From an uncultured Candidatus Peregrinibacteria bacterium (lineage in GTDB: Bacteria; Patescibacteriota; Gracilibacteria; Peribacterales; Peribacteraceae), in the NCBI GenBank assembly GCA_937863435.1, contig CALMES010000106.1, positions 1 to 64,000 on the forward strand: a DNA stretch of 64,000 bases, read 5' to 3'. Below the pieces are notes generated by a model. It made no database searches. It worked only from the letters and a program-made list of their open reading frames with translations, and had not been told where the DNA came from. Position numbers and translations under genes: made by a program. Positions 1 through 64,000 of the stretch are shown here, piece after piece. Positions within the stretch are counted from its first letter, which is position 1. Every line of letters begins with the position of its first letter.

Positions 1-1163
1 AGTATCTGGATGACGGCGAAATGGTATCAACCGACGGCAAGACCGTTCGCTTCTCGGATATTCACACCGGCGAGGAACGCAAGAAGCGCGAGATCAACAT
101 TTCGTGGGAAGTGAAGGACACAGACAAGGGTGTCTACGATCATTTTATGATGAAGGAGATTATGGATCAGAAGGAAACTATCATCCGTGCTGTGCACCAG
201 GATGACAGCCAGATCGAAGCGGTCGCCAAAGCAATCGAGAATTGTTTGGGCTGCATTCTGTCGGCGTGTGGCACAGCCGGCAAAGTGTGTATGGCTGCCG
301 ATTATTTTTTCTCGGTTGTCGCCAAGCGCCACGAAAAATTTGCGCCGGCGAGCGAATTTAAAATCTACCACCATTTCCTCAAGCCTGAGAGTCTCATTAT
401 CGTCGTGAGCCAAAGTGGGGAGACGGCCGATGTGCTGGAAGCGATGAGTGTCGCCAAAAAAGCCGGTTCCAAAGTGCTCGCGATTGTAAACACCGAAGGA
501 TCGTCCATCGCACGCGCGGCCGATTATACGCTGCTCATCAACGCCGGCCCCGAACGTGCCGTTGCATCCACGAAAGCTGCAACCGGTCAGATGGCGGTAC
601 TGCTGCTCATCGCTCACGCAGTTGCCGGCAAGCTCCACGAGGGTCGCACGTTGCTGCTGGAAACCGGCGGACAGATCAACGACATGCTAAACCCGCGCTA
701 CATCGAACGCATTAAAGGAGTGGCAGAGGCAGTCTCGCATCATGACAATATGTACATCATCGGTAAGAGCTGGAACTACCCGATGGCACTGGAAAGCGCG
801 ATCAAAATTCAGGAAGTGAGTTACGTGCACGCCGAAGGTTTCGCCGCTGGCGAACTCAAGCACGGCCCCATCGCACTCATTGAGCCAGGCACGCCGTGCA
901 TTGCGCTGATTGGCAACGACGAAATGAAGAACGACATGCTCAGCAATATTCAAGAGCTGAAAGCACGTGGCGCCATGATCATCGCGGTTGCACCGGAGCG
1001 TCACGAGAGCTTCGATCATTGGCTCAAGGTTCCGGATGTCGGCGCAGCGCAGGCGATCGTCAACATCATCCCGATCCAGATTCTGGCCTACTACCTGGCC
1101 GTCTTCCGCGGTAAAGACCCGGACATGCCGAGAAATTTGGCAAAAAGTGTTACTGTTAAATAA
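1..1163 (+). CDS. glmS: Glutamine--fructose-6-phosphate aminotransferase (isomerizing), C-terminal part
   Basis: Makes glucosamine-6-phosphate from fructose-6-phosphate and glutamine, the first step towards UDP-GlcNAc for peptidoglycan. The reading frame is open from base 3, so the gene starts before the window; what remains is the end of the glutaminase domain and both SIS (sugar isomerase) domains. Visible family motifs are SACGTAGK in the first SIS domain, SQSGETADVLEA with the sugar-phosphate loop, ASTKAATGQ, the AEGFAAGELKHGPIALIE block and a C-terminal DMPRNLAKSVTVK, which is the usual GlmS ending. The stop overlaps the next start by one base (TAATG). The family assignment is secure; only the 5' part is missing. 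Confidence 0.97.
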   Translation, partial: YLDDGEMVSTDGKTVRFSDIHTGEERKKREINISWEVKDTDKGVYDHFMMKEIMDQKETIIRAVHQDDSQIEAVAKAIENCLGCILSACGTAGKVCMAADYFFSVVAKRHEKFAPASEFKIYHHFLKPESLIIVVSQSGETADVLEAMSVAKKAGSKVLAIVNTEGSSIARAADYTLLINAGPERAVASTKAATGQMAVLLLIAHAVAGKLHEGRTLLLETGGQINDMLNPRYIERIKGVAEAVSHHDNMYIIGKSWNYPMALESAIKIQEVSYVHAEGFAAGELKHGPIALIEPGTPCIALIGNDEMKNDMLSNIQELKARGAMIIAVAPERHESFDHWLKVPDVGAAQAIVNIIPIQILAYYLAVFRGKDPDMPRNLAKSVTVK

Positions 1164-1870
1164 TGAATAATATTGAAAAACCTTTGGTTTCAGAAGGTAA
1201 TGACCAAATCGATAGACTCATCGGTGTCGCATATGAAAAAGTTATTCCTCTTATGAAAGAGTTAGCCAAATCTGCCATAGCAGGTGATCTCCGAAGAGAT
1301 GCAGTTGATCTTTGTTGTAGTGTTCTTCAAAGAAGGAGAAAAGAAGGATTGTTAAATGGCTTTTTTGCAGAATTGCAGCAGTGGATTGATAAAGGCGAAG
1401 TAAATCCGGAATTTATTAATTCTGATTTAGGACAGGCATCATTTCAGGAATTATTGGATTTTTTGAATAAAGAAATACCAGAATCAGAGAGATTTGAGGC
1501 GATGAAAAATCTTTTCAAGCGTTCAGTGGAGAATAGTGAGTTTTCAAGTCGAGCATTTCAGTTAATGAAGATTTGCAAGAAATTAGACGTAAATGAACTA
1601 TTAATTATTTCTATCATTTATAAAGCTTATAAGCAGAAGACGAGAACTGAATTGGAAAAAATTCAAAGCATTTTTGAATGGTTTTCTAAAGTTCAGGAAT
1701 TCTCTGAGGGAAAAGTCTCAGCTGGCATTATAGAGCATTATGAAGAAAATTTAGTCAAGAATAATCTAATTGGCCCAAGAACTTATGATGATCGTAGTGG
1801 TGTAAGTTATCCAGAAAAATTTAGACTAAGCAGTCTAGGAATTGAGTTGTGTGAATTCATAATTGTTTGA
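1163..1870 (+). CDS. Hypothetical protein, AT-rich orphan
   Basis: A 235-residue protein I do not recognise. It is soluble and mostly alpha-helical by composition, with many Leu, Glu and Lys and no signal peptide or membrane segment. Residues 1-60 contain a basic stretch around LQRRRKEG; the C-terminal third (IQSIFEWFSKVQEF to the end) looks like a small winged-helix-like tail, but this is only an impression. It starts inside the glmS stop (TAATG), so translation may be coupled. Its DNA is clearly AT-richer than glmS or the PBP gene on either side and its codons end mostly in A or T, which suggests horizontal acquisition. It faces the convergent PBP gene with about 9 bases between them. Confidence 0.75.
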   Translation: MNNIEKPLVSEGNDQIDRLIGVAYEKVIPLMKELAKSAIAGDLRRDAVDLCCSVLQRRRKEGLLNGFFAELQQWIDKGEVNPEFINSDLGQASFQELLDFLNKEIPESERFEAMKNLFKRSVENSEFSSRAFQLMKICKKLDVNELLIISIIYKAYKQKTRTELEKIQSIFEWFSKVQEFSEGKVSAGIIEHYEENLVKNNLIGPRTYDDRSGVSYPEKFRLSSLGIELCEFIIV

Positions 1871-1879
1871 GTTTATTTT

Positions 1880-4651
1880 CTACTTCCTCTTATCCTTCTC
1901 ATCCGGCGGAATGCCGTAGTAGTTAAAGAGAAAGGCGGCAATATCTTTAAAGAGCGGAGCAGCGGACTTGCTTCCGAAGTCGTCTTTCTTGGGACGGTCG
2001 AGCTTGACCAGGATGATGAATTTCGGATGATCGACCGGGGCGTAGCCGGCGTAAGTGGCTGTTGTTGAACCTGTTCCTGTTTCATATTTGCCACCGGGTC
2101 CGGCAATCTGACTGGTTCCGGTTTTGCCAGCGATCCGGTAACCGACCGGTTTGCCGGCTTTGGCAAAGCCGTTTTCGGCGCTATTGACCAGCATGGCGGT
2201 GATGGTTGCCGATGTTTCGGGCTTTATGACCTGTCCCACGACGACCGGCGGCTTTTTTTCGACTGTGCCGTCGCTGTAGCGGATTTCGTCGATGATGGTC
2301 GGTTTCATAAGCTTGCCCCCGTTTGCGAGAGCGGTGTAAGCCGTGATCATCTGAATGGGGGTTGCTGAAATTCCCTGGCCGAATGACGTGGTCGACAGCA
2401 GGGCGTTGCTCCAGGTTCGCCAGTCACGAAGGACGCCCGGCAGCTCATTGTCCAGCTCGATGCCGGTTACGTTTCCGAAGCCGAATTTCTTCAACTCGGC
2501 GTAGAACAATTTGCGGCCAAGCTTCTGGGACACGCTTTGCAGGCAGGTGTTGAGTGAGTAATTAAGACACTGGACCATGCTGACGAGTCCGTAATATTTG
2601 TGCAGCGCGTTGCGGATCGGGAACTTGTCGACAATCACCGGACCGTCGTCCTGGTAGGTGTCTTCCGGCACGATTTCACCCTGGTCGATGGCGATGGCCA
2701 TGGTGACAGGCTTCATGACAGATCCGGGTTCGTAGATTTCCTGCACCGTGCGGTTGACGTACGATCCGACGCCGATGTTGTTCTTGTACTTGAGCCAGAT
2801 GCCTTTGTAGGGAGTGGGAAACACTTCGCGTGTGTTATGTTCTCCGACAGGCAGGTAGTACCGCGTAATGGACTGCAGATCGTACATTTTTTCCAGTTCA
2901 GCCAGTTTCTTCTGCAGTTCGGGCGACATGGCCGCACGACTTTGCGGACGTAAATCCGGCAGATACGCTTTGAGCACACGGGTATTTGTTTCGGGATTGA
3001 AAATCTCAATGACAATCGAGTCCTCCTTTTCGGGCGGCAGGATCATGGGTTCCTTTTCGTACACGGATGCATACGTATTGTTGTCGAACCGTGGCGCATT
3101 GGCCATGGCTATCACTTTCCCCGTAAACGGATTCATAATGATCACCTGACCGCTTTCGGCATCGACTTTTTTGACCATCTCCTCCAGCAGTTCCTCCACC
3201 TTGCTCTGTACGAAGCGGTCAATAGTCAGCACGATCGAAGCTCCGTCGCGCGGATCGATGAATTTCTGATCGGTGGAAATAACCTGTCCCCCCATGCGGT
3301 CGCTCACGGATTCGATGCGTCCCTCCTGTCCGCGCAGCTGAGCATCGTACGCGCGCTCGATGCCATACTGCGGTTCCTGCACCGCGTTGCGGCCTCTTTT
3401 TTTAGCGATGATAAAACCGATGACATGTGATGCAATGCGGGTATCCGGATAAAACCGCCAATGTTCCTGCACCAGTGCCAGCGAGCGGTACGGATCCAGA
3501 ATATCCTTGACGCTTTCTTTCCGCGCTCTGGCTGCCGCCACCGCAGACTCGGTGGCTTTTGCGGATTTTTCTTTCAATGCTTTCACTGCCCGCGACAGGT
3601 CCGGTGTCAGTTTTCCCATGATCGGCACATATCGCAGTGAACGCTGCTGCAGCCGACCGGCTATATCACCCTGGTCGAGCTGCAAAACAGGAGACAGATC
3701 GTTGGCGATAGCCGGAATATCGCGCTGGTTTACCAGTTCAGGGTTGCAGTAAATAATGTCGTCGTCCTTGTTGACGGAAATGCCCGGAATATTTTTTTGT
3801 TCCACCTGCACTTCCTGCACTTTGTTCGCGCCGTACTTGAGCGGCACAAATGTGACTTTTTTCTGCGTGATCCGTTCCTCTATGTTACGAGCGAACTGAC
3901 GGCGTACTTCGGTAATGTCGGGAATATCCGGCTTTGTCAGCGGCAGTTGCGTAAGCAGCGGCGAGGCGCCGCTCATGGTGAGCCCGGATATCCCTCCGCT
4001 GCCGGCCAGCAAAGAGTGTTGCAAGGCGTCCGCATTTTTCTTCAGCGGATCGAACGCATTACGGTAAAAATCGATCAGCTCGACCGGACAATCGTAATTG
4101 CCGCTGCGACAGGTGGCATCGAACTCTTTGGTTACGAGAGTATCGGCCAGTGTGTCGGATACCTCCGCATGGCGTGACGAGATGACCGTCGGATCAATGT
4201 AGAGAAGATCCAGGCTCGCGTTCGTCGCAAAAATACTCGTTTCCCCTGTCTTGCTGTTACGGCTGAGAATTTCGCCGCGCTTGGCGGGAATTTCCACGCC
4301 GCCGTATTGCTGCGCTTGTGCTTTGGCATGATAATAATCACGGTTGATCACCTGCAGTTCAATGAGCCGGGCGATGACAATCAGGCAGATGGTCAGCAGG
4401 AAGGCATGCACAATGACGATGCGACGCTCGAAAGAGCGCCTGCGCTGGGTTTCCGACACGTTGGAATAATAACCGCTGCGATTCACGAGTGTCAGGGTAG
4501 CATAGCTTTTATTCCGCTTCCTCTTTTTGTCTTTGCTTTTTTCGGCATCAATGGGGTCAGAAGAAGGATGCGACGATATGAGGATGAGAGGAAAGGAGGA
4601 TATCCGCAGCCGGGACGCCGCGTCCCGGAGGACGATGTGCTCTATGATCAA
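1880..4651 (-). CDS. Class B penicillin-binding protein (FtsI/PBP2-type transpeptidase)
   Basis: Peptidoglycan DD-transpeptidase acting outside the membrane in septal or lateral wall synthesis. It has a basic cytoplasmic tail, one membrane segment near residues 78-100 (IVIVHAFLLTICLIVIARL), a long PBP-dimer region, and the transpeptidase domain with all three active-site motifs: SVMK near residue 644, SLN near 698 and KTGT near 843. There are no PASTA repeats. The listed start is a TTG; the first 20 or so codons run through a GC-rich palindrome (4598-4632), so the real start is probably downstream, for example GTG at 4486, which gives 868 residues. It lies about 40 bases after prmC on the same strand and is probably cotranscribed with it. 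Whether it is the FtsI or the elongation PBP cannot be told from sequence alone. Confidence 0.93.
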   Translation of the reverse strand: MIIEHIVLRDAASRLRISSFPLILISSHPSSDPIDAEKSKDKKRKRNKSYATLTLVNRSGYYSNVSETQRRRSFERRIVIVHAFLLTICLIVIARLIELQVINRDYYHAKAQAQQYGGVEIPAKRGEILSRNSKTGETSIFATNASLDLLYIDPTVISSRHAEVSDTLADTLVTKEFDATCRSGNYDCPVELIDFYRNAFDPLKKNADALQHSLLAGSGGISGLTMSGASPLLTQLPLTKPDIPDITEVRRQFARNIEERITQKKVTFVPLKYGANKVQEVQVEQKNIPGISVNKDDDIIYCNPELVNQRDIPAIANDLSPVLQLDQGDIAGRLQQRSLRYVPIMGKLTPDLSRAVKALKEKSAKATESAVAAARARKESVKDILDPYRSLALVQEHWRFYPDTRIASHVIGFIIAKKRGRNAVQEPQYGIERAYDAQLRGQEGRIESVSDRMGGQVISTDQKFIDPRDGASIVLTIDRFVQSKVEELLEEMVKKVDAESGQVIIMNPFTGKVIAMANAPRFDNNTYASVYEKEPMILPPEKEDSIVIEIFNPETNTRVLKAYLPDLRPQSRAAMSPELQKKLAELEKMYDLQSITRYYLPVGEHNTREVFPTPYKGIWLKYKNNIGVGSYVNRTVQEIYEPGSVMKPVTMAIAIDQGEIVPEDTYQDDGPVIVDKFPIRNALHKYYGLVSMVQCLNYSLNTCLQSVSQKLGRKLFYAELKKFGFGNVTGIELDNELPGVLRDWRTWSNALLSTTSFGQGISATPIQMITAYTALANGGKLMKPTIIDEIRYSDGTVEKKPPVVVGQVIKPETSATITAMLVNSAENGFAKAGKPVGYRIAGKTGTSQIAGPGGKYETGTGSTTATYAGYAPVDHPKFIILVKLDRPKKDDFGSKSAAPLFKDIAAFLFNYYGIPPDEKDKRK
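4598..4632. repeat. GC-rich REP-like palindrome, copy 1
   Basis: The segment contains ATCCGCAGCC followed by the near-perfect palindrome GGGACGCCGCGTCCC. A close copy (TATCCGCAGCC, then GCGACACTGCGTCCCGGG) lies at 38095-38130. It sits between prmC and the PBP gene and overlaps the 5' end of the longest PBP reading frame. Confidence 0.6.
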
Positions 4652-4691
4652 GCGCCACAGTCGCCAACGGCCGTTTTAGTTTGGTAAATCA

Positions 4692-5495
4692 TTATTTGCC
4701 CGCGTCAATCAGCGCTTGCGACTGATCAGTCCGGCATTCAAGGACGATACCTGCACAGTATCGGTGTTTTTTGGCAGACATTACGAGTTCGCTCAGAACC
4801 GAAAGCCCGTCTGCGCCGGCAAAGAGTGCTTCGTGTGGTTCGAAATCAGCAACGGTCGATTCAAGTGTGATAGTGGACGGTATATAAGGAGGATTCGAGA
4901 CAATCACAAATGGAGCTGTCAGGTTCATGACAGGTTCCAGGTTTTTGCCGAGTAAAAACTGGAGGGATTCTTCGAGGTTATATTCTCGCGCGTTGTTTCT
5001 GGCAATCGTCAGTGCGTGCGGCGAAATATCGGTAGCAATCAGCTGAAGATCAGGATGCATCATGCTCAGTGTGATAGCAATGCACCCGCTGCCCGTTCCA
5101 ATATCGACTATCGTCGTCGGTTTCAGTTCTGCATGAAATGCGATGCTCAGCGCCTCTATATCTGTATCGATGCTGATGCGGGATGTTTTGGGGTCTTGCA
5201 AAAACTCGTGCGCCGCATCCACAAGTCCTTCCGTTGACGGCCTTGGAATGAGCACGCCAGGTGCGATGTGAAACAGGTGACCGTAAAATTCTTTCTCACC
5301 CGTGATGTACGCAACCGGCTCCTTGTTCTTTCGGCGTTGTTCGTACGCTATGAACGTTGTCATCTGCGCTTCTGTCAGGTCATCATTATCATGGGTGATG
5401 AGCCACGTCCGGTCTTTTTCCAGTGCATGCGCCAGCAGGACTTCTGCATCCAGTCTGTTAATCGTTGTTGCCTGGAGTATCTCTGCAATCGTCAT
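4692..5495 (-). CDS. prmC: Peptide chain release factor N5-glutamine methyltransferase
   Basis: Methylates the glutamine of the GGQ motif in release factors RF1 and RF2, using S-adenosylmethionine. The 267-residue protein has the helical N-terminal substrate domain (residues 1-75, with LDAEVLLAHALEKDRTWLI) and a Rossmann methyltransferase with the SAM loop VDIGTGSGCIAITL and the catalytic NPPYIPST signature that marks the PrmC/HemK family. The length is normal. It is divergently arranged with the glycosyltransferase at 5514 and lies just upstream of the PBP gene. Confidence 0.95.
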   Translation of the reverse strand: MTIAEILQATTINRLDAEVLLAHALEKDRTWLITHDNDDLTEAQMTTFIAYEQRRKNKEPVAYITGEKEFYGHLFHIAPGVLIPRPSTEGLVDAAHEFLQDPKTSRISIDTDIEALSIAFHAELKPTTIVDIGTGSGCIAITLSMMHPDLQLIATDISPHALTIARNNAREYNLEESLQFLLGKNLEPVMNLTAPFVIVSNPPYIPSTITLESTVADFEPHEALFAGADGLSVLSELVMSAKKHRYCAGIVLECRTDQSQALIDAGK

Positions 5496-5500
5496 GCCTG

Positions 5501-5506
5501 TATGCT
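5501..5506 (+). promoter_or_regulatory. -10 box (TATGCT) of a predicted leaderless transcript
   Basis: TATGCT lies 7 bases before the ATG at 5514, so initiation would begin at or next to the start codon. The same hexamer precedes tRNA-Ile at 41351-41356, which supports its use as a -10 element. There is no Shine-Dalgarno. Confidence 0.45.
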
Positions 5507-5513
5507 ACACCAG

Positions 5514-6578
5514 ATGACGCGTATCGGTATTGATTGTCGGTTTGCATCCGGGCTCGGTGGGCTTGGTACCTACACGCGTGAGCTTGTCACTGCACTTGTC
5601 GCCCGCAACGATCCGTGGACGTATGTGCTGTTTGTCTCCTCGCCCGACAAAGTGTGGCACCAGCACCTCTCGTGTGAAAAAATTGTCGTACCCTACCGGC
5701 ATTACACACTTTCCGAGCAGATTTTTCTGCCCGGACTCTACCGAGCAAGCCATATCGACGTATTGTTTGCGCCGCACTTCAGCACTCCCCTTCTCTCTCG
5801 CATTCCGACTGTCTGTACGATTCACGATCTCATTTTGCATCATTATCCGAACCAGGCATCGCTCATCAAACGTATCGCCTACCGCATGCTCTTTGCGCAT
5901 GCCGTGAATCACAGCGCTCATATTCTGAGTGTCAGCGAAGCCACAAAAACCGATCTGATGGCAGCGTATCCTTCTCTGCGTTCAGAAAAAGTGACGGTCG
6001 CGTATCCGGGCGTGTCACCGCTGTTTCATCCGGCAGATACTGCAATGGTTGATCAGGCGAAAGCCCAATACGGTCTTACCAAGCCGTATTTTCTGTACGT
6101 CGGCAACTGCAAGCAGCATAAAAATGTTCCGCTTTTACTATCGGCCTTTCAATCACTTCAGTCACTCGATACGGAACTTATTCTGGTCACAAGCGGCAAA
6201 GAAGCCGATCATCTGTCTCTTCCGGCAGGTGTTCGCATTCTGCGCGATATGAGCTTTGCATCCTTGCCCGCGCTCTATACGGGTGCCATTGCGTGTGTCA
6301 CAGCCAGCCTGTTTGAAGGCTTTGGACTGCCGGTTATCGAGGCGATGGCGTGCGGTTGTCCTGTTATTGCGCCAAACCGTACGAGCATTCCGGAGGTGAG
6401 CTGTGGCAAGGCGACGCTTCTCGAGCCGACAAGCGAGGCATTTGCCGCCGCCATGCGACATCACATGGCTGCACCATGCGACAGACAGGTTCTGGCGCAA
6501 GGTTGGCATGAACGGTATGACTGGAAAAAAACCGCCCAAAAAACCGCCGCGATTTTCGCGCGCATGATAGAATCCTAA
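5514..6578 (+). CDS. Glycosyltransferase family 4 (GT-B fold)
   Basis: Transfers a sugar from a nucleotide donor to a cell-surface glycan or lipid; the exact sugar is unknown. The 354-residue protein starts RIGIDCRFASGLGGLGTYTR, the typical N-terminal donor-side glycine loop of mannosyltransferase-like GT4 enzymes. The C-terminal half carries the hallmark E(x7)E region EGFGLPVIEAMACGCPVIA, followed by SIPEV. I chose ATG 5514 because it opens directly on this conserved strand and has a -10 box 7 bases upstream; ATG 5502 is the only close alternative but overlaps that box. It diverges from prmC and is followed 15 bases later by the DciA-like gene. Confidence 0.93.
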   Translation: MTRIGIDCRFASGLGGLGTYTRELVTALVARNDPWTYVLFVSSPDKVWHQHLSCEKIVVPYRHYTLSEQIFLPGLYRASHIDVLFAPHFSTPLLSRIPTVCTIHDLILHHYPNQASLIKRIAYRMLFAHAVNHSAHILSVSEATKTDLMAAYPSLRSEKVTVAYPGVSPLFHPADTAMVDQAKAQYGLTKPYFLYVGNCKQHKNVPLLLSAFQSLQSLDTELILVTSGKEADHLSLPAGVRILRDMSFASLPALYTGAIACVTASLFEGFGLPVIEAMACGCPVIAPNRTSIPEVSCGKATLLEPTSEAFAAAMRHHMAAPCDRQVLAQGWHERYDWKKTAQKTAAIFARMIES

Positions 6579-6593
6579 TCTTCCTCTGAATAT

Positions 6594-6884
6594 ATGCAGA
6601 AACTTGCGACGATTCTTCCATCGGTTCTGCGCCAGCGCGGATTGGATCAGGCATTTTCGGCCGGACTCATTATTCTGAAGGCACAGGAATGGATAGAATC
6701 GGTTTTACCAGTTCATGCACGCAGCATAAAAGCCAAAAGCATCAATGACGGGCTGCTCATCATTACTGCCATTGATTCGATTGCGCTTCAGGAAATGATT
6801 GTACGCACAGACGATCTTCTGACGTGGCTCAATGCAGAGGTGCATTCTGCGCGTGTTGTGACCGTAAAAGTAATCCGCGGTTAA
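6594..6884 (+). CDS. DUF721/DciA-like small protein
   Basis: A 96-residue protein resembling the DUF721/DciA family, whose members help load the replicative helicase in bacteria lacking DnaC or DnaI. The fit rests on the overall pattern: LPSVLRQRGLDQAF, then a helix ending in W (AQEWIESVLP), then a beta-rich part with INDGLLIITAIDSIALQEM and a final DLLTWLN helix, as in the DciA KH-like domain. The family function is known; its application here is inference. It is closely linked to the GT4 gene upstream and the secreted protein downstream. Confidence 0.65.
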   Translation: MQKLATILPSVLRQRGLDQAFSAGLIILKAQEWIESVLPVHARSIKAKSINDGLLIITAIDSIALQEMIVRTDDLLTWLNAEVHSARVVTVKVIRG

Positions 6885-6910
6885 GGGAATTGCTTCATTC
6901 GATTCTTCTC

Positions 6911-7687
6911 ATGAAACAGTATACAATCCGGTTCGTGCATCCTCGTATTTTTTTGGTTGCGGCTCTTCTGGCGTGCTCCGCGTGCACCGCTTTTGTCGCG
7001 CAAAACCGGCCTCTGTCATCGTTGGCAGGCGGATCCGGTGCAACACTTGCGGCAGTCTCTGCTCACAGCAGTCGTGCACCGCTGATCAGCGAGCTGCCGG
7101 TCGTTTTTCTGATGCAAAGAGGTGTATCCGGTCTGGAGGTGAAGGGAATCGGTTTGTCGCTTTCTGCGGCCGGACGGATCGTGACAGCGGCAATGTTTGA
7201 TGCCAGTCACCCGCTCTTTGTCGCGCGTGTGGTCGAGCAGCAGCCTGGGTACCGGTGTGACAGCCTGGTGCAGATTGTGTCCCAGGATGCCAAGCGCGGC
7301 ATTGCATTGCTTCAGACTGTCGCACCGGTTGCCGATGACTGTTCCCAGGGGAGCTTTGTCGGCGAATGGCAGCCGCTTCCTGCCGGCCTCCCCTCCTCTC
7401 TCTTTGCCGGTTCCGGTTCGGATGTACAGGTAATGGTGCCTGCTGGCGGACAGATAAGAAAGATGGCCGGCCGACTCACAGGTTCGGGTGATCAGTTACA
7501 AATTTCCCTGCCAGTCTCGTCCATCCCGTCTGGCATCGTTCTGAATGCGATATTTGAGCCTTTAGGTCTTGTTCTTGCCAAAAATGGCAGCGGATCGAGC
7601 GTCACGCCGCCCGTTCTTTCCTTATCCGGACTGAGCCGGTTTATCGGTTTGCCTGCAGCCGGTTCCTCGCTTCCGGCTGCACAGTAG
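6911..7687 (+). CDS. Exported protein with a degenerate trypsin-like (HtrA-type) fold
   Basis: The 258-residue protein has a basic start, a hydrophobic signal (IFLVAALLACSAC) and a possible lipobox (LLAC), so it may be a lipoprotein. The middle resembles trypsin-like HtrA proteases: GIGLSLSAAGRIVTAAMF aligns by eye with the usual GSGFVIS-DG-ILTNNHV block, and DAKRGIALLQ with D-x-DLALLK. The catalytic His (TNNHV versus TAAMF) and Asp positions appear replaced, and no GNSGGP-like serine loop is visible. I infer an inactive protease-fold binding protein. The start ATG 6911 is the only one that gives an export signal. Alternative: an unrelated beta-rich lipoprotein. Confidence 0.7.
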   Translation: MKQYTIRFVHPRIFLVAALLACSACTAFVAQNRPLSSLAGGSGATLAAVSAHSSRAPLISELPVVFLMQRGVSGLEVKGIGLSLSAAGRIVTAAMFDASHPLFVARVVEQQPGYRCDSLVQIVSQDAKRGIALLQTVAPVADDCSQGSFVGEWQPLPAGLPSSLFAGSGSDVQVMVPAGGQIRKMAGRLTGSGDQLQISLPVSSIPSGIVLNAIFEPLGLVLAKNGSGSSVTPPVLSLSGLSRFIGLPAAGSSLPAAQ

Positions 7688-7698
7688 CTTATTTGCGC

Positions 7699-7727
7699 TT
7701 GCATCCGACTTTTGCGTCCTCTACACT
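7699..7727 (+). promoter_or_regulatory. Promoter of rpsP
   Basis: TTGCAT at 7699-7704, a 17-base spacer and TACACT at 7722-7727, 28 bases before the rpsP ATG. The leader is pyrimidine-rich (ccatcctttctcc) with no Shine-Dalgarno. Confidence 0.6.
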
Positions 7728-7755
7728 CTGCAGGCTCCGTTTCCATCCTTTCTCC

Positions 7756-8118
7756 ATGCTCGTCATCCGTTTACAGCGCACAGGCCGCAAGAATACGCCA
7801 ACTTACCGCATTGTGGTGTCTGAAAAGACCAAGCACGTCAGTAAGGGTTCCATGGAAGTGATGGGTCATTATCTTCCTGCTCAGGACAAGCCGGTCTTCG
7901 AATGCGATCAGGCTCGCGTGGCTCACTGGGTAAAGCAGGGTGCCATTCCAAGCAATACTGTCGCCCGTCTTTTGCACAAGGCCGGTATGAAAGATATGGA
8001 GAAGTACATGCAGCGCTACACCAAGAAGAAGTCCAAGGATCCGGAGGCGATTGCCGCTGCCGAGGCCGCCGCAGCCGCCGCTGCGACACCAGCACCCGAG
8101 GCGCCAGCTGCTGCGTAA
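7756..8118 (+). CDS. rpsP: 30S ribosomal protein S16
   Basis: Structural protein of the small ribosomal subunit. It starts MLVIRLQRTGRKNTPTYRIV, the canonical bS16 N-terminus, and continues through GHYLPAQDKP and the HWVKQGAIPSNTVARLLHKAG block. At 120 residues it is longer than the usual 80-90, because of a lysine-rich stretch and an alanine-rich tail (about residues 92-120). The next gene is khpA, a common partner of rpsP in bacteria. A periodic hairpin repeat follows the stop after 2 bases. Confidence 0.97.
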   Translation: MLVIRLQRTGRKNTPTYRIVVSEKTKHVSKGSMEVMGHYLPAQDKPVFECDQARVAHWVKQGAIPSNTVARLLHKAGMKDMEKYMQRYTKKKSKDPEAIAAAEAAAAAAATPAPEAPAAA

Positions 8119-8120
8119 AG

Positions 8121-8236
8121 CAACTACTAACTTCCAAAACCAACTCCCAAGGATTGTCCAGAGCGCCTTTTTTGGTTGTTGGTAATTGGTTTTTGGGATT
8201 TTTGACTGATAGCGGGAAGTTGGTAATGGGGAGTTG
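8121..8236. repeat. Period-7 inverted hairpin (CAACTCC/TTGGTAA word)
   Basis: The left arm reads as degenerate 7-mers (CAACTAC TAACTTC CAAAACC AACTCCC); the right arm as TTGGTTG TTGGTAA TTGGTTT TTGGGAT, then GGGAAGT TGGTAAT GGGGAGT. The arms are complementary, so the rpsP-khpA spacer can fold into a long hairpin. Confidence 0.7.
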
Positions 8237-8248
8237 TTCGTAAAGGTG

Positions 8249-8277
8249 GTGACAAACCTTCAAAATCCCGGTAGCCT
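8249..8277 (+). promoter_or_regulatory. Promoter of khpA, predicted leaderless
   Basis: GTGACA at 8249-8254, a 17-base spacer and TAGCCT at 8272-8277; the ATG follows only 7 bases later, with no Shine-Dalgarno. Confidence 0.5.
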
Positions 8278-8284
8278 AGAGACC

Positions 8285-8548
8285 ATGTCTGATACTGCTT
8301 CTGTTCCCGGTTTGGAATTCATCAATGTTGTTCTTGGCATGCTCGTGGAGGATAAGGACGAATTGGCCATTGAATCGTCGCATGACGATTTAGGCATCCT
8401 TATTACTGTGCGGGTCAGCGATCGTGATATGGGCAAACTGATTGGCAAGAGTGGCCAGACAATCAAATCAATCCGCACCCTGCTCCGTGTCATCGGCGGC
8501 ATGGCCAACCAGCGCGTCAATTTGAAGGTACTCGAACCGCAGAAATAA
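8285..8548 (+). CDS. khpA: KH-domain RNA-binding protein
   Basis: An 87-residue single KH-domain protein of the KhpA/YlqC family, which binds RNA and in Firmicutes affects cell division and translation with KhpB. The signature GKLIGKSGQTIKSIRTLL (residues about 54-71) is the GxxG loop of a type II KH domain, followed by a final beta strand VNLKVLEP. The position right after rpsP is the classical one. Start ATG 8285 is the only start consistent with the family length. Confidence 0.92.
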   Translation: MSDTASVPGLEFINVVLGMLVEDKDELAIESSHDDLGILITVRVSDRDMGKLIGKSGQTIKSIRTLLRVIGGMANQRVNLKVLEPQK

Positions 8549-8581
8549 TTTGCAACTTTTTGTTTCTTTGCCATCATTCCC

Positions 8582-8899
8582 ATGATTCGTCACCTGATCG
8601 AAGAAGGTTCGCCGTTGGAGATTATCGCCACTCTCATAGCGTTCGGCCTCATTGTCGCTTCCATTCTCAGTCTGGTGTACATCATTATCGGTGGCATCAG
8701 TTTCATTCTCTCTGCCGGTAATGAGGAGAAAATCCGCAAAGCTGTGCATACGGTGCGTTATTCCATCATCGGCCTTGCAGTCAGCTTCATCGCCTTCTTC
8801 GCCGTTTCCTGGATCGCCAAGCTGCTGGAAATCCCGTTCGATCTTTCCTTTGGCATGGTGATCGATCTCATGAACAGCATCTTTGAAGCGCTGAAATAG
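8582..8899 (+). CDS. T4SS-pilin-like small membrane protein
   Basis: A 105-residue protein with two membrane segments (about residues 14-45 and 60-83) separated by a short charged loop, SAGNEEKIRKAVHTV. This GGISFILSAGN-EKI-KA layout is typical of the small VirB2-like pilin family widespread in CPR bacteria (Pfam T4SS_pilin). Role by family: subunit of a type IV secretion or pilus-like machine. No VirB4 or other secretion gene lies nearby, so the function is inferred. It follows khpA by 33 bases. Confidence 0.75.
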   Translation: MIRHLIEEGSPLEIIATLIAFGLIVASILSLVYIIIGGISFILSAGNEEKIRKAVHTVRYSIIGLAVSFIAFFAVSWIAKLLEIPFDLSFGMVIDLMNSIFEALK

Positions 8900-8903
8900 A
8901 GAA

Positions 8904-8960
8904 GAGCTGATAGCTTGTAGCTTCTTAGATTTTTAGGATTAAGCTTTCTAATTGACTGAT
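8904..8960. repeat. Period-7 repeat arm (AGCTTNT word)
   Basis: AGCTGAT AGCTTGT AGCTTCT TAG, followed by an AT-rich part with a partial complement (AAGCTTTCTAA). It is weaker than the other periodic hairpins. The whole gene-free stretch 8900-9221 holds this arm, a REP copy and a terminator; nothing else was seen. Confidence 0.4.
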
Positions 8961-9105
8961 TGTCTGTTGCTTTTGTAGGAAGTAAATATCCTGGGAGCAG
9001 GATGCTTCCCGCGATGTTGATTGAATACCTCATTGCACAATTTCTGATGCCATCTTGCATGGCTTCCTGCTTCGACGACCTCGCTTGCGCAGCTAATCGT
9101 CAAAT

Positions 9106-9142
9106 CACTGCGGGCAAGAATGCCCGCTCTGGAGATTGTAGG
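9106..9142 (-). repeat. REP palindrome, RAYT-associated family, distant copy
   Basis: Read on minus it is CCTACAATCTCCAGAGCGGG, then CATTCTTGCCCGCAG. It shares the CCTACAATCTCCAGAGCGG head with the copies that flank the transposase at 28598-29053, 19 kb away. Confidence 0.75.
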
Positions 9143-9171
9143 ATTGGCTCTCATTCTTCTTTAGTATGTTC

Positions 9172-9204
9172 AAAAAAAGCTCCCCATTGCTGAGGAGCTT
9201 TTTT
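9172..9204. terminator. Bidirectional rho-independent terminator
   Basis: AAAAAAGCTCC, an 8-10 base loop, GGAGCTTTTTT. The A and T runs on both sides suit the end of the DUF11 gene on minus and the khpA/pilin transcript on plus. Confidence 0.85.
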
Positions 9205-9221
9205 GTTTCAATCAAGAGAGA

Positions 9222-10763
9222 TTATCCGAGGATCTTGCGGCGCGTGAAGAAGGCGGATGCGGAGGCTGCGAGGCCGAATGCTGCACCTGCGACATCTGCC
9301 ATATCGGCACCTGTGCGTGGCATGGTAATGCCGGTTGCAGGATCGATCTGGTCGCCGAGCGCGTACAGATTTGAATCGGCGGAGGCGATTGCGGCATTCG
9401 GCACAACACGGGTGGAATCGCGGACAATCAGATTCTGTGATGCGCTGGCATCTCGGCTGAGGGTGCCGCCGAGGGCTGCAGATGCAACGAGGCGTTCATT
9501 CAGCGGGGCGTCTTTGCGGATGCGCAATGTGTAGCTGAGCGTGCGTGTCGCATTGGCTGTGACTTGCAAGCCGTTCCAGCGGACGTTTGTACCGTCCCAT
9601 GTACCGCCCTGATCGGCGCTGACAAAATCCGTGTACAGAGGCAGTGCACCTGTCACTGCGAGGTTGGTGGCAACGTACGAGGAGCTGTTACGCAGCGTAA
9701 TGTGAATGGTTTGCAGCTGTCCGCGCTCGGCAATAATCGTTCCGTCGGTAATGCTGAGGGTGACTGCTTTCGCCGGCGCGCCGAGACGGATGATGGTTGT
9801 ATCTGCAGTCGTGACGGATCCGGCAGTGGCGCGGACGCGGATGACGTAATCTTTGAGCGTGCTGCGATCAATTTTGACGGTGAAGGAGAAGATTTTTTCC
9901 TCGCCGGGCTGAAAGACGGTATTCTTCCAGATGATGGTCTGCAGATCGTCTTTCTTGTAGTCGCCGTCTGCGCGCAGGAATTCCGACAGCACGGGCAGCA
10001 GAACTTTTACATCGGTGGCGCTGGTCAGATTGCTGATATTTTTCACTTTCAGGGTGTAGACATTTTCATCGCCTGGCAGGGAATATTGCTTTCCGTCATC
10101 CAGGTTCATGCGGAACTGGGCGCCCGGATCGATTGCCAGATAGCTGACAGTCGACGTGTCGATTGTCTCCTGACCTTCGACCACGGCACGGGTGGTGAAA
10201 ATCTGTCCGTCTTTGACGAATTCGGAGACGCTGGCGTTTACCGTGAGCACTTTTGCGCCTTCGCGGGCATTGATCGCAACGCTGTCCCAGTGAACGCGGC
10301 CGGTTGTGATCACTCCTCCGTTACTGGCGTTTGTGAAGACGACACCGTTTGGCAGATACAAATCCACATTCACGTTACGGTATCCGTCAGTGAAGGTCGG
10401 GCGGAGGACAATGTTGTAGCTGATCGGGCGGCCCGGGGCTACCTGGGTGCGGTTGTCTGTCACCGTGGTGGTGATGCCAAGATTGTAGTGAGGGCCTTCC
10501 TGTGTGTCATTGACCGACGTACAGTCTGTATCGTCGGGATAGTCCACTTTTCCGTCCCGGTCGTTGTCCGTACCGTCTCCGCACTGAGCGTAGTATCCCG
10601 ACGGATTGGTCGACGTGTACTGGTAGTTATTCGTTGTCGTGGTCATGCCGGACGGATAGGTGCTCGTGTACACATCTGCATGTGCCAGAGGTGCAGCGAC
10701 AGTGCCAAGTCCTATAACGGACATGGCGATAAGCGCATTCAGACGGGAAAATGAAGAGGTCAT
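9222..10763 (-). CDS. Surface protein with DUF11-like repeats and sortase-type C-terminus
   Basis: Exported 513-residue protein. It has a signal peptide (residues 1-30, ending PLAHADV), a Cys/Asp-rich calcium-binding-like motif CGDGTDNDRDGKVDYPDDTDC near residue 60, and then three or so Ig-like DUF11/CARDB-type beta domains (residues about 90-440). The C-terminus has MPRTGA near residue 480, a hydrophobic stretch and FTRRKILG, which is the layout of a sortase sorting signal with MPRTG in place of LPxTG. It is probably attached to the cell surface. No sortase gene is in the window. It ends next to the bidirectional terminator at 9172-9204. Confidence 0.88.
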   Translation of the reverse strand: MTSSFSRLNALIAMSVIGLGTVAAPLAHADVYTSTYPSGMTTTTNNYQYTSTNPSGYYAQCGDGTDNDRDGKVDYPDDTDCTSVNDTQEGPHYNLGITTTVTDNRTQVAPGRPISYNIVLRPTFTDGYRNVNVDLYLPNGVVFTNASNGGVITTGRVHWDSVAINAREGAKVLTVNASVSEFVKDGQIFTTRAVVEGQETIDTSTVSYLAIDPGAQFRMNLDDGKQYSLPGDENVYTLKVKNISNLTSATDVKVLLPVLSEFLRADGDYKKDDLQTIIWKNTVFQPGEEKIFSFTVKIDRSTLKDYVIRVRATAGSVTTADTTIIRLGAPAKAVTLSITDGTIIAERGQLQTIHITLRNSSSYVATNLAVTGALPLYTDFVSADQGGTWDGTNVRWNGLQVTANATRTLSYTLRIRKDAPLNERLVASAALGGTLSRDASASQNLIVRDSTRVVPNAAIASADSNLYALGDQIDPATGITMPRTGADMADVAGAAFGLAASASAFFTRRKILG

Positions 10764-10861
10764 GTCGGTAGGGGGGAAGAGGGAGGAAGACGAAAGTAGC
10801 TATTTATACTACTAATTTGATTTGTTGTCAAATAATTATTTAATGGGTTATCAATTGAGTG

Positions 10862-10966
10862 AATGTACAAAGTACAATTGACAATGAACAATGGTTTTAG
10901 GCTAACTAAAAGCCATTTTCATGCTTATAGTCATTGTCAATTGTCCATTGTCAATTTTTCATTTCC
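10862..10966. repeat. Period-7 inverted hairpin (TGTACAA/TTGACAA word)
   Basis: Left arm TGTACAA AGTACAA TTGACAA TGAACAA; right arm TCATTGT CAATTGT CCATTGT CAATTTT; between them a perfect inner hairpin GGTTTTAG-gctaa-CTAAAAGCC. The right arm forms the last codons and stop of the Nramp-UspA gene. Confidence 0.8.
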
Positions 10967-12892
10967 CTCTCGCACCGCCAATACCGGTATCTTTACCTTA
11001 TGGCGTATTTTATCGATCGTATGGCCTAAAATGAGGTCGAGAAGCGGGCCGTGGCCATGGGCGTGAAGGACCATGAAATCAATGCCGAGTTCGCTTATGG
11101 CGGCTATAAGCTGCTCAGTTGGCTTTCCGTAGCGCAAAACAGATTGTGTCGGTATCCCCTCGCCTGTCAGAAAGGCCCGTACCTCCTCCATATACTGTCT
11201 GTCGGTTGTGCTTTCCAGGTCGGTTGACTGTTCGCCGTACCACTGGCCGCCAACACCGTCTACAACGTGCAACAGGATGATTTCGGCGCCATGCGTTTTA
11301 GCCAGTGCAATGGCATGCTGCAGCGCTTTTGCATCATTGTGACTGTTTTCCAGAGCAACGCCTATATGCTTATACAGGGGCTTTTTGAGGGCTACAACCG
11401 TCTCGGCAGCCGTTACCAGCTTGCGGTGACGCTTTGCGCTGATATGGCTGAAAGATGGTTCTATAAACAGCCAGACGAGCAGGAAGCCGCAGGCAGCCAC
11501 AATCGGCCATGCAGTCAAAGTAACCAAAAGAGGGCTGTAACCGGCTTCTGCAGCGCTTTGGGTCCAATCAGCAATCTGATTGAATACCAGCATCAAATTG
11601 AGTCCTACAATAATGATAGCGGTGATCCAGGCGAGGATTTTCGCCCATATTTTCGTGGCAAATTCGCCCATTTTCCGGCGGTCAGAGGTAAACTGAATGA
11701 GTGGAACAACGGCAAAGGGCAGCTGCAAACTGAGAACAACCTGGCTCAAAATCAGCAGATTCTCCAGCTTGGCGGCTCCAAAAAACAGTACCGTAATCAT
11801 GGCCGGCACTATCGCCAGTGAGCGTGTAATGAGGCGCCGAAGCCACGGCCGCATACGCAAGTGCAGGAAGCCTTCCATCGTAATCTGACCGGCAAGTGTG
11901 CCGGTGAGTGTCGAGCTTTGGCCCGAGCACAGCAGGGCGATGGCGAATGCGGTTGCAGCAACGGAGCTACCCAGAAACTGAGGCAGCAGTGTATGGGCAT
12001 CCCGCAAGTCGCTTACGACCTGTCCTTTGGTAAAGAATGCAGAGGCGGCCAGTACCAGGATGGCCGCATTCACGAAGAACGCGGCATTGAGCGCGACAAT
12101 CGAATCAAACAAATTGAACCGGCAGGCCTGCTTTTTGCCGGCAACTGTATTGGTGACACTGCGCGACTGCACCAGGGCCGAATGCAAATACAGATTGTGC
12201 GGCATCACTGTCGCACCCAAAATGCCGATTGCTATAAAGAGGGCATCCTTGCTGCTGAAGAAAAACGGAGATTTGGATTGCAGCGAAGGCAACAGGCCGG
12301 TTGCCACACTCGCCCAGTGCGGCTGCGCCAGTACGATCTCTATAATAAAGCACAGACCGACAGTCATCACGAGTACCAGAATGAATGCCTCCATTTTGCG
12401 GATGCCCAGACGCTGGATGAACAGTAGTAAGAACGTATCGAGGATCGTTATGATCAAGCCGATCTCAAACGGCATATGAAAGAGCAGATTGAGACCGATC
12501 ACCGTGCCGATCACTTCGGCGAGATCGCAGGCGGCAATCGCTATTTCGCACAGAATCCACAGACAGAATGTCACGGTTTTTGAGTACGTTTCGCTGCACG
12601 CCTGCGCCAAGTCGCGCCCGGTGACAATCCCCAGCCTGGCGCTGAGTGTCTGCAGCAGAATCGCCATCATATTGCTCAGCAGCAGCACCCAGAGGAGTTC
12701 ATAGCCAAAATGCGATCCGCCGGCCAGATCCGTCGCCCAGTTTCCCGGGTCCATGTATCCCACGCTCACCATGTAGGCCGGACCGGCGAATGCGAACAAG
12801 CGCTTGAAAAACGTGGAATGGTCGGTTGTGACAGTGCTGTGCACTTCTGACAAAGACTTTCGTTCGAGGAGTGAGGAACGGGTGTGTGCCAT
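10937..12892 (-). CDS. Nramp-family Mn2+/Fe2+ transporter fused to a UspA domain
   Basis: Proton-coupled divalent metal importer of the MntH family with a cytoplasmic universal-stress-protein domain. Residues about 30-470 form the Nramp core, with the metal-binding DPGN at 48-51 and MPHNLYLHS near residue 235 in the two pseudo-symmetric unwound helices. Residues about 495-645 are a UspA fold: HIGVALENSHNDAKAL, a LLHVVDG strand, and a G-rich C-terminal part (HAHGHGP...LGHTIDKIRHK) that resembles the nucleotide-binding GxxG-(x9)-G motif. Normal MntH is about 400-450 residues, so the fusion explains 651. It may sense ATP or stress and adjust metal uptake. It diverges from the amine oxidase at 12982. 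Confidence 0.93.
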   Translation of the reverse strand: MAHTRSSLLERKSLSEVHSTVTTDHSTFFKRLFAFAGPAYMVSVGYMDPGNWATDLAGGSHFGYELLWVLLLSNMMAILLQTLSARLGIVTGRDLAQACSETYSKTVTFCLWILCEIAIAACDLAEVIGTVIGLNLLFHMPFEIGLIITILDTFLLLFIQRLGIRKMEAFILVLVMTVGLCFIIEIVLAQPHWASVATGLLPSLQSKSPFFFSSKDALFIAIGILGATVMPHNLYLHSALVQSRSVTNTVAGKKQACRFNLFDSIVALNAAFFVNAAILVLAASAFFTKGQVVSDLRDAHTLLPQFLGSSVAATAFAIALLCSGQSSTLTGTLAGQITMEGFLHLRMRPWLRRLITRSLAIVPAMITVLFFGAAKLENLLILSQVVLSLQLPFAVVPLIQFTSDRRKMGEFATKIWAKILAWITAIIIVGLNLMLVFNQIADWTQSAAEAGYSPLLVTLTAWPIVAACGFLLVWLFIEPSFSHISAKRHRKLVTAAETVVALKKPLYKHIGVALENSHNDAKALQHAIALAKTHGAEIILLHVVDGVGGQWYGEQSTDLESTTDRQYMEEVRAFLTGEGIPTQSVLRYGKPTEQLIAAISELGIDFMVLHAHGHGPLLDLILGHTIDKIRHKVKIPVLAVREGNEKLTMDN

Positions 12893-12945
12893 AATTATGT
12901 TTGATTATAGATCATGCACTCTGTTTGTTTCCATGATTCCCGGCT

Positions 12946-12973
12946 TTGCGCTACATGCATTTTTTTGTACAGT
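12946..12973 (+). promoter_or_regulatory. Promoter of the amine oxidase, predicted leaderless
   Basis: TTGCGC at 12946-12951, a 16-base spacer and TACAGT at 12968-12973, 8 bases before ATG 12982. Confidence 0.45.
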
Positions 12974-12981
12974 ATGGCTTC

Positions 12982-14277
12982 ATGCCCCGACAATACTCTC
13001 CTGAAAAACAGTGTCATATTCGTTCCGAAGTTCTTATTGCAGGAGCTGGGGCGGCTGGTCAGGCAGCGGCATTCAGTCTGCGTCGTCATGGCGTTGATCA
13101 TGTGCTGATAGAGGGGCGCAACAGGCCGGATGGTCGCATAAAAACACAAACGGACGGTATGTTTCCTATAGAACACGGTGCGGAATTTGTTCATGGCAGT
13201 CAAGTCATTACTCACAGACTTGCGGCTCACTTTGGCAAGAGGATGATTCGGTGTGCCCTCCCTGAACAGCAGTACCTCGACGGTCGTTTTGCCGATTTTC
13301 ATGATCATCTGCCGACGGGCGCACATTTGCTTGCGACACTCAAGGATGCCGCACTCGTCCAGAACATTGATTGTACGGCAGTACCGGTTTCAGATCTCAT
13401 TGACGTTATCAATTCCTCGATCATCGGCAATCGTCGATGGTGCAAGAGGATTGTTGCGAATGATACGTCGGGTGACATTCGCCGGGTATCAGTTGCCGGA
13501 TTGCTGGAAAATGTCTGTAATGGATTTGAAAATAATTATCGATTGGCAGACGGCTACGGATCATTGATGGCTGAGCTTCGCAAAAACAGTCCGCTGTATC
13601 TCAATCATCCGATAGAAAAAATTTCCTACGATGACCGTGGGGTGACAATCCGCACCCAACGCGCGAAATTCCATGGCAGGTACGCAATCATCACCCTACC
13701 TATCGGCGTCCTGCAGTCGGACACGATCGAATTTCGACCGCAGCTTTCACAAGAAAAACAGGCTGCCATAGCCGCTATCGCTCCCGGCGAGGCCTGCAAA
13801 ATGATATTTCAGTTTGACGAAATGGTCAGTCCTCATTTGCAGGCCATGACGGAAACCACACTTGACAGCCAGCTGTGGTGGCCGTCGGAGTGGGGACTGA
13901 CCGAACGGGGCCGGTACATGACGGCACTGATGGCTGGCAATGCAGCCAACCGTTATGCGGCTATGGACGATGAAGATGCCGTCTATGAAGCGCTCACGCA
14001 GCTTGGATCCATGTTTGGCAAGCGATTTGTCAATCATGCAAAAAAGACATCTGTTGAAAGATGGCACCATGATCCGTTTTCACGTGGCAGCTATTCCTAC
14101 ATCCCCGTTGGCGTTGATCCTTCGGTGCGCAGGCAGCTTGCCGCAGCCGAATGCGGAGGCGTACTGCAGTTTGGCGGCGAGGCAACGTCTTCCCAGCCGG
14201 GTACAGTGCATGGAGCGATCGAATCCGGCTTTCAGGCCGCACGGGCAATACGCAAAAACAGTATGCAAAAGGCGTAG
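12982..14277 (+). CDS. FAD-dependent amine oxidase
   Basis: Flavin amine oxidoreductase of the monoamine/polyamine oxidase type; it oxidises an amine with FAD, substrate unknown. The N-terminus has the dinucleotide-binding motif VLIAGAGAAGQAAAFSLRR and the ERGxRxGGR-like continuation IEGRNRPDGRIKT, then EHGAEFVHGS. The C-terminus has the FAD-closing block LQFGGEATSSQPGTVHGAIESG. The 431-residue length is normal. I chose ATG 12982 because it precedes the FAD motif by about 15 codons and has a -10 box 8 bases upstream. No signal peptide. Confidence 0.9.
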   Translation: MPRQYSPEKQCHIRSEVLIAGAGAAGQAAAFSLRRHGVDHVLIEGRNRPDGRIKTQTDGMFPIEHGAEFVHGSQVITHRLAAHFGKRMIRCALPEQQYLDGRFADFHDHLPTGAHLLATLKDAALVQNIDCTAVPVSDLIDVINSSIIGNRRWCKRIVANDTSGDIRRVSVAGLLENVCNGFENNYRLADGYGSLMAELRKNSPLYLNHPIEKISYDDRGVTIRTQRAKFHGRYAIITLPIGVLQSDTIEFRPQLSQEKQAAIAAIAPGEACKMIFQFDEMVSPHLQAMTETTLDSQLWWPSEWGLTERGRYMTALMAGNAANRYAAMDDEDAVYEALTQLGSMFGKRFVNHAKKTSVERWHHDPFSRGSYSYIPVGVDPSVRRQLAAAECGGVLQFGGEATSSQPGTVHGAIESGFQAARAIRKNSMQKA

Positions 14278-14288
14278 GGTATTTGAGG

Positions 14289-14318
14289 TTGCAGGCGCGA
14301 ATCAATTTTCGCTACACT
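14289..14318 (+). promoter_or_regulatory. Promoter of the lipoprotein gene, predicted leaderless
   Basis: TTGCAG at 14289-14294, an 18-base spacer and TACACT at 14313-14318; the ATG follows after 7 bases. Confidence 0.55.
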
Positions 14319-14325
14319 CCTGCAT

Positions 14326-14607
14326 ATGCGTCAATTTTTTCCTCTCGTCGCCGTTTCACTTCTCCTGGTTGCCTGTTCGGGCAGCAAGATTCCTGCGCCA
14401 ACTGTCAACAGTTCGGCCTCTTCCAGCACATCGGCTCAGTCTGTGACCATGTATCATCCGCCTGCCGATGGCGATTGCCGACCGGTTGCTCGCTTTACGA
14501 AAACGAAGACATGTCCGGTCAATACCAAGGCGCAATTTCGCGATGTCGATGCCAAGGACGGGTACTGTCTGCCAAAGGGTTGTCCGGTGATTCAGTTTAA
14601 GAAATAG
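14326..14607 (+). CDS. Small lipoprotein
   Basis: A 93-residue exported protein with a clear lipoprotein signal (FFPLVAVSLLLVAC, cysteine at residue 17), a Ser/Thr-rich linker, and a small Cys-containing domain with GDCRPV, KTCPVN, GYCLPKGCPV, which suggests two disulfides. Function unknown. It has its own promoter and precedes recQ in the same direction. Confidence 0.82.
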   Translation: MRQFFPLVAVSLLLVACSGSKIPAPTVNSSASSSTSAQSVTMYHPPADGDCRPVARFTKTKTCPVNTKAQFRDVDAKDGYCLPKGCPVIQFKK

Positions 14608-14657
14608 GCGATAACATTATCGCGTTGAGTAGTCTGTAGAAAGAGAGAGTTTTCTCC

Positions 14658-14663
14658 TATACT
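14658..14663 (+). promoter_or_regulatory. -10 box (TATACT) of recQ, predicted leaderless
   Basis: TATACT with 8 bases (cagtgtcc) before ATG 14672; no Shine-Dalgarno. A convincing -35 is not visible. Confidence 0.45.
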
Positions 14664-14671
14664 CAGTGTCC

Positions 14672-16840
14672 ATGACTTCTCAGGCTGCATCGCCATCGCT
14701 CCTTCCCCTGCTTCAAAAGTATTTCGGGTACACCGATTTCAAGCTGCTGCAAAAAGAAATTATCGAACATGTGCTGTCGGGCAAAGATACGCTCGTGCTG
14801 ATGCCAACCGGTGGCGGAAAATCTCTATGCTACCAACTCCCCTCTCTCGTATTGCCCGGTATGACACTCGTTGTCTCGCCGCTCATTTCGCTGATGAAGG
14901 ATCAGGTGGATAGCCTGAAGGCCAACGGTATCGATGCTGCCTATCTCAACAGTTCGCTTTCGGTTGAGCGTCAAAGACAGGTAATCGGTGATGTGGAGGA
15001 CGGGCTGATCAAGTTGCTGTATGTCGCCCCGGAACGCTTGGCGCTGCCGGAATTTCGCCAGCTGCTCCAGCGCTTTCCGCCAACCCTCATCGCCATCGAT
15101 GAAGCGCATTGTATCTCGCAATGGGGCCACGATTTCCGTCCGGATTACCGATTACTCGGCAGCCTGCGCCGCGAATTTCCGGTGACACCCATCATCGCTC
15201 TTACGGCCACTGCAACCGAGCGCGTACAATCCGACATCATCGAGCAATTACGATTGCGTCGTGTCGAGACATTTCTCTCCAGCTTCAACCGCGCCAATTT
15301 GTCGTACCATGTGCAGCCCAAAAAACAGGCGTTTCCCCGGCTTCTGCAGCTGGTGCAGAAACACAAAGACGCATCGGTCATCATCTACTGCTTCTCGCGC
15401 AAGGATACCGAGAACACGGCAGCAGACCTGCGCGCCGAAGGCATCGACGCACTTCCTTATCATGCCGGACTGGATGCCACCATTCGTCGTCAAACGCAGG
15501 AAAAATTTATCCGCGATGAAGTAACGGTCATCTGCGCCACTATCGCCTTTGGCATGGGAATCGATAAGCCTGATGTCCGCTTGGTTGTCCACATGGATCT
15601 GCCCAGTTCCATAGAAGGCTATTACCAGGAAACCGGTCGCGCCGGTCGCGATGGCCTGCCGAGTGAGTGCGTGCTCTTTTACAGCAGCGCCGACAAGCGC
15701 AAGCACGACTTCTTCATCAATCAATTGTCAGATGCAAAGCAGCAGCAGAGTGCGTATGCCAAGCTTTCCAAAGTGTTGGATTTCTGCGAACTCAGCAGCT
15801 GTCGCCGCAAATTCCTGCTCGAATACTTTGCCGAAACCTGGCCGGAAGACAATTGTAGCAACTGTGACGTGTGTCTCTCGCCGCGTGAGGAGTTCGATGC
15901 TACGGAAATTGCGCAGAAGATTCTGTCGGCTGTCATCAAAACAGACCAGCGGTTTGGCGCTGGGTATGTCGCGTCTGTCTTACGCGGCGAAGACGATCAG
16001 AAAATCCACGATCGCGGTCACGCAGTCCTGAGTGTGTATGGCATTGCCAAAGATCAGTCGCAGCAGGAACTCAAATCCATCATGAATGCTCTCATCGGCA
16101 AAAAATTATTGGCGCGCGAAGACGGTCAGTATCCGACTCTGCGCCTCACCGCGGAAGGAGTCGAGTGGCTGAAGAGCAGATCCAGCTTGCTGCTGCCGCG
16201 CATGAAGGCAGAAATCGCGATAAGCAAATCATCGAAGGCTAGCGAGATCAAATTCCACGAAGAATTGTTTGAGCAACTGCGCGCACTGCGCAAGAAAATC
16301 GCAGCCGAGCGCAATGTGCCGCCGTTCGTTATTTTCGGCGATGTATCCCTGCAGCTCATGGCACAATCACTCCCCCAAAGTCTCGACAGCTTCGCCAAAA
16401 TTTCCGGCGTCGGTCAGACGAAATTATCCTTGTTTGGAAAACAGTTTCTCGCCATCATCACCTCCTTCGCCAAGACGAAAGGTTTGGTGGAACAAGAAGT
16501 TGCGGTCATGCGGGCCGCTAAACCTGCGCGTCGCATCAAATCCGAAGGCTCGACGTATCAGCAGACAAAATTGCTCATCGATCAAAAACTCTCGATTGCC
16601 GATATCGCCGCCAAGCGCGACATGGCGCCAAGCACGATTGTGTCGCACATCGAAAAACTGCATGCGCAGGGCCAGATTCACGATCTCGAGTATCTTCGTC
16701 CTCCGGAGGAGGATTTTGCCATCATCGCCAATGCCCTGCGAGACGCCGAAAGCGCTGCCCTCGGTCCGGTATTTGAAAAACTGGAAGGACGCTATACGTA
16801 CGAAGCGCTGAAGATAGTGCGGTTGTTGTTGCAGTCGTAA
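14672..16840 (+). CDS. recQ: ATP-dependent DNA helicase RecQ
   Basis: 3'-5' DNA helicase of recombination and fork repair. Domain order in the 722 residues: helicase core with Walker A TGGGKS (residues 46-51), the DEAH box IDEAHCISQWGHDFRPDY near 143, and the C-terminal helicase lobe ending TGRAGRDG; an RQC region with the zinc cysteines (SSCRRKFLL, NCSNCDVC); an HRDC domain near residues 530-610 (FEQLRALRKKIAAERN, ISGVGQTKL); and an extra C-terminal helix-turn-helix (LSIADIAAKRDMAPSTIVSHI), as in RecQ proteins of Firmicutes type. Full length, all motifs intact. The TATACT box 8 bases upstream decides the start. Confidence 0.97.
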   Translation: MTSQAASPSLLPLLQKYFGYTDFKLLQKEIIEHVLSGKDTLVLMPTGGGKSLCYQLPSLVLPGMTLVVSPLISLMKDQVDSLKANGIDAAYLNSSLSVERQRQVIGDVEDGLIKLLYVAPERLALPEFRQLLQRFPPTLIAIDEAHCISQWGHDFRPDYRLLGSLRREFPVTPIIALTATATERVQSDIIEQLRLRRVETFLSSFNRANLSYHVQPKKQAFPRLLQLVQKHKDASVIIYCFSRKDTENTAADLRAEGIDALPYHAGLDATIRRQTQEKFIRDEVTVICATIAFGMGIDKPDVRLVVHMDLPSSIEGYYQETGRAGRDGLPSECVLFYSSADKRKHDFFINQLSDAKQQQSAYAKLSKVLDFCELSSCRRKFLLEYFAETWPEDNCSNCDVCLSPREEFDATEIAQKILSAVIKTDQRFGAGYVASVLRGEDDQKIHDRGHAVLSVYGIAKDQSQQELKSIMNALIGKKLLAREDGQYPTLRLTAEGVEWLKSRSSLLLPRMKAEIAISKSSKASEIKFHEELFEQLRALRKKIAAERNVPPFVIFGDVSLQLMAQSLPQSLDSFAKISGVGQTKLSLFGKQFLAIITSFAKTKGLVEQEVAVMRAAKPARRIKSEGSTYQQTKLLIDQKLSIADIAAKRDMAPSTIVSHIEKLHAQGQIHDLEYLRPPEEDFAIIANALRDAESAALGPVFEKLEGRYTYEALKIVRLLLQS

Positions 16841-16944
16841 ATTTCATTGAGAAATAGTACTTGTAAGTACCATTGATATTTTTTGCAGACGTTTATGATA
16901 GGGATTTTCTACAACCTGCTATACTTGCTCTTTACGAGTTCTCT

Positions 16945-17814
16945 ATGCCATCCAATCAGCCCGCTTTCACAGAAGTTCTCGCACCGTCGCTCACACTTGG
17001 TCCCATCACGCTCTCGGTACAAAATATCCAGATCATGAAGCAATTTTATGCTGAGGTGATTGGGCTATCGCTCATTGCAGAATCCGTCGATCGAGTTACT
17101 CTTGGCTTTAAGAAAACGCCGCTCGTTATTTTGCAGCAGAGTGATTTGCAAGCATCTCATCCTCGCTCTGCTGGGTTGTATCACTTGGCGATCCTCTTTA
17201 CATCGCAGCGAGACCTGGCACATGCAGTCAAACGTGTGGTGGAGAAAACGCCCGATTTATTTTCTGGCTCCGGTGATCATTTAGTCAGCGAAGCATTTTA
17301 CCTCACAGACCCGGAAGGCAACGGCGTGGAGTTGTATTACGATCGTGATCGTTCAGTGTGGCAATGGGAAGATGGATTGGTGAAAATGGATTCGCTCTAC
17401 ATTCCGCTGCCCGAATACATCAATACTCATGCAATGACCTCCGGAGCACATGATGGTATGCAGCTTGGCCACGTACACTTAAAAGTTGGAGACATTCAAC
17501 AAGCGAAGAAGTTTTACATTGATATACTCGGTTTTACAATTACGAGTCATATGCCATCGGCATTGTTCATGTCGATTGGCGGCTACCATCATCATCTTGG
17601 TATGAACACGTGGGAAAGCAGTGGTGCAAAACCCCGATCGGATTCACTCGGTTTGCACACGTTCGAAATAGTTTTGCCGGCACAGGAAAATCTGGACGCG
17701 CTCAAAGAACGGTTAAAGAAAGCAGCTGTTTCGTTCGAAGAAATCTCACGCGGTATCCTGTTTAAGGATCCCTGGAACAATAGCATTCATGCCAGTGTGC
17801 AGGGATTAGAGTGA
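16945..17814 (+). CDS. VOC-family (catechol 2,3-dioxygenase/CatE-MhqE-like) protein
   Basis: A 289-residue protein with two vicinal-oxygen-chelate modules (residues about 15-140 and 165-285), as in the CatE/MhqE ring-cleaving dioxygenases. The N-terminal module begins GPITLSVQNIQIMKQFY and carries AGLYHLAILF and DPEGNGVELYYDRDR; the C-terminal module has QLGHVHLKVGDIQQAKKFY, the His/Glu metal ligands and HHLGMNTW. Family members open catechol or hydroquinone rings using Fe2+. Convergent with the carboxylesterase at 17806, overlapping by 9 bases. Part of a three-gene cluster (16945-19360). Confidence 0.85.
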   Translation: MPSNQPAFTEVLAPSLTLGPITLSVQNIQIMKQFYAEVIGLSLIAESVDRVTLGFKKTPLVILQQSDLQASHPRSAGLYHLAILFTSQRDLAHAVKRVVEKTPDLFSGSGDHLVSEAFYLTDPEGNGVELYYDRDRSVWQWEDGLVKMDSLYIPLPEYINTHAMTSGAHDGMQLGHVHLKVGDIQQAKKFYIDILGFTITSHMPSALFMSIGGYHHHLGMNTWESSGAKPRSDSLGLHTFEIVLPAQENLDALKERLKKAAVSFEEISRGILFKDPWNNSIHASVQGLE

Positions 17815-18429
17815 TGCGACGAATTCTCTTGCAACCTGAATATCCTGCGGCGTGAGTCTGTGTCCGGTTTGTTGCCAGAATTCCTGCACTTTGGCTTTTG
17901 CCGATCGAAGGACAGCAATGAGTTTTCGGGCGTTTTCCGGAGGAATCATCGTGTCCAGCTCGCCACCACAGACCAGGATTTTCTTGTCCGATAAATCGGG
18001 GAGTGTATCGGGCTGAATGGGAAACGCCGGGCGCAGAAGCACAGCGACCGGGAGCGCATCGGGCTTGAGAAGCAGCAGGCTCGCCGCAATATTGGCGCCG
18101 TTTGAAAAGCCAACGGCAACGAGTTTGCTCCGATCAAGCTGATACTGACTGCACGCTTGATCTATGAAATCACTCAGTTCATTTGTTCGCATGCGCAGAT
18201 CATCCAGGTCAAATGTACCGTCTGAATTACGCACAAAAAATCGCAGCATACCGTCTTCCAACACTTTGCCGCGCGGACTGAGGATATTCGCTGTCGGATC
18301 AATTTGCTGGCCGATTTGTATCAAGTCATTCTCATCACCGCCCGTGCCGTGCAGCAGCAAAAGCGTGCGCGCAGTCGACGGACTGTCGGCTGGCTTGAGG
18401 ACATGAATGAACGAGAGAGTGTTATCCAT
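17806..18429 (-). CDS. Phospholipase/carboxylesterase family hydrolase (MhqD-like)
   Basis: Alpha/beta hydrolase of 207 residues, of the small carboxylesterase type found with mhq genes. Visible features: the oxyanion region LLLLHGTGGDENDL, the nucleophile elbow GFSNGAN (Ser near 110), the acid Asp in GGELDTMIP and the catalytic His in TGHRLTP. It starts within the end of mhqO-like gene 18422 (8-base overlap, same strand), so the two are translationally coupled. Likely role: hydrolysis of ring-cleavage or quinone-adduct products, by analogy with Bacillus. Confidence 0.87.
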   Translation of the reverse strand: MDNTLSFIHVLKPADSPSTARTLLLLHGTGGDENDLIQIGQQIDPTANILSPRGKVLEDGMLRFFVRNSDGTFDLDDLRMRTNELSDFIDQACSQYQLDRSKLVAVGFSNGANIAASLLLLKPDALPVAVLLRPAFPIQPDTLPDLSDKKILVCGGELDTMIPPENARKLIAVLRSAKAKVQEFWQQTGHRLTPQDIQVAREFVASL

Positions 18430-19360
18430 TGGACTGGGGAAGAGGTGGAAGCATAGACGAAATAAGCACGCGATCTTTTTCCATCCAAGGTGGTAGTTGC
18501 AGGCTGGTGCCTAGTTTCTCGCGCGGCTCATCAACAGTAAATCCGGGTCCTTGTGTGGCGATTTCAAACAGTGCGCCGCCCGGCTCGCGGAAATAAATGG
18601 AGTGGAAATACTCGCGGTCCATCACCGGGCTGGCATTGTGACCGTGATTCGAAAGCGATGAAAGCCACTGCGTTTGCGTGGCATCATCCTGCGTTGCAAA
18701 CGCAATATGATGGATGGAGCCCGTGCCCATAGTCGAGGCAAAGTAATCCGGTGCACATTTTAAGTCGATATACGTTTTGCCGCTCTCGCTAAAGCTGTAG
18801 CGAAACGTGCCGAGCTCCTCTTTTTTCTGGACCATATTCAATTCGCTCGTCAGAAATTTTGCTGTCTCTTCGAAGCCGGTTTCAAGTAGTGTGACGCCAT
18901 GTAATCCGCGCACAGCATGTTCAATCGGCACTGGGCCTTCAACCCACGCATCGAACGCGCGTGTTTCGGGGTCGGCAACGAGTTCGACTGTCATGCCATC
19001 GGGGTCTTTCAGCAAAATAAATTTCTCGCCAAACCGCTCGAACGGTCCAAGCGGTTGTACGCCTTTTTCCTGCAAGCGATGTAGCCAGTAGCCAAACGAT
19101 GCCTGCGGAATAGACAGCGCAGCCGCAATCGTTTGCCCGGCACCGGCGCGACCGGCGTGCGCGTTTTTCCAGACGAAGAATGTCAGGATGGTTCCGGGTG
19201 TTCCCACACCGTCACCGTAGTACAAATGGTAGGCGGACGGATCGTCAAAGTTGATGGTTACTTTCACAAGTCTGAGCCCCAGAATTTGCGTGTAGAAGTT
19301 GTAGTTGCGTTGCGCATCGGATGCGATGGCGGTTAAGTGATGAAAGCCGAGCAGATTCAT
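18422..19360 (-). CDS. Ring-cleaving dioxygenase (MhqO/MhqA-like, VOC family)
   Basis: A 312-residue double-VOC protein of the MhqO type. It starts MNLLGFHHLTAIASDAQRN; the GFHHLT opening with the metal His is typical of this family. It also has DDPSAYHLYYGDGVGTPGT, a second-module GLHGVTLLETG, SIHHIAFAT and a metal Glu in PGGALFEIATQGPG. Predicted to cleave hydroquinone-type rings with Fe2+. I prefer ATG 19360 over the upstream ATG 19381 because it opens directly on the conserved strand. It heads a two-gene minus operon with the esterase. Confidence 0.88.
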   Translation of the reverse strand: MNLLGFHHLTAIASDAQRNYNFYTQILGLRLVKVTINFDDPSAYHLYYGDGVGTPGTILTFFVWKNAHAGRAGAGQTIAAALSIPQASFGYWLHRLQEKGVQPLGPFERFGEKFILLKDPDGMTVELVADPETRAFDAWVEGPVPIEHAVRGLHGVTLLETGFEETAKFLTSELNMVQKKEELGTFRYSFSESGKTYIDLKCAPDYFASTMGTGSIHHIAFATQDDATQTQWLSSLSNHGHNASPVMDREYFHSIYFREPGGALFEIATQGPGFTVDEPREKLGTSLQLPPWMEKDRVLISSMLPPLPQSNG

Positions 19361-19484
19361 GAAGTGTGTAGAAAAGAACATTGTATCACTACTCGTTGAA
19401 TATTTTATAAAAATCGTGACGAATATAGAACGTGTCGCTTCTTACCGGCACGCAGAGTACACTCGTGTTTTCCCCTCTTCTCGT

Positions 19485-19727
19485 ATGGATTTCATCTGGT
19501 TTCTTCTCGTTGGTCTTATTGCCGGTTTCCTCGCTGGAAAAATCATGAAAGGCAGCGGTTTTGGAATGATCGGCGATATTGTCGTCGGCATTATCGGTTC
19601 GTTCGTCGGTGGTTTTCTCTTCAGCCTTGTTGGTCTTTCGGCGTACGGCACAGTCGGTTCCATTGTAATGGCGGTAATCGGTGCTGTTGTCTTCCTGGCG
19701 ATCGTGAAGATGATCAAGAGGAAGTAG
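19485..19727 (+). CDS. GlsB/YeaQ/YmgE family membrane protein
   Basis: An 80-residue protein with three short glycine-rich membrane segments: FIWFLLVGLIAGFLAGKI, then IGDIVVGIIGSFVGGFLF, then a final hydrophobic helix with a basic end IKRK. This is the transglycosylase-associated protein family, often stress-induced, of unknown biochemical role. The start ATG 19485 gives exactly the family length; TACACT at about 19458 could be its -10. Confidence 0.88.
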   Translation: MDFIWFLLVGLIAGFLAGKIMKGSGFGMIGDIVVGIIGSFVGGFLFSLVGLSAYGTVGSIVMAVIGAVVFLAIVKMIKRK

Positions 19728-19825
19728 TTCTGTGTTTTGCTTACCTGCAAAAGGGAATGCTGAATGGTTTGTTTGCCGAATACTTCACTTTCCCTTCGCC
19801 TTGCTTCCTTATACAATCGCTCGCA

Positions 19826-19932
19826 CATTGGGGAGTCCCTCCTACGCTCTGCGGAGCTCCGGCGGGCAAGCGCCACCCACCCAGTCAGGTATGATTATCG
19901 GGCGCGGTTTCTTACGTCATCATTGGGGAGTC
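19826..19932. repeat. 12-bp direct repeat duplicating the tRNA-Gln 5' end
   Basis: CATTGGGGAGTC occurs at 19826-19837 and again at 19921-19932, where it contains the first bases of tRNA-Gln. The upstream copy still has TACAAT (19812-19817) 11 bases before the tRNA-like T, so it looks like the old promoter and 5' end, separated from the present gene by 95 bases. Confidence 0.55.
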
Positions 19933-19995
19933 GCCAAGCGGTAAGGCAGGGGCCTTTGAAGCCCCCATTCCATGGTTCGAATCCATGCTCCCCAG
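19924..19995 (+). tRNA. tRNA-Gln (anticodon TTG)
   Basis: Complete cloverleaf: acceptor TGGGGAG/CTCCCCA, D arm GCC...GGC, anticodon stem GGGGC/GCCCC with loop CTTTGAA, T arm CATGG-TTCGAAT-CCATG, discriminator G. CCA is encoded at 19996-19998. Confidence 0.97.
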
Positions 19996-20103
19996 CCAAC
20001 ATGGGCACGCGACCGTGCTGCCTATACGCTACAAAATCTTCATTGTATCCAGGTTCGAATCCCTCTTGGATTTGATGCCTATCCCAGTGCCCTGTTCAGG
20101 AAA

Positions 20104-20650
20104 CTACTGGTTTTCCGTTTCTTCTTCGTCGCCTGATGGCAGTTCTAAGCTGGTAATTGTTGGAAGAGCCGCACCTATGAGACCCTGAAAATCGCCATAC
20201 ATGCCCGTCGTATTTTCGATGACCCTCTCAACCTCCTTTTCGCGTTTCTTCCAATGTTTTTGCATCGCCCTTTTTTCGCTCTCAAGATCCTGTTGCATAC
20301 AGATAAACGCATTTACGATATTTTCCATTCTATTCTTAAATTGGGGGCTAGTGAGATATTTGTACAAGATTTCCATCTTTTCATCTTTTCCAACAAGGGA
20401 AGCCTTAACCTGTGCCAGCTGTAGAAGTTGATGACGCAAAGCGTGCGCTAGTGGCAAGGCATGAGAAAGGTCTGTCACCCAAACTCCTTCAACTAAACCG
20501 AAACCTTTTACTCCTTCGGGGAGCACTTGTGAGACGATAATGCAGAGATCTGCCTTGGCCTCAACTTGGTCATCTTTAAGTTTCTTGATCCAGTCTCCTC
20601 CCCAATTCTTTGTATTCTTGCTTTCCCAGATCATTGTCCCCGCACAGAAA
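20104..20650 (-). pseudogene. DUF2130 protein, C-terminal fragment
   Basis: The reading frame carries the C-terminal part of a DUF2130 protein: GTMIWESKNTKNWGGDW, DDQVEAKADLCIIVSQ, LPEGVKGFGLVEGVWV, a YLTSPQFKNRMENIVNAF region and a coiled-coil helix. The family's N-terminal half, a long coiled coil, is missing. Upstream of about 20650 the sequence becomes a methylase gene in a different frame. The 216-residue open frame therefore starts with about 35 codons that are out-of-frame methylase DNA. I read it as a remnant after a deletion; expression as a short protein cannot be excluded. Confidence 0.75.
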
Positions 20651-21364
20651 TTCTTCATACTCGGTATCAGTCTTTGCATCGTTTGTTTTTCCTCCATACT
20701 GCTTGGCATTGGAAATTCCTTTGTTGTAATCGAGATCAATGTTGTACGGGACATCGGTATAGACCATGTCGATCTTGTTCTTGCCGACGAGTTGTTTCAC
20801 AGCGGCACTATCCATCGCATCACCGCAAAGGAGGCGGTGCGGTCCAAGCTGGTACAGATCGCCCGGCTTCGTCTTGGGCGTTTTGATTTTCTCCAGTTCG
20901 GCATCTTCGTCGAACTGGTCGTCTTCGGTTTCCAGCGCATCATCCCAAATATGGGACAGGTCTGCGTCACCGAAGCCCACATCGAGAAGCAGCTCCATCT
21001 CGAATGCTTTGAGCTTCTCAAAGTCCCACTCGCCCGTGTTGCGGTTAAGACGAAGATTCAGTTCCTTCTCACGTTCGAGATCAGGAATATCGATATAAAC
21101 CACAGGCACAGTTGTGTGACCGAGATGTTTTGCGGCAGCGAGACGCATGTGGCCGCCTATCACGATGCCGCGGCGACTCTTTGCGCCATTGGCGATGACC
21201 GGATCAACAAACCCAAACTTGCGAATGCTTTCACATAGCCGTTCGAGCGCCGCATCATCCCAAGTCCTTGGGTTGTAATCGGCGGGAGAAAGATCGGAAA
21301 TATTGCTCAGTGTGATGCGAGGCTCGTGCCGCGCATCGGTCGAAGTAAAGCGTTGGCGTTTCAT
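20650..21364 (-). pseudogene. ParB-like/adenine-specific DNA methylase, truncated
   Basis: Phage- or plasmid-type protein with an N-terminal ParB/Srx nuclease-like domain (LSPADYNPRTWDDAALERL, residues about 25-45; then FVDPVIANG, IVIGGHMRLAAAKHLG) and the start of an N6-adenine/N4-cytosine methylase: GDLYQLGPHRLLCGDAMD and the catalytic motif as DVPYN instead of DPPYN. The methylase domain stops after TDTEYEEFL at about 20650, where DUF2130 sequence begins in another frame. Most of the methylase, including the SAM-binding FxGxG motif, is gone, so it cannot be an active methyltransferase. The ParB part may still be made. Confidence 0.8.
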
Positions 21365-21369
21365 AGAAA

Positions 21370-21491
21370 GAGAGCTTCATAAGAGATAAGAAGGTAATGC
21401 CCTCGCGCCGTGCACGGCGGTCGGGTGGTAAATATTGCTTGCTCAGTTTGGCCGGGTATGATTCTCCGACACGGGCATCATAGTCAGACAT
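21370..21491 (-). other. Small open frame upstream of the ParB-methylase remnant
   Basis: A frame starting MSDYDARVGESYPAKLSKQ and rich in Arg (PPDRRARREG) runs from 21491 and continues into the methylase gene out of frame. It could be the first part of another truncated element gene. Not recognised; weak support. Confidence 0.3.
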
Positions 21492-21530
21492 ATTTTAATG
21501 ACAAGCATTTTTATGGCTTCTGTTAGCGGA

Positions 21531-21584
21531 AAGTTGTCGAGTATTGTCAAAAGTTGTCGAAAAAAATGGTAGAGGATTGTCAAA
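21531..21584. repeat. Iteron-like repeats (RTTGTCRA)
   Basis: Four directly repeated octamers: GTTGTCGA, ATTGTCAA, GTTGTCGA, ATTGTCAA. The 10-mer AAGTTGTCGA is exact at 21531-21540 and 21551-21560. It lies directly before the decayed ParB-methylase gene, as operator or iteron sites do in plasmids and phages. Confidence 0.5.
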
Positions 21585-21687
21585 GGAAACGATGGGGGTC
21601 GCATTGGCAAGCCATGTCCGAAAAATCACGGAAAATGTGGGAACCGACGGACAATTATTGTTGCCGCATTTTCAAATCATTTTGCAG

Positions 21688-22146
21688 TTATTCCCTGAGC
21701 GTTGCAATCAACCTCTGTTCATCGATAAACAAATCCAACGCATCATTGATATTAGTAACAATGATATCCGCAGCTAAAAGTGTCTTCGCATGCGCCCCCT
21801 CGCCCTGTAAGACAACAATGCCAAGCTTCACTCGCTGGATGAGCTGCAAATCAATCAATCCATTTCCGATTGCCGCACACTTATCTGCTTGAAGCTTTTC
21901 GGCTTCATCCGCTTTATCTTGCCCTGTCTTTGTCCTCGTAAATGCGATTCCTAGATCATTGGCAAGCTGGGAAGCATCGCCGCGCGTGTCTCCCGAGAAA
22001 AGGACGAGATGACATTTTTGACGCAGCTCTTGAATACGCTCCGCAACTCCAGGTACTAGCTTGCCCCCAACACATAGCGTCCCATTCAGATCGAGGATGA
22101 TCGCTTCAATCACTAAAGGGCCGCTGCCGGGGATATCTATCTTCAT
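21688..22146 (-). CDS. HAD-family hydrolase (P-type ATPase-like soluble phosphatase)
   Basis: A 152-residue protein of the HAD superfamily. Motif I is DLNGTLCVGG (nucleophile and general acid Asp replaced to D-x-N), motif II LFSGDTRGDA, and motif IV region AADIIVTNINDALDLF near the end. It resembles the small soluble P-type ATPase-like HAD proteins. The second Asp of DxD, normally the acid/base, is Asn, which is common in the ATPase-like group. Substrate unknown. The ATG at 22146 opens the frame; the gene is divergent from the HAD phosphatase at 22235. Confidence 0.82.
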   Translation of the reverse strand: MKIDIPGSGPLVIEAIILDLNGTLCVGGKLVPGVAERIQELRQKCHLVLFSGDTRGDASQLANDLGIAFTRTKTGQDKADEAEKLQADKCAAIGNGLIDLQLIQRVKLGIVVLQGEGAHAKTLLAADIIVTNINDALDLFIDEQRLIATLRE

Positions 22147-22196
22147 GGGAAACGGGAAAAGGTCACTATACCCTGTTATTTCAAACGATCAACCCC

Positions 22197-22225
22197 ATGA
22201 TTTTTCCTTATGATAGAGCTATAAT
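22197..22225 (+). promoter_or_regulatory. Promoter, predicted leaderless
   Basis: ATGATT at 22197-22202, a 17-base spacer and a perfect TATAAT at 22220-22225, 9 bases before ATG 22235. Confidence 0.55.
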
Positions 22226-22234
22226 CACTGCACT

Positions 22235-22864
22235 ATGAAATACGACCTAGGTGGCTACAAAGCCATAGTATTCGACTTCGATGGAGTAATCCTCGATTCC
22301 GAGCAATTCAAGATTGCCACGTTCAAATCATTGTTCACAGATTACCCGGAATATCTCTCTGCCATTGATGCATACAATCGAGAAAACCGCGGTATAAGTC
22401 GCTACGAAAAATTTGCTCATATCTTTAAAAAAATTCTCCATCTCCCTTTCGATGAAGAAGCAAGTAAGAGGCTGGGTGAGCGGTACAGCCAACTACTTTC
22501 GCAGAATCTTGCAGAGACACCCCTCATTGCCGGAGTGGAAGAATTTCTCGTACGGCAGAAAGTTCCCTTGTTCGTCGCTTCATCCTCCGAAGTTCATGAA
22601 ATGCAGAAAGTCGTTGAGGCAAAAGACATCGCACGATTTTTCACAAAGCTCTACGGCCATCCAATTTCAAAATCTGATGCGATCAGAGACGTTATGGCGA
22701 CAAATAACTTAGAGCCAGCGCGGGTACTTTTCTTCGGTGATGCAGTCGCCGATTGGAAGGCGGCGGACGAAACAAAAGTTGAATTCATAGCGCGTACAGA
22801 CCAGCCGGAATTATTCGCGAAGGCAACGCGCTTCATCTCAACTTTCTTGGAGCTTCTGGCGTAG
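22235..22864 (+). CDS. HAD-superfamily phosphatase (phosphoglycolate phosphatase/beta-PGM-like)
   Basis: A 209-residue HAD hydrolase. Motif I is VFDFDGVILDSE, with the usual helical cap after it; motif II is LFVASSSEVHEM; motif IV is LFFGDAVADWKAA. It probably removes phosphate from a small sugar or metabolite; the substrate is unknown. It stands before the glycosyltransferase cluster and its 3' end overlaps the convergent gene at 22838 by 27 bases. Confidence 0.88.
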   Translation: MKYDLGGYKAIVFDFDGVILDSEQFKIATFKSLFTDYPEYLSAIDAYNRENRGISRYEKFAHIFKKILHLPFDEEASKRLGERYSQLLSQNLAETPLIAGVEEFLVRQKVPLFVASSSEVHEMQKVVEAKDIARFFTKLYGHPISKSDAIRDVMATNNLEPARVLFFGDAVADWKAADETKVEFIARTDQPELFAKATRFISTFLELLA

Positions 22865-23719
22865 CGCCAGCGCTCGGCGGATACGGTTATTGATATCGTC
22901 CATCGAGCTGCGGAAGTCACCGAGCTTCCATGTTCGTTCCACGAAATCATTGGACTGCTGTCCTCTCTCTGGGTCCCATCGCAAGAGATAGTTATCGATC
23001 TCCTCCAATTCCAGTGGGAGTTCCAAATACTTCACCGAGCACTGCGGCACCATCATGATACGCTGTCGAGCCATGTGGATGCAGAGGGCAATGTGCATCT
23101 GCTCCCGCGTATTGAGAAATTCTGGCAAGGGATGGATAGCACGGAACGAATCGGTTTTTCCAAAGAATGCGTGTCTCTCTAGGTGCTTGATCTGTCGCTT
23201 CTGTTTTACGTCGATGGGAGGATTCTTGCCGGGAATGCGCTTCACGTCGGACATAATCGTCCCATCATCGGCAACCGTGATATCGCTCTCGACCGGATTG
23301 AAGTGATAGACAATCTTCGCATCGCCCTCGAGCGTGTTCTTGTGTGCTTCCATGATCTCGGGACTAATATAGTCAGTGTGCGGATCGTTGAATTCTTCCA
23401 GCACGGGATCAATCCAGTCATCGTCGACCATGACGTCATTTTCCAGAAGAGCGAGGATAGGTGTGCGACATTCCTGAATGAGTCGGTTGGTCGCCTGAAT
23501 GGGCAGGAGATAGGCATCCGATTGCAGGACGTTATAATCGCCATATTCCTGTAGAGCATCTGCAATGTCTGGCCTGTACTTTTCGGGCACAGCCGCGTCG
23601 ACATAGAGTACTTGTGGTCCCTTGGGAGTTTTTTCGCGTAACCTCCGTATCATCTGCGCGGAGACTTTGTATCGTTCACGAGGGGAGATGCCGATAGTGA
23701 CGTCTTCAGGCTTTAACAT
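22838..23719 (-). CDS. Glycosyltransferase family 2-like protein (GT-A fold)
   Basis: A 293-residue protein whose N-terminal half looks like a GT-A nucleotide-sugar transferase: TIGISPRERYKVSAQMI, then QATNRLIQECRTPILALLENDVMVDDDW, where ENDV is in the place of the metal-binding DxD. The C-terminal half (HPLPEFLNTREQMHIAL, then LRWDPERGQQ) is conserved-looking but not assignable. It overlaps the preceding GT2 gene by 14 bases and is the last of a three-gene minus operon (25353 to 22838). Likely role: building a surface polysaccharide. Confidence 0.75.
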   Translation of the reverse strand: MLKPEDVTIGISPRERYKVSAQMIRRLREKTPKGPQVLYVDAAVPEKYRPDIADALQEYGDYNVLQSDAYLLPIQATNRLIQECRTPILALLENDVMVDDDWIDPVLEEFNDPHTDYISPEIMEAHKNTLEGDAKIVYHFNPVESDITVADDGTIMSDVKRIPGKNPPIDVKQKRQIKHLERHAFFGKTDSFRAIHPLPEFLNTREQMHIALCIHMARQRIMMVPQCSVKYLELPLELEEIDNYLLRWDPERGQQSNDFVERTWKLGDFRSSMDDINNRIRRALALRQKLQES

Positions 23720-24662
23720 AGGCAGAGGATAGTACTGTATTCTTTACTTTCTGGCAAACGTAGCTTGAGATGAATGCCGTCGAATAAACGGCTTCGAGTA
23801 GCTTATCAGCCCTCTTCAGTCGCCCATTTCCAAAAACATATTTGAAGTAGCGCATCATCTCTGTGAAGCGCTCCCCATATGTCCGGCGCTCTTCATCATC
23901 GATCTGACAAAAATTTCGTCCATTCTTAGCCCGGGTGCCAAGCATTTCCCGGATAGTTCGAGCGTGGTGGTGACGTATCACTGGATCAGGAGCATAGGTC
24001 ACGAGCTGGCCATTACGCATGAATTCCCGCCCGAGCTTGCGACCGTAGTTCAGTTTCATCGAATCGTCGAAGAGCATTTTTCTCTCACCGACTTTCTCTT
24101 TCTGGAGCACGCAATTTCCGAGACTCAACCAGTCCGTCAGGTTGGGAACATCTGTAACAAGATTGTACTTGATGCGGTAGTACGGATCGAGAACTCCACT
24201 CAGATGGATCTGTTGACGGTAGTCGTAGTAGGCCTGTCGGATGCGCTCGCCTGCAGTATCAAGGGCGACGGCTTCGATCCGTCCGTTCATAGCTGTGACG
24301 GTCGGATGAACTTCGAAATACCGATTAATCGATTCCAGCCAATTTGATTCGGGAATAGCATCGTCATCGGTGAAGGCAATGAGATCACCTTTGGAAATGC
24401 TATAGCCATGATTCCTGACTTTTGCCGAGCCATTGCGCTTCGGGCTGTTAAGGACAGTCACATTTTCTCGGGAAACAAGATCATCCAGTTCTCGAAACTG
24501 TGGGGCATCACGGTTGAGAGCAGGCCCGCCGTCATTGAGAACAATGACTTCATACTTTCCGTGAGTCTGCTGACGCAGTCCCTCGAGACACTGTTGCAGT
24601 TCCTTCTGCCTGTCATAGGTAGGAATAATGACTGATATGGTGCGCTCAGGTGTTCGTTCCAT
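23706..24662 (-). CDS. Glycosyltransferase family 2
   Basis: A 318-residue GT-A glycosyltransferase. It begins TISVIIPTYDRQKELQQCL, followed by VIVLNDGG, KVRNHGYSISKGDLIAFTDDDAIPESNW (DDD is the metal-binding DxD), and a C-terminal RNGQLVTY...IRHHHARTIREM. Sugar and acceptor are unknown. The start is ATG 24662, the only one fitting the conserved N-terminus. It overlaps the deacetylase gene by 17 bases and the next glycosyltransferase by 14, so the three are translationally coupled. Confidence 0.92.
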   Translation of the reverse strand: MERTPERTISVIIPTYDRQKELQQCLEGLRQQTHGKYEVIVLNDGGPALNRDAPQFRELDDLVSRENVTVLNSPKRNGSAKVRNHGYSISKGDLIAFTDDDAIPESNWLESINRYFEVHPTVTAMNGRIEAVALDTAGERIRQAYYDYRQQIHLSGVLDPYYRIKYNLVTDVPNLTDWLSLGNCVLQKEKVGERKMLFDDSMKLNYGRKLGREFMRNGQLVTYAPDPVIRHHHARTIREMLGTRAKNGRNFCQIDDEERRTYGERFTEMMRYFKYVFGNGRLKRADKLLEAVYSTAFISSYVCQKVKNTVLSSAYVKA

Positions 24663-25353
24663 GGAGATAGTGGAGGATGGCAGGAAGCGGAGTATCACGG
24701 TTGACTGAGAGTCTGTGAATCTGGAAAAGATCGATCCAGTCCTCGCTGGCTGCCGTCTTATGCGTTGCAAAAGCAGCACGGTATTTCTTTGCCGCGAATT
24801 CGCGGACACGAGTGTCATGCAGCCCGAATGGATACGCGAAGAATTTCACTTCTGTGCCGAGCAGTTGCTCGATAACTCTTCTACTTTCAGCAAGCTCCAA
24901 TCTCAACTCCTTGTCAGGTAGCTTCGTGAGACACTGATGGGTTTTGGCGTGAGACTCGACGGCATGCCCAGCCGCTGCGATCTGTCTTATGTCATCTTCA
25001 GCCATCACCTTTGCGATGTAGGGAGCCTTGTAATTCCAGCGATTGTCCTTCGCAATATGATCGGTGGCTATGAACACAGTGGCCGCCAAGCCTTGCCCCG
25101 CGATCTCCTGCAGCATAGGGACTGTATCTTGGTATCCATCGTCAAAAGTAAGAGCGAACTTTCCAGTCGGAGGCTCATTTCGCTCGTGCCTTTGAATCGC
25201 TTCTTCGAGGCTGATGCAGCCGTACTCCTTGGTGATTTCTCTTATTTGCTCACGAAAAATCGACGGCGTTACGCAGGTATAGTAGTCGATCTCATCCGAG
25301 ATGTGATGATAGGTGAGAATCGGCAGCCGGAAGGGAGAGGATGTTTGCTCCAT
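24646..25353 (-). CDS. Polysaccharide deacetylase (NodB-homology)
   Basis: A 235-residue carbohydrate esterase of family 4. Motif 1 is TFDDG (residues 69-73), and the metal-binding His pair is in SHAKTHQ (His135, His139); motif 3 FFAYPFG follows. It removes N-acetyl groups from chitin-like or peptidoglycan-type sugars. There is no obvious signal peptide, so it may act on a cytoplasmic or lipid-linked glycan, or export is not detected. First gene of the coupled operon with the two glycosyltransferases; divergent from pyrB. Confidence 0.9.
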   Translation of the reverse strand: MEQTSSPFRLPILTYHHISDEIDYYTCVTPSIFREQIREITKEYGCISLEEAIQRHERNEPPTGKFALTFDDGYQDTVPMLQEIAGQGLAATVFIATDHIAKDNRWNYKAPYIAKVMAEDDIRQIAAAGHAVESHAKTHQCLTKLPDKELRLELAESRRVIEQLLGTEVKFFAYPFGLHDTRVREFAAKKYRAAFATHKTAASEDWIDLFQIHRLSVNRDTPLPAILHYLHGTNT

Positions 25354-25395
25354 GAAAGCGAAGCGGAACGTCCACTCTGCACTACTTTCTCTGGT

Positions 25396-25424
25396 TTGAC
25401 AAGTTCATTTTACATGTAGATAAT
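25396..25424 (+). promoter_or_regulatory. Strong sigma-70-type promoter before pyrB
   Basis: TTGACA at 25396-25401 (perfect -35), a 17-base spacer and GATAAT at 25419-25424. It leaves a leader of about 118 bases with a small hairpin (CTTCTC-atctc-GAGAAG at about 25454). Confidence 0.75.
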
Positions 25425-25548
25425 ACCTATCTGACTGAAAATCCAATGTTTGGCTTCTCATCTCGAGAAGTCTCACGTTGCCAGTCAGCAGTTCCTTCAG
25501 CTCTCCGGCTTCAAGACCAGAAACCCTTCACTAGAAAGGAAGTGGACC

Positions 25549-26493
25549 ATGCAGTTCAGTGGCACCAGTATTCTCTCGGTCGACCAATTCAACCGGGAGG
25601 ATGTCGAGAACGTCTTCGCGCTCGCGGAGCGCTTGGAACCCATCGCGAAGCGCCAGGTACCCTGCGACATCCTACGGGGGTACATCCTCGGCAACCTCTT
25701 CTTCGAGCCCAGCACGAGGACACGCATGAGCTTCGCCAGCGCCTTCATGCGGCTCGGAGGACAGGTCAACGGCAGTGTGGGATTCGAGGCGACGTCCATG
25801 CACAAGGGGGAGACGCTTCGCGACACCATTCGGGCCGTGCAGGAATTCTGCGACATCATCGCCATGCGGCATCCCCGTGTCGGGGCAGCCAAGGAAGCTG
25901 CGCAGCTCGCGCGGGTTCCCGTCCTCAATGGTGGGGATGGCTCTGGGGAACACCCGACCCAAGCCCTGCTCGATCTTTTCACGATGCGACGGGAGCAAGG
26001 GAAGATCGACGGCCTGACGGTTGGATTCGTTGGTGACCTGTTCTTCGGACGTGCGGCACACTCGACCTGCAAGATGCTCACTGCCTTCAGCAGCATCAAG
26101 TTCGTGTGCATCGCGCAGGAACCTCTCCACATGCCGGGCGACATCGTTGAGCAGGCACGCACACGCGGCATGGATGTCGTCCAGAGTAGCGATTTCGAGG
26201 AGGCGATCCGGGAGACCGATGTCCTCTACATGACGCGCTTCCAGGAAGAGCGCTTCTCCGACCGCGCCGACCTGCGTTCCATTCAGCCGTTCGTGCTCAC
26301 CCGCGAATTGCTGGAGAAGAACTGCAAACCCACCGTCACTGTCATGCACCCACTTCCTCGTCTCACCGAGATCGCGCCGGAGGTGGATGGCATGGACAAG
26401 AACGCCGCCTATCTGCGCCAGCCGCAGAATGGGCTCCTCGTGAGGATGGCCCTCTTCCTCCTAACTCTCGGTAAGGAGGGAGACCTGGTCTGA
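25549..26493 (+). CDS. pyrB: Aspartate carbamoyltransferase catalytic subunit
   Basis: Condenses carbamoyl phosphate and aspartate, the committed step of pyrimidine synthesis. Key motifs: FFEPSTRTRMSF (STRT at residues 55-58 binds carbamoyl phosphate), HKGETLRDTI, HPTQALLDLF and MHPLPR. The 314 residues are normal and look intact. The start ATG 25549 is decided by a real Shine-Dalgarno (AAGGAAGTGG), which almost no neighbour has. GC-rich third codon positions, the strong promoter and the lack of other pyr genes around it suggest it arrived by transfer. It lies alone within the polysaccharide region. Confidence 0.95.
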   Translation: MQFSGTSILSVDQFNREDVENVFALAERLEPIAKRQVPCDILRGYILGNLFFEPSTRTRMSFASAFMRLGGQVNGSVGFEATSMHKGETLRDTIRAVQEFCDIIAMRHPRVGAAKEAAQLARVPVLNGGDGSGEHPTQALLDLFTMRREQGKIDGLTVGFVGDLFFGRAAHSTCKMLTAFSSIKFVCIAQEPLHMPGDIVEQARTRGMDVVQSSDFEEAIRETDVLYMTRFQEERFSDRADLRSIQPFVLTRELLEKNCKPTVTVMHPLPRLTEIAPEVDGMDKNAAYLRQPQNGLLVRMALFLLTLGKEGDLV

Positions 26494-26509
26494 AGCAGAG
26501 TCGAAGGAT

Positions 26510-26542
26510 GAGGGGAGGCCGGTTTCCGACCTCCTCTTTCTC
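26510..26542 (+). terminator. Terminator after pyrB
   Basis: GAGGGGAGGCCGG, loop TTT, CCGACCTCCTC and then TTTCTCC: a strong GC-rich stem followed by a moderate T tract. Confidence 0.75.
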
Positions 26543-28165
26543 CTACAGCGATTTATATTTCCGCCCCGCAGCTTCAATACTTCGTCCATTGAGGACTGAC
26601 CTCAGATCGTAAATAAGGCCATCAGACGTTGTTGCAGAGAGGAATTGCTCCGCACTGGCGGAGCGGTACTCTTGGTGGGGAACAAGAAGAGCTATTCCAT
26701 GGTAGGTGTTAGAGCGGAGGGAGCCGGGCGTTAGTCCCTGAACATCCATCTCTTCAGGGGAAACATGCGGATCATGGACGAAAACGTGCACACCTGTTGC
26801 TTGCAGTCTCTTTGCCACCTCAATGGCTTTGCTATTTCGGATGTCAGGAACGTTCTCCTTAAATGTGAGGCCGAGAACGAGAAGTTTCGCTTTATCTGAA
26901 GGCACCGACAAAGCATCTGTAATCTGTTTTGAGACGTACCCGCTCATGCTGTCATTCAGCGTCCGAGCAGCCGAAATCAGATCGACGTGTGTGCCAAGCT
27001 GCCCAGCTTTTTCAATCAAGTAATAGGGATCGACACCGATACAGTGCCCACCAACAAGACCGGGCGTGAACTTCAGGAAATTCCATTTTGTGCCTGCTGC
27101 TTCGAGCACATCGCGTATTGAAATGCCGATCTGATGACAGAGCGTGGCAATCTCATTCATGAAGGCAATATTCACGTCGCGCTGTGCGTTCTCAACTGCC
27201 TTTGCCATTTCTGCAACCTTGATGCTCGGTGCCCTATGGATACCAGCCCTCACGACTGAACCGTAAACGATACTGAGTGTTTCGAGTGTTTCGCGATCCT
27301 ACCCGGCGACGATCTTCGTGATCTTATCCACGGTCCGTTCCCTATCACCTGGATTGATACGTTCTGGCGAGTAGCCGACCTTGAAATCCATGCCGCACTT
27401 CATGCCCGATGCCTTTTCGAGGATTGGCACACAGATGTCCTCGGTGACACCCGGATACGCAGTCGATTCGTAGACGACGATGGACCCGCGCTTGAGATTG
27501 CGGCCAATGGTTTGCGTCGCGGATTCAAGTAATGAAAGATCTGGCTTGTGCTCTTCATCCACCGGTGTAGGAAGGGCGAGAATCACAATATCCGCTTCAC
27601 TCAAAATCTTCGGATCATCGCTGAAGATAATAGCTGCTTCTCGCAGTTGCTCAGGAGTCAACTCTCCAGTTCTATCGATACCGCTCTTGAGTTCCGCAAT
27701 GCGCTTACTGCTAATATCGTAGCCATATGTTTTGTACCCTCTCCGTGCAAAGGCATGAGTGAGCGGGAGTCCGACGTACCCGAGTCCGGTCACAGCAACT
27801 ACACGTTCTCGGATGAGAGCAATCTCTTCAGTAAGATTTGTCTGTACCTGCTCGGAAAGTCTGCGAAAAATTTCTCTCCGCCTGTCTCCTTCTGGTATTT
27901 CTTGATCAGAAGCGAAGTACTGATTAAAGAAGGCGGAGGACAATACGTCGCGCACATTGAGACTGGATGCTTGGCAGACTTCTCCTATTTTCCGATGGAT
28001 ACGTTCTATTGTCGCTTCGTCGAGCAACCCTTCGCTATCAAGTGATAGTGCTGACCCGATCAGTGTAGACAGGCGCTGTTCTGCTGTGGAGACGCTTGGC
28101 GGCATACTTGCAAAGAGTAAATTCTGAAGTATAGTATTATGTTTTCTTAAGCTTTCACCGTCCAT
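26543..28165 (-). pseudogene. UDP-sugar 6-dehydrogenase family (nucleotide-sugar dehydrogenase) interrupted by TAG
   Basis: Oxidises a UDP-hexose (WecC/TviB/Ugd type) for surface polysaccharide. The first part has the Rossmann motif VVAVTGLGYVGLPLTHAFA, YGYDISSKRI, ALPTPVDE and VGYSPERINPGDRERTV. The second, in the same frame, has the active-site Cys in GGHCIGVDPYYL and the C-terminal LVLGLTFKENVPDIRNSKA. A single TAG at 27299-27301 separates VDKITKIVAG from DRETLETLS, where family members continue without a break; CAG to TAG is the simplest cause. About 125 residues before the Rossmann fold (from ATG 28165) are an unusual N-terminal extension without recognised domain. Both parts look otherwise intact, so the mutation is recent or strain-specific. 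Confidence 0.85.
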
Positions 28166-28457
28166 GCCACTTCTAGGACTCGCTCTAATTTGGGTATTTG
28201 CAATTTTCTTGGGATGGAAGCACTTAAAGCTCTCGAAGTTGTAGACCTCCCTATACCTCAATGTTTCCGGATAATATAGAATTGTAATTTCGTCAATTTC
28301 CGCCTCATCAAGCCCTATTCCACTGTCACATTTGTAACATTCAGCCCCGACCGTGTTGCCCTCGGTTCTCTAAAACCCTACCCTCAAGAACGTTGTCTGG
28401 GACTCAAAGATAAAGTTCTAGACCGATCTGCCCAGCCAGAAATTAATATTGATAAAT

Positions 28458-28553
28458 CCTACAATCTCCAGAGCGGCCGTTCCCGGCCGCGGCGGTTTTA
28501 TCAAAGCGTCATGTACCGAGACCGCGGGCGCGAACGCCCGCTCTGGTTGTGTG
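28458..28553. repeat. REPIN: two REP palindromes in inverted orientation
   Basis: CCTACAATCTCCAGAGCGGC, CGTTCCCGGCCGCGG (28458-28493) and, inverted, CCGCGGGCGCGAACGCCCGC followed by TCTGGTTGTGTGG (28522-28553). Both are cores of the AGAGCGG-N-CGTTC-N-CCGCGG kind. It lies directly downstream of the RAYT gene. The rest of the gene-free stretch 28166-28597 is AT-rich and shows nothing assignable. Confidence 0.85.
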
Positions 28554-28597
28554 GGGATTGATTGGATTGTTTTACATTTCGAATAGATCGATCGCAG

Positions 28598-29053
28598 TTA
28601 CGCTTTCAGCGAATCATCTAATCTCGTCACGTCATATTTACCACTCGCTGAAGACCACGGATAATCTTTTGCTGTTGCACATAATCCCGCTTTGACTGGA
28701 TTTTGATCAATGTAGTCGAGCACTTTCCAGCCGTTTTGCGGAATACGAAGGTCATAACGCGGTTGCCACAAAGTTCCCTGTCCTATTTGATGAGCAAGGC
28801 CTGATTTGTAAGTATTCATAATTTGCGAAATGGTGACCGGCTCCAGAACATTCAAAAGAAAGTGGCAATGATCCGGCATAATGACAAAGCCAAAGAGCAG
28901 GAATGGGTGCAGTTGTTGCGTTCGATAGATTTGGTCGATGGCCTCTTGAGCAAATGCGGCATTGGAGAAAATTGGCGATCGATCACGAGTATTCGTCGTA
29001 ACGAAGAGCGGTCGATCGTTGCAATCGATGATGCGTCGTTTGACCATAGGCAA
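28598..29053 (-). CDS. REP-associated tyrosine transposase (RAYT, Y1 family)
   Basis: Single-strand DNA endonuclease of the IS200/IS605-related RAYT family, believed to spread REP sequences. The 151-residue protein has LFVTTNT, the HUH metal-binding motif as MPDHCHFLL (residues about 66-74), LWQPRYDLRI and the family's YIDQNPVKAGLC...DYPWSSA ending. The usual catalytic Tyr is probably the one in NTYKSG (residue about 92), although this was placed by eye. Its palindromic targets flank it on both sides (28458-28553 and 29089-29253) and one is 19 kb away, so it is likely or recently active. Domesticated, no inverted repeats of its own. Confidence 0.93.
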   Translation of the reverse strand: MPMVKRRIIDCNDRPLFVTTNTRDRSPIFSNAAFAQEAIDQIYRTQQLHPFLLFGFVIMPDHCHFLLNVLEPVTISQIMNTYKSGLAHQIGQGTLWQPRYDLRIPQNGWKVLDYIDQNPVKAGLCATAKDYPWSSASGKYDVTRLDDSLKA

Positions 29054-29088
29054 TGATTGTACAGGACGACGTTGTCGTAAAATAAACT

Positions 29089-29160
29089 GAGACCGCTGGC
29101 TCCCCCGCCTGAACGGATGCGTTCATCCGGGCAGGGAATGTTTGCTCTGGTTGTGGTTGT
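29089..29160. repeat. Degenerate REP palindrome upstream of RAYT
   Basis: GAGACCGCTGGC, then a hairpin CCGCCTGAACGGATGCGTTC with ATCCGGGCAGG, ending GCTCTGGTTGTGG as the inverted REP at 28522-28553 does. Confidence 0.6.
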
Positions 29161-29205
29161 GATTTTTTAACCCGAACTCTGCCGGTCAAAATAATTTAAT
29201 AATTT

Positions 29206-29253
29206 CCACAATCTCCAGAGCGGCCGTTCCCGGCCGCGGCGGTTTGATCAAAA
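29206..29253. repeat. REP palindrome upstream of RAYT
   Basis: CCACAATCTCCAGAGCGGCC, then GTTCCCGGCCGCGGCGGTTT; nearly identical over more than 35 bases to the copy at 28458-28506. Confidence 0.88.
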
Positions 29254-29269
29254 CATCAGCATGTGCTGA

Positions 29270-29881
29270 TTATTCCTTTTTCTTCGCCCCACCCTTCCCC
29301 TTCTTCAAAAACTTCTCGCTGAGTGTCGCCGTTTCCATTTCTTTAATAGTCGTGAGGATGATTGCTGGCAGTTGTTTCATGGTCGGAGCGATGGCTTTCA
29401 TGTCTTCGTCGGTCAGCTTGGAAAGAACCCAGGCAGCCAGGTCGAATCCTTCCGGCTGACGGCCGATCCCCAGGCGGAGGCGTGGGAAATCTTCGCCGAA
29501 GCTTTCGACGATGGATTTAAGACCGTTATGGGTGCCAGGTCCGCCGCTCATGCGCAGGCGGTAGGTGCCGAGTGCGATATCGATATCGTCGCAAAATACA
29601 AGAATCTGCGTTTTGGGATTCAGCTTGTAGAATTTGATGATCTTGGCAATCGCTTCGCCCGAGCGGTTCATGAAGGTGTAGGGCTTTACGAGCAGGCACG
29701 GCCGGTCGTTGATGCGCGCTTCCTGTACGAAGCTCAAAAACTTCGATTGCTTGTCTTCCCACTCCCCTTCTCCGTATTTTTTGGAGAGTTCATCAATCGC
29801 CAGAAAGCCCATGTTGTGGCGCGTCTGCTCGTACGCTTTGCCGGGGTTTCCAAGGCCGATGAAGAGAAATTGAGGTCTCAT
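29270..29881 (-). CDS. pth: Peptidyl-tRNA hydrolase
   Basis: Releases tRNA from peptidyl-tRNAs that drop off the ribosome. The 203-residue protein starts QFLFIGLGNPGKAYEQTRHNMGF, carrying the conserved GLGNPG and the catalytic His in RHN; LVKPYTFMNRSGEAI, VFCDDIDIALG and SGGPGTHNGLKSI follow. A Lys-rich tail extends the C-terminus by a few residues (KKGKGGAKKKE). A periodic hairpin lies directly before its start. Confidence 0.96.
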   Translation of the reverse strand: MRPQFLFIGLGNPGKAYEQTRHNMGFLAIDELSKKYGEGEWEDKQSKFLSFVQEARINDRPCLLVKPYTFMNRSGEAIAKIIKFYKLNPKTQILVFCDDIDIALGTYRLRMSGGPGTHNGLKSIVESFGEDFPRLRLGIGRQPEGFDLAAWVLSKLTDEDMKAIAPTMKQLPAIILTTIKEMETATLSEKFLKKGKGGAKKKE

Positions 29882-29910
29882 AGAGAGGTGTCGCTAAAAT
29901 ATACTGGTAA

Positions 29911-30008
29911 AAATTCGAAGTTCAAAGAACCAAATACGAAACAAGCTCGAATTTCGAACTTTTAAATTCGAATTTGTTTAGAATTTCGCATTTAGTTCTT
30001 CGTATTTC
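29911..30008. repeat. Period-7 inverted hairpin (ATTCGAA word), copy 1
   Basis: Left arm ATTCGAA GTTCAAA GAACCAA ATACGAA; right arm TTAGAAT TTCGCAT TTAGTTC TTCGTAT. Its reverse complement matches the copy at 30702-30797 over most of its length, so the two copies flank the membrane gene 30007-30639 in inverted orientation. A third relative lies at 46955-47055. Confidence 0.8.
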
Positions 30009-30639
30009 ATTTATCATCCTCTGTTTCTTCTGCATCGTCTGGTTCTTCTGTTTCTTCTTCCTCAAATCTCTCACTATTCATACTGCCGGCTACAAACTCA
30101 GCCAGAAGATTCTGCACGGTTTTAGCGTCTTTCAGGTTTTTCTTATGCATGTAGGTTTCCAGATTTTCCAATATTTTGGACTCCACCAGCTTGGGGTTTT
30201 TCACGTGTGGAATGCTCACTTCGCTGCCGGTGGAAATTTTTTCGAGTGTGAGGGTGCCGATGCGCAAAAGGGTGGGCATTATGCCTTTTATCTCGTAACT
30301 TGCGGCCTCAATATCACTGTACAAAATACGGGCTGAAGTTCTATGAAACCAGCCCTTCCATTCCAGATCAATCACACCTTTGTTGGTGATCAGCCAGGCA
30401 TCCAAATAGTAATCCAGAAAATTGCGGATCCACCAGACAATAGAGCCGACACTCAGGAGTGAAACGCCGTAGAAGACGTATTTTTCGCCGCGCATCGACA
30501 GCAGCAGAATCCACAGCAAGATGAACACGACCGTTGGCAGCACAAGCTCTTTCACGCCGATCATCCAGTATTTATGCACGACAAGATGAATTTTTTCATC
30601 TTCTCCCAGATGCTGCTTAAAGAAGAATTTTTCCAGCAT
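30007..30639 (-). CDS. Membrane protein with a PH-like domain
   Basis: A 210-residue protein with two adjacent membrane segments (residues about 28-46 and 54-76), followed by a domain resembling bacterial PH domains of the YdbS/bPH type (DAWLITNKGVIDLEWKGWFH, ARILYSDIEAASYEIKG). The C-terminus is very acidic (EEEETEEPDDAEETEDDK). Function unknown. The upstream start at 30702 would lie in the flanking repeat; ATG 30639 opens a plausible cytoplasmic N-terminus. The stop overlaps the end of the hairpin at 29911-30008. Confidence 0.8.
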   Translation of the reverse strand: MLEKFFFKQHLGEDEKIHLVVHKYWMIGVKELVLPTVVFILLWILLLSMRGEKYVFYGVSLLSVGSIVWWIRNFLDYYLDAWLITNKGVIDLEWKGWFHRTSARILYSDIEAASYEIKGIMPTLLRIGTLTLEKISTGSEVSIPHVKNPKLVESKILENLETYMHKKNLKDAKTVQNLLAEFVAGSMNSERFEEEETEEPDDAEETEDDK

Positions 30640-30701
30640 GGGGTGTAGTGTAATGGAAAACGAAGTTGCTGTATATCTGTGCCAATTGATCACGCAAAAC
30701 A

Positions 30702-30797
30702 CGAAGAACTAAATGCGAAATTCTAAACAAATTCGAATTCGAAACTTCTCCATTCGAACTTGTCTCGTATTTGGTTCCTTGATCTTCGTTTTTTTTA
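30702..30797. repeat. Period-7 inverted hairpin (ATTCGAA word), copy 2
   Basis: ACGAAGA ACTAAAT GCGAAAT TCTAAAC AAATTCG, then complementary TTCGAAC TTGTCTC GTATTTG GTTCCTT GATCTTC. Inverted relative to the copy at 29911-30008. Confidence 0.75.
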
Positions 30798-30807
30798 GAT
30801 AAAACAC

Positions 30808-30836
30808 TTAGAGCTTCCATCCATCTCTGTTATACT
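30808..30836 (+). promoter_or_regulatory. Promoter of lepB, predicted leaderless
   Basis: TTAGAG at 30808-30813, a 17-base spacer and TATACT at 30831-30836; ATG follows after 9 bases. Confidence 0.5.
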
Positions 30837-30845
30837 TGTCTCCGT

Positions 30846-31475
30846 ATGCCTTCCCCTTCCGCTACCACTCGCAGTATCTGGTTTCATGTGTTCGATGTCA
30901 TCTTGAACATTGCCATCATTGTGGCGATTGTGGGCACTATCCGCACATTTGTCGTGTCACCGTTTCAGATAGAGGGTCATAGCATGGATCCAACGCTGGA
31001 TGACCGCGAATATATCGTGATCAACAAGTTCCGGTACCTCATGGGCAAGCCTCAGCGCGGAGATGTCGTCGTCTTTCGTCCGCCGACAGATGTGAGCAAA
31101 TTTTACGTCAAACGCGTGATCGGGATGCCGGGCGAAACGATTGCCATTCGCGACGGTTATGTGTTTCTGCGTGACAAGGTGAAAGGTGATATCAGGCTGG
31201 AAGAGCCGTACTTGAGCCCAATGAATGCCGGCCATACCTACGTTTACCCGGTTAACAGCGGTAACCCGGCCGAAGAGGTGTTCACGGTTCCAGAAGGCCA
31301 ATATTTCCTGCTTGGCGATAATCGCCAGGGCAGCCTGGATTCACGCAGTTTCGGCCATATTGGTTCCAATAACACTGCCTACATTCCAACGCCGAACATA
31401 AAGGGAAGTGTGTGGTTTGTGGCCCTGCCGATCACCAAAATTCATGCGTTTGAGCCGCAGAATTATGGACTGTAG
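30846..31475 (+). CDS. lepB: Signal peptidase I
   Basis: Membrane serine peptidase that removes signal peptides. One N-terminal membrane segment (residues about 13-37), then the catalytic Ser46 in EGHSMDPTL and Lys89 in FYVKRVIGMPGE, and the conserved GDNRQGSLDSR-FG block (family: GDNR-NS-DSR-W/FG). The 209-residue length is that of Gram-positive-type SPase I. A period-9 hairpin starts at its stop codon. Confidence 0.97.
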   Translation: MPSPSATTRSIWFHVFDVILNIAIIVAIVGTIRTFVVSPFQIEGHSMDPTLDDREYIVINKFRYLMGKPQRGDVVVFRPPTDVSKFYVKRVIGMPGETIAIRDGYVFLRDKVKGDIRLEEPYLSPMNAGHTYVYPVNSGNPAEEVFTVPEGQYFLLGDNRQGSLDSRSFGHIGSNNTAYIPTPNIKGSVWFVALPITKIHAFEPQNYGL

Positions 31476-31603
31476 GGTAAGGCGGGTAAAGAAGGTATGG
31501 CGAGTAAGGCGGGTATTTTTTGTATAAAAAAACTCCATGCTTGTAATGATTTGGGTACCCACCTTACCCACAATACTCGCCATACCCACCTTACCTTCTC
31601 GCC
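31474..31603. repeat. Period-9 inverted hairpin (GTAAGGCGG word), copy 1
   Basis: Left arm GTAAGGCGG GTAAAGAAG GTATGGCGA GTAAGGCGG GTATTTTTT; right arm TACCCACCT TACCCACAA TACTCGCCA TACCCACCT TACCTTCTC. Perfect phasing of 9 bases in both arms. It fills most of the lepB-secE spacer and could act as a terminator. Confidence 0.85.
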
Positions 31604-31684
31604 CCCAAATCATCTTGCACATTCCCCGCCCTTGGCTCATACTACGCGTAGAAGGCCGCGAAGGCCTTTTTCCCTTACACTTTT

Positions 31685-31864
31685 ATGAGCGCTCTTGCGT
31701 CTTACATTACTGGCAGTCTTGAGGAGCTGCGTCACGTTCAGTGGCCAACCCAGCAGCAGGCAATCCGTCTTACTGTTATCGTTATTGTATTTATTGCCGT
31801 GAATTCAGCTATTTTCGGTCTGGTCGACTTTGGTATCTCCAAGTTCCTAAGCGTCACTCTCTAA
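31685..31864 (+). CDS. secE: Preprotein translocase subunit SecE
   Basis: Small essential subunit of the SecYEG channel. The 59-residue protein reads SALASYITGSLEELRHVQWP followed by TQQQAIRLTVIVIVFIAVNS, the standard amphipathic helix with the E-L-xx-V-x-WP signature and one membrane segment. nusG follows 12 bases later, the usual secE-nusG pair. Start ATG 31685 with a pyrimidine-rich leader and no Shine-Dalgarno. Confidence 0.95.
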   Translation: MSALASYITGSLEELRHVQWPTQQQAIRLTVIVIVFIAVNSAIFGLVDFGISKFLSVTL

Positions 31865-31876
31865 CCTCTCTTCTCT

Positions 31877-32422
31877 ATGGGAAAGCAAGATCCGTCAGCG
31901 GGTAGAAACTGGTACGTCATTCACACCTACTCCGGCTACGAAGACAGCGTCAAAAAATCTCTCGAGCAGCGCTCGGAAACACTTGGCATGACCGACTATA
32001 TTTTCCAGGTCGTTGTCCCCAAAGAAAAGCAGATTGTCTTCAAGAAAGGCGAGCCGACAGAAGAGGAGCGCAAATTGTTTCCGGGCTACGTGTTACTCGA
32101 CATGATTGTGACAGATGATAGCTGGTATGTAGTGCGCAATACGCCAAACGTGACCGGCTTCGTTGGTTCCGGCAACATTCCGGTTCCAGTGACTCCGGAG
32201 GAATTCGGCGTTATTGAACGTCGTGTTGGTGAGCAGAGCGCCAAGTTCAAGAGTGACTTCCAGGTGGGTGATCTCGTGGTCATCATCGACGGTCCGTTCA
32301 AGAACTATGAAGGTGCAGTCGATAGCGTGGATGTCGACAAGGGCAAGCTGACCGTGCTCGTTCTCATCTTCGATCGCGATACGCCAGTGGAATTGGATTT
32401 CACGCAAGTCCGAAAGAAGTAA
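31877..32422 (+). CDS. nusG: Transcription termination/antitermination protein NusG
   Basis: Binds RNA polymerase and couples it to the ribosome or Rho. N-terminal NGN domain with NWYVIHTYSGYEDSVKKSLE and FPGYVLLDMI, then the KOW domain DFQVGDLVVIIDGPFKNYEG. The 181-residue length is standard. It follows secE as usual; the expected rplK-rplA genes do not follow, since a period-7 hairpin and an exported protein come next. Confidence 0.97.
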   Translation: MGKQDPSAGRNWYVIHTYSGYEDSVKKSLEQRSETLGMTDYIFQVVVPKEKQIVFKKGEPTEEERKLFPGYVLLDMIVTDDSWYVVRNTPNVTGFVGSGNIPVPVTPEEFGVIERRVGEQSAKFKSDFQVGDLVVIIDGPFKNYEGAVDSVDVDKGKLTVLVLIFDRDTPVELDFTQVRKK

Positions 32423-32448
32423 GGTTGAGAGATTACTCGTGAGAAGTT

Positions 32449-32538
32449 GTTCGTTTTTGATTTATAGTTTTTAGTTCTATAGCTTTGATAGAACGATGTT
32501 TGAGAAACAAAAAACCAAAAACCAGTAACCAAAAACTT
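32449..32538. repeat. Period-7 inverted hairpin (TTTTTAG/AACCAAA word)
   Basis: Left arm TTTTTGA TTTATAG TTTTTAG TTCTATA; right arm AACAAAA AACCAAA AACCAGT AACCAAA AAC. Partly complementary, located after nusG. Confidence 0.65.
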
Positions 32539-32637
32539 TGTCTGGCTGACTTTTCATTAAGATCCTGCTGATTTTAATCACATTCTTCCACTATTTATGT
32601 TACACTCGGCACGTTCTTTCTTTACCTTTCCCTTTTT

Positions 32638-33267
32638 ATGCGTACAAAACTCGTTCTGCTCTCGTTCCTCGCTACAGTTCTTGTTCCCACCAGCGCTTTT
32701 GCTCTGGACGGAATCGGTCGTCGTGTCAATGTGATCGGCACAGTCAAATCGACTGAATTCAATGCCACCCAGAAAGCGGATGGCAACGGCGGTATTCTGA
32801 TGGTGCTTGCTGCCAATGGCCAGATGGTCAAAGTGACTATGGATCCGTACACCAAGGTGATGCGTGAGGGGTCTTCCAGCCGTCGTGAGCTGAAGACTAC
32901 CGATATTGCCGCCAACATGCAGATCCGTTTCAACGGTGTGCGCAAAGGCATAGACGAGGTTGCCGCGTCCATGGTCATTATCCAGAACATCGAAACAACA
33001 CCGCAGCTGACGCAAAACGGTACTATTGTTTCCATTAATCAGTCGTCTATTACGGTTGTTGTCAGCAATGGAGCGGTCAATACGTACAACATCAACAGTG
33101 ACACAGAGATCAATATCAACTATCAGGTATTTGGCATGGAAGCTCTGTCGCTCATCGGCAAAGACGTTTTCATCTCTCTCAATCCGCAGGATCTCAAGCA
33201 GGCCAAAATCCTGCGTGTGACAGCCAAGGCCAAGAACAACACGATCTACAACAACATGACTAATTAA
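32638..33267 (+). CDS. Exported protein of DUF5666-like beta-rich type
   Basis: A 209-residue protein with a clean signal peptide (residues 1-22, KLVLLSFLATVLVPTSAFA) and two similar beta-rich halves, each with the pattern G-T-V/I-x-S-x ... V-x-V (NVIGTVKSTEFNATQ, NGTIVSINQSSITVVV). This resembles the OB-like repeats of DUF5666-type exported proteins; the assignment is only by pattern. Function unknown. Pyrimidine-rich leader; TACACT about 30 bases upstream of the ATG may be the -10. A good terminator follows. Confidence 0.75.
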   Translation: MRTKLVLLSFLATVLVPTSAFALDGIGRRVNVIGTVKSTEFNATQKADGNGGILMVLAANGQMVKVTMDPYTKVMREGSSSRRELKTTDIAANMQIRFNGVRKGIDEVAASMVIIQNIETTPQLTQNGTIVSINQSSITVVVSNGAVNTYNINSDTEININYQVFGMEALSLIGKDVFISLNPQDLKQAKILRVTAKAKNNTIYNNMTN

Positions 33268-33296
33268 GCCAGGAGCAACGACGAATCGTAATGAAC

Positions 33297-33324
33297 AAAG
33301 AGCATCCGCAAGGGTGCTCTTTTT
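33297..33324 (+). terminator. Rho-independent terminator
   Basis: AAAGAGCATCC, loop GCAA, GGGTGCTCTTTTT, located 30 bases after the stop of the exported protein gene. Confidence 0.88.
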
Positions 33325-33376
33325 CGAAGTATGAATTACGACAAGTTCGTACTTCGTAATTCGAGATTCGTAATCC
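33324..33376. repeat. Period-7 repeat (ATTCGTA word) running into murJ
   Basis: GTTCGTA CTTCGTA ATTCGAG ATTCGTA ATCCG, with a partial complement CGAAGTA TGAATTA CGAC just before. On minus it encodes the last 12-13 codons and stop of murJ. Confidence 0.7.
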
Positions 33377-34709
33377 GTTTCTGTTTCTGTGAATCCATCA
33401 CCAATCCAGCGCTCAGAAACAGCGTCTGCATCATTTGTGTGACAATGTATGCGATTGCCAATGCGTAGATGCCGTAGGAATGCACGAGCAGGTAACCGGA
33501 CGTGATGCCGCACGCAGCACTCAGGGCTGTGGTGAGTGCCGGAATGAGCGTATTTTTCATGGAATAGAACGCCCGCAGCAGAATGTGATTGACGCTTTCA
33601 AACGGCACAGCGAGTGCGTAGATCATGAGCGCTACCTGAAATGTACCGCTGACAGGCGGATGCAAATGCAGCATCCATGCGGCAACAGAGGTGAGCAGAA
33701 CCATCGCAATGGCGCCGGGAATGGTGAGGGCCAAGTTCATCCAGATCCCCTTCTGCACATAGTTCCAGAACTGCTTTTTTTCGCCTTTGGCATGCGCCTG
33801 GCCAAGGAGGGAGAAAACCGATTGCGCGATGGCGATGCCGGCAATACCGGGAATAACGGATTCGAAGTTGCTGGCAAACTGATTGATGGCGACCACTCCG
33901 TTGCCAAGGCCGGAGCCGAGTCTGTCGATCAGCAGTAATTGCAACTGGAGCGCGCCAAGGGCCATCATGCGCGGAATAATCAGCCAGCCCATTTGTGCGA
34001 CATCGGCATGGAGAATGCCGGTTGTGGGAAGCATGAACTTAAAACCGGTCTGGAATGCGCCAAACAATCTGCCGATAATGTATAAAATGGTGCCGATCAA
34101 TGTGCCGTACATGGCGCCGATTGGACCAAAAACAGGTGTCAGGAAATAAATACCGCCAATGGTTCCAAGCGCCCAGATAATCGGTGTGATGCCGTAGATC
34201 CAGTATTTCTGAACGGCAATGAGATATTGCCCCAGCGTGTTGCCCAGAACAAACAGTGCGTTTGTCAGGAGTGCAAAGCGGCCGAATTGAATGTAGAGCT
34301 GCAAGCTGGGCCCGGTGAATTTCACCATATGCGGAGCGATCCACGGGAAGAAAATGCCGGCAAGCAGCACCATGACGCCAAATGCTGATCCGAAGATAAC
34401 CAGAATGCTGCAGGTGACCCTGTTCATCTCATCGCGTTTGTCATGGGCCAGGTGGCTTGCCAGAAACGGGACCAAAATGACGCTCAGCGAGCTCATGACA
34501 AACAGCTGAAACAGCAGATCACTCGGACGAAAAGCGGCAATATAGACAGAGGCCACGCCAATGGGGTCATTCTGAAGAGGGAACATGACCGAAAACGCCC
34601 TGTCGCGCAGAAATCCGCAGATAGACGCGGCAAACTGTGTAATTGCCAGTACCAGCGCACCGCCGGCGATTCTCTTTTGTGACAGTAAGGGCAGGAAGAA
34701 TTTTTTCAT
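33336..34709 (-). CDS. murJ: Lipid II flippase MurJ
   Basis: Multi-spanning membrane protein of the MviN/MurJ family that flips lipid II for peptidoglycan synthesis. The 457 residues contain about 13-14 membrane segments, the N-terminal GFLRDRAFSVMFP and AFRPSDLLFQLFV blocks that mark MurJ (RD and the central-cavity Arg), and repeated LxxGG/PxxxGAMYGT patterns. The last residues (RITNLELRSTNLS) are encoded by the periodic repeat at 33324-33376, so the natural C-terminus probably lies a few residues earlier. It is divergent from purL. Confidence 0.93.
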   Translation of the reverse strand: MKKFFLPLLSQKRIAGGALVLAITQFAASICGFLRDRAFSVMFPLQNDPIGVASVYIAAFRPSDLLFQLFVMSSLSVILVPFLASHLAHDKRDEMNRVTCSILVIFGSAFGVMVLLAGIFFPWIAPHMVKFTGPSLQLYIQFGRFALLTNALFVLGNTLGQYLIAVQKYWIYGITPIIWALGTIGGIYFLTPVFGPIGAMYGTLIGTILYIIGRLFGAFQTGFKFMLPTTGILHADVAQMGWLIIPRMMALGALQLQLLLIDRLGSGLGNGVVAINQFASNFESVIPGIAGIAIAQSVFSLLGQAHAKGEKKQFWNYVQKGIWMNLALTIPGAIAMVLLTSVAAWMLHLHPPVSGTFQVALMIYALAVPFESVNHILLRAFYSMKNTLIPALTTALSAACGITSGYLLVHSYGIYALAIAYIVTQMMQTLFLSAGLVMDSQKQKRITNLELRSTNLS

Positions 34710-34750
34710 TGCGTTGAGTGTAGCGATAGATCTGACAGAGTTCGAGTGAA

Positions 34751-34829
34751 GGGTAAGGCGCGTAGTGTGAGTAAGGCGAGTAATAGCAGTTTTTACCCAT
34801 CTTACACGCTTTACGCACTTTACCTTTTT
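34751..34829. repeat. Period-9 inverted hairpin (GTAAGGCGA word), copy 2
   Basis: Left arm GTAAGGCGC GTAGTGTGA GTAAGGCGA GTAATAGCA; right arm TTACCCATC TTACACGCT TTACGCACT TTACC. The phasing is exact. It lies in the murJ-purL divergent spacer, so it cannot be a simple terminator for either gene. Confidence 0.85.
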
Positions 34830-34852
34830 CTTCTTTCTGCTATTTTTCCCTT

Positions 34853-37303
34853 ATGCCTCCCTCCCCCACTCTCCCGTTTGCCACCATGACCGATGATGAG
34901 GTGAGGGCTGCGCTTGCAAAGCACAGAATCGGGCTTACCGTTGAGGAAGCACGCAAGGTGCAGGAAATGCTGGGCCGCGCGCCGACTCTTACCGAAGCGA
35001 CTATTTGGGGTATTCAGGGAAGCGAGCATTGCAGCTACAAGTCCAGTCGGCGTTTTCTCAAGCAATTTGTCACCGACAGCTCGCATGTCATTTTAGGGCC
35101 AAAAGAAGACAGCGGCATTGTGGCTATTACAGATGGGCCTAAGGGCAAGCGCTGGGGCATTGTCATCAGTCATGAATCGCATAACAAGCCATCGCAACTT
35201 GTCCCCTACGAAGGATCGGCTACGGGTGTTGGCGGTTGCGTGCGCGACGTGGTCTGTATGGGTGCGCGCGTCATTGGCGCACTCGATAACCTGCGACTGG
35301 GCGATCTGCAGACGCAGGAAACAAGATCGATCGCATCCGAAGTCGTGCGTGGTATTGCCGGTTATGGCAATCCGCTGGGTATTCCGAACCTGGGCGGCGA
35401 CGCCATTTTCGATGCCGCTTACAACAAGCAGTGTCTTGTGAACGTCGTGGTTGTCGGTCTTATGCGCGAGGACGAAATCATCCATAGTTACGCGCAGAAA
35501 GAAGCGGGTAAAGCCGGCTACGACATCATCATTGTTGGCAAGGCAACCGATCGCAGCGGATTCGGCGGCGCGTCGTTTGCCAGCGTCACCATCAAAGAAG
35601 AAGACAGCGAGCGCAATACTGGCGCTGTGCAGGAGCCAAACCCGTTCCTCGAACGTCACTTACTCGCTTCCAGCTACGCGCTGTTCGACAAACTGGCGAA
35701 GGAAGGAAATCTCGACAAAGTGAGCTTCAAAGACCTGGGAGCCGGCGGCGTGGTGTGTGCATCGGTCGAACAAGTGGCACCAGTTGGTATGGGTGCGATT
35801 GTGGATCTCGACAAGCTCCATAAGGCGATCACCGATTTGCCGGCCGAAGTGGCAGCCTGCGCTGAAACACAGGAGCGTTTCTGCTGGATTTGTCATCCGA
35901 GTCTTACAGCCGATATTCTTCGTCATTATAACGAGGTATGGGATTTGCCGAATGTGGCCGAAGGTGCGGCGGCAACGGTTGTCGGAAAGGTGACGGAAGA
36001 CGATACCTACACTCTTCTCAGTAAAGGAGAGAAAGTGTGTTCGGCTCGCAGCGAAGACATTACCTCCGGTTTGCAGTACGTTCGCCCGACCAAAGATCCG
36101 CAGAAAACATTTACCGAACCATCCATCACGTACGCCGATGGGTCAGTCAGTGTTGCCGGAAAAAAGCTCTCAATCGAAGAAATTTTTATGGGAATGATCG
36201 GGCAGCCAACGCATGCGAGCAAGGCCGATATCTTCAAGCATTACGATAAAAATATTATCGGTAATAGCGTCATAGAAGCCGGTGAGGCAGACGCGACAGT
36301 CATTCAGCCGCTGCGCGATATTGCCCGCTATATCTCCGAAGAAGGGCATCCGTCGTGGGAGCTTTCCGATGCCGATGCCAAAGTCGGCGTCGCACTCGCA
36401 TCTGGTGGAAACGGTCGCTACGGTCGCATTTCCCCGTACTTGCAGGGGGTCAATGCCGTTACCGAAAATATCTCGAACATTGCCGCCGTCGGGGCCACTC
36501 CACGCGCGCTTTCCGATTGTCTCAACTATGGTAATCCGGAAATTCCGGAGCAGCTCTGGGCACTGGAGCAGGGCGTGAAAGGTATTGCAGATGCGGCGAA
36601 AGCCATTGCGCTCGACGGTGAAGCTGTGCCTGTCATCAGCGGCAACGTCAGTTTGTACAATGGCGGCATCGATCCAAGCGGCGTTGTGTGTTGTATCGGC
36701 GTGATGCCGGATGCGCAGAAAGCGATTACCATGCAGCTGAAGAACACCGGCTCTCAGTTGCTCCTCCTTGGTAAGCGCAAAGACGAATGCGGCGGTTCTG
36801 CGTATTACGATGTCCTGGAGAAGCTTACTCAAGGCGCACCCGACAGCCTGCTTGGGAAGAATGTCCCGACGCCGGATTTTGCGATGCTCAGTTCTCAGCT
36901 TAAGTTCATGCGTGATGCCATCGGATCATCCCTCCTCCTTGCTGCTCACGATATTTCGGAAGGCGGACTGCTCCTCGCTCTGTACGAAATGACCCTTCCA
37001 CAGCGCAAGTGTGGCGGAAAGATTGGTTTGCAGATTGATATTGCATCGATTATGGATTCACTGCGTATCGACACAGCTCTGTTTTCCGAGACAGGCGGGT
37101 TCGTTCTGGAAGTAGCATCCGATAAAGCGGCTGAGGTCATGAAACTGGCGCAGGGACATGGCTGCACGCTCCTGGAACTTGGGAAGACAGTGGCAGAGCC
37201 ATCGCTGAAGATTGTATCGGGAGCAAGCCAGATTCTCGACCTTTCGTTTGCGAAAATGCGCGCGGTTTGGGAGAATGCGCTGTCGAAGGCGTTACGCAAG
37301 TGA
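34853..37303 (+). CDS. purL: Phosphoribosylformylglycinamidine synthase subunit PurL
   Basis: Synthetase subunit making FGAM from FGAR, ATP and ammonia in purine synthesis. An 816-residue protein of the small-PurL type: early GRAPTLTEATIWGIQGSEHCSYKSS, the SHNKPSQLVPYEGSATGVGG glycine-rich block, GGDAIFDAAYN, and the mirrored second half with LASGGNGRYGRISPYLQG, LSDCLNYGNPE and AHDISEGGLLLALYEM. It is a little longer than the usual 720-750. ATG 34886 (MTDDEVRAALAKHR) is an alternative start. No purS, purQ or other pur genes are near, so ammonia delivery must be encoded elsewhere or the pathway is partial. Confidence 0.95.
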   Translation: MPPSPTLPFATMTDDEVRAALAKHRIGLTVEEARKVQEMLGRAPTLTEATIWGIQGSEHCSYKSSRRFLKQFVTDSSHVILGPKEDSGIVAITDGPKGKRWGIVISHESHNKPSQLVPYEGSATGVGGCVRDVVCMGARVIGALDNLRLGDLQTQETRSIASEVVRGIAGYGNPLGIPNLGGDAIFDAAYNKQCLVNVVVVGLMREDEIIHSYAQKEAGKAGYDIIIVGKATDRSGFGGASFASVTIKEEDSERNTGAVQEPNPFLERHLLASSYALFDKLAKEGNLDKVSFKDLGAGGVVCASVEQVAPVGMGAIVDLDKLHKAITDLPAEVAACAETQERFCWICHPSLTADILRHYNEVWDLPNVAEGAAATVVGKVTEDDTYTLLSKGEKVCSARSEDITSGLQYVRPTKDPQKTFTEPSITYADGSVSVAGKKLSIEEIFMGMIGQPTHASKADIFKHYDKNIIGNSVIEAGEADATVIQPLRDIARYISEEGHPSWELSDADAKVGVALASGGNGRYGRISPYLQGVNAVTENISNIAAVGATPRALSDCLNYGNPEIPEQLWALEQGVKGIADAAKAIALDGEAVPVISGNVSLYNGGIDPSGVVCCIGVMPDAQKAITMQLKNTGSQLLLLGKRKDECGGSAYYDVLEKLTQGAPDSLLGKNVPTPDFAMLSSQLKFMRDAIGSSLLLAAHDISEGGLLLALYEMTLPQRKCGGKIGLQIDIASIMDSLRIDTALFSETGGFVLEVASDKAAEVMKLAQGHGCTLLELGKTVAEPSLKIVSGASQILDLSFAKMRAVWENALSKALRK

Positions 37304-37340
37304 GCCTTCCTGTCCTGCAACACTTCCTTCCGCCCTTCTC

Positions 37341-38072
37341 ATGCGCCTGATCCGCCCGCTTTCCGTCAGTGTTTTCTGTGCAGGTTTTTTCGTTGCCGGA
37401 TTCATGCAGATTCCGTCGGCTCATGCAGAGCTGCAGGCGTCAGTTCAGATTGAGCAGCTGTCACCCGCTACCCTGGGGTCCTGGACATTTTTCTCGGCCA
37501 GCAATTCGACCAAAAGCAGCAAGGACAAAGGAGTTGATCCCAAGCGAACGGCATTTTCCATCAAGGAATTCGGAACCGTGACTCTCGCCGCCAAGCTCCC
37601 GGCAGGCATGAAGAGCACCATTTCGATTTTCCGCAACGGAACGCTTTCCAGCAGCAAGGACACGACGCAGGTCACCATGAACCTGTATCCCAATGACACG
37701 GTTCGTTTTGTGATCAAATACAGTTACTCCAATGTCGGGACATTCGGCGTTACATCCAATCCGACGGGTGCCCCTTTGACGCTCAAAGGCCCCGATGGAT
37801 TTGTCGCGAAAGCCAAAGCACCCTACACGTTTACCAATTTACCGGCCGGAAAATATACGATTGTGGCGGATGCCATCAGCGGCTGTTTCACTTCTCCGCC
37901 GTACAACCGCAATATCGAGCAGGACAAGCGTGTGACCATTCATATTGATCTGCCCTGCACCGCAAAATCCGATGCAGATGCCGCCGTGGATACTTCGCGA
38001 TTGTCCAAGCGCGCCATTCAGGAAGCAGCAAGACTGCGCGAGGCACTGAGAGCTGCCAAAAAAGGGAGTTGA
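37341..38072 (+). CDS. Exported beta-rich protein of unknown function
   Basis: A 243-residue protein with a signal peptide (residues 1-32, SVFCAGFFVAGFMQIPSAHAE), a beta-rich body with an Ig-like or carboxypeptidase-regulatory-like domain (FTNLPAGKYTIVADAISGCF, typical of the NLPAGxYTV strand), one Cys pair (SGCFTS, DLPCTA), and a basic helical C-terminal tail (SRLSKRAIQEAARLREALRAAKK). I do not recognise the family. ATG 37341 is chosen for the signal peptide and the pyrimidine-rich leader (cttccgcccttctc). It follows purL by 37 bases. Confidence 0.8.
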   Translation: MRLIRPLSVSVFCAGFFVAGFMQIPSAHAELQASVQIEQLSPATLGSWTFFSASNSTKSSKDKGVDPKRTAFSIKEFGTVTLAAKLPAGMKSTISIFRNGTLSSSKDTTQVTMNLYPNDTVRFVIKYSYSNVGTFGVTSNPTGAPLTLKGPDGFVAKAKAPYTFTNLPAGKYTIVADAISGCFTSPPYNRNIEQDKRVTIHIDLPCTAKSDADAAVDTSRLSKRAIQEAARLREALRAAKKGS

Positions 38073-38094
38073 TCGATCGAATCGCGAAGCACGA

Positions 38095-38130
38095 AGATTA
38101 TCCGCAGCCGCGACACTGCGTCCCGGGCTG
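38095..38130. repeat. GC-rich REP-like palindrome, copy 2
   Basis: GATTATCCGCAGCCGCGACA followed by CTGCGTCCCGGGC, a near copy of 4598-4632, downstream of the exported protein gene and before the convergent murC. Confidence 0.6.
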
Positions 38131-38191
38131 GATCAATCTATACATGTTCAGCCGCGCCAGGCATGGCACTCCGCTTGATGAGGTTAATTTT

Positions 38192-39469
38192 TTACTTCGT
38201 CATCTTCTCTGCCAGACTCGAGATATTGCCGGCTCCCATCACAATCAGTAAATCATTCGGTTGCAGGACGGATGTTCGCAGCAACGTCTTTGCTTCCTGG
38301 AGCGCTGAGGCATTGATCACCTGGCAATTGCTTTTGGCATGAATTTCTTTTCCGAGCGTGACGGGATCTGCCTGGGCTTTTTCGGTGTCCGGACGGGCGT
38401 CGTAAATGCCGGCCAGAAGAAGCACATCGGTATCTTTGAAAGCGGTGGTAAATTCGTCCCACAGTCGCAAGGTGCGATCGTGCGTGTGGGGTTGAAACAC
38501 GGTAACGAGTCGGTGGTCGGGGTACGCGCCGCGCAATGCGGCGAGAGTAGCCCGGATTTCGGTCGGGTGATGGGCGTAGTCATCGATAATCTCGATGCCG
38601 TTTGTCGTTTTGCCGCGCTTTTCCATGCGTCGCCAGGTGCCGCTGTAGCCGGCAAGTGACTGCTTTGCCGCAGCCGCATCGAGGTGCAGGTGCTCGGCAA
38701 GTGCCAGCGCGAGCTGCGCGTTTTGCTGCATGTGCAAGCCTGGTGTGCCGAGCGGAACAAGCGGCTGCATATCGGCATTCATCAGCTTTTTCTTGGCCTG
38801 CTGAATGATGGCAACCGACTGTGCATCGTTGCCATGGGCAATCACCGGCTGAGAATCCGGGAGCTTTTCGACAAATTCGACGAATGCTTGGGCATACTCT
38901 TCGTAGGTGGGATACGCATCGTAGTGATCGCCGTCGGCGTTCGTCAGCAAAATGATATGAGGCGATAAAAAATGGAATGAACGACGGTATTCACACGACT
39001 CCACCACCCACAGGTTCCCCTTTCCCTTGCGCCAGTTGCGACCGCCAAGTTCGCGCATTTTGGTACCGACAACGACATTGGGATCCTTGCCGGCATCCAT
39101 CAGCATTTTGGCCACCATAGCGGTTGTCGAGGACTTGCCGTGCGTGCCGCAGATACAAATCAAATCTGTCCCGGCTGTCATGTCGCCCAGTGCCCTGAAA
39201 TACGATATCTGCCTTACTCCCCTTTCGGTTGCAATTGTTCTTTCCGGCGCAGATGCGGGAATTGCTTCGGAGTACACCAGCAAATCGCATTTCTCTGGAA
39301 ACGCGCTGCCATCCTGCGCAAGACTCACCTGAATTCTCTGAGATCTTAGATCATCAAGCAATACAGAATCGTTTTTATCACTGCCGGATACCGTATGGCC
39401 AGCCGCATTCATGTGGGCTGCATATGCCGACAGGCCAATGCCGCCGATACCGCTGCAATGGATAATCAT
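38192..39469 (-). CDS. murC: UDP-N-acetylmuramate--L-alanine ligase
   Basis: ATP-dependent Mur ligase adding L-Ala to UDP-MurNAc in the cytoplasm. The 425-residue protein begins with the UDP-binding HCSGIGGIGLSAYAAHM, has the ATP P-loop CGTHGKSSTTAMVAKML, LLTNADGDHYD, and the C-terminal YAHHPTEIRATLAALR and FQPHTHDRTLRLWDEF blocks. All motifs intact. It starts 5 bases from a period-7 hairpin, with the FtsB-like gene divergent on the other side. Confidence 0.96.
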   Translation of the reverse strand: MIIHCSGIGGIGLSAYAAHMNAAGHTVSGSDKNDSVLLDDLRSQRIQVSLAQDGSAFPEKCDLLVYSEAIPASAPERTIATERGVRQISYFRALGDMTAGTDLICICGTHGKSSTTAMVAKMLMDAGKDPNVVVGTKMRELGGRNWRKGKGNLWVVESCEYRRSFHFLSPHIILLTNADGDHYDAYPTYEEYAQAFVEFVEKLPDSQPVIAHGNDAQSVAIIQQAKKKLMNADMQPLVPLGTPGLHMQQNAQLALALAEHLHLDAAAAKQSLAGYSGTWRRMEKRGKTTNGIEIIDDYAHHPTEIRATLAALRGAYPDHRLVTVFQPHTHDRTLRLWDEFTTAFKDTDVLLLAGIYDARPDTEKAQADPVTLGKEIHAKSNCQVINASALQEAKTLLRTSVLQPNDLLIVMGAGNISSLAEKMTK

Positions 39470-39474
39470 GCTGT

Positions 39475-39570
39475 AAATGTAGAATGTAAAATGTAGAATG
39501 TAAAATTTTTATATGTGTTGATCGCAGATTATCAATAATTTTCAATTTTACATTCTCAATTTTACATTAC
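39475..39570. repeat. Period-7 inverted hairpin (GTAGAAT/GTAAAAT word)
   Basis: Left arm AAATGTA GAATGTA AAATGTA GAATGTA AAATTTT; right arm TTTTCAA TTTTACA TTCTCAA TTTTACA TTAC. Perfect 7-base phasing. It lies in the divergent murC-FtsB-like spacer, over both predicted promoters. Confidence 0.85.
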
Positions 39571-39579
39571 TATAGACTC

Positions 39580-40023
39580 ATGTCATACCACGAGGTTGCG
39601 CCGTTTCCCAAACGTTTAACGATTATGATCGGTTTGTTTGTGGTGGGCGGTATGGCGTTCGGATTGGCGCTTTCGTATTATAAAAACACGCTGTTTGACC
39701 AGCAGCTGATTGCCATGCAGGAGCACAACGACCAGCTGAAGATGCAGATCGATAAAGGGTACGGTGATCTGGAGTACTATAATTCGCTCCAGTATAAGGA
39801 TAAGTATGCCAAGGAGAACATGGGACTTGTGAACAACGGGGAGAAAGTGCTGATTATAACGCATGGCATTCAGCCTGTTGTGTATGCCAAAAACCAGGAG
39901 CTGACACCCGAGGAGAAAGTTGCGGTTTACGAGGAGAACTTGCGTAATATCTCAACGATTGACCACTGGATGCTGTACCTTTTTCATCGCGAGAAAATTG
40001 ATGATTTGAAGAATAGGAGTTGA
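39580..40023 (+). CDS. FtsB/DivIC-like septum protein
   Basis: A 147-residue single-pass protein: short N-terminal tail, one membrane segment (residues about 12-33), then a coiled coil (FDQQLIAMQEHNDQLKMQI) and the FtsB/DivIC-type ending YAKENMGLVNNGEKVLII (family: AREEYGLVKPGEI-YI). Members bridge FtsL and FtsQ in the divisome. About 50 more residues follow, which are not typical. The -10-like TACTAT (39568-39573) sits 6 bases before the ATG. Divergent from murC. Confidence 0.75.
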   Translation: MSYHEVAPFPKRLTIMIGLFVVGGMAFGLALSYYKNTLFDQQLIAMQEHNDQLKMQIDKGYGDLEYYNSLQYKDKYAKENMGLVNNGEKVLIITHGIQPVVYAKNQELTPEEKVAVYEENLRNISTIDHWMLYLFHREKIDDLKNRS

Positions 40024-40079
40024 TTTTGTCCTTTCAGAATTGCATTTGCGCGGAACACAAGGCATACTGGGCGCCTCGA

Positions 40080-40156
40080 CGCGGGATGGAGCAGCCCGGT
40101 AGCTCGCCAGGCTCATAACCTGGAGGTCGCAGGTTCAAATCCTGCTCCCGCAACCA
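40080..40156 (+). tRNA. Initiator tRNA-Met (anticodon CAT)
   Basis: Cloverleaf with CGCGGGA/TCCCGCA acceptor and the C1-A72 mismatch that marks initiators, GGAGCAGCCCGGTAGCTC D arm, anticodon loop CTCATAA, T arm GCAGG-TTCAAAT-CCTGC, CCA encoded. The anticodon stem is CCAGG/CCTGG, so only two of the three usual G-C pairs are next to the loop. Confidence 0.95.
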
Positions 40157-40331
40157 CGTAAAGCCGCTGCGCGGCCACGTGGCGCAGCCAATCGGATCAG
40201 ACAATTACAGCATCAAGCAGGCTTTACGTGCCACGGGCGACGAAGTCGCTTTACGTGGCTTCTTGGGCGCGTTCACGTGGCACGGCCCTATAATCGCTTC
40301 GGCGCCACTGGCGCAGCCAACCGGATCGATT
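40157..40331. repeat. Complex direct and inverted repeats after tRNA-fMet
   Basis: GGCGCAGCCAATCGGATC at about 40181 recurs as GGCGCAGCCAACCGGATC at about 40310; between them the words GCTTTACGTG, ACGTGGC and their complements (CACGTAAAGC) recur four to five times. No gene is seen; the gap to rpmA (40157-40460) also holds a period-7 hairpin and the rpmA promoter. Confidence 0.55.
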
Positions 40332-40410
40332 TCGAATGACGAATCTCGAAGTACGAATGACGCGAATTGTTGATCGTAATTCGTAATTCGTGCCTCGTAC
40401 TTCGCATCCG
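40332..40410. repeat. Period-7 inverted hairpin (CGAATGA/GTAATTC word)
   Basis: GAATGAC GAATCTC GAAGTAC GAATGAC, then GTAATTC GTAATTC GTGCCTC GTACTTC GCATCCG. Same word family as 33324-33376. Confidence 0.8.
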
Positions 40411-40423
40411 GCTCTATTTTATC

Positions 40424-40451
40424 TTGCAAACCGCTCTGACATCCCTATAAT
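40424..40451 (+). promoter_or_regulatory. Promoter of rpmA, predicted leaderless
   Basis: TTGCAA at 40424-40429, a 16-base spacer and a perfect TATAAT at 40446-40451; the ATG follows after 9 bases. Confidence 0.7.
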
Positions 40452-40460
40452 GCCTCCGCT

Positions 40461-40742
40461 ATGGCAACAAAAAAGGCCGGCGGGTCTACGCAAAACGGCA
40501 GAGATAGTTGGTCCAAACGACGTGGCGTAAAGCGCCACGACGGAGAGGTCGTCAATGCCGGAGAGGTTCTTATTCGTCAGAAAGGCTTCTGGTATCGTCC
40601 CGGTGACAATGTCTACGTTGCCAAGGACTGGACGATTCATGCTGAAATTCCAGGCAAAGTCTTCTTTCTCAAGAAGCGTGTTGAAAAGTTCAACGGCAAG
40701 CGCGAAATGGCGACGATCGTCGGTGTCAAAGCTGCTGCGTAA
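40461..40742 (+). CDS. rpmA: 50S ribosomal protein L27
   Basis: Large-subunit protein near the peptidyl-transferase centre. The 93-residue sequence has KKAGGSTQNGRDSWSKRRGV and VLIRQKGFWYRPGDNVYVAKDWT, diverged from the common RQRGTKFHPGxNVGxGKDHT but with the same layout. No cleavable N-terminal extension. rplU, its usual partner, is not adjacent. Its own strong promoter and terminator make it a single-gene unit. Confidence 0.94.
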   Translation: MATKKAGGSTQNGRDSWSKRRGVKRHDGEVVNAGEVLIRQKGFWYRPGDNVYVAKDWTIHAEIPGKVFFLKKRVEKFNGKREMATIVGVKAAA

Positions 40743-40765
40743 GGTATTCATTCAATGTGATTTTC

Positions 40766-40790
40766 AAACGGTCCGAAAGGGCCGTTTTTA
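40766..40790. terminator. Rho-independent terminator after rpmA
   Basis: AAACGGTCC, loop GAAA, GGGCCGTTTTT. It ends at the stop codon of the convergent RhuM-like gene and has A and T runs on both sides. Confidence 0.88.
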
Positions 40791-41273
40791 TTTCTTTGCA
40801 ATCAACAGAGCTTTTTGCAGTGATGTTACTGCTTTTTCTAGTTCTTTTATGCGCATGGTCTGCTGTTCCTTTAAGCGTTTCTCGTTGATGGTAAACCCTT
40901 TCACGATGTGATTCTTCAGAATATTCGTTGCCCAGATGCGAAATTGGGTGCCTTGCTTGGATTTTACGCGATAACCGACGGAAATAATGGCATCCAGATT
41001 ATAATATTTTGTGTCATACATTTTGCCATCGGCGGCAGTTATCCGGAAATTCCGGATAACTGATTCTGGCTCTAACTCGCGCTCTTTGAAGATATTGCTG
41101 ATGTGTTCGGATACCGTGCGCACATCTTTACCGAAAATATCCGCCATCTGTTTCTGGGTGAGCCATACAGTTTCTTCCTGCAGGCGCACTTCCACTTTCG
41201 ATTTTCCTTTTACAGGCTCATAAACGATCACTTCTCCCATCGGATGAACGGTTTTATGGCGTAGTGCTGGCAT
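40788..41273 (-). CDS. RhuM-family protein, short form
   Basis: A 161-residue protein matching the N-terminal domain of the virulence RhuM family: VEVRLQEETVWLTQKQMADIFG, VRTVSEHISNIFKERELE, then KMYDTKYYNLDAIISVGYRV and QFRIWATNILKNHIVKGFTI, with a coiled-coil end. Full RhuM proteins are about twice as long, so this is either a short form or C-terminally truncated. It likely binds DNA; such genes often travel with toxin-antitoxin or phage-defence modules, but no partner is seen here. ATG 41240 is an alternative start. Confidence 0.82.
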   Translation of the reverse strand: MPALRHKTVHPMGEVIVYEPVKGKSKVEVRLQEETVWLTQKQMADIFGKDVRTVSEHISNIFKERELEPESVIRNFRITAADGKMYDTKYYNLDAIISVGYRVKSKQGTQFRIWATNILKNHIVKGFTINEKRLKEQQTMRIKELEKAVTSLQKALLIAKK

Positions 41274-41365
41274 GTATGCATGCTATCAGAACGACGAATA
41301 CGATGGTATTGCGGCTTTGTATTTTCTCTCGATGAATATTCTCTGCGTGCTATGCTACTGGCCAC

Positions 41366-41439
41366 GGGCGTGTAGCTCAGGTGGTTAGAGCTCAGGACTT
41401 ATAAACCTGCGGTCGGTGGTTCAAGTCCACCCACGCCCA
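41366..41439 (+). tRNA. tRNA-Ile with anticodon TAT
   Basis: Body is clearly tRNA-Ile type: GGGCGTG/CACGCCC acceptor, GCTC-AGGTGGTTA-GAGC D arm, T arm GGTGG-TTCAAGT-CCACC. The anticodon loop is CTTATAA, so the anticodon is TAT (reads AUA) and not the usual CAT modified by TilS. Base pair 31-39 is an A-A mismatch. CCA encoded at 41440-41442. TATGCT at 41351-41356 is its likely -10. Confidence 0.93.
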
Positions 41440-41686
41440 CCATTCGTTCAGGTTATATGCCACAGGCTTGGATTTATAGTGCATGTATGAATTGCTTTGG
41501 TTGGTAACTCATGTGGTGCCCGCGAAAGTATCGGTTGCACACTTGGGTACTGTTGACAAACAACGTGGAGCAGACGCCTGTGATTTACACCCGATTTACT
41601 TAACGATAAAGATAAGATTGCGAAGAATACTATCGGCTGGTCAATTGGCATGGTGCCTGCGAACATTCAGATCGAGCAATGATATT

Positions 41687-43243
41687 TTATTCGCCTGTAT
41701 TCACGCGTCCTTTTTTCAAAAAATCTCCTATACGCTTTTTCCATCCTTGGGGGTGAAGAGTGCGCGACAGCTTCTCCAGTGCATGCACTGCCTGCGCAGA
41801 AGTGTATCGTTTACTGCTGACGGGGTTCAGAAAGCCCTGGAGGGTTTTGCGGACGGCGGGTGAATCGATGCGCGCCAGCGACGATGTAAACAGGTCTTGA
41901 TTGCCTGCCAGCTCGTTGAGTTTCGTTTTATAATACAAAAAGCGAGAATATCCGTTCGACATTCCTTCGATTGCCGATTCTTCGCTTGGCGCCGGTATCA
42001 GTGGTTCTTTGACGATCATCTCAAACAGCATGCATCCTACTGCATAGACATCTATTTTTTCCGACACTTCGACATATTTCTCGTTATTTATTGCGGTGAA
42101 ACTTTCCAGGGGCATATAGGGAGGGGTGCCTGCGCCAAGGCCCTCGGGATTCATGTACGTGCCGTGGGGCTTTTGTATTTTTATCGCATGGCCGAAGTCT
42201 ATCACGCGCGGATTCCGATCTTTTCCGGAGATAATATTGGTGGGTTTTATGTCTGCATGAATGATTCCCTTCTTGTGCAATGCATGGATTTTTTTCATCA
42301 GCACAAGGCAGAATTTGACTGCGTCTGGTGCGGACAGGATATCCGTCTTATGCGTACCACGAACTGCTTCCATGAGAAAAGTTGACCCAAAAGACGAAAG
42401 AACCCTGGGGGTGTCCGGCAGAATTGCGCCGGCCATCATCTGCATCTGCGCCTCATTCATGAGGGTGCGTTCTTTGCGATTGGATGTTTTTGCCACAATC
42501 ACTCCCTTGTTTGCCGTCATGACACGGAACACGCTGTTACGCGCATTTCCAGCCATAAATTTAATACGCTTGATCTGCGGCTCGTCTTCGCTGAGCAGGT
42601 CCGCTGTGCGATTGTGCACTTGCGAGAGTGTCGGATACGATATATCAGTACGCGGATGCTGTCTGTATCTTTCAGAGGCCAGAAATTCTATGACCAGCTT
42701 TTTGACGTACATGTCCGACGGCGTGCGATCGAGCATTTTCCGTCGCATCTGCATGCTGTTTTTTATTTTTTTCAATTTCGAATCTGTCTCTTTTGCTCGC
42801 GGCACGTTTGTGTCTATGTCGTCTGCGGACAGAATGCCTGCGACATGTTCTGCCTCTTGCTTATTGAGCAGATCGTATTCCCTGTCAAACAGCAGCAGTG
42901 CTGCCATGTTGCCAAGCAGATTCTGTGAAAGCGGCAGTGTGCCGGCGCTCATGTCAATAATCTGGACAATGGCAAATTTTTCCCTGTCGATTGTATTGAT
43001 GAGTGTGTTTTTTTCTTGCCTGTCATCAACAGATGTGCGCAGTTTCTGCAGGGCATTGTATATCTTTCGAAGAGACGGTTTCATATACAGCAGCATCAGA
43101 TTCTCTTCAGTTGGTGAAATGGCTGCAGCAACGCTCTCGGGAGACAGCGCATGTTTCGGATTGTCGTCCGGCAGCCCCTCGATGTCCTGCGGTTTTTGAG
43201 TGGTTTCATCTTCCGGCCGCTGCCAGATTACTGATTCAGTCAT
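41687..43243 (-). CDS. Serine/threonine protein kinase-like protein
   Basis: A 518-residue protein whose C-terminal 280 residues are an apparently active Hanks-type kinase: ATP Lys252 in VIVAKTS, HRD-equivalent IIHADIKPTN (327-336), DFG at 349-351 followed by an activation loop ending GAGTPPYMPLESF, and a conserved DVYAVGCMLFEM. The glycine-rich loop is poorly formed (GNARNSVFRV). The N-terminal 225 residues are helical and not recognised, and there is no membrane segment or PASTA domain, so it is cytoplasmic. It follows the VanW-domain gene by 11 bases on the same strand and is probably cotranscribed. Confidence 0.87.
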   Translation of the reverse strand: MTESVIWQRPEDETTQKPQDIEGLPDDNPKHALSPESVAAAISPTEENLMLLYMKPSLRKIYNALQKLRTSVDDRQEKNTLINTIDREKFAIVQIIDMSAGTLPLSQNLLGNMAALLLFDREYDLLNKQEAEHVAGILSADDIDTNVPRAKETDSKLKKIKNSMQMRRKMLDRTPSDMYVKKLVIEFLASERYRQHPRTDISYPTLSQVHNRTADLLSEDEPQIKRIKFMAGNARNSVFRVMTANKGVIVAKTSNRKERTLMNEAQMQMMAGAILPDTPRVLSSFGSTFLMEAVRGTHKTDILSAPDAVKFCLVLMKKIHALHKKGIIHADIKPTNIISGKDRNPRVIDFGHAIKIQKPHGTYMNPEGLGAGTPPYMPLESFTAINNEKYVEVSEKIDVYAVGCMLFEMIVKEPLIPAPSEESAIEGMSNGYSRFLYYKTKLNELAGNQDLFTSSLARIDSPAVRKTLQGFLNPVSSKRYTSAQAVHALEKLSRTLHPQGWKKRIGDFLKKGRVNTGE

Positions 43244-43254
43244 GCGAAAGAAGG

Positions 43255-44661
43255 CTATTGATAATTGTTTGGTACAAGTAATGCCATCCCTCTGGCGTCC
43301 TCATACTTTTTCATCATCGAGTGCCAGACAGGTTTGGCATAGGTGGCAATAATCGGCTGTTTTACTTGTGTGCCGTCAGCCCTGTTGGTCGTGCGTACCC
43401 AGCCTATTTCATGATTGCTGAGGGGACGGATTTCACCTTTCGGACGGTTTTTGCTGATGGAGAAATACGGGCCTTCCAGCAACGCTTTGCGGCCGTCATC
43501 TGCGCCGAAGAGCTGCACCAAAACCGTATCGCCTTCGATGTGTGATTGGATATACAGGTCATCCGGCGTGTCATTTTTAAAGCGCAGGTTGACAGCGGTA
43601 TTTTTACCGTTTACATCGTAGGGGAAAATGGTCGCGTCCAGCCCGATACCCAGTGGTTCGTAGTGATCCACAAACAGACTGTGGTTTTTCTTTTCAACAA
43701 TCGGCAGTCCGGCAAGCAGGGCTGCGCGGTACAGTGTTGTGGCTGACTGACAGATGCCGGCGCCAGGCGTAAGGGCAGCTCCTCCGCCGAACAGTCCGAG
43801 TGCTTCCTGCCAGCCTTTTTCAACAGTAATCGGTGCATCGAGGGCCGGAATGAGCGAGAATACGTCACCCTTTTTTACGACAATACTGCGAATGCGCTCT
43901 TCAATCGCTTTATGCACGTTGGCTGTACGGGCGGGAACAGAGCCTGCAAAATCTGAATAGCCGGTTGCAAGCAGTGTCAGTGTTTTTGTCGCTCCGCTGG
44001 CATCTGTCATTGTCACTGTGGGCTGGGTGTACGGCGCCTGAATCGAAATGCTCTGATTGTTTTTTGCAAACGCTTCCGCAATATCGCCGGCAAGAGCTGC
44101 TGCATCCAGCTGAAATCCGGCATGGGCGATACCCGTTGTTGTTGCGCGCAGCACTTTTTGCTTGTCGGTTTCCATGCTCAGGATAGTGCTGTTTTGTACG
44201 AAACGAATGCCCGGAATACCGTCTCGGGCAAGCGACTCGGCGAGTGCCTGTTCATTGATGACAGTGGTTTCGGTCCACAGCTTTTTTTCCGTATGTAACC
44301 ACTCCGGGTGCTCGTGCAATACAATGCGTCCGCTTTGAGTGAATGTGCCGTCAGTTACGGTCACATGAAGTGAATAGGTTGCAGCATCTCCCCCTTGTGG
44401 CGCCGATTGTACCGCCTGATCAGTGACTGCCTGCCGCTCAGCCGATGTTGCTGATGCATCTGTAGCGGCATTATGCTGCTGCGGCAACGGATCGATGACT
44501 CCCCTCTTTTCGGATTCCTGCGTAAAGAGCGAGAGGGCGATAATAAACAGCACGCTGATCATCAGCGGTGCGACGATCTGGATAATGTTGCTATCGCGCT
44601 TTTTGCGATAGATTTTGTGCTGCTGAAAACGCTTTTTGTGGAGTGTGTGTTTGTGTTGCAT
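43255..44661 (-). CDS. VanW-domain exported membrane-anchored protein
   Basis: A 468-residue protein with a basic cytoplasmic tail, one membrane segment (residues about 32-50), and a large outside part: a putative peptidoglycan-binding/G5-like region and a VanW domain near residues 225-400 (ANVHKAIEERIRSIVVKKGDVFS, GAGICQSATTLYRAALLAGL, NHSLFVDHYEPLGIGLDAT). VanW proteins occur in glycopeptide-resistance and wall-remodelling contexts but their chemistry is not established. Start ATG 44661 is supported by TATAAT 7 bases upstream. Operon with the kinase downstream. Confidence 0.9.
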   Translation of the reverse strand: MQHKHTLHKKRFQQHKIYRKKRDSNIIQIVAPLMISVLFIIALSLFTQESEKRGVIDPLPQQHNAATDASATSAERQAVTDQAVQSAPQGGDAATYSLHVTVTDGTFTQSGRIVLHEHPEWLHTEKKLWTETTVINEQALAESLARDGIPGIRFVQNSTILSMETDKQKVLRATTTGIAHAGFQLDAAALAGDIAEAFAKNNQSISIQAPYTQPTVTMTDASGATKTLTLLATGYSDFAGSVPARTANVHKAIEERIRSIVVKKGDVFSLIPALDAPITVEKGWQEALGLFGGGAALTPGAGICQSATTLYRAALLAGLPIVEKKNHSLFVDHYEPLGIGLDATIFPYDVNGKNTAVNLRFKNDTPDDLYIQSHIEGDTVLVQLFGADDGRKALLEGPYFSISKNRPKGEIRPLSNHEIGWVRTTNRADGTQVKQPIIATYAKPVWHSMMKKYEDARGMALLVPNNYQ

Positions 44662-44668
44662 TAATGTT

Positions 44669-44697
44669 ATTATACTATAATATATACAAAATAGCAA
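44669..44697 (-). promoter_or_regulatory. Promoter of the VanW gene, predicted leaderless
   Basis: On minus: TTGCTA (44692-44697), a 17-base spacer, perfect TATAAT (44669-44674), 7 bases, ATG. Confidence 0.7.
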
Positions 44698-44772
44698 ATA
44701 TTAATCATAATAATAAAAATGATCAAAGCGCACTTTTGCGCATACAATAGAACAAAAGCTGTGTTTTAAATG

Positions 44773-44832
44773 CCGGTTGCCCCCTCCGAAGAACGGGCCG
44801 CATCTATGTCTGGTTCTATCCGTCGGCAACCG
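44773..44832. other. Nested hairpin in the VanW upstream region
   Basis: CGGTTGCC (44775-44782 region) pairs with GGCAACCG (44825-44832); inside, AGAAC pairs with GTTCT. It could be a small RNA or an operator; no known RNA family was recognised. Confidence 0.35.
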
Positions 44833-44842
44833 AAAAATCTTC

Positions 44843-44872
44843 AAAAAAAGAGCCACCGGAGTGGCCCTCTTC
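44843..44872 (-). terminator. Terminator after the cca operon
   Basis: On minus: GAGGGCCAC, loop TCCG, GTGGCTC and then a TTTTTTT run; about 75 bases after the stop of gene 44948. Confidence 0.8.
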
Positions 44873-44947
44873 TTCTTTCCTGTTCCTGCATGTCTGTACT
44901 GCACTATACGTCCCGGGAATTAAGGATGAATTAAGGAGGAGAGATAA

Positions 44948-45151
44948 TTACTTGGCATTCAGATAATCGATCCATTCGACGGTGGATCCAATGGGTTGTT
45001 TTGCCAGGCGATCGAAAGCGGTATCGCTTTTCGCGAGTCTCTTACCGGACTCAGACAAATACGACAGGGTAATCACCAGATTTTCCCCTGACCGAATGAG
45101 AAACAGTTTGTTGTTACGCAGAGCGTATGGATACAGGATGGCTGAGTGCAT
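44948..45151 (-). CDS. Small hypothetical protein coupled to cca
   Basis: A 67-residue soluble protein of unknown family: FLIRSGENLVITLSYLSESG looks like a beta hairpin, followed by a helical, charged part. Its ATG lies 3 bases after the cca stop, and a terminator follows, so it is probably the last gene of the cca transcript. Confidence 0.55.
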   Translation of the reverse strand: MHSAILYPYALRNNKLFLIRSGENLVITLSYLSESGKRLAKSDTAFDRLAKQPIGSTVEWIDYLNAK

Positions 45152-45154
45152 GCT

Positions 45155-46570
45155 TCAGGAAGTTTTTTTTACAAGAAAATCCTTCGCCTCCTGCTTGGTC
45201 GTCACTTCTTTACGAATTTGTGCATCCAATAATTTCTGCATTAGTTCCCCTACTTTGGCGCCGGGCTTGATGCCAAGGAGTTCGATGATGTCATTTCCGC
45301 TCAGCAATGCTTTTGGTGGTTTGGGATGACTATTGAGAAAGCGATTGTAGTCGGTGACTATAGCGTCATAGAGTTTGAATTCTGATGGTGTCGTGCCAGC
45401 GATATCGAGCCAGAAGATCTGCAGGAGTTCGGGAAACCACGGGTGAAAATACCAGTGCGCTTTGCGTTCGTCGTTCATGTCGGCAAACGAACCCATCATC
45501 ATGTGATGATCGATGAGCCAGCTGAGTTTCTCGATCCGCTTCCGCGGCATCTGCAGTCGTGTCATGGCTTTGGCGGTGAGCTGTGCGGATACAGTCGCGT
45601 GGTGATCGAACCGGATGCGCTCTTTGAGCGAAAAAGTTTCGGCTTTGCCACAGTCGTGAAACAGCGCTGCGATGCGCACATCAATCCCCTGCTCGTCTTT
45701 AAACGATCTTACGCACTGGAGTGAATGCTCCCACACATCGCCTTCGTGATGATAGTCTTTCGGTTGGGCAATGCCTTTGCAGGCATACAGCTCAGGAAGA
45801 ATATATTTGAGAATCCCCAGTTCCCACAAATCTTCCAATGCGCGTGCCGGGTTGGGACACAGCAGCATTTTTTCGAGTTCCTGCAGTTGCCGACTTGCTG
45901 ATAATACCTCACTCATCGATGCTAATTCCTGGAGTGCACGGTAGGTGTCCGGATGATACTGACCGTCGAGTGTTGCCCGAAAGCGCACGGCACGCAGCAT
46001 GCGCAGAGCATCGTGTTTGATGCGGATTGCGGGATCGCCAATAAAATTGATGAGCTTCTCTTTCAGATCTGCTTCACCGTTGAACGGATCGTACAGTTCG
46101 CTTGAAATAGGGTTCCAATACAGTGCATTGATTGTCAGATCGCGACGCGCAGCATCTTTCTCGCGTGTACCAAATACCACGGATTCCGGATGGCGGCCGT
46201 CGGATACTTCATCGTCTTCCCGAAAGGTCGTGACTTCGATGTTCACGCGCTGCAGTTGGACAATGATGCTACCAAATGCTTTGCCGATATCTTTATTTTT
46301 GGGAAACAGCTTCTGCACTTCATGTGGTGGTGCGTTTGTTGCGATGTCGATTTCGTACGGCAGCTTTCCAAGCCACATATCGCGCACACAGCCGCCAACC
46401 CACCACGCTTCGTAACCGGCATCGAGCAGAGTTTCGACAATAGTATACGCAGCACGACCGTGAGGAGTTTCTAGGGCTTGGGTGATGATGTTGGGAGAGA
46501 GAGGCACAGAGGGGTAGGTAAGGTGGGTCTTGTGAGTAATGCGGGTAAGGCGGGTATTTTTGTGCTTCAT
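45155..46570 (-). CDS. cca: CCA tRNA nucleotidyltransferase/poly(A) polymerase family, with HD domain
   Basis: Adds or repairs the 3'-CCA of tRNA. The nucleotidyltransferase head has WWVGGCVRDMWLG and the catalytic YEIDIAT (DxD), then RRDLTINALYWN; the middle has the RNA-binding region RIKHDALRMLRAVRFRATL; the C-terminal half has an HD phosphohydrolase domain (HHEGDVWEHSLQ, ALFHDCGKAETF). Since all three tRNAs checked encode CCA, its job is probably repair. The first 20 codons from ATG 46570 are translated period-9 repeat (THKTHLTYPS), so GTG 46507 (VPLSPNIITQAL) is a likely true start. Confidence 0.93.
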   Translation of the reverse strand: MKHKNTRLTRITHKTHLTYPSVPLSPNIITQALETPHGRAAYTIVETLLDAGYEAWWVGGCVRDMWLGKLPYEIDIATNAPPHEVQKLFPKNKDIGKAFGSIIVQLQRVNIEVTTFREDDEVSDGRHPESVVFGTREKDAARRDLTINALYWNPISSELYDPFNGEADLKEKLINFIGDPAIRIKHDALRMLRAVRFRATLDGQYHPDTYRALQELASMSEVLSASRQLQELEKMLLCPNPARALEDLWELGILKYILPELYACKGIAQPKDYHHEGDVWEHSLQCVRSFKDEQGIDVRIAALFHDCGKAETFSLKERIRFDHHATVSAQLTAKAMTRLQMPRKRIEKLSWLIDHHMMMGSFADMNDERKAHWYFHPWFPELLQIFWLDIAGTTPSEFKLYDAIVTDYNRFLNSHPKPPKALLSGNDIIELLGIKPGAKVGELMQKLLDAQIRKEVTTKQEAKDFLVKKTS

Positions 46571-46630
46571 CGAGCTTGGCTTCTGTTCACGCGCCTTACC
46601 CGCAATACCCGCTTTACGCGCCTTACTTTT
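46513..46630. repeat. Period-9 inverted hairpin (GTAAGGCGG word), copy 3
   Basis: Left arm GTAAGGTGG GTCTTGTGA GTAATGCGG GTAAGGCGG GTATTTTTG; right arm TTACCCGCA ATACCCGCT TTACGCGCC TTACTTTTT. The left arm overlaps the annotated 5' end of cca and the right arm the stop of the YerC-like gene. Confidence 0.85.
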
Positions 46631-46907
46631 TCAGCTTTTTGTACATTTTCTCAAACGCACCGCTGCCGTGCTTGAGCATGGTTGAGCCACGTGTAATTTT
46701 GCTGATGGATATGCCAAGGTCTTCGGCTATCTGACGTTGAGGTTTTCCTTCGATGAGCTCCTGAATGAGTTGCCAACGCTGCGCCAGATCGTCAATTTCC
46801 TGCGGAGTAAACAGATCTTCCAGCATCGTCTTTGCCTCTTTCTCGTTTTCAATCGCTGCGAAAAGAGCGAAGAGTTCCTTGTAGTAACGAGCAGGAAGAG
46901 TGGACAT
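46623..46907 (-). CDS. TrpR-like regulator, YerC/YecD family
   Basis: A 94-residue DNA-binding protein of the TrpR/YerC family: helix-rich N-terminus, DLFTPQEIDDLAQRWQLIQEL, and the helix-turn-helix KPQRQIAEDLGISISKITRGSTML. YerC members are usually of unknown target. Start ATG 46907 gives the family's length. It is upstream of cca on the same strand, separated by the period-9 hairpin. Confidence 0.9.
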   Translation of the reverse strand: MSTLPARYYKELFALFAAIENEKEAKTMLEDLFTPQEIDDLAQRWQLIQELIEGKPQRQIAEDLGISISKITRGSTMLKHGSGAFEKMYKKLKK

Positions 46908-46954
46908 GGATTCATTATACGGCAAAAGTCGTTGTCGAAGAATGAGGAATAGAA

Positions 46955-47055
46955 ATCCGAAGATCAAAATACTAAATCCGAGACAAATTCGATTTTTTAA
47001 ACTCGAATTTCAAAATTGTGTAATATTTGGTTCTTTGATATTCGTATTTTCTTGT
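46955..47055. repeat. Period-7 inverted hairpin (AATCCGA word)
   Basis: GAATAGA AATCCGA AGATCAA AATACTA AATCCGA GACAAAT, then complementary TCGAATT TCAAAAT TGTGTAA TATTTGG TTCTTTG ATATTCG. Related to the copies at 29911 and 30702 (shared TATTTGGTTCTTTGA). Confidence 0.75.
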
Positions 47056-47082
47056 TTGTATCTTTGCCTCCAAATTTTCCGC

Positions 47083-47088
47083 TACAAT
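47083..47088 (+). promoter_or_regulatory. -10 box (TACAAT), predicted leaderless
   Basis: TACAAT followed by only 6 bases (cttttc) before ATG 47095. No convincing -35 and no Shine-Dalgarno. Confidence 0.45.
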
Positions 47089-47094
47089 CTTTTC

Positions 47095-47919
47095 ATGCTC
47101 AATATTGCCGTTGCCGGTGCGCCACTTCAAACACCCAAACCTGGTGGTACCTGCGAAGGGCTCAAATATGCTCACTCACTTGGTATTCGTGCCATGGAAC
47201 TGGAATGGGTGCAGCAAGTGCCCAAGAACGTTGAAAGGATGGCCGAGATTCGCACCTGTGCCGAAGAACTGGGTATGAATTTGACAGTGCATGCGCCGTA
47301 TTACATCAATCTCAACTCTCCCGAACCGGCCACTCTTGCAGCGAGCAAGAAGCGTATTATCGATGCTCTGACTATGGCCGAACTGTGCGGTGCCAAATCT
47401 GTCTGTGTGCATGCGGCGTTTTACTTAAAGCAGGATCCTAAAGATGTGACCGAACGCATCAAGAAAGCAACCGAAGAAATTTTGAAAGATAAGAAGAAGC
47501 TATTTCCCCATGTCAATTTGGCATACGAAACCATGGGCAAGCCTGTGCAGTGGGGCACGCTGGAAGAAGTGCTGGAAGTGAGCAAAGAGTTCGGCATTTA
47601 TCCAACTGTTGATCCAGCTCATTTGCATGCGCGTTACAACGGCAAAATCAATTCAACGGCTGAGTGGAACGAGATGCTCGATACGTATCAGAGCTATCTC
47701 GGCAAAGAATCATTGCAAAATATGCACATGCATTTTTCCGGCATCCAGTACACCGAAAAAGGCGAACGCAAGCATTTGCCTTTCGCTGAGTGCGATGCCC
47801 CGTGGAAAGATTTTATTGCAATCCTGAAAAAGCGAAAAGTCGGTGGCCAGCTCGTGTGCGAGTCTCCAGCGATGGAAGATGATACGGTGTTGCTGATTAA
47901 AACGTATAAAGAGGCCTGA
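47095..47919 (+). CDS. TIM-barrel protein of the endonuclease IV/xylose isomerase-like superfamily
   Basis: A 274-residue protein of the AP-endonuclease-2 superfamily. Features: IAVAGAPLQTPKPGGTCEGL, LTVHAPYYINLNSPEP (metal His), SVCVHAAFYLK, the metal Glu in LAYETMGKPVQWGTL, PTVDPAHLHARY and MHMHFSGIQYTEKG with His ligands. The pattern G-HAPYxINL is that of endonuclease IV (nfo), so DNA base-excision repair is the most likely role; a sugar isomerase is the alternative. The -10 box decides ATG 47095. Confidence 0.85.
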   Translation: MLNIAVAGAPLQTPKPGGTCEGLKYAHSLGIRAMELEWVQQVPKNVERMAEIRTCAEELGMNLTVHAPYYINLNSPEPATLAASKKRIIDALTMAELCGAKSVCVHAAFYLKQDPKDVTERIKKATEEILKDKKKLFPHVNLAYETMGKPVQWGTLEEVLEVSKEFGIYPTVDPAHLHARYNGKINSTAEWNEMLDTYQSYLGKESLQNMHMHFSGIQYTEKGERKHLPFAECDAPWKDFIAILKKRKVGGQLVCESPAMEDDTVLLIKTYKEA

Positions 47920-47972
47920 ATCGAAAAACGTCGTTCGCGTGCTCAGTAGTTCGTGCGTTGTGGCTTGTTTTT

Positions 47973-47981
47973 TGGTATAAT
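47973..47981 (+). promoter_or_regulatory. Extended -10 promoter of gap
   Basis: TGGTATAAT: a perfect TATAAT (47976-47981) with the TGN extension, 28 bases before ATG 48010. The leader is pyrimidine-rich (ctcttcttcccttttttct). Confidence 0.65.
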
Positions 47982-48009
47982 AGAGACATTCTCTTCTTCC
48001 CTTTTTTCT

Positions 48010-49014
48010 ATGAATATCGCCATTAACGGTTTTGGTCGTATTGGTCGTCAGGCCCTTCGCATCATTATGCAGAGTCACCCGGACATCAATGTCGTTCTCA
48101 TCAACGATCTGACGGACCCGGCAACCCTCGCTCACTTGTTTGAATACGATTCTTCGTTTGGGCATTACAACGCTGACATGCGCGTGGAGGGCGATAAGTT
48201 TAAGACCAAGCATGGCGATATCACCATCACCGCACAGAAAGATCCGTTGCTTCTGCCGCACAAAGATCTGAAAGTAGATATTGTTCTGGAGTGCACGGGC
48301 TTTTTTACCAGCAAAGAAGGAGCGTCCGCTCACTTAAAAGCTGGCGCGAAGAAGGTGATTATTTCCGCTCCGGCCAAAGATGCTGTCGATGGCACATTTT
48401 GTATTGGCGTGAATCATGAAACATATGATTCCAAAACAATGAACATTATTTCGAATGCGTCCTGCACCACAAACTGTTTGGCCCCAATGGCCAAAGTCCT
48501 GAATGATTCCTTCGGTATCGAGTATGGATTAATGACGACGATTCACAGCTACACCAACGATCAGAACTTGCTGGATCTCCCTCACAAAGATTTGCGTCGT
48601 GCCCGCGCTGCTGCCGTAAACATTGTGCCAAGCAGCACCGGTGCTGCCAAAGCAATCGGGCTCGTTATTCCGGAACTGAATGGCAAGATGAACGGTATGT
48701 CTATGCGTGTCCCTACCCCAACGGGCAGTATTACCGATCTCACCATCATTACGAAGAAGCCGACGACCAAAGAAGAAGTGAACGCGGCGTTCAAGAAAGC
48801 ATCCGAAGGTGCCATGAAAGGTATTCTCGGCTACGAAACAAAGCCGCTCGTCCTCAAGGATTTCGTCGGAGATCCGCGCAGTTCCATCATCGATGCGGAA
48901 CTCACGCAAGTCATCGGCGGCACGCTTGTCAAAACATTCTCGTGGTACGACAACGAGTGGGGGTATAGCAATCGTTTGGTGGAGTTGGCGGGGTATGTGG
49001 GAAGTAAATTATAG
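48010..49014 (+). CDS. gap: Glyceraldehyde-3-phosphate dehydrogenase
   Basis: NAD(P)-linked glycolytic enzyme. The 334-residue protein opens AINGFGRIGRQALRI (NAD-binding), has SNASCTTNCLAPMAKVL with the catalytic Cys, TIHSYTNDQNLLDLPHKDLRRARAA, and ends WYDNEWGYSNRLVEL. Length and motifs are standard. It is monocistronic and is followed by a period-7 hairpin and a large gene-free region. Confidence 0.97.
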   Translation: MNIAINGFGRIGRQALRIIMQSHPDINVVLINDLTDPATLAHLFEYDSSFGHYNADMRVEGDKFKTKHGDITITAQKDPLLLPHKDLKVDIVLECTGFFTSKEGASAHLKAGAKKVIISAPAKDAVDGTFCIGVNHETYDSKTMNIISNASCTTNCLAPMAKVLNDSFGIEYGLMTTIHSYTNDQNLLDLPHKDLRRARAAAVNIVPSSTGAAKAIGLVIPELNGKMNGMSMRVPTPTGSITDLTIITKKPTTKEEVNAAFKKASEGAMKGILGYETKPLVLKDFVGDPRSSIIDAELTQVIGGTLVKTFSWYDNEWGYSNRLVELAGYVGSKL

Positions 49015-49015
49015 A

Positions 49016-49088
49016 GAGAACGTAGAATGTAGAACGTGGAACGTAGAATAGTAAATCCTACGTTCTATCGTTCTACGTTCTGTATTCT
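49016..49088. repeat. Period-7 inverted hairpin (GAACGTA/GTAGAAT word)
   Basis: GAACGTA GAATGTA GAACGTG GAACGTA GAATAGT, then complementary TACGTTC TATCGTTC TACGTTC TGTATTC. It begins 2 bases after the gap stop. Confidence 0.85.
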
Positions 49089-49372
49089 TATTCGATGAAG
49101 TTTTTGTGAAATCAAATCTTTCTATTTCCTATATCCCCTGCTTGTTACGTAGCTGTAAGCAGGTTTTGGACTGAATGTCGCAACGAGTGTCTGGATTGCG
49201 CGGGCGAGGAGCTGTAAAAGCATACGTTTTGGCGGGAAGGAAGTACACGTGCTTTGTATGTCTGTCAAAATCGATAGTGAAACTTCATTATAGTCACAGC
49301 CAATATTCCGACAAGGAAATAGTCGGGAAAATTGTAAGGATGATCTGAAATTTGCAAAAAATTGATATTTAG

Positions 49373-49660
49373 AGGCCAGTGGCTATTGTTCCGATTTTTG
49401 GCATGGATGAGTTCATGATAGGCCTTCGCTAATACTACCTAGTCTTGGCTTATATGGTGATTAAATGTCGGTGGTAATGTTTCCGATTTTAGGCATAGAT
49501 ACGTTTATTATAGGCCTTCGGTAATGCTACCTGGTCTTGGCATATTGCATTTGGATTATATGCCGCTGGTAGTATTAGCTGGCTTAGGCATTACGAAATT
49601 GTTGTAATCTTTTAAAGGCCTGTGGTGGTGTTTCCTGGCTTAGGCATAGATGATATATAG
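49373..49660. repeat. Tandem array of six hairpin units of about 47 bp
   Basis: Units start at 49373, 49420, 49465, 49512, 49560 and 49616 (spacing 47, 45, 47, 48, 56). Each has a head AGGCC or ATGYC, a GGTAATGNTNCC-like middle and a tail TTGGC/TTAGGCAT, so that head and tail can pair, then an AT-rich spacer of about 15 bases. Spacing not divisible by three excludes a protein repeat. The last unit encodes the stop of gene 49640 on minus. The region between 49089 and 49372 shows nothing assignable. Confidence 0.75.
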
Positions 49661-50122
49661 AGTATAAGTAGCAGCTAAAGCTAAAACAAGAAAAAGGGCG
49701 GAGAAAATAGTACCGTTTTTCTTTTCGTATGATCTCTGACCTGCTTTAGTGGCAGCTTCCTGAATAACATCAGCAGTTTCAAGCAGATAATAGTAAAGTG
49801 AGGAAATCTTTCCATCTTTTGCTTGATCGATGTCATATCGAAGATCAATAGCGCCGCCTTTAAGAACTCTTGGTCGAATGGTGGCAAGGGAAACCGTAAG
49901 AGATACAAGTAATAAAGCGCCGGCAACTATGACAACTATAATTGGAAATTTTACTGTCACTAGCAAGGAAAGGAATGATCCTGAAAATCCTATAAGAGCG
50001 AGATTGTACTGATTAATTCGTTCAATCATCTGTAGCTCCTCATCGCGCCGTTTTTCCGCCAATCGAATCATCTCGCGCAGAACCTCGATATCTTCGGCCG
50101 TGTGATGTTGGTGCAGAGACAT
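49640..50122 (-). CDS. Small three-TM membrane protein
   Basis: A 160-residue protein: a charged helical N-terminus likely to form a coiled coil (residues 9-38), a membrane hairpin (IGFSGSFLSLLVTVKF and IIVVIVAGALLLVSLTVSL, residues about 45-85), a soluble loop with YDIDQAKDGKISSLYYYLLE, and a C-terminal membrane helix (ALFLVLALAATYTLYII). Family not recognised. The start ATG 50122 avoids an unlikely hydrophobic extension. It ends within the tandem hairpin array. Confidence 0.65.
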   Translation of the reverse strand: MSLHQHHTAEDIEVLREMIRLAEKRRDEELQMIERINQYNLALIGFSGSFLSLLVTVKFPIIVVIVAGALLLVSLTVSLATIRPRVLKGGAIDLRYDIDQAKDGKISSLYYYLLETADVIQEAATKAGQRSYEKKNGTIFSALFLVLALAATYTLYIIYA

Positions 50123-50157
50123 TGGGAGAGATTCTATCATCACATGGATTACGATCA

Positions 50158-50207
50158 ATCAAGAACGCAGCAGCGAGCCATGGCTCGCTGCTGCGGAGAT
50201 TCTTGAT
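50158..50207. terminator. Large perfect hairpin between dnaK and gene 49640
   Basis: ATCAAGAACGCAGCAGCGAG, centre CCATGG, CTCGCTGCTGCGGAGATTC then TTGAT. A GC-rich stem of at least 13 pairs. The T tract is weak, so it may be a transcription barrier or a repeat and not a classic terminator. Confidence 0.55.
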
Positions 50208-50213
50208 GATGTT

Positions 50214-50241
50214 CCGCGAGGTTATGGAACCTCGCCTGCGG
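50214..50241 (-). terminator. Hairpin after dnaK
   Basis: GCGAGGTT, loop, AACCTCGC, flanked by CCGCAGG/CCGCGG-like bases, directly after the dnaK stop. The T run lies on the dnaK side only. Confidence 0.5.
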
Positions 50242-50242
50242 A

Positions 50243-52159
50243 TTATTTTTCATCCGCCTTATCTTTCTCATCCACGACCTCGGCATCGACGACTTTTTCA
50301 TCTTTCTTGTTGCTCTTCTCGCCTGCCTTGGCGGCTTCGGCTTCTTTCTTCTGTGCTTCCTCGTAAATCAATTTTCCAATTTCTTGTGCTGCCACCCCTG
50401 TTTCTTCTGTGAGCTTCTTGATTTCTTCGGTTGTCGCATCTTCTTTCTTAAGTAAGTCGCGCAGCGCGTTCATCTTTTCGTTTACCTTCTTCTTGGTGTC
50501 ATCATTGATCTTGGCATCGTGCTCGCGCATTTGCTTGTCGAGCGAGAAGATCAGGCTGTCTGCCGTATTGCGCGCTTCGATCAGCTCTTTCTTCTTTTTG
50601 TCGGCATCGGCGTTCACTTCGGCATCTTTCTTCATGCGTTCGACCTCTTCCTTTGAAAGGCCTGTCGAACCTTGGATGCTGATGTGCTGCTCTTTGCCTG
50701 TGCCTTTATCCTTGGCTTTGACATGCAGAAGTCCGTTGGTATCGATATCGAATGTGACTTCCACCTGCGGCATGCCCATTGGAGCAGGCAAAATACCATC
50801 CAGGACGAAGCGCCCGAGTGACTTATTGTCTACCGCCATCTCACGTTCACCTTGCACAACGTTGATTTCAACTGATGTCTGATTGTCGGCAGCAGTAGAG
50901 AAAACCTGGCTGCGTGATGTAGGGATCTTCATGTTACGCTCGATGATTTTCGTCGAGATGCCTCCCTTGGTTTCGATACCGACCGAGAGTGGAATGACAT
51001 CGACGATCGTAATATCGCGATTGATATCGCCACCGATCTGTCCGGCCTGAATGGCAGCACCGATAGCCACAACTTCGTCCGGGTTTACTCCTTTGTGTGG
51101 CTCCTTGCCAAACAGTTCTTTTACTTTGGCCTGAACGGCTGGCATGCGTGTCATACCTCCGACGAGCACTACTTCATCGATCTGGTCCTTGGTGTAACCT
51201 GCATCTTTGAGTGCGTTCAAACAAGGCTTAGCTGTGCGTTCAATCAAATCCGAAACCAGTGCTTCCAGTTTCGAACGTGCCAGTTTGACGGTCAGATGCT
51301 TTGGACCTGTGGCATCCGCTGTGATAAACGGCAGGTTGATTTCGGTTTCGTTGGCAGAGCTCAATTCAATCTTGGCTTTTTCAGCAGCTTCCTTGAGACG
51401 CTGGAGCGCAATTTTATCATTCGATAAATCAATTCCCTGATCCTTCTTGAATTCGGCGAGTAACCAGTCGACAATTGTCTGATCAAAGTCATCACCACCC
51501 AAATGTGTATCACCATTGGTCGACTGCACTTCAAAGTGTCCGTCACCGGAAATTTCGAGCACCGTCACGTCGAACGTACCGCCACCCAAGTCGTAGACAA
51601 TCACCTTCTCTTCCTTCTTCTTGTCGAGTCCGTACGCGAGTGTAGCTGCAGTCGGTTCGTTGATAATACGCACGACTTCCAGTCCCGCGATTTCGCCAGC
51701 CTCTTTTGTAGCCTGACGCTGGTTATCATCGAAATACGCCGGAACCGTGATCACCGCCTTTGTAACCGGCTGACCCAAAAAGGCTTCGGCATCTTTCTTG
51801 AGCTTCATCAGCACTTTGGCGCTTACCTCCTGCGGAAACATGTCTTTGCCGTTGGCATTGATGACTGCGCGGCCTTCCTTGCCTGCTTTCACTTCGTACG
51901 GAACCATTTTGGCGTCCTTTTCGACTTCCTCGAAACGGTGACCGACGAAACGTTTGGCGGAGTAAATGGTATTTTTTGGATTCGTGACTGCCTGACGCTT
52001 GGCGGCGATTCCGACAAGAACATCATTGTCCTTAAAGGCGACAATGGACGGCGTGGTGTTGTTGCCTTCGGCATTGGGGATCACCTGTGGCTCCCCTCCT
52101 TCGATAACGGCCACACACGAGTTGGTTGTGCCGAGGTCGATTCCGATTATTTTTGACAT
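50243..52159 (-). CDS. dnaK: Chaperone protein DnaK (Hsp70)
   Basis: ATP-dependent chaperone. The 638-residue protein starts [20 protein letters not shown], has the phosphate-2 motif [17 protein letters not shown], the adenosine motif [14 protein letters not shown], the linker [10 protein letters not shown], and an acidic Lys/Glu-rich tail ([21 protein letters not shown]). Start ATG 52159 is fixed by the conserved N-terminus. It is a single gene: grpE and dnaJ do not adjoin. Upstream lies a CIRCE operator overlapping the promoter, so HrcA control of heat-shock expression is expected. Confidence 0.98.
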
Positions 52160-52166
52160 AAAAATA

Positions 52167-52202
52167 AAATGTAAGAATGTACAATTGACAATGTACAATG
52201 AT
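52167..52202. repeat. Period-7 repeat arm (TGTACAA/TTGACAA word) in the dnaK leader
   Basis: TGTACAA TTGACAA TGTACAA TG between the dnaK start and the CIRCE element. Same word family as 10862-10966, and complementary to the arm at 52677-52709. Confidence 0.7.
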
Positions 52203-52207
52203 GTAAA

Positions 52208-52249
52208 TTAGCACTCGTGATTATAGAGTGCTAGGTATTGATTGGTCAA
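52208..52249 (-). promoter_or_regulatory. CIRCE operator and dnaK promoter
   Basis: TTAGCACTC (52208-52216), nine bases, GAGTGCTAG (52226-52234): 17 of 18 positions of the CIRCE consensus. On minus the -10 TATAAT (52220-52225) lies inside the CIRCE spacer and the -35 TTGACC (52244-52249) is 18 bases upstream, so HrcA binding would block RNA polymerase directly. Confidence 0.9.
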
Positions 52250-52267
52250 GATAAGAATTGAATTTAT

Positions 52268-52302
52268 ATGAATGTACAATGTTTGTTTAACAATGTACAA
52301 TT
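52268..52302. repeat. Period-7 repeat arm before the four-helix-bundle gene
   Basis: TGAATGTACAATG, TTTGTTTAACAATGTACAATT: words of the TGTACAA family. With 52677-52709 it brackets the gene 52309-52671. Confidence 0.6.
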
Positions 52303-52308
52303 AGCCAG

Positions 52309-52671
52309 ATGAAAGAAAGGCCCAATCCAGTGCGGGAAAAATCGTATGAGTTTGCATTAAAAATTATCCCGTTTTGTCGTGACTTAATGGAGAGAAAGAA
52401 GGAATACATTCTCTCTAGACAATTGCTCAGGTCTGGCACAAGTATTGGGGCAAATGTCGAAGAAGGAGTCAATGCCCAAAGTAAGAAAGATTTTGCCAAT
52501 AAAATGAGCATTGCATTAAAAGAATCGTACGAAAGCCGATATTGGCTTTCGCTCATCCGTGATAGCAGGTTGGCGACACAAAACGAAATCGGGAATTTAT
52601 TGATGAATGTTCAGGAGCTAATTGCATTACTTACTGCTATTCTAAAGTCAGCCAGGAGTTCGATCTCCTAA
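52309..52671 (+). CDS. Four-helix-bundle protein (23S rRNA IVS-type)
   Basis: A 120-residue helical protein of the family first seen encoded in 23S rRNA intervening sequences. Hallmarks: KSYEFALKIIPFCRDL, LSRQLLRSGTSIGANVEEG and FANKMSIALKESYESRYWLSLI, then a last helix ending LLTAILKSAR. Function unknown; members are often mobile or located in odd places. Its gene is bracketed by complementary period-7 arms (52268-52302 and 52677-52709) as if carried by or inserted into the hairpin. AT-rich compared with dnaK and obgE. Confidence 0.9.
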   Translation: MKERPNPVREKSYEFALKIIPFCRDLMERKKEYILSRQLLRSGTSIGANVEEGVNAQSKKDFANKMSIALKESYESRYWLSLIRDSRLATQNEIGNLLMNVQELIALLTAILKSARSSIS

Positions 52672-52676
52672 AACTC

Positions 52677-52709
52677 ATTGTACATTGTCAATTGTACATT
52701 TTTCATTTC
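52677..52709. repeat. Period-7 repeat arm (CATTGTA word) before obgE
   Basis: CATTGTA CATTGTC AATTGTA CATTTTT CATTT; the complement of the TGTACAA-type arms at 52167 and 52268. Confidence 0.7.
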
Positions 52710-52714
52710 TTCTT

Positions 52715-54019
52715 ATGTTTATAGACGAAGCAATCATCGATGTCACAGGCGGTCGCGGCGGCGATGGCTGTGTTGCGTGGCGACGGGAAAAATATGTGCC
52801 AAACGGTGGACCGGATGGTGGCGATGGCGGGCGCGGTGGCAACATCGTGCTCATGGCAGACCCAAACAGCGATACGCTCAGCAACTTCGCCAGTGCCAAA
52901 CGATTTAAGGCTGCCAATGGCGAGAAGGGACTCGGTAAAAGTTGTAACGGAAAAGGCGCCGAAGACACCATTCTGTCTGTTCCGCCCGGCACGATTGTCA
53001 CGCGTTTCGATCCCGATACTATTGATGCACCAGGTGAACTTCTGGCCGATTTGCGTCAGAACGGTCAGACAGTCGTCGTCGCACGCGGCGGGAAAGGCGG
53101 CTTTGGAAACGCGCACTTTAAATCTTCCATTCGTCAGGCACCGGATTTTGCCGAACTTGGGGAACCTGGCCAGACGCAGCATGTCAAACTGGAACTCAAG
53201 CTCGTTGCCGATGTCGGCATTATCGGGTTTCCGAGTGTGGGGAAATCATCACTCATCGCCACTATATCCTCGGCTAAGCCGAAGATTGCGGCGTACGAAT
53301 TCACCACACTTGTGCCAAACCTCGGCGTTGTGAAAGTGTTCGGCCGCGAATTTGTGATGTGCGATGTGCCAGGAATCATCGAAGGTGCATCCGAAGGCAA
53401 AGGCCTTGGCGACCAGTTCCTCAAGCACATAGAGCGCTGCGGTATTCTCGTGCATATACTCGATATCAACAGACCCGATATTGTGCAGGATTACAAAACC
53501 ATCAGAAATGAACTCAAAGCCTACTCCCCTGCCCTCGCCAAGAAAAAAGAGATTGTCGTGCTTAATAAGATCGATCTTGTGGCCGGTGATGCCAAGCCGT
53601 TCATCGATGAGCTGAAAAAGGCCAAGATCAAGGTGTCGGCGGCCATCTCCACGTCTACCACACAAGGCATTCAGGATCTCATGAAGCTGCTTCTTCCGCT
53701 CGTGCTCAAGGCTAAAGAACAGCGCGAACTGGAATACACCGAACAGGCATCGGGCGATACACTCCCGGTTTTGCGTCCGCATCTGGAGTCTGATCTCATG
53801 GGTGTGTATCGCATCGAGCGCAAGGACAAACGCATCATTATTAAGGGTCGTCGCCTGGAACAATTTACGAGTATGACGAACTTTGGCAGCACATCGGCGG
53901 TCAACCGATTTGTCGATGTGGTTGAGCGCACCGGACTGCTGAAAGCGATCAACAAAGTGCGTACCGACAACGAAAAAGTGTACATCGGCAAAACGAGAGT
54001 CGATGAGCAGCTCTTCTAG
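52715..54019 (+). CDS. obgE: GTPase ObgE/CgtA
   Basis: Ribosome-assembly and stress GTPase. N-terminal Obg domain with glycine-rich turns (GGRGGDGCVAWRREKYV, GGDGGRGGNIVL), GTPase with G1 GFPSVGKSSLI, switch region YEFTTLVPNLG, G3 DVPGIIEGA and G4 NKID, and a C-terminal OCT-like domain of about 100 residues. 434 residues. Start ATG 52715 opens on the conserved FIDEAIIDV strand, preceded by a pyrimidine-rich leader. Confidence 0.96.
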   Translation: MFIDEAIIDVTGGRGGDGCVAWRREKYVPNGGPDGGDGGRGGNIVLMADPNSDTLSNFASAKRFKAANGEKGLGKSCNGKGAEDTILSVPPGTIVTRFDPDTIDAPGELLADLRQNGQTVVVARGGKGGFGNAHFKSSIRQAPDFAELGEPGQTQHVKLELKLVADVGIIGFPSVGKSSLIATISSAKPKIAAYEFTTLVPNLGVVKVFGREFVMCDVPGIIEGASEGKGLGDQFLKHIERCGILVHILDINRPDIVQDYKTIRNELKAYSPALAKKKEIVVLNKIDLVAGDAKPFIDELKKAKIKVSAAISTSTTQGIQDLMKLLLPLVLKAKEQRELEYTEQASGDTLPVLRPHLESDLMGVYRIERKDKRIIIKGRRLEQFTSMTNFGSTSAVNRFVDVVERTGLLKAINKVRTDNEKVYIGKTRVDEQLF

Positions 54020-54049
54020 TGCTATGCTTTCGGTCATCACGCTGATCGT

Positions 54050-55480
54050 ATGCACGTCACTCCGTTTTTGACTGTCTCGCCGAGTTTTACGACATTGTCG
54101 TTCTGGTTTTTACTCGCGTGCTGCTACGCAGTGTACTTTGTGGTGCATCGGCAGGTGATGCTGCGCAATATTTTTTTGTTGTTGATCAGTTATGGCTTTG
54201 CGATTGTGTGGGATTGGCATGTGCCGATAGTGTTGTGTATCTGTACGGTGACGAGTTACTTCCTGGCATTGTTACTGCATCGCACTCGTTCTGTGCGGAA
54301 GAAAAAATTCACTCTCTCTGTCTCGATTACCGGTTACATCGGTGTGCTGATGTACTGCAAATACATGGGCTTCTTTCTGGAAAATCTGAATGTATTTTTG
54401 CGGTCCATAGGCTGGCCGTCGGTTGTATGGGGCATGAGTATTTTTTTGCCACTGGGACTTTCTTTCTACACGTTTTCCATCATCAGTTATCTCGCAGACG
54501 TTTATCGCGGCACACAGCAGCCGACAAAAGATTTTCTGGCCTACGCACTCTTTCTTGCGTTCTTCGCCAAGTACATCGCCGGTCCCATCGAGCGCGCAGG
54601 GCATTTATTGCCTCAGTTTCAGAATGTGCAAAAAATCAGCATGCAACATATTTCGACAGGTGTGATACTCATTGTGTGGGGATTGGTGCAGAAAGTTATT
54701 ATCGCGGACAATGCAGCTGTGTACGCATCGTATTCACTCCTTACGCCAGGTAACATCAGTGCCAATTCACTCACGATTCTTCTGGCTTTACCGTTGCAGA
54801 TTTACGCCGATTTTTCGGGCTACAGCGACATTGCCAGAGGAATTGCATCGCTGTTTGGATTCACGCTCGTCAAGAATTTCAATCTGCCGTATCTGGCTCT
54901 ATCTCCGACGGATTTCTGGCGTCGGTGGCACATTTCTCTTTCGCAGTGGTGTCGCGATTACATCTACATTCCGCTTGGGGGTAATCGATTGGGATTTCTG
55001 TTTACCCTGCGCAACCTGTTTCTCACCATGCTGGTAGTCGGGCTGTGGCATGGTGCCAGCTGGAACTTTATCGCCTGGGGTGCATATCATGGCATTCTTT
55101 CCTGCCTGTATCTCCTGGCCGAAAGATATGCATCTCCCGATGCCGGCTACGTAAAATTTTTCCGCATTCCGCTTGTTTCCGGCATGGTATGGTTCGGTTT
55201 GGTGTGCATCAGCTGGATTATTTTTCAAACGTACTCGCCTGAGCCGTTCTGGCATGTACTTTTCCTCCTGCGGCCGACTGGTGGCAAATTCTTTCTGCTT
55301 ACACTGCTCTGCTGGATTCCGATCTTCAGCATTCATGCATGGGCTCAATATGCCAAAAAGCGTACACGGTCTGCTTCTGCCTCGCCGCTGCTGCGTATGA
55401 CCTTTGTTCTGGCATGTTTGTACGTTCTCATTTTCCTGGCCCCGTTTCGGCAGTTTGATTTTGTCTACAAGCAATTCTGA
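54050..55480 (+). CDS. MBOAT-family O-acyltransferase (AlgI/DltB-like)
   Basis: Membrane-bound acyltransferase of 476 residues with about 11 membrane segments. Family markers: LPLGLSFYTFSIISYLADVYRG, the FFAKYIAGPIER block, FWRRWHISLSQWCRDYIYIPLGG and the catalytic His in LWHGASWNF (about residue 333). Members move acyl groups from a cytoplasmic donor across the membrane onto alginate, teichoic acid or other polymers. The next gene overlaps its stop (TGATG) and encodes an SGNH-type partner, which is the classical pairing for O-acetylation. Polymer unknown. Confidence 0.93.
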   Translation: MHVTPFLTVSPSFTTLSFWFLLACCYAVYFVVHRQVMLRNIFLLLISYGFAIVWDWHVPIVLCICTVTSYFLALLLHRTRSVRKKKFTLSVSITGYIGVLMYCKYMGFFLENLNVFLRSIGWPSVVWGMSIFLPLGLSFYTFSIISYLADVYRGTQQPTKDFLAYALFLAFFAKYIAGPIERAGHLLPQFQNVQKISMQHISTGVILIVWGLVQKVIIADNAAVYASYSLLTPGNISANSLTILLALPLQIYADFSGYSDIARGIASLFGFTLVKNFNLPYLALSPTDFWRRWHISLSQWCRDYIYIPLGGNRLGFLFTLRNLFLTMLVVGLWHGASWNFIAWGAYHGILSCLYLLAERYASPDAGYVKFFRIPLVSGMVWFGLVCISWIIFQTYSPEPFWHVLFLLRPTGGKFFLLTLLCWIPIFSIHAWAQYAKKRTRSASASPLLRMTFVLACLYVLIFLAPFRQFDFVYKQF

Positions 55481-56463
55481 TGACACGCGCCTCATTTCTC
55501 TGCCGGCTGCTTTGTCTGCTTGTTGCCTGCATGATTATTGAAGGACTGTTTGCGTTTGTGTACAGACAATTACCGTACGAGAAAGCCGAGGACCTCCGCC
55601 TGATACAGCGTACGGAAAAAATGCAAGATCCCACTGCGTACGATTTACTGATTCTCGGTGATTCAACAGCGATGCAAGGAATGAATCCGCGTGTTATCGA
55701 ACAACAAACAGGTTTCTCCGCCTACAATGTTGCGACGTATCGCAATATAGCTGCTTTTACCGATCCCATTTTACTCGAGCGGTATTTGCAGCATCATCCG
55801 CACCCGAAAGCGATTCTTGTCGGACGGAGTATTACGATGTGGCAACAGCCCCAGCAACTAGATACTGTCTGGGAATATTTTTTCAATGCCAACGTGCTCG
55901 ATGCAGCACTGCCATCTTTTCCGTTCGGACTGGAGGCAAAGCTCAAGATCCACCTGTCGGTCGTATCGCAGGTATTTCGCAACTGGCATTCATTCCGTCG
56001 TCGGGTAACGGGAAAACATCAGGAACAACAGGTGGTGACGGACACGATGCGGACAATTGAATCTCATAAAGGCCAGCGGGTTTCAACAGGCTCTTCTTTG
56101 TCTGGCGTTACAAGCGATGTGCTGCGGGACGATTTTTACACATTCCCGGTGGAAAATACGATTCTTCTTTCGTACCTCTGTACGCAGGCAGTCGAGAATA
56201 CTATTCCGTTGTTTATGGTTACTCCGCCGCATGCGCCGGCAGACGGCTACACCAAGGATACTGACCCTTTTCCTACGGCGTACGACGGATATATTGAGCG
56301 AGTGCTTTCTTTTACTGATGCGCGTTCTGCATATTGTCATTATCTGCGGAGCCCCGCTTTTGCCCGGCCATCAGAACTTTCGGATGGTCTGCACTTAAAC
56401 CAAACGGGCTCGATTCTCTATTCGGCCTATTTGGGCAGAGCGCTGAAAGAACTGCTCCGCTAA
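55480..56463 (+). CDS. SGNH/AlgJ-X-like exported hydrolase or acyltransferase
   Basis: A 327-residue protein with an N-terminal membrane anchor (residues about 7-27) and an extracytoplasmic SGNH-like fold: block I LLILGDSTAMQGM (Ser62 in GDS) and block V DGLHLNQTGS (Asp and His near 301-304). The G and N blocks are less clear. Paired with an MBOAT protein such enzymes complete O-acetylation of a surface glycan. Start ATG 55480 lies inside the MBOAT stop codon, so the two are translationally coupled. Confidence 0.85.
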   Translation: MTRASFLCRLLCLLVACMIIEGLFAFVYRQLPYEKAEDLRLIQRTEKMQDPTAYDLLILGDSTAMQGMNPRVIEQQTGFSAYNVATYRNIAAFTDPILLERYLQHHPHPKAILVGRSITMWQQPQQLDTVWEYFFNANVLDAALPSFPFGLEAKLKIHLSVVSQVFRNWHSFRRRVTGKHQEQQVVTDTMRTIESHKGQRVSTGSSLSGVTSDVLRDDFYTFPVENTILLSYLCTQAVENTIPLFMVTPPHAPADGYTKDTDPFPTAYDGYIERVLSFTDARSAYCHYLRSPAFARPSELSDGLHLNQTGSILYSAYLGRALKELLR

Positions 56464-56542
56464 AAATCTTGCGGTGTATCTACACGGCTTGCCAGCAAGG
56501 TGGAAACGGGTTGAGAAAACTTTTTACGATGCCATACCGGTC

Positions 56543-56548
56543 TATACT
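56543..56548 (+). promoter_or_regulatory. -10 box (TATACT), predicted leaderless
   Basis: TATACT with 7 bases before ATG 56556. The -35 is not convincing. Confidence 0.4.
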
Positions 56549-56555
56549 GTGTCTT

Positions 56556-56864
56556 ATGGATCATCCATGGTGGGTTCGTGTCGGCTTGGTACTCTTTGCC
56601 GTTCTGCTGCTGTTTTACGGCTTCTATTGGTTTTCCAATATGATCTGTCGTTCGTCCGTGCGCTACTGCACCGCTACCGTTGACTGCCCGGCGGCAAGTG
56701 CGTGCGTGGATTATGGCAGCGAATCGATTTGTGCACCCGAATATTGTGCCGATCGCAAGGACTGGTCCTCCATTCCGATGCAGGCGCATCATATTCTGCA
56801 AATTGCGCTGTTTCAGGTAGCGAGAATGACGTCGCTGTTTGCCGGTTTCTTGGTATCGCACTGA
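56556..56864 (+). CDS. Small single-pass membrane protein
   Basis: A 102-residue protein with one membrane segment (VGLVLFAVLLLFYGFYWF, residues about 8-25), a Cys-rich middle (MICRSSVRYCTATVDCPAAS, then ACVDYGSESICAPEYC) suggesting three disulfides, and a helical hydrophobic end. Function unknown. ATG 56529 would add nine residues. It is convergent with the TMTC-like gene, which begins only 2 bases beyond its stop. Confidence 0.6.
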   Translation: MDHPWWVRVGLVLFAVLLLFYGFYWFSNMICRSSVRYCTATVDCPAASACVDYGSESICAPEYCADRKDWSSIPMQAHHILQIALFQVARMTSLFAGFLVSH

Positions 56865-56866
56865 TG

Positions 56867-58621
56867 CTACCGGCTTACCCACTCCAGGGTTTGCTGCCAT
56901 TGTGTCGCTTCGTCCTTCCGGCCTTGTGCATGTGCCAGTTCTGTCAGGGCGCTCAGTGTTTCTGTGGAGACAGGATTCCATGTGAGAGCCTGAAGAAGCT
57001 GGGATCGGGCATCGGCAAACTGTTTGCGCCGGATGAGATGTCTGGCAAGAGACACGCGTGCAGAGACGTACGACGGATCCAGCGCAACCGCTTTGGTATA
57101 GTGAGCGATAGCATTGTCAGTTTTTTTATCGTAATCGTCCAGAAAACCGAGGTAAAAGTACGAAGTGGCAATCGACGGCTCTTTCATGCGCGCTGCTTCA
57201 AACTGCTCGCGGGCGTCCTCTGTCTGTCCTGACGCCATGTAGACCAGGCCGGCTTCCAGATTCAATCCGGGATGATCGCTGTAGCGCAGACCCTCTTTGA
57301 GAATATCAAACGCGCCTGTCAGATCGTTTCTCTCGCGCAGAACACTTGCCAACGCCATGCGGGCGGCAACAGACTGCGGATACAGCCGGACGCTCCTGCC
57401 AAACAGCGTATCCGGAGAATCCCACACATAGGTCTGACGGAAGGAGAGAACGCTTAAAAGCGACAGGACGCAGCACGCAGCTACAGCCGCAACGTTGCGG
57501 GGCAATGCCCATGTTTTGATCACCGCGCCGATGAGAACCGTTGCCGCGAGAAAAATGCCGATGCTGGGAATGTAGGCGTAGCGGTCAACGGCAAAAAACA
57601 GCAAATCACCTTTATGAAAGTTGAAGAAGGTGGGCGAGAGAGTGAGAAAGTAGAACAGGATCCCAAAAGTGACGAGTGGTCGCTTGTGCCGTTGCCAGAA
57701 TGCGGCAATCAGCAATACGATGTTGCAGAGTGTCGGCAGCAAAAATTCGGCACGCTGCAGACTGATGGTTTCTTGAAACGGATAAATGACAGTCAGGCCA
57801 AGTGGAACAAGCAGTTTTTGAAGGTAAAACATGCTGCTTTTCTGGGCCATCACAAACGTCTCCCATAGAGTAGACGACGCCAGAATGTGTTCTTTGCCAA
57901 AGCGTGCAACGATCAACAGTCCTATCGACAGCAGCATGAAGGGCGCAAGGCTCCACCATTTCTTTTTTGATCTCTGATGGCGATCGAGCAGCAAAAGATC
58001 GATCACTAAGACAGCCGGCAGTGTTGCCGACAATACTTTGGAGAGCAATGAGCATAAGAAAAAAACAATCGATGCAATGAGTGCTGTCGATCGACCTTGT
58101 ATTTTCCAGTGTCGAAACAGCAGATACGAGAGCAGAAGGAATGTTGTGCACAGCAGATCTTTGCGTCCGGCAGCCCACACCACTGCTTCGGTATGAAGCG
58201 GATGTACGGCAAACAGCAAACCGACGACAATGGCAGTTATTTTGTGACGCGTCAGACTGAGGACAAGCAGTGTTACCAGCAGCGCGTTGGCAGAATGCAG
58301 CAAGAGATTCGTTGCGTGAAACGGCCAGGCGGCGCCGTTTGCCAGTATCCAGTTCAGCTGGAACGAAACAAGGGTAAACGGAATGTAGAGTTCCGGATCG
58401 AATGTTGTAAAGGCCAGCCAGATTCTCCTGATGTCCCATCCGTGAACGATCGGATTATTGACAATCAGAAAGCTGTCATCGATGGCGGCGAAGTCCTGAA
58501 ACAGGGAGTGGCCGAAAACGATCAGCGGCAGAAGAACGATGCCAACGGCACTCAACAGAAACCATTGCCGGCGCAGGAGCGAAAAGAATGAGATGCCAAC
58601 AGTATGCCATACTTTCCTCAT
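56867..58621 (-). CDS. TMTC/PMT-like membrane protein with TPR repeats
   Basis: A 584-residue protein. Residues about 20-390 hold about 11 membrane segments with the GT-C glycosyltransferase layout of eukaryotic TMTC O-mannosyltransferases and their bacterial relatives: acidic pair IDDSFLIVNNP in the first loop, FHATNLLLHSANALL, and HPLHTEAVVWAAGRKDLL. Residues about 410-580 are TPR repeats (LTGAFDILKEGLRY, EDAREQFEAARMKEPSIATSYFYLG, AIAHYTKAVALDPSYVSARV). It probably transfers a lipid-linked sugar to exported proteins, by family analogy. The gene starts 75 bases from tRNA-Phe. Confidence 0.85.
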   Translation of the reverse strand: MRKVWHTVGISFFSLLRRQWFLLSAVGIVLLPLIVFGHSLFQDFAAIDDSFLIVNNPIVHGWDIRRIWLAFTTFDPELYIPFTLVSFQLNWILANGAAWPFHATNLLLHSANALLVTLLVLSLTRHKITAIVVGLLFAVHPLHTEAVVWAAGRKDLLCTTFLLLSYLLFRHWKIQGRSTALIASIVFFLCSLLSKVLSATLPAVLVIDLLLLDRHQRSKKKWWSLAPFMLLSIGLLIVARFGKEHILASSTLWETFVMAQKSSMFYLQKLLVPLGLTVIYPFQETISLQRAEFLLPTLCNIVLLIAAFWQRHKRPLVTFGILFYFLTLSPTFFNFHKGDLLFFAVDRYAYIPSIGIFLAATVLIGAVIKTWALPRNVAAVAACCVLSLLSVLSFRQTYVWDSPDTLFGRSVRLYPQSVAARMALASVLRERNDLTGAFDILKEGLRYSDHPGLNLEAGLVYMASGQTEDAREQFEAARMKEPSIATSYFYLGFLDDYDKKTDNAIAHYTKAVALDPSYVSARVSLARHLIRRKQFADARSQLLQALTWNPVSTETLSALTELAHAQGRKDEATQWQQTLEWVSR

Positions 58622-58697
58622 TTTTCGTCAAACAGCTTGGCTTATGCGTGCGCCGGTAACAGGCGGTCTTCGTCCGGTTTCGCGCACGAAAAAATGG

Positions 58698-58769
58698 TGG
58701 CCCAGGCCAGAATTGAACTGGCGACGCCTGCCTCTTCAGGGCAGCGCTCTACCACTGAGCTACCGGGCC
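58698..58769 (-). tRNA. tRNA-Phe (anticodon GAA)
   Basis: On minus: GGCCCGG/CTGGGCC acceptor, GCTC-AGTGGTA-GAGC D arm, anticodon stem CTGCC/GGCAG with loop CTGAAGA, T arm GCCAG-TTCAATT-CTGGC, discriminator A. CCA encoded at 58695-58697. Confidence 0.95.
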
Positions 58770-58885
58770 ACAATGGAGTGGGGAGACTCTAGCAGGTGCC
58801 ATTTGGCTTGGCAAATGCTGCAGAAGTTGCCGCCGGTTCGCAGCGTGTTTCCGGGCATGCAGAGTGGCGCAGTGCCTGCGGCACA

Positions 58886-59281
58886 TCAGCGCACTGCGGG
58901 CGGTTGTGCTTGTCGGAAGAACCAGGATTGTTTCAGAAAGTACCCGCGCATCACGGTCAAATACAGGCCGGATACGATAAAAAGACCGGAACAGATATTG
59001 GCGATTTCCGGGGTGGAAGCATCCGCTATGATATTGATGTTCAGAAGGGTGTGGCCCGCTTCATGCAGAGCGCCTATACCGGCCAGTGTAAGAGCCAGCC
59101 TGTCATGGAGGCCCAGTTGACTGATGTGCGGCTGCAGGGTGGCATGTTGTTTTTTGCGTGCGCGCGGTGTGAAGGCCGCTAGATCCGCCTGCGTGTTTTG
59201 TGTCTGATTCATCAGCCTTTCTTTCTCCAGCATGAGTGTGACCAGTCTTTCGGCCCGTTGATGTGCGCGATGAGTCTGCAT
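58886..59281 (-). CDS. Hypothetical protein with two C-terminal hydrophobic segments
   Basis: A 131-residue protein. The N-terminal 60 residues are charged and helical (RAHQRAERLVTLMLEKERL, then PRARKKQHATL). Two hydrophobic segments follow (LALTLAGIGALHEAGHTLL and ICSGLFIVSGLYLTVM), then a short basic end. Function unknown and family not recognised. ATG 59281 is preferred over the longer frame because the upstream codons look non-coding. Confidence 0.55.
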   Translation of the reverse strand: MQTHRAHQRAERLVTLMLEKERLMNQTQNTQADLAAFTPRARKKQHATLQPHISQLGLHDRLALTLAGIGALHEAGHTLLNINIIADASTPEIANICSGLFIVSGLYLTVMRGYFLKQSWFFRQAQPPAVR

Positions 59282-59380
59282 GGTAAAACGCCGGCTGGCG
59301 GCCGGTGGCCTTTTGATAGCAGGAAACAAATTTTTTTTCAAGGCTCTAGATGCCACTTTGTCTTGAAAGGGTGGCTGTGC

Positions 59381-62300
59381 CTAGGGCTTGCTGATACGGG
59401 CGATTGCACTGTTGCCAAACAGCAGCAGGCTTGTTGCATCGTAAGATACCAGCGTATCCACTGCTGATGGCGCAAACGGATTACCAATAGTCAGGCGCTG
59501 CAGGGTGTTCTGGCGATATGCTGCGAATTTGCCGGTTTCAATGCCGCTGATATGTATGAAATCCCCTGCCACATACAGTGTGGTGCCGTCCGACAGCAGG
59601 GAAGTAATCTGTCCGTCCGGATTGGGCGTCCAGGCTGCATTCCAATACGTTTCGCCGTTCTGTCCTGTGCCGCTGCCGGGTGCATTGTACTTGGGCAGTG
59701 ATGCCAGATTGCGCAATGGCGAGCCCGATACCGCGAACGTTCCGCCGACATAGACCGTGTTGCCGCTTACTGCAATAGACCGGAATTGCGAGCCGTCATC
59801 GCTTGCTGCCGGGGTCCAGGGCAGAATGTGCCCGTTTGTATCGATGGCAGCCAGATCGTATGTCGTCCCGTGGTTCAGTTCATTGGCATAGAATCTGCCG
59901 CCCACGTAGATGGTCGGATAATCAACGGCGATACTGTAGACAACCAGTTCGTTTGACCTGTCTTGGCCCCTGTCCATTTGTGGCACGAAATTCGTATCGC
60001 GGAACCAGTACGTCATGTTCATGCCGATGAGAGCGAGATCCTGGTACACATTTGTCTGCGTACCGAAATCGTTTCTGCCGAAGCGGCCGCCGACATACAG
60101 GCGGTTGTTGACGGTATCCACGGCCAGTGCGTACACGCCGCTCTGACCGATCGTTGCGTCCCGGATCGGCGCCTTATTGGATTTCAGGTTTCCATCCGTT
60201 GTGATGCCGGCTACAAATGCATGCGGTCTGTCGTTGACTGTCCTGAACTCACCGCCGATAAATACAGTGCCGTTGCCCGCTGCCATTGCAAGCACGGGAG
60301 AATCCGTTGAGAATCCGTCTGCCCATGACGTGAGCTTGCCTGTCGTCAGATCGATTGCCGCCAGATTGGTGCGCGGCGTGTTATTGACTGCACTAAAATC
60401 GCCGCCGAGGTACATGATTGTCCCGACAATGACAGATGCATACACATGGCCTTGCAGGGAGTAGGTCATACTGCCGGTTGTATTGATGACAAACTGCTTG
60501 TTCAGAGGATCAGTTGAAACAATCGTCACTTTTCCGGCTACAGCCGTTTGTGAAAATTTCTGCTCCACAGTGAATGTCGTTGTCTGCCCGGGTTGCAGCT
60601 GGATGGTTGTCACGTTTGCAGACAGCCGGATGTTGCCGGAAACCGATACCGGCGGCATATCCGCAACCGGCGATGAAAGCAGTAGAACCGTCTCCCCGGC
60701 ATTTTTGACAGTCAGCGTGCGGCTGGCCGGATGATCGGGGTCATTGTATCCCAGATTGATGGAATCACCGTTTGCAAGCAGTCGCTCGTTTTCGTACACT
60801 TCCATCTTTGTCACAGGCACGCGCACTGTTCCTTTCATGGTGAAGATGAACGGGTTTTTTGACGGAACGTTTGTCGCAAACATCATCTGTGAAACGAGGG
60901 ATGCCGCCTGCGTTGCTTTTAATACTATCTTGAACGATGTGCCTGCACCCGGCTGCAATACAAGGCTCGTGTTTGTTGTGTCCACTTCAAAATCACCGAT
61001 GGTTGTCTGCGGAAAAGCGAGGGTCAGGACGCTGCTTCCGATGTTCAGCACGTCCAGTGTTTTGGTGACAGGTTTGTCGATAAGGGTTGTGCCGAAATCC
61101 GCGAGGCCGGTGACATCCGAAAGCTCCTGTCCGTATTGCAGGATTTTTATCTGCGGCAGAAGTATTTTCGCCTTTATGTCGAAGGAATAGATCGGAATGT
61201 ACGGCACATTTGTCAGAATGCCGATGGTGCCGGTCAGTGTCGGGTTGCCTGTGCCCGTCACCTTTACGGTCAGTGTCGTTTTTTGCTGAGGGCTGATTGT
61301 CAGCGGAAATACCGGTGTGCCTGCAAGCGTCAAACCGCCGGGCATATTTATGCCGCTTACCGAGAGATTGCTCAGGCCGGTATTGACAATATCAAGCGGT
61401 ACTTCTTTCGGATTTGCGACATCCGCATTGCCCAGATCGACCGTCTGCCCCTGCAAGACAGGCACGTTGTTCAGCTGGACGCCGATGCCGGGTTGTTCAG
61501 GGCGTACCGTTGCCCTGGCCGTAAAAGCGAACGGACTGCCGCCGGCTATGTTGGTCGGGAATGAAATGACGGATGCGACACTTGCCTCCGCATTGCTTTG
61601 GATGCTTACGGGCATTGTCGTCGTGTCCCCTGGTTCCAGTGTTGTCTTGCCGAAAGTTCCGACAGCAAACGGCGGGTTTGCCAGAACGGTGGGGCCGATT
61701 TTCAGCGGGGCAGTGCCGGTATTTTTGACCGTGATGATGCGCGTGGCTTTTGTGTTCAGTGCCACCAGGCCGAACGCCAGTTCTCCGCCGGCAGGTATCG
61801 GGGTCGTATTCTCAAGCACTTCTATTCCGGGATTGCCGTTGGGGTTATCAAACGGCACCGGTACTTTCAGCCGGCAGTCGATACGACAGTCGCTGTCATT
61901 CTGTCCGTTTTGCGCGCCGTCGTCACACTGCTCATCTGCATCCGTCACGCCGTTGCCGCACGTGAGCGATTTTTCCAGCACACACGTGCTGCTGCAGCCG
62001 TCACCATTCTGGATGTTGCCGTCATCGCATTGTTCCGTGTTGTCTTTCCATTCATTGCCGCAGACTGCCGGCGGATTGCTGCTGATGATTGTCGGCGTCG
62101 GCTCATTCATGACCAGCGCGTAAATCCGGTTGGCAAGCAATATGCCGTTACTGCCTGCCTGCGTTGATCCGGAAGTCTTAAATTGCACGCTGTTTGTTTG
62201 TTCAAACGTACGGATGTCGTCGACAAGTCTGGTGTTGCGCAGCCCCTTTTCCGAGACAAAAAACGTACCGGGAAAACGTGCGGAAAATGCAGGATCCGCC

Positions 62301-62527
62301 CTGCGGTCTTTCTCCGTCTGCGCATCGGGTGTATAGATGTAGCCAAAATATTCTTTTTCCTGCCCTCCGTTCGCCGCGCGGACCATGGCGTCAAACGGCA
62401 TGTTGTTCACGCCCGGCGGGACAAATACCATATAGACAGCATCCTGCGATACCGATTGATTGTCGGCATCGTCAAATGTGACTTTGTAAATGGGGATCTT
62501 GCGTGCGTTTTGTCCGATCTGGACCAC
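59381..62527 (-). CDS. Giant exported surface protein: Cys-rich repeats, Ig-like (ASH/choice-of-anchor D) domains and a beta-propeller
   Basis: Listed from GTG 62527 it has 1048 residues, but the same frame stays open upstream to a TGA at about 62759 and encodes a good signal peptide (ISALAASLSLAVVAGIATF, then SPPKQATKAV); no ATG, GTG or TTG lies there. Domains: an N-terminal beta region, two myxobacterial-type Cys-rich repeats (CGNEWKDNTEQCDDGN, NGDGCSSTC, CGNGVTDADEQCDDG; about residues 155-215), four to five ASH/choice-of-anchor-D beta domains (residues about 230-690, PGDTTTMPVSI, GAGTSFKIVL), and delta-60-like propeller repeats (VFIGGEFRTVN, LYVGGRFG, VYVGGTF, LYVAGDFI). No sorting signal at the C-terminus. 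Likely secreted, adhesive. Confidence 0.88.
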   Translation of the reverse strand: MVQIGQNARKIPIYKVTFDDADNQSVSQDAVYMVFVPPGVNNMPFDAMVRAANGGQEKEYFGYIYTPDAQTEKDRRADPAFSARFPGTFFVSEKGLRNTRLVDDIRTFEQTNSVQFKTSGSTQAGSNGILLANRIYALVMNEPTPTIISSNPPAVCGNEWKDNTEQCDDGNIQNGDGCSSTCVLEKSLTCGNGVTDADEQCDDGAQNGQNDSDCRIDCRLKVPVPFDNPNGNPGIEVLENTTPIPAGGELAFGLVALNTKATRIITVKNTGTAPLKIGPTVLANPPFAVGTFGKTTLEPGDTTTMPVSIQSNAEASVASVISFPTNIAGGSPFAFTARATVRPEQPGIGVQLNNVPVLQGQTVDLGNADVANPKEVPLDIVNTGLSNLSVSGINMPGGLTLAGTPVFPLTISPQQKTTLTVKVTGTGNPTLTGTIGILTNVPYIPIYSFDIKAKILLPQIKILQYGQELSDVTGLADFGTTLIDKPVTKTLDVLNIGSSVLTLAFPQTTIGDFEVDTTNTSLVLQPGAGTSFKIVLKATQAASLVSQMMFATNVPSKNPFIFTMKGTVRVPVTKMEVYENERLLANGDSINLGYNDPDHPASRTLTVKNAGETVLLLSSPVADMPPVSVSGNIRLSANVTTIQLQPGQTTTFTVEQKFSQTAVAGKVTIVSTDPLNKQFVINTTGSMTYSLQGHVYASVIVGTIMYLGGDFSAVNNTPRTNLAAIDLTTGKLTSWADGFSTDSPVLAMAAGNGTVFIGGEFRTVNDRPHAFVAGITTDGNLKSNKAPIRDATIGQSGVYALAVDTVNNRLYVGGRFGRNDFGTQTNVYQDLALIGMNMTYWFRDTNFVPQMDRGQDRSNELVVYSIAVDYPTIYVGGRFYANELNHGTTYDLAAIDTNGHILPWTPAASDDGSQFRSIAVSGNTVYVGGTFAVSGSPLRNLASLPKYNAPGSGTGQNGETYWNAAWTPNPDGQITSLLSDGTTLYVAGDFIHISGIETGKFAAYRQNTLQRLTIGNPFAPSAVDTLVSYDATSLLLFGNSAIARISKP

Positions 62528-62763
62528 GGATCCCTGCAGAGAGCCTCCTTCTGTTTTTTTGATTGCATCAAACGGGAGCGGAATGTTGCCCGTAAACAGA
62601 GTGGAGGGAGTAACGGCTTTTGTCGCCTGCTTCGGAGGCGACGATACCAGGGAAAATGTCGCAATGCCTGCTACAACTGCCAGCGACAGTGATGCGGCGA
62701 GTGCTGAGATTCTGCCGGGTGTGGAGAAGAATGTTTGTATGGTTATGTGAGTATGAACTCATT

Positions 62764-62792
62764 ATTATACCAAATTATTTGTTATTAGGCAA
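62764..62792 (-). promoter_or_regulatory. Promoter of the giant surface protein
   Basis: On minus: TTGCCT (62787-62792), a 17-base spacer, perfect TATAAT (62764-62769). Transcription would start about 62757. Confidence 0.75.
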
Positions 62793-62853
62793 AGATCATG
62801 CGCATCCGTTGTCTGTTTGGTAAGGCCGGCACGCAGCGCACGTCTCAGTATGT

Positions 62854-63009
62854 ATGACTCCCCGCTTGTCTATCACCGGCAATGATGCCAATACGACTGC
62901 TCCGGGTCAGCCAGGGGGCACTTCTCTGCTATCTTCATTTTTTATAACTCCACAAGATGGCAAAAAAAGCGGATCTGGCCGTAAAAAGCCCTCGAAGAAG
63001 CCTCTGTAG
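62854..63009 (+). CDS. Possible 51-residue basic protein
   Basis: A small frame with a Lys/Arg/Ser-rich tail (KKSGSGRKKPSKKPL). No family is recognised and no promoter is obvious. The rest of the 62763-63112 spacer shows the two promoters and nothing else. Confidence 0.35.
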   Translation: MTPRLSITGNDANTTAPGQPGGTSLLSSFFITPQDGKKSGSGRKKPSKKPL

Positions 63010-63047
63010 CCACCATGTGACGCTTTCTGATTTGTCCTGAGATATGT

Positions 63048-63076
63048 ATGACAATCCCCTGCTTTTCCGTTACACT
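63048..63076 (+). promoter_or_regulatory. Promoter of the LCP gene
   Basis: ATGACA at 63048-63053, a 17-base spacer and TACACT at 63071-63076, 36 bases before ATG 63113. Confidence 0.55.
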
Positions 63077-63112
63077 CTCTCACTCCCTGATTTCGTTTCC
63101 CGGGAGCTTGTT

Positions 63113-64000
63113 ATGAGAAAGTTTTCTATCGTTGCCTGCGGCCTGTTTCTTTTTGTCGCACTGACAGTCGGTGCCGCAAGATTTTCTCATGTGCTTCACG
63201 GCTTTATGGCGCAGCCGTCCGACATTTTGTTACAAGACGAGCATGGTCATGTGAACATTCTTCTTCTGGGCGTCGGTGATGCGGACCATTCGGGGGCGAA
63301 TCTGACTGATACCATGATTGTTGCGAGTCTGGATCCGCATACTCCGTCGAGCGTTGTCCTGCTATCCATACCGCGTGACATGCTGTTCATGAACGCCAAG
63401 GGGATGTCTGAAGGCAAGATCAACAGTTTGTACGCAGATTACACATCCCATTTCCGGTATCAGAAAATGAAAGATGCAGAGGCGTCGCGAAGCGCGCTGC
63501 AACAGCTGACTCGCGTGATAGGAGAGAAAACAGGTGTCTCTCTCCCCTACTATGTCAAAGCGGATTTTACGGCCTTTACACAGCTGATAGATTCGGTCGG
63601 AGGCATTGATGTCGACGTGCCGAAAAAAATCGTTGACTACGCCTACCCTCTCCAGGAAGGGGTAGTTGGTACCTACGAAATTCTGCCGGGCGTGCATCAT
63701 ATGAACGGCGAGGACGCGCTGAAGTATGTTCGTACAAGACATTCCTCTACGGATTTTGACCGGTCTGCCAGGCAGCAGCAGGTTCTCAGCCTGCTCTCGG
63801 ATGCCATGAAAAAGAAAGCAGCCGACAACCCGGAATACCTGCTGTCACTTTACGGTATTCTGCACGGTAATGTCGAAACCAACCTCTCAACCGATGAGCT
63901 TGTTGCGCTCGGCCGCAGTGCGCGCAGTCTGTCGTCGGACAGATTTATCACCATGCAGCTCAATTTTCACTCCGGCGGAAACGGTCTTCGGGCGGACGCC
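63113..64000 (+). CDS. LytR-CpsA-Psr (LCP) family protein, 5' part
   Basis: Membrane-anchored enzyme family that transfers lipid-linked glycans onto peptidoglycan. The 296 codons present (no stop before the window end) show an N-terminal membrane segment (residues about 4-20), then NILLLGVGDADHSGANLTDTM, the LCP core with LLSIPRDMLF (Arg and Asp of the pyrophosphate site), FTQLIDSVGGIDVDVPKKI, MNGEDALKYVRTRHSS and DFDRSARQQQVL. All catalytic Arg and Asp motifs of the family are visible. C-terminal part beyond the window. Confidence 0.94.
   Translation, partial: MRKFSIVACGLFLFVALTVGAARFSHVLHGFMAQPSDILLQDEHGHVNILLLGVGDADHSGANLTDTMIVASLDPHTPSSVVLLSIPRDMLFMNAKGMSEGKINSLYADYTSHFRYQKMKDAEASRSALQQLTRVIGEKTGVSLPYYVKADFTAFTQLIDSVGGIDVDVPKKIVDYAYPLQEGVVGTYEILPGVHHMNGEDALKYVRTRHSSTDFDRSARQQQVLSLLSDAMKKKAADNPEYLLSLYGILHGNVETNLSTDELVALGRSARSLSSDRFITMQLNFHSGGNGLRADA

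Follow-up and report, generated by a model that had tools for sequence, protein, structure and literature searches.

The tRNA-Ile(UAU) gene and its genome

The window, that is, the whole stretch of 64,000 nucleotides analysed here, comes from a draft MAG of Candidatus Peribacteria (Patescibacteria/CPR). On its plus strand, at 41366..41442, it carries a gene for tRNA-Ile(UAU) with an encoded CCA. ARAGORN called the gene, the Rfam tRNA model RF00005 matched it with 66.7 bits (E=2e-14), and orthologues were found family-wide. The gene was thus confirmed as intact, with a sound cloverleaf. The sequence-only reading had already recognised a tRNA-Ile with UAU and the loop CTTATAA; its start at 41366 stood, and its end shifted from 41439 to 41442 once the encoded CCA was included. 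The acceptor strand GGGCGTG (41366..41372, plus strand) is of the isoleucine type by acceptor stem identity and pairs with 41432-41438. The anticodon TAT (34-36; 41400..41402, plus strand) is preceded by T33 and followed by A37 and A38 within the seven-base loop at 41398-41404, and the stem is closed by a non-pair (41397..41405, plus strand) made of A31 at 41397 and A39 at 41405.

The neighbouring tRNA gene (40080..40156, plus strand), called by ARAGORN, has the CAU anticodon and a CGCGGG acceptor strand; it encodes the initiator tRNA-fMet and not tRNA-Ile2. Also near the tRNA-Ile(UAU) gene lie an rpmA-like reading frame (40461-40742), identified by eye, and an ORF of the RhuM family (PF13310) on the minus strand (40788-41273).

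The MAG comprises 2.14 Mb in 168 contigs and exceeds its relatives in size, nearly all of which have 0.8-1.8 Mb. It is 94.7% complete and 5.4% contaminated, so that the absence of TilS from this draft alone would be weak evidence, and the argument is carried by the relatives. Its CAU tRNAs are the fMet, one elongator Met (L020), and two odd ones without CCA (L029 and L049). Lack of an encoded CCA was also seen in L022, L039, L040, and L051, all the other tRNAs of the draft encoding it; the contigs that bear these six genes (C150, C67, C85, C47, C13, and C10) are likely of contaminant or mobile-element origin.

A possibility was that the tRNA-Ile(UAU) gene is itself phage-borne or a contaminant and stands outside the decoding system of the host. 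The contamination of the MAG and the foreign look of a few CCA-less tRNAs (L029, L049, and others) would fit such an origin. It would, however, predict that the gene is missing from close relatives, and the opposite was seen. Indeed, a genome of the same genus (G038) gave an identical 43-base core match, and the gene sits close to the host tRNA-fMet and the rpmA-like gene, several relatives carrying fMet at the same locus. A foreign origin is therefore extremely improbable.

TilS, tRNA-Ile2(CAU), and the spread of the UAU tRNA

The tRNA-Ile2 transcript of most bacteria has a CAU anticodon, in which TilS converts C34 to lysidine; this allows AUA to be read and the tRNA to be charged with isoleucine; TilS has been discussed as essential. 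The tilS gene occurs in nearly all bacteria (PMC12514573). The genome under study showed no match to PF01171 (ATP_bind_3) or to TIGR02432 (TilS N-terminal), with all controls positive. Loss of TilS had been predicted from the sequence, and the relatives bore this out. In a sample of 288 genomes of the GTDB class (57 of the Peribacteria family and 231 others), TilS scored above the cut-off in 210, every one of them among the 231 non-family members. None of the 57 family genomes did so, and many of these are 97-100% complete; two of them, G018 and G050, are single-contig genomes with 98-99% completeness. Three weak TilS/PF01171 matches in the family were examined and discarded, two being MnmA (L031 and L037) and one QueC (L032).

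The sequence-only reading had held tilS together with a functional tRNA-Ile(CAU) to be incompatible with its prediction. Neither was found in the genome: no tRNA-Ile2(CAU) appeared among all the tRNAs listed for the draft. It was likewise not found in 12 family genomes, in which the CAU genes matched with an elongator body were all of the elongator-Met type. TilS-bearing members of the class do show an Ile2-type CAU tRNA.

One exact pattern retrieved the UAU tRNA in 53 of the 57 family genomes and in a single one of the 231 other class members. Two further family carriers, G035 and G041, have C38 (the A38C form), and the UAU tRNA was matched by neither pattern in G001 and G059. A looser pattern gave a count of 74/74 for the family, which we did not use because it also matches other tRNAs. 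Among the TilS-bearing families of the class, one member of family f8 (G080) gave no match to TilS and has a UAU tRNA in which U31 pairs with G39, apparently an independent swap.

Across 211 Patescibacteria genomes, the UAU tRNA (two tRNA patterns combined) was present in 113 and TilS was above the cut-off in 59; both occurred together in none, and 39 had neither, which most likely reflects the limits of the patterns. With genomes treated as independent and shared ancestry ignored, the mutual exclusion of UAU tRNA and TilS gave a Fisher p of about 3e-26. The UAU tRNA is thus the main way to read AUA in the sampled phylum. A scan of named GTDB genomes with a DNA pattern for tRNA-Ile(UAU) that demanded A31 and R39 returned 51 stretches, almost all from Candidatus Peribacteria/Peregrinibacteria. 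Given this requirement, the scan served chiefly to put names to the carriers. A Kiritimatiellales match (L158) was rejected as a carrier; its sequence does not differ from that of a Peribacteria gene, and a binning error was assumed.

We also considered that TilS and tRNA-Ile2(CAU) might be hidden in assembly gaps or missing contigs, the UAU tRNA being an accessory extra such as occurs in some Lactobacillus. The MAG is indeed incomplete, and tRNA-Ile(GAU) was not found in it. The assembly is most likely to blame for this gap, since relatives, including one of the same genus, have the gene. Against hidden copies stand the contrast between 0/57 family genomes and 210/231 other class members with TilS, the complete or near-complete state of many of the former, to which the single-contig genomes add their weight, and the lack of any co-occurrence of the UAU tRNA and TilS among the 211 genomes of the phylum. 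We consider hidden copies very improbable. Instead, the UAU tRNA is very probably the only isoleucine tRNA with which this lineage reads AUA, lysidine having been abandoned and TilS and tRNA-Ile2(CAU) both being gone. With UAU encoded in the gene, wobble editing would be unneeded, and hence both would have disappeared.

AUA as an isoleucine codon and the methionine-like anticodon arm

The use of AUA, a check that the sequence-only reading had advised, was assessed in the genome itself. In about 140,000 codons, AUA amounts to some 7.2 per 1000 codons and 11% of isoleucine codons, values that are approximate because they come from stop-to-stop ORFs. The codon is therefore in use. Codon exchange was then scored on non-overlapping ORFs. 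The alignments with relatives covered 39 AUA positions, where the partners other than AUA coded mostly for Ile, Val, and Leu; Met accounted for 1.6% there, compared with 49% at AUG positions. Ile was favoured over Met by a log-likelihood ratio of 27 nats. The same comparison with E. coli gave 1.8 nats from 24 positions, too few to decide. The IleRS gene taken alone showed the same exchange pattern as the genome-wide set. By this alignment evidence, AUA behaves as isoleucine and not as methionine.

As for the anticodon arm, the sequence-only reading had noted the A31-A39 mismatch as unusual. The mismatch is real, but it is not a one-off: it runs through the lineage and is common to elongator tRNA-Met. 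In 37 distinct Peribacteria UAU genes, part of which came from a search requiring A31 and R39, the acceptor, D, and anticodon stems were paired in 37/37 save for 31·39, which was paired in 0/37 (27 A·A and 10 A·G). An unconstrained search of the class found A31·R39 in 52 of 53 family matches, G029 being the exception. In contrast, position 31·39 was a standard pair in 65/65 distinct UAU sequences from other Patescibacteria.

In the class, elongator tRNA-Met has A31·G39 in 10 of 11 distinct genes. The acceptor stem of the UAU genes is 73-74% identical to those of Ile1 and Ile2 and 40-45% to that of elongator Met, and their anticodon arm is 81-82% identical to that of elongator Met, with identities of 0.53 to Ile1 and 0.47 to Ile2, the latter outside the anticodon. 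In trees built without the acceptor stem, the UAU genes mixed with elongator Met, and with the acceptor stem they joined the Ile genes, both trees being mostly unresolved; the whole chimera comparison covers about 60-75 columns. The simplest reading of these similarities would be a remodelling of, or recruitment from, elongator tRNA-Met, giving a putative chimera in which the acceptor stem is of the Ile type and the anticodon arm of the elongator-Met type. Such an arm would explain the 31·39 mismatch. Similarity to elongator Met by convergence is also possible.

A methionine-like arm raised the question of a codon reassignment, AUA standing for methionine as it does in many mitochondria and the UAU tRNA then being a methionine tRNA. 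The arm and its 31·39 mismatch match elongator tRNA-Met and speak for this. However, the acceptor stem is of the Ile type, an ordinary elongator Met(CAU) exists in the genome (L020), and relatives show AUC, AUU, or codons for Val and Leu in place of AUA and hardly ever AUG, so that AUA as methionine is disfavoured by the same 27 nats or so. Reassignment is hardly credible on these grounds, and we retain the reading of the UAU tRNA as an isoleucine tRNA, which would insert isoleucine at AUA.

IleRS, U34, and TilS-independent decoding

The IleRS of the family aligned far better with structure 7d5c (E 4e-219), which we take to be a eukaryotic cytoplasmic-type IleRS, than with 1ffy (1e-94), presumably the S. 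aureus enzyme. By this alignment, it is classed as type 2 (eukaryote-like), and this resident enzyme probably charges tRNA-Ile(UAU). Since TilS-bearing members of the class have alignable IleRS of the same kind, type-2 IleRS probably preceded the swap of TilS for the UAU tRNA. In the IleRS alignment shown, the CPRCW motif was not seen, and the E. coli W905 site has no counterpart in this enzyme. MnmG (GidA) was above the cut-off in 0/74 family genomes, and MnmA was found in some family members. With MnmG absent, U34 is probably devoid of cmnm5.

The IleRS of the MAG (L182:3-4355, G000:C44) has two tandem RHG-type histidine phosphatase domains (PF00300) within the catalytic region. An insertion of PF00300 was also seen in L183, L188, L192, and L187, with one copy in genomes other than the one studied. 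In the IleRS of G077, a second PF00300 lies at a different site, and in G081, the insertion is absent from the alignment. PF00300-bearing IleRS also occur in TilS-bearing class members, so the insertion is untied to UAU decoding. In the IleRS of G078 (L195), acetyltransferase-like plus phosphatase-like insertions were recognised by eye and recall the NCBIfam model ileS_w_GNAT. In the literature searched, no paper combined IleRS with an inserted histidine phosphatase domain.

Mycoplasma mobile reportedly decodes AUA by a tRNA-Ile(UAU) (Taniguchi et al. 2013), with a bacterial-type IleRS that has a key Arg (Arg865) at the E. coli W905 site and with a ribosome proposed to handle the separation of AUA from AUG by rejecting AUG pairing with U34. 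M. mobile and Peribacteria share the lack of tilS and of tRNA-Ile2(CAU), the gene-encoded UAU, AUA as isoleucine, and a U34 that is unlikely to be modified at C5. The mechanism of Peribacteria belongs with TilS-independent UAU decoding of the M. mobile type. There are differences, though. The IleRS of Peribacteria is of type 2 and has no counterpart of the Arg/W905 site, and because the IleRS types differ, the Arg865 rule of M. mobile is inapplicable. The A31·R39 mismatch and the Met-like anticodon arm are features of Peribacteria, and the trait here spans the whole family and most of the phylum. As regards the TilS/lysidine pathway, which the sister families of the class have kept, the decoding task and the Ile-type acceptor stem are the same, whereas Peribacteria lack both the enzyme and the CAU tRNA and have an anticodon arm only 47% identical outside the anticodon.

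A bolder proposal is that the AUA tRNA of Peribacteria, as a remodelled elongator tRNA-Met, separates AUA from AUG by itself without lysidine, through its open A31·R39 arm and a U34 without cmnm5, the ribosome not being responsible. We regard this as rather unlikely.

A tRNA-Ile3(UAU) is known in Bifidobacterium, Mycoplasma, and Neorickettsia species, Nanoarchaeum, and Korarchaeum, organisms that likewise use a UAU tRNA instead of Ile2(CAU), and Patescibacteria are absent from the list given there (PMC8450103). The view from the sequence alone that UAU-type tRNA-Ile is known in a few bacteria understates its extent, given that over half of the Patescibacteria sampled have one. In the literature searched, no text brought tilS together with the term "Candidate Phyla Radiation", nor lysidine together with the term "Patescibacteria", and other literature may exist. 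AUA decoding of the M. mobile type was already known. The texts searched contained no mention of its dominance in CPR, of the Met-like arm, or of a type-2 IleRS paired with it. The extent in Patescibacteria, the open Met-like arm, and the type-2 IleRS make this a variant worth reporting.

The open A31·R39 arm, found in one family and paired in all others sampled, offers a specific, testable difference. The clean swaps, with none of the 211 genomes carrying both traits, provide a natural series for how U34 avoids misreading AUG. Patescibacteria account for a very large share of the diversity of bacteria. If most of them read AUA with a plain UAU tRNA, the textbook rule on TilS would hold mainly outside that radiation.
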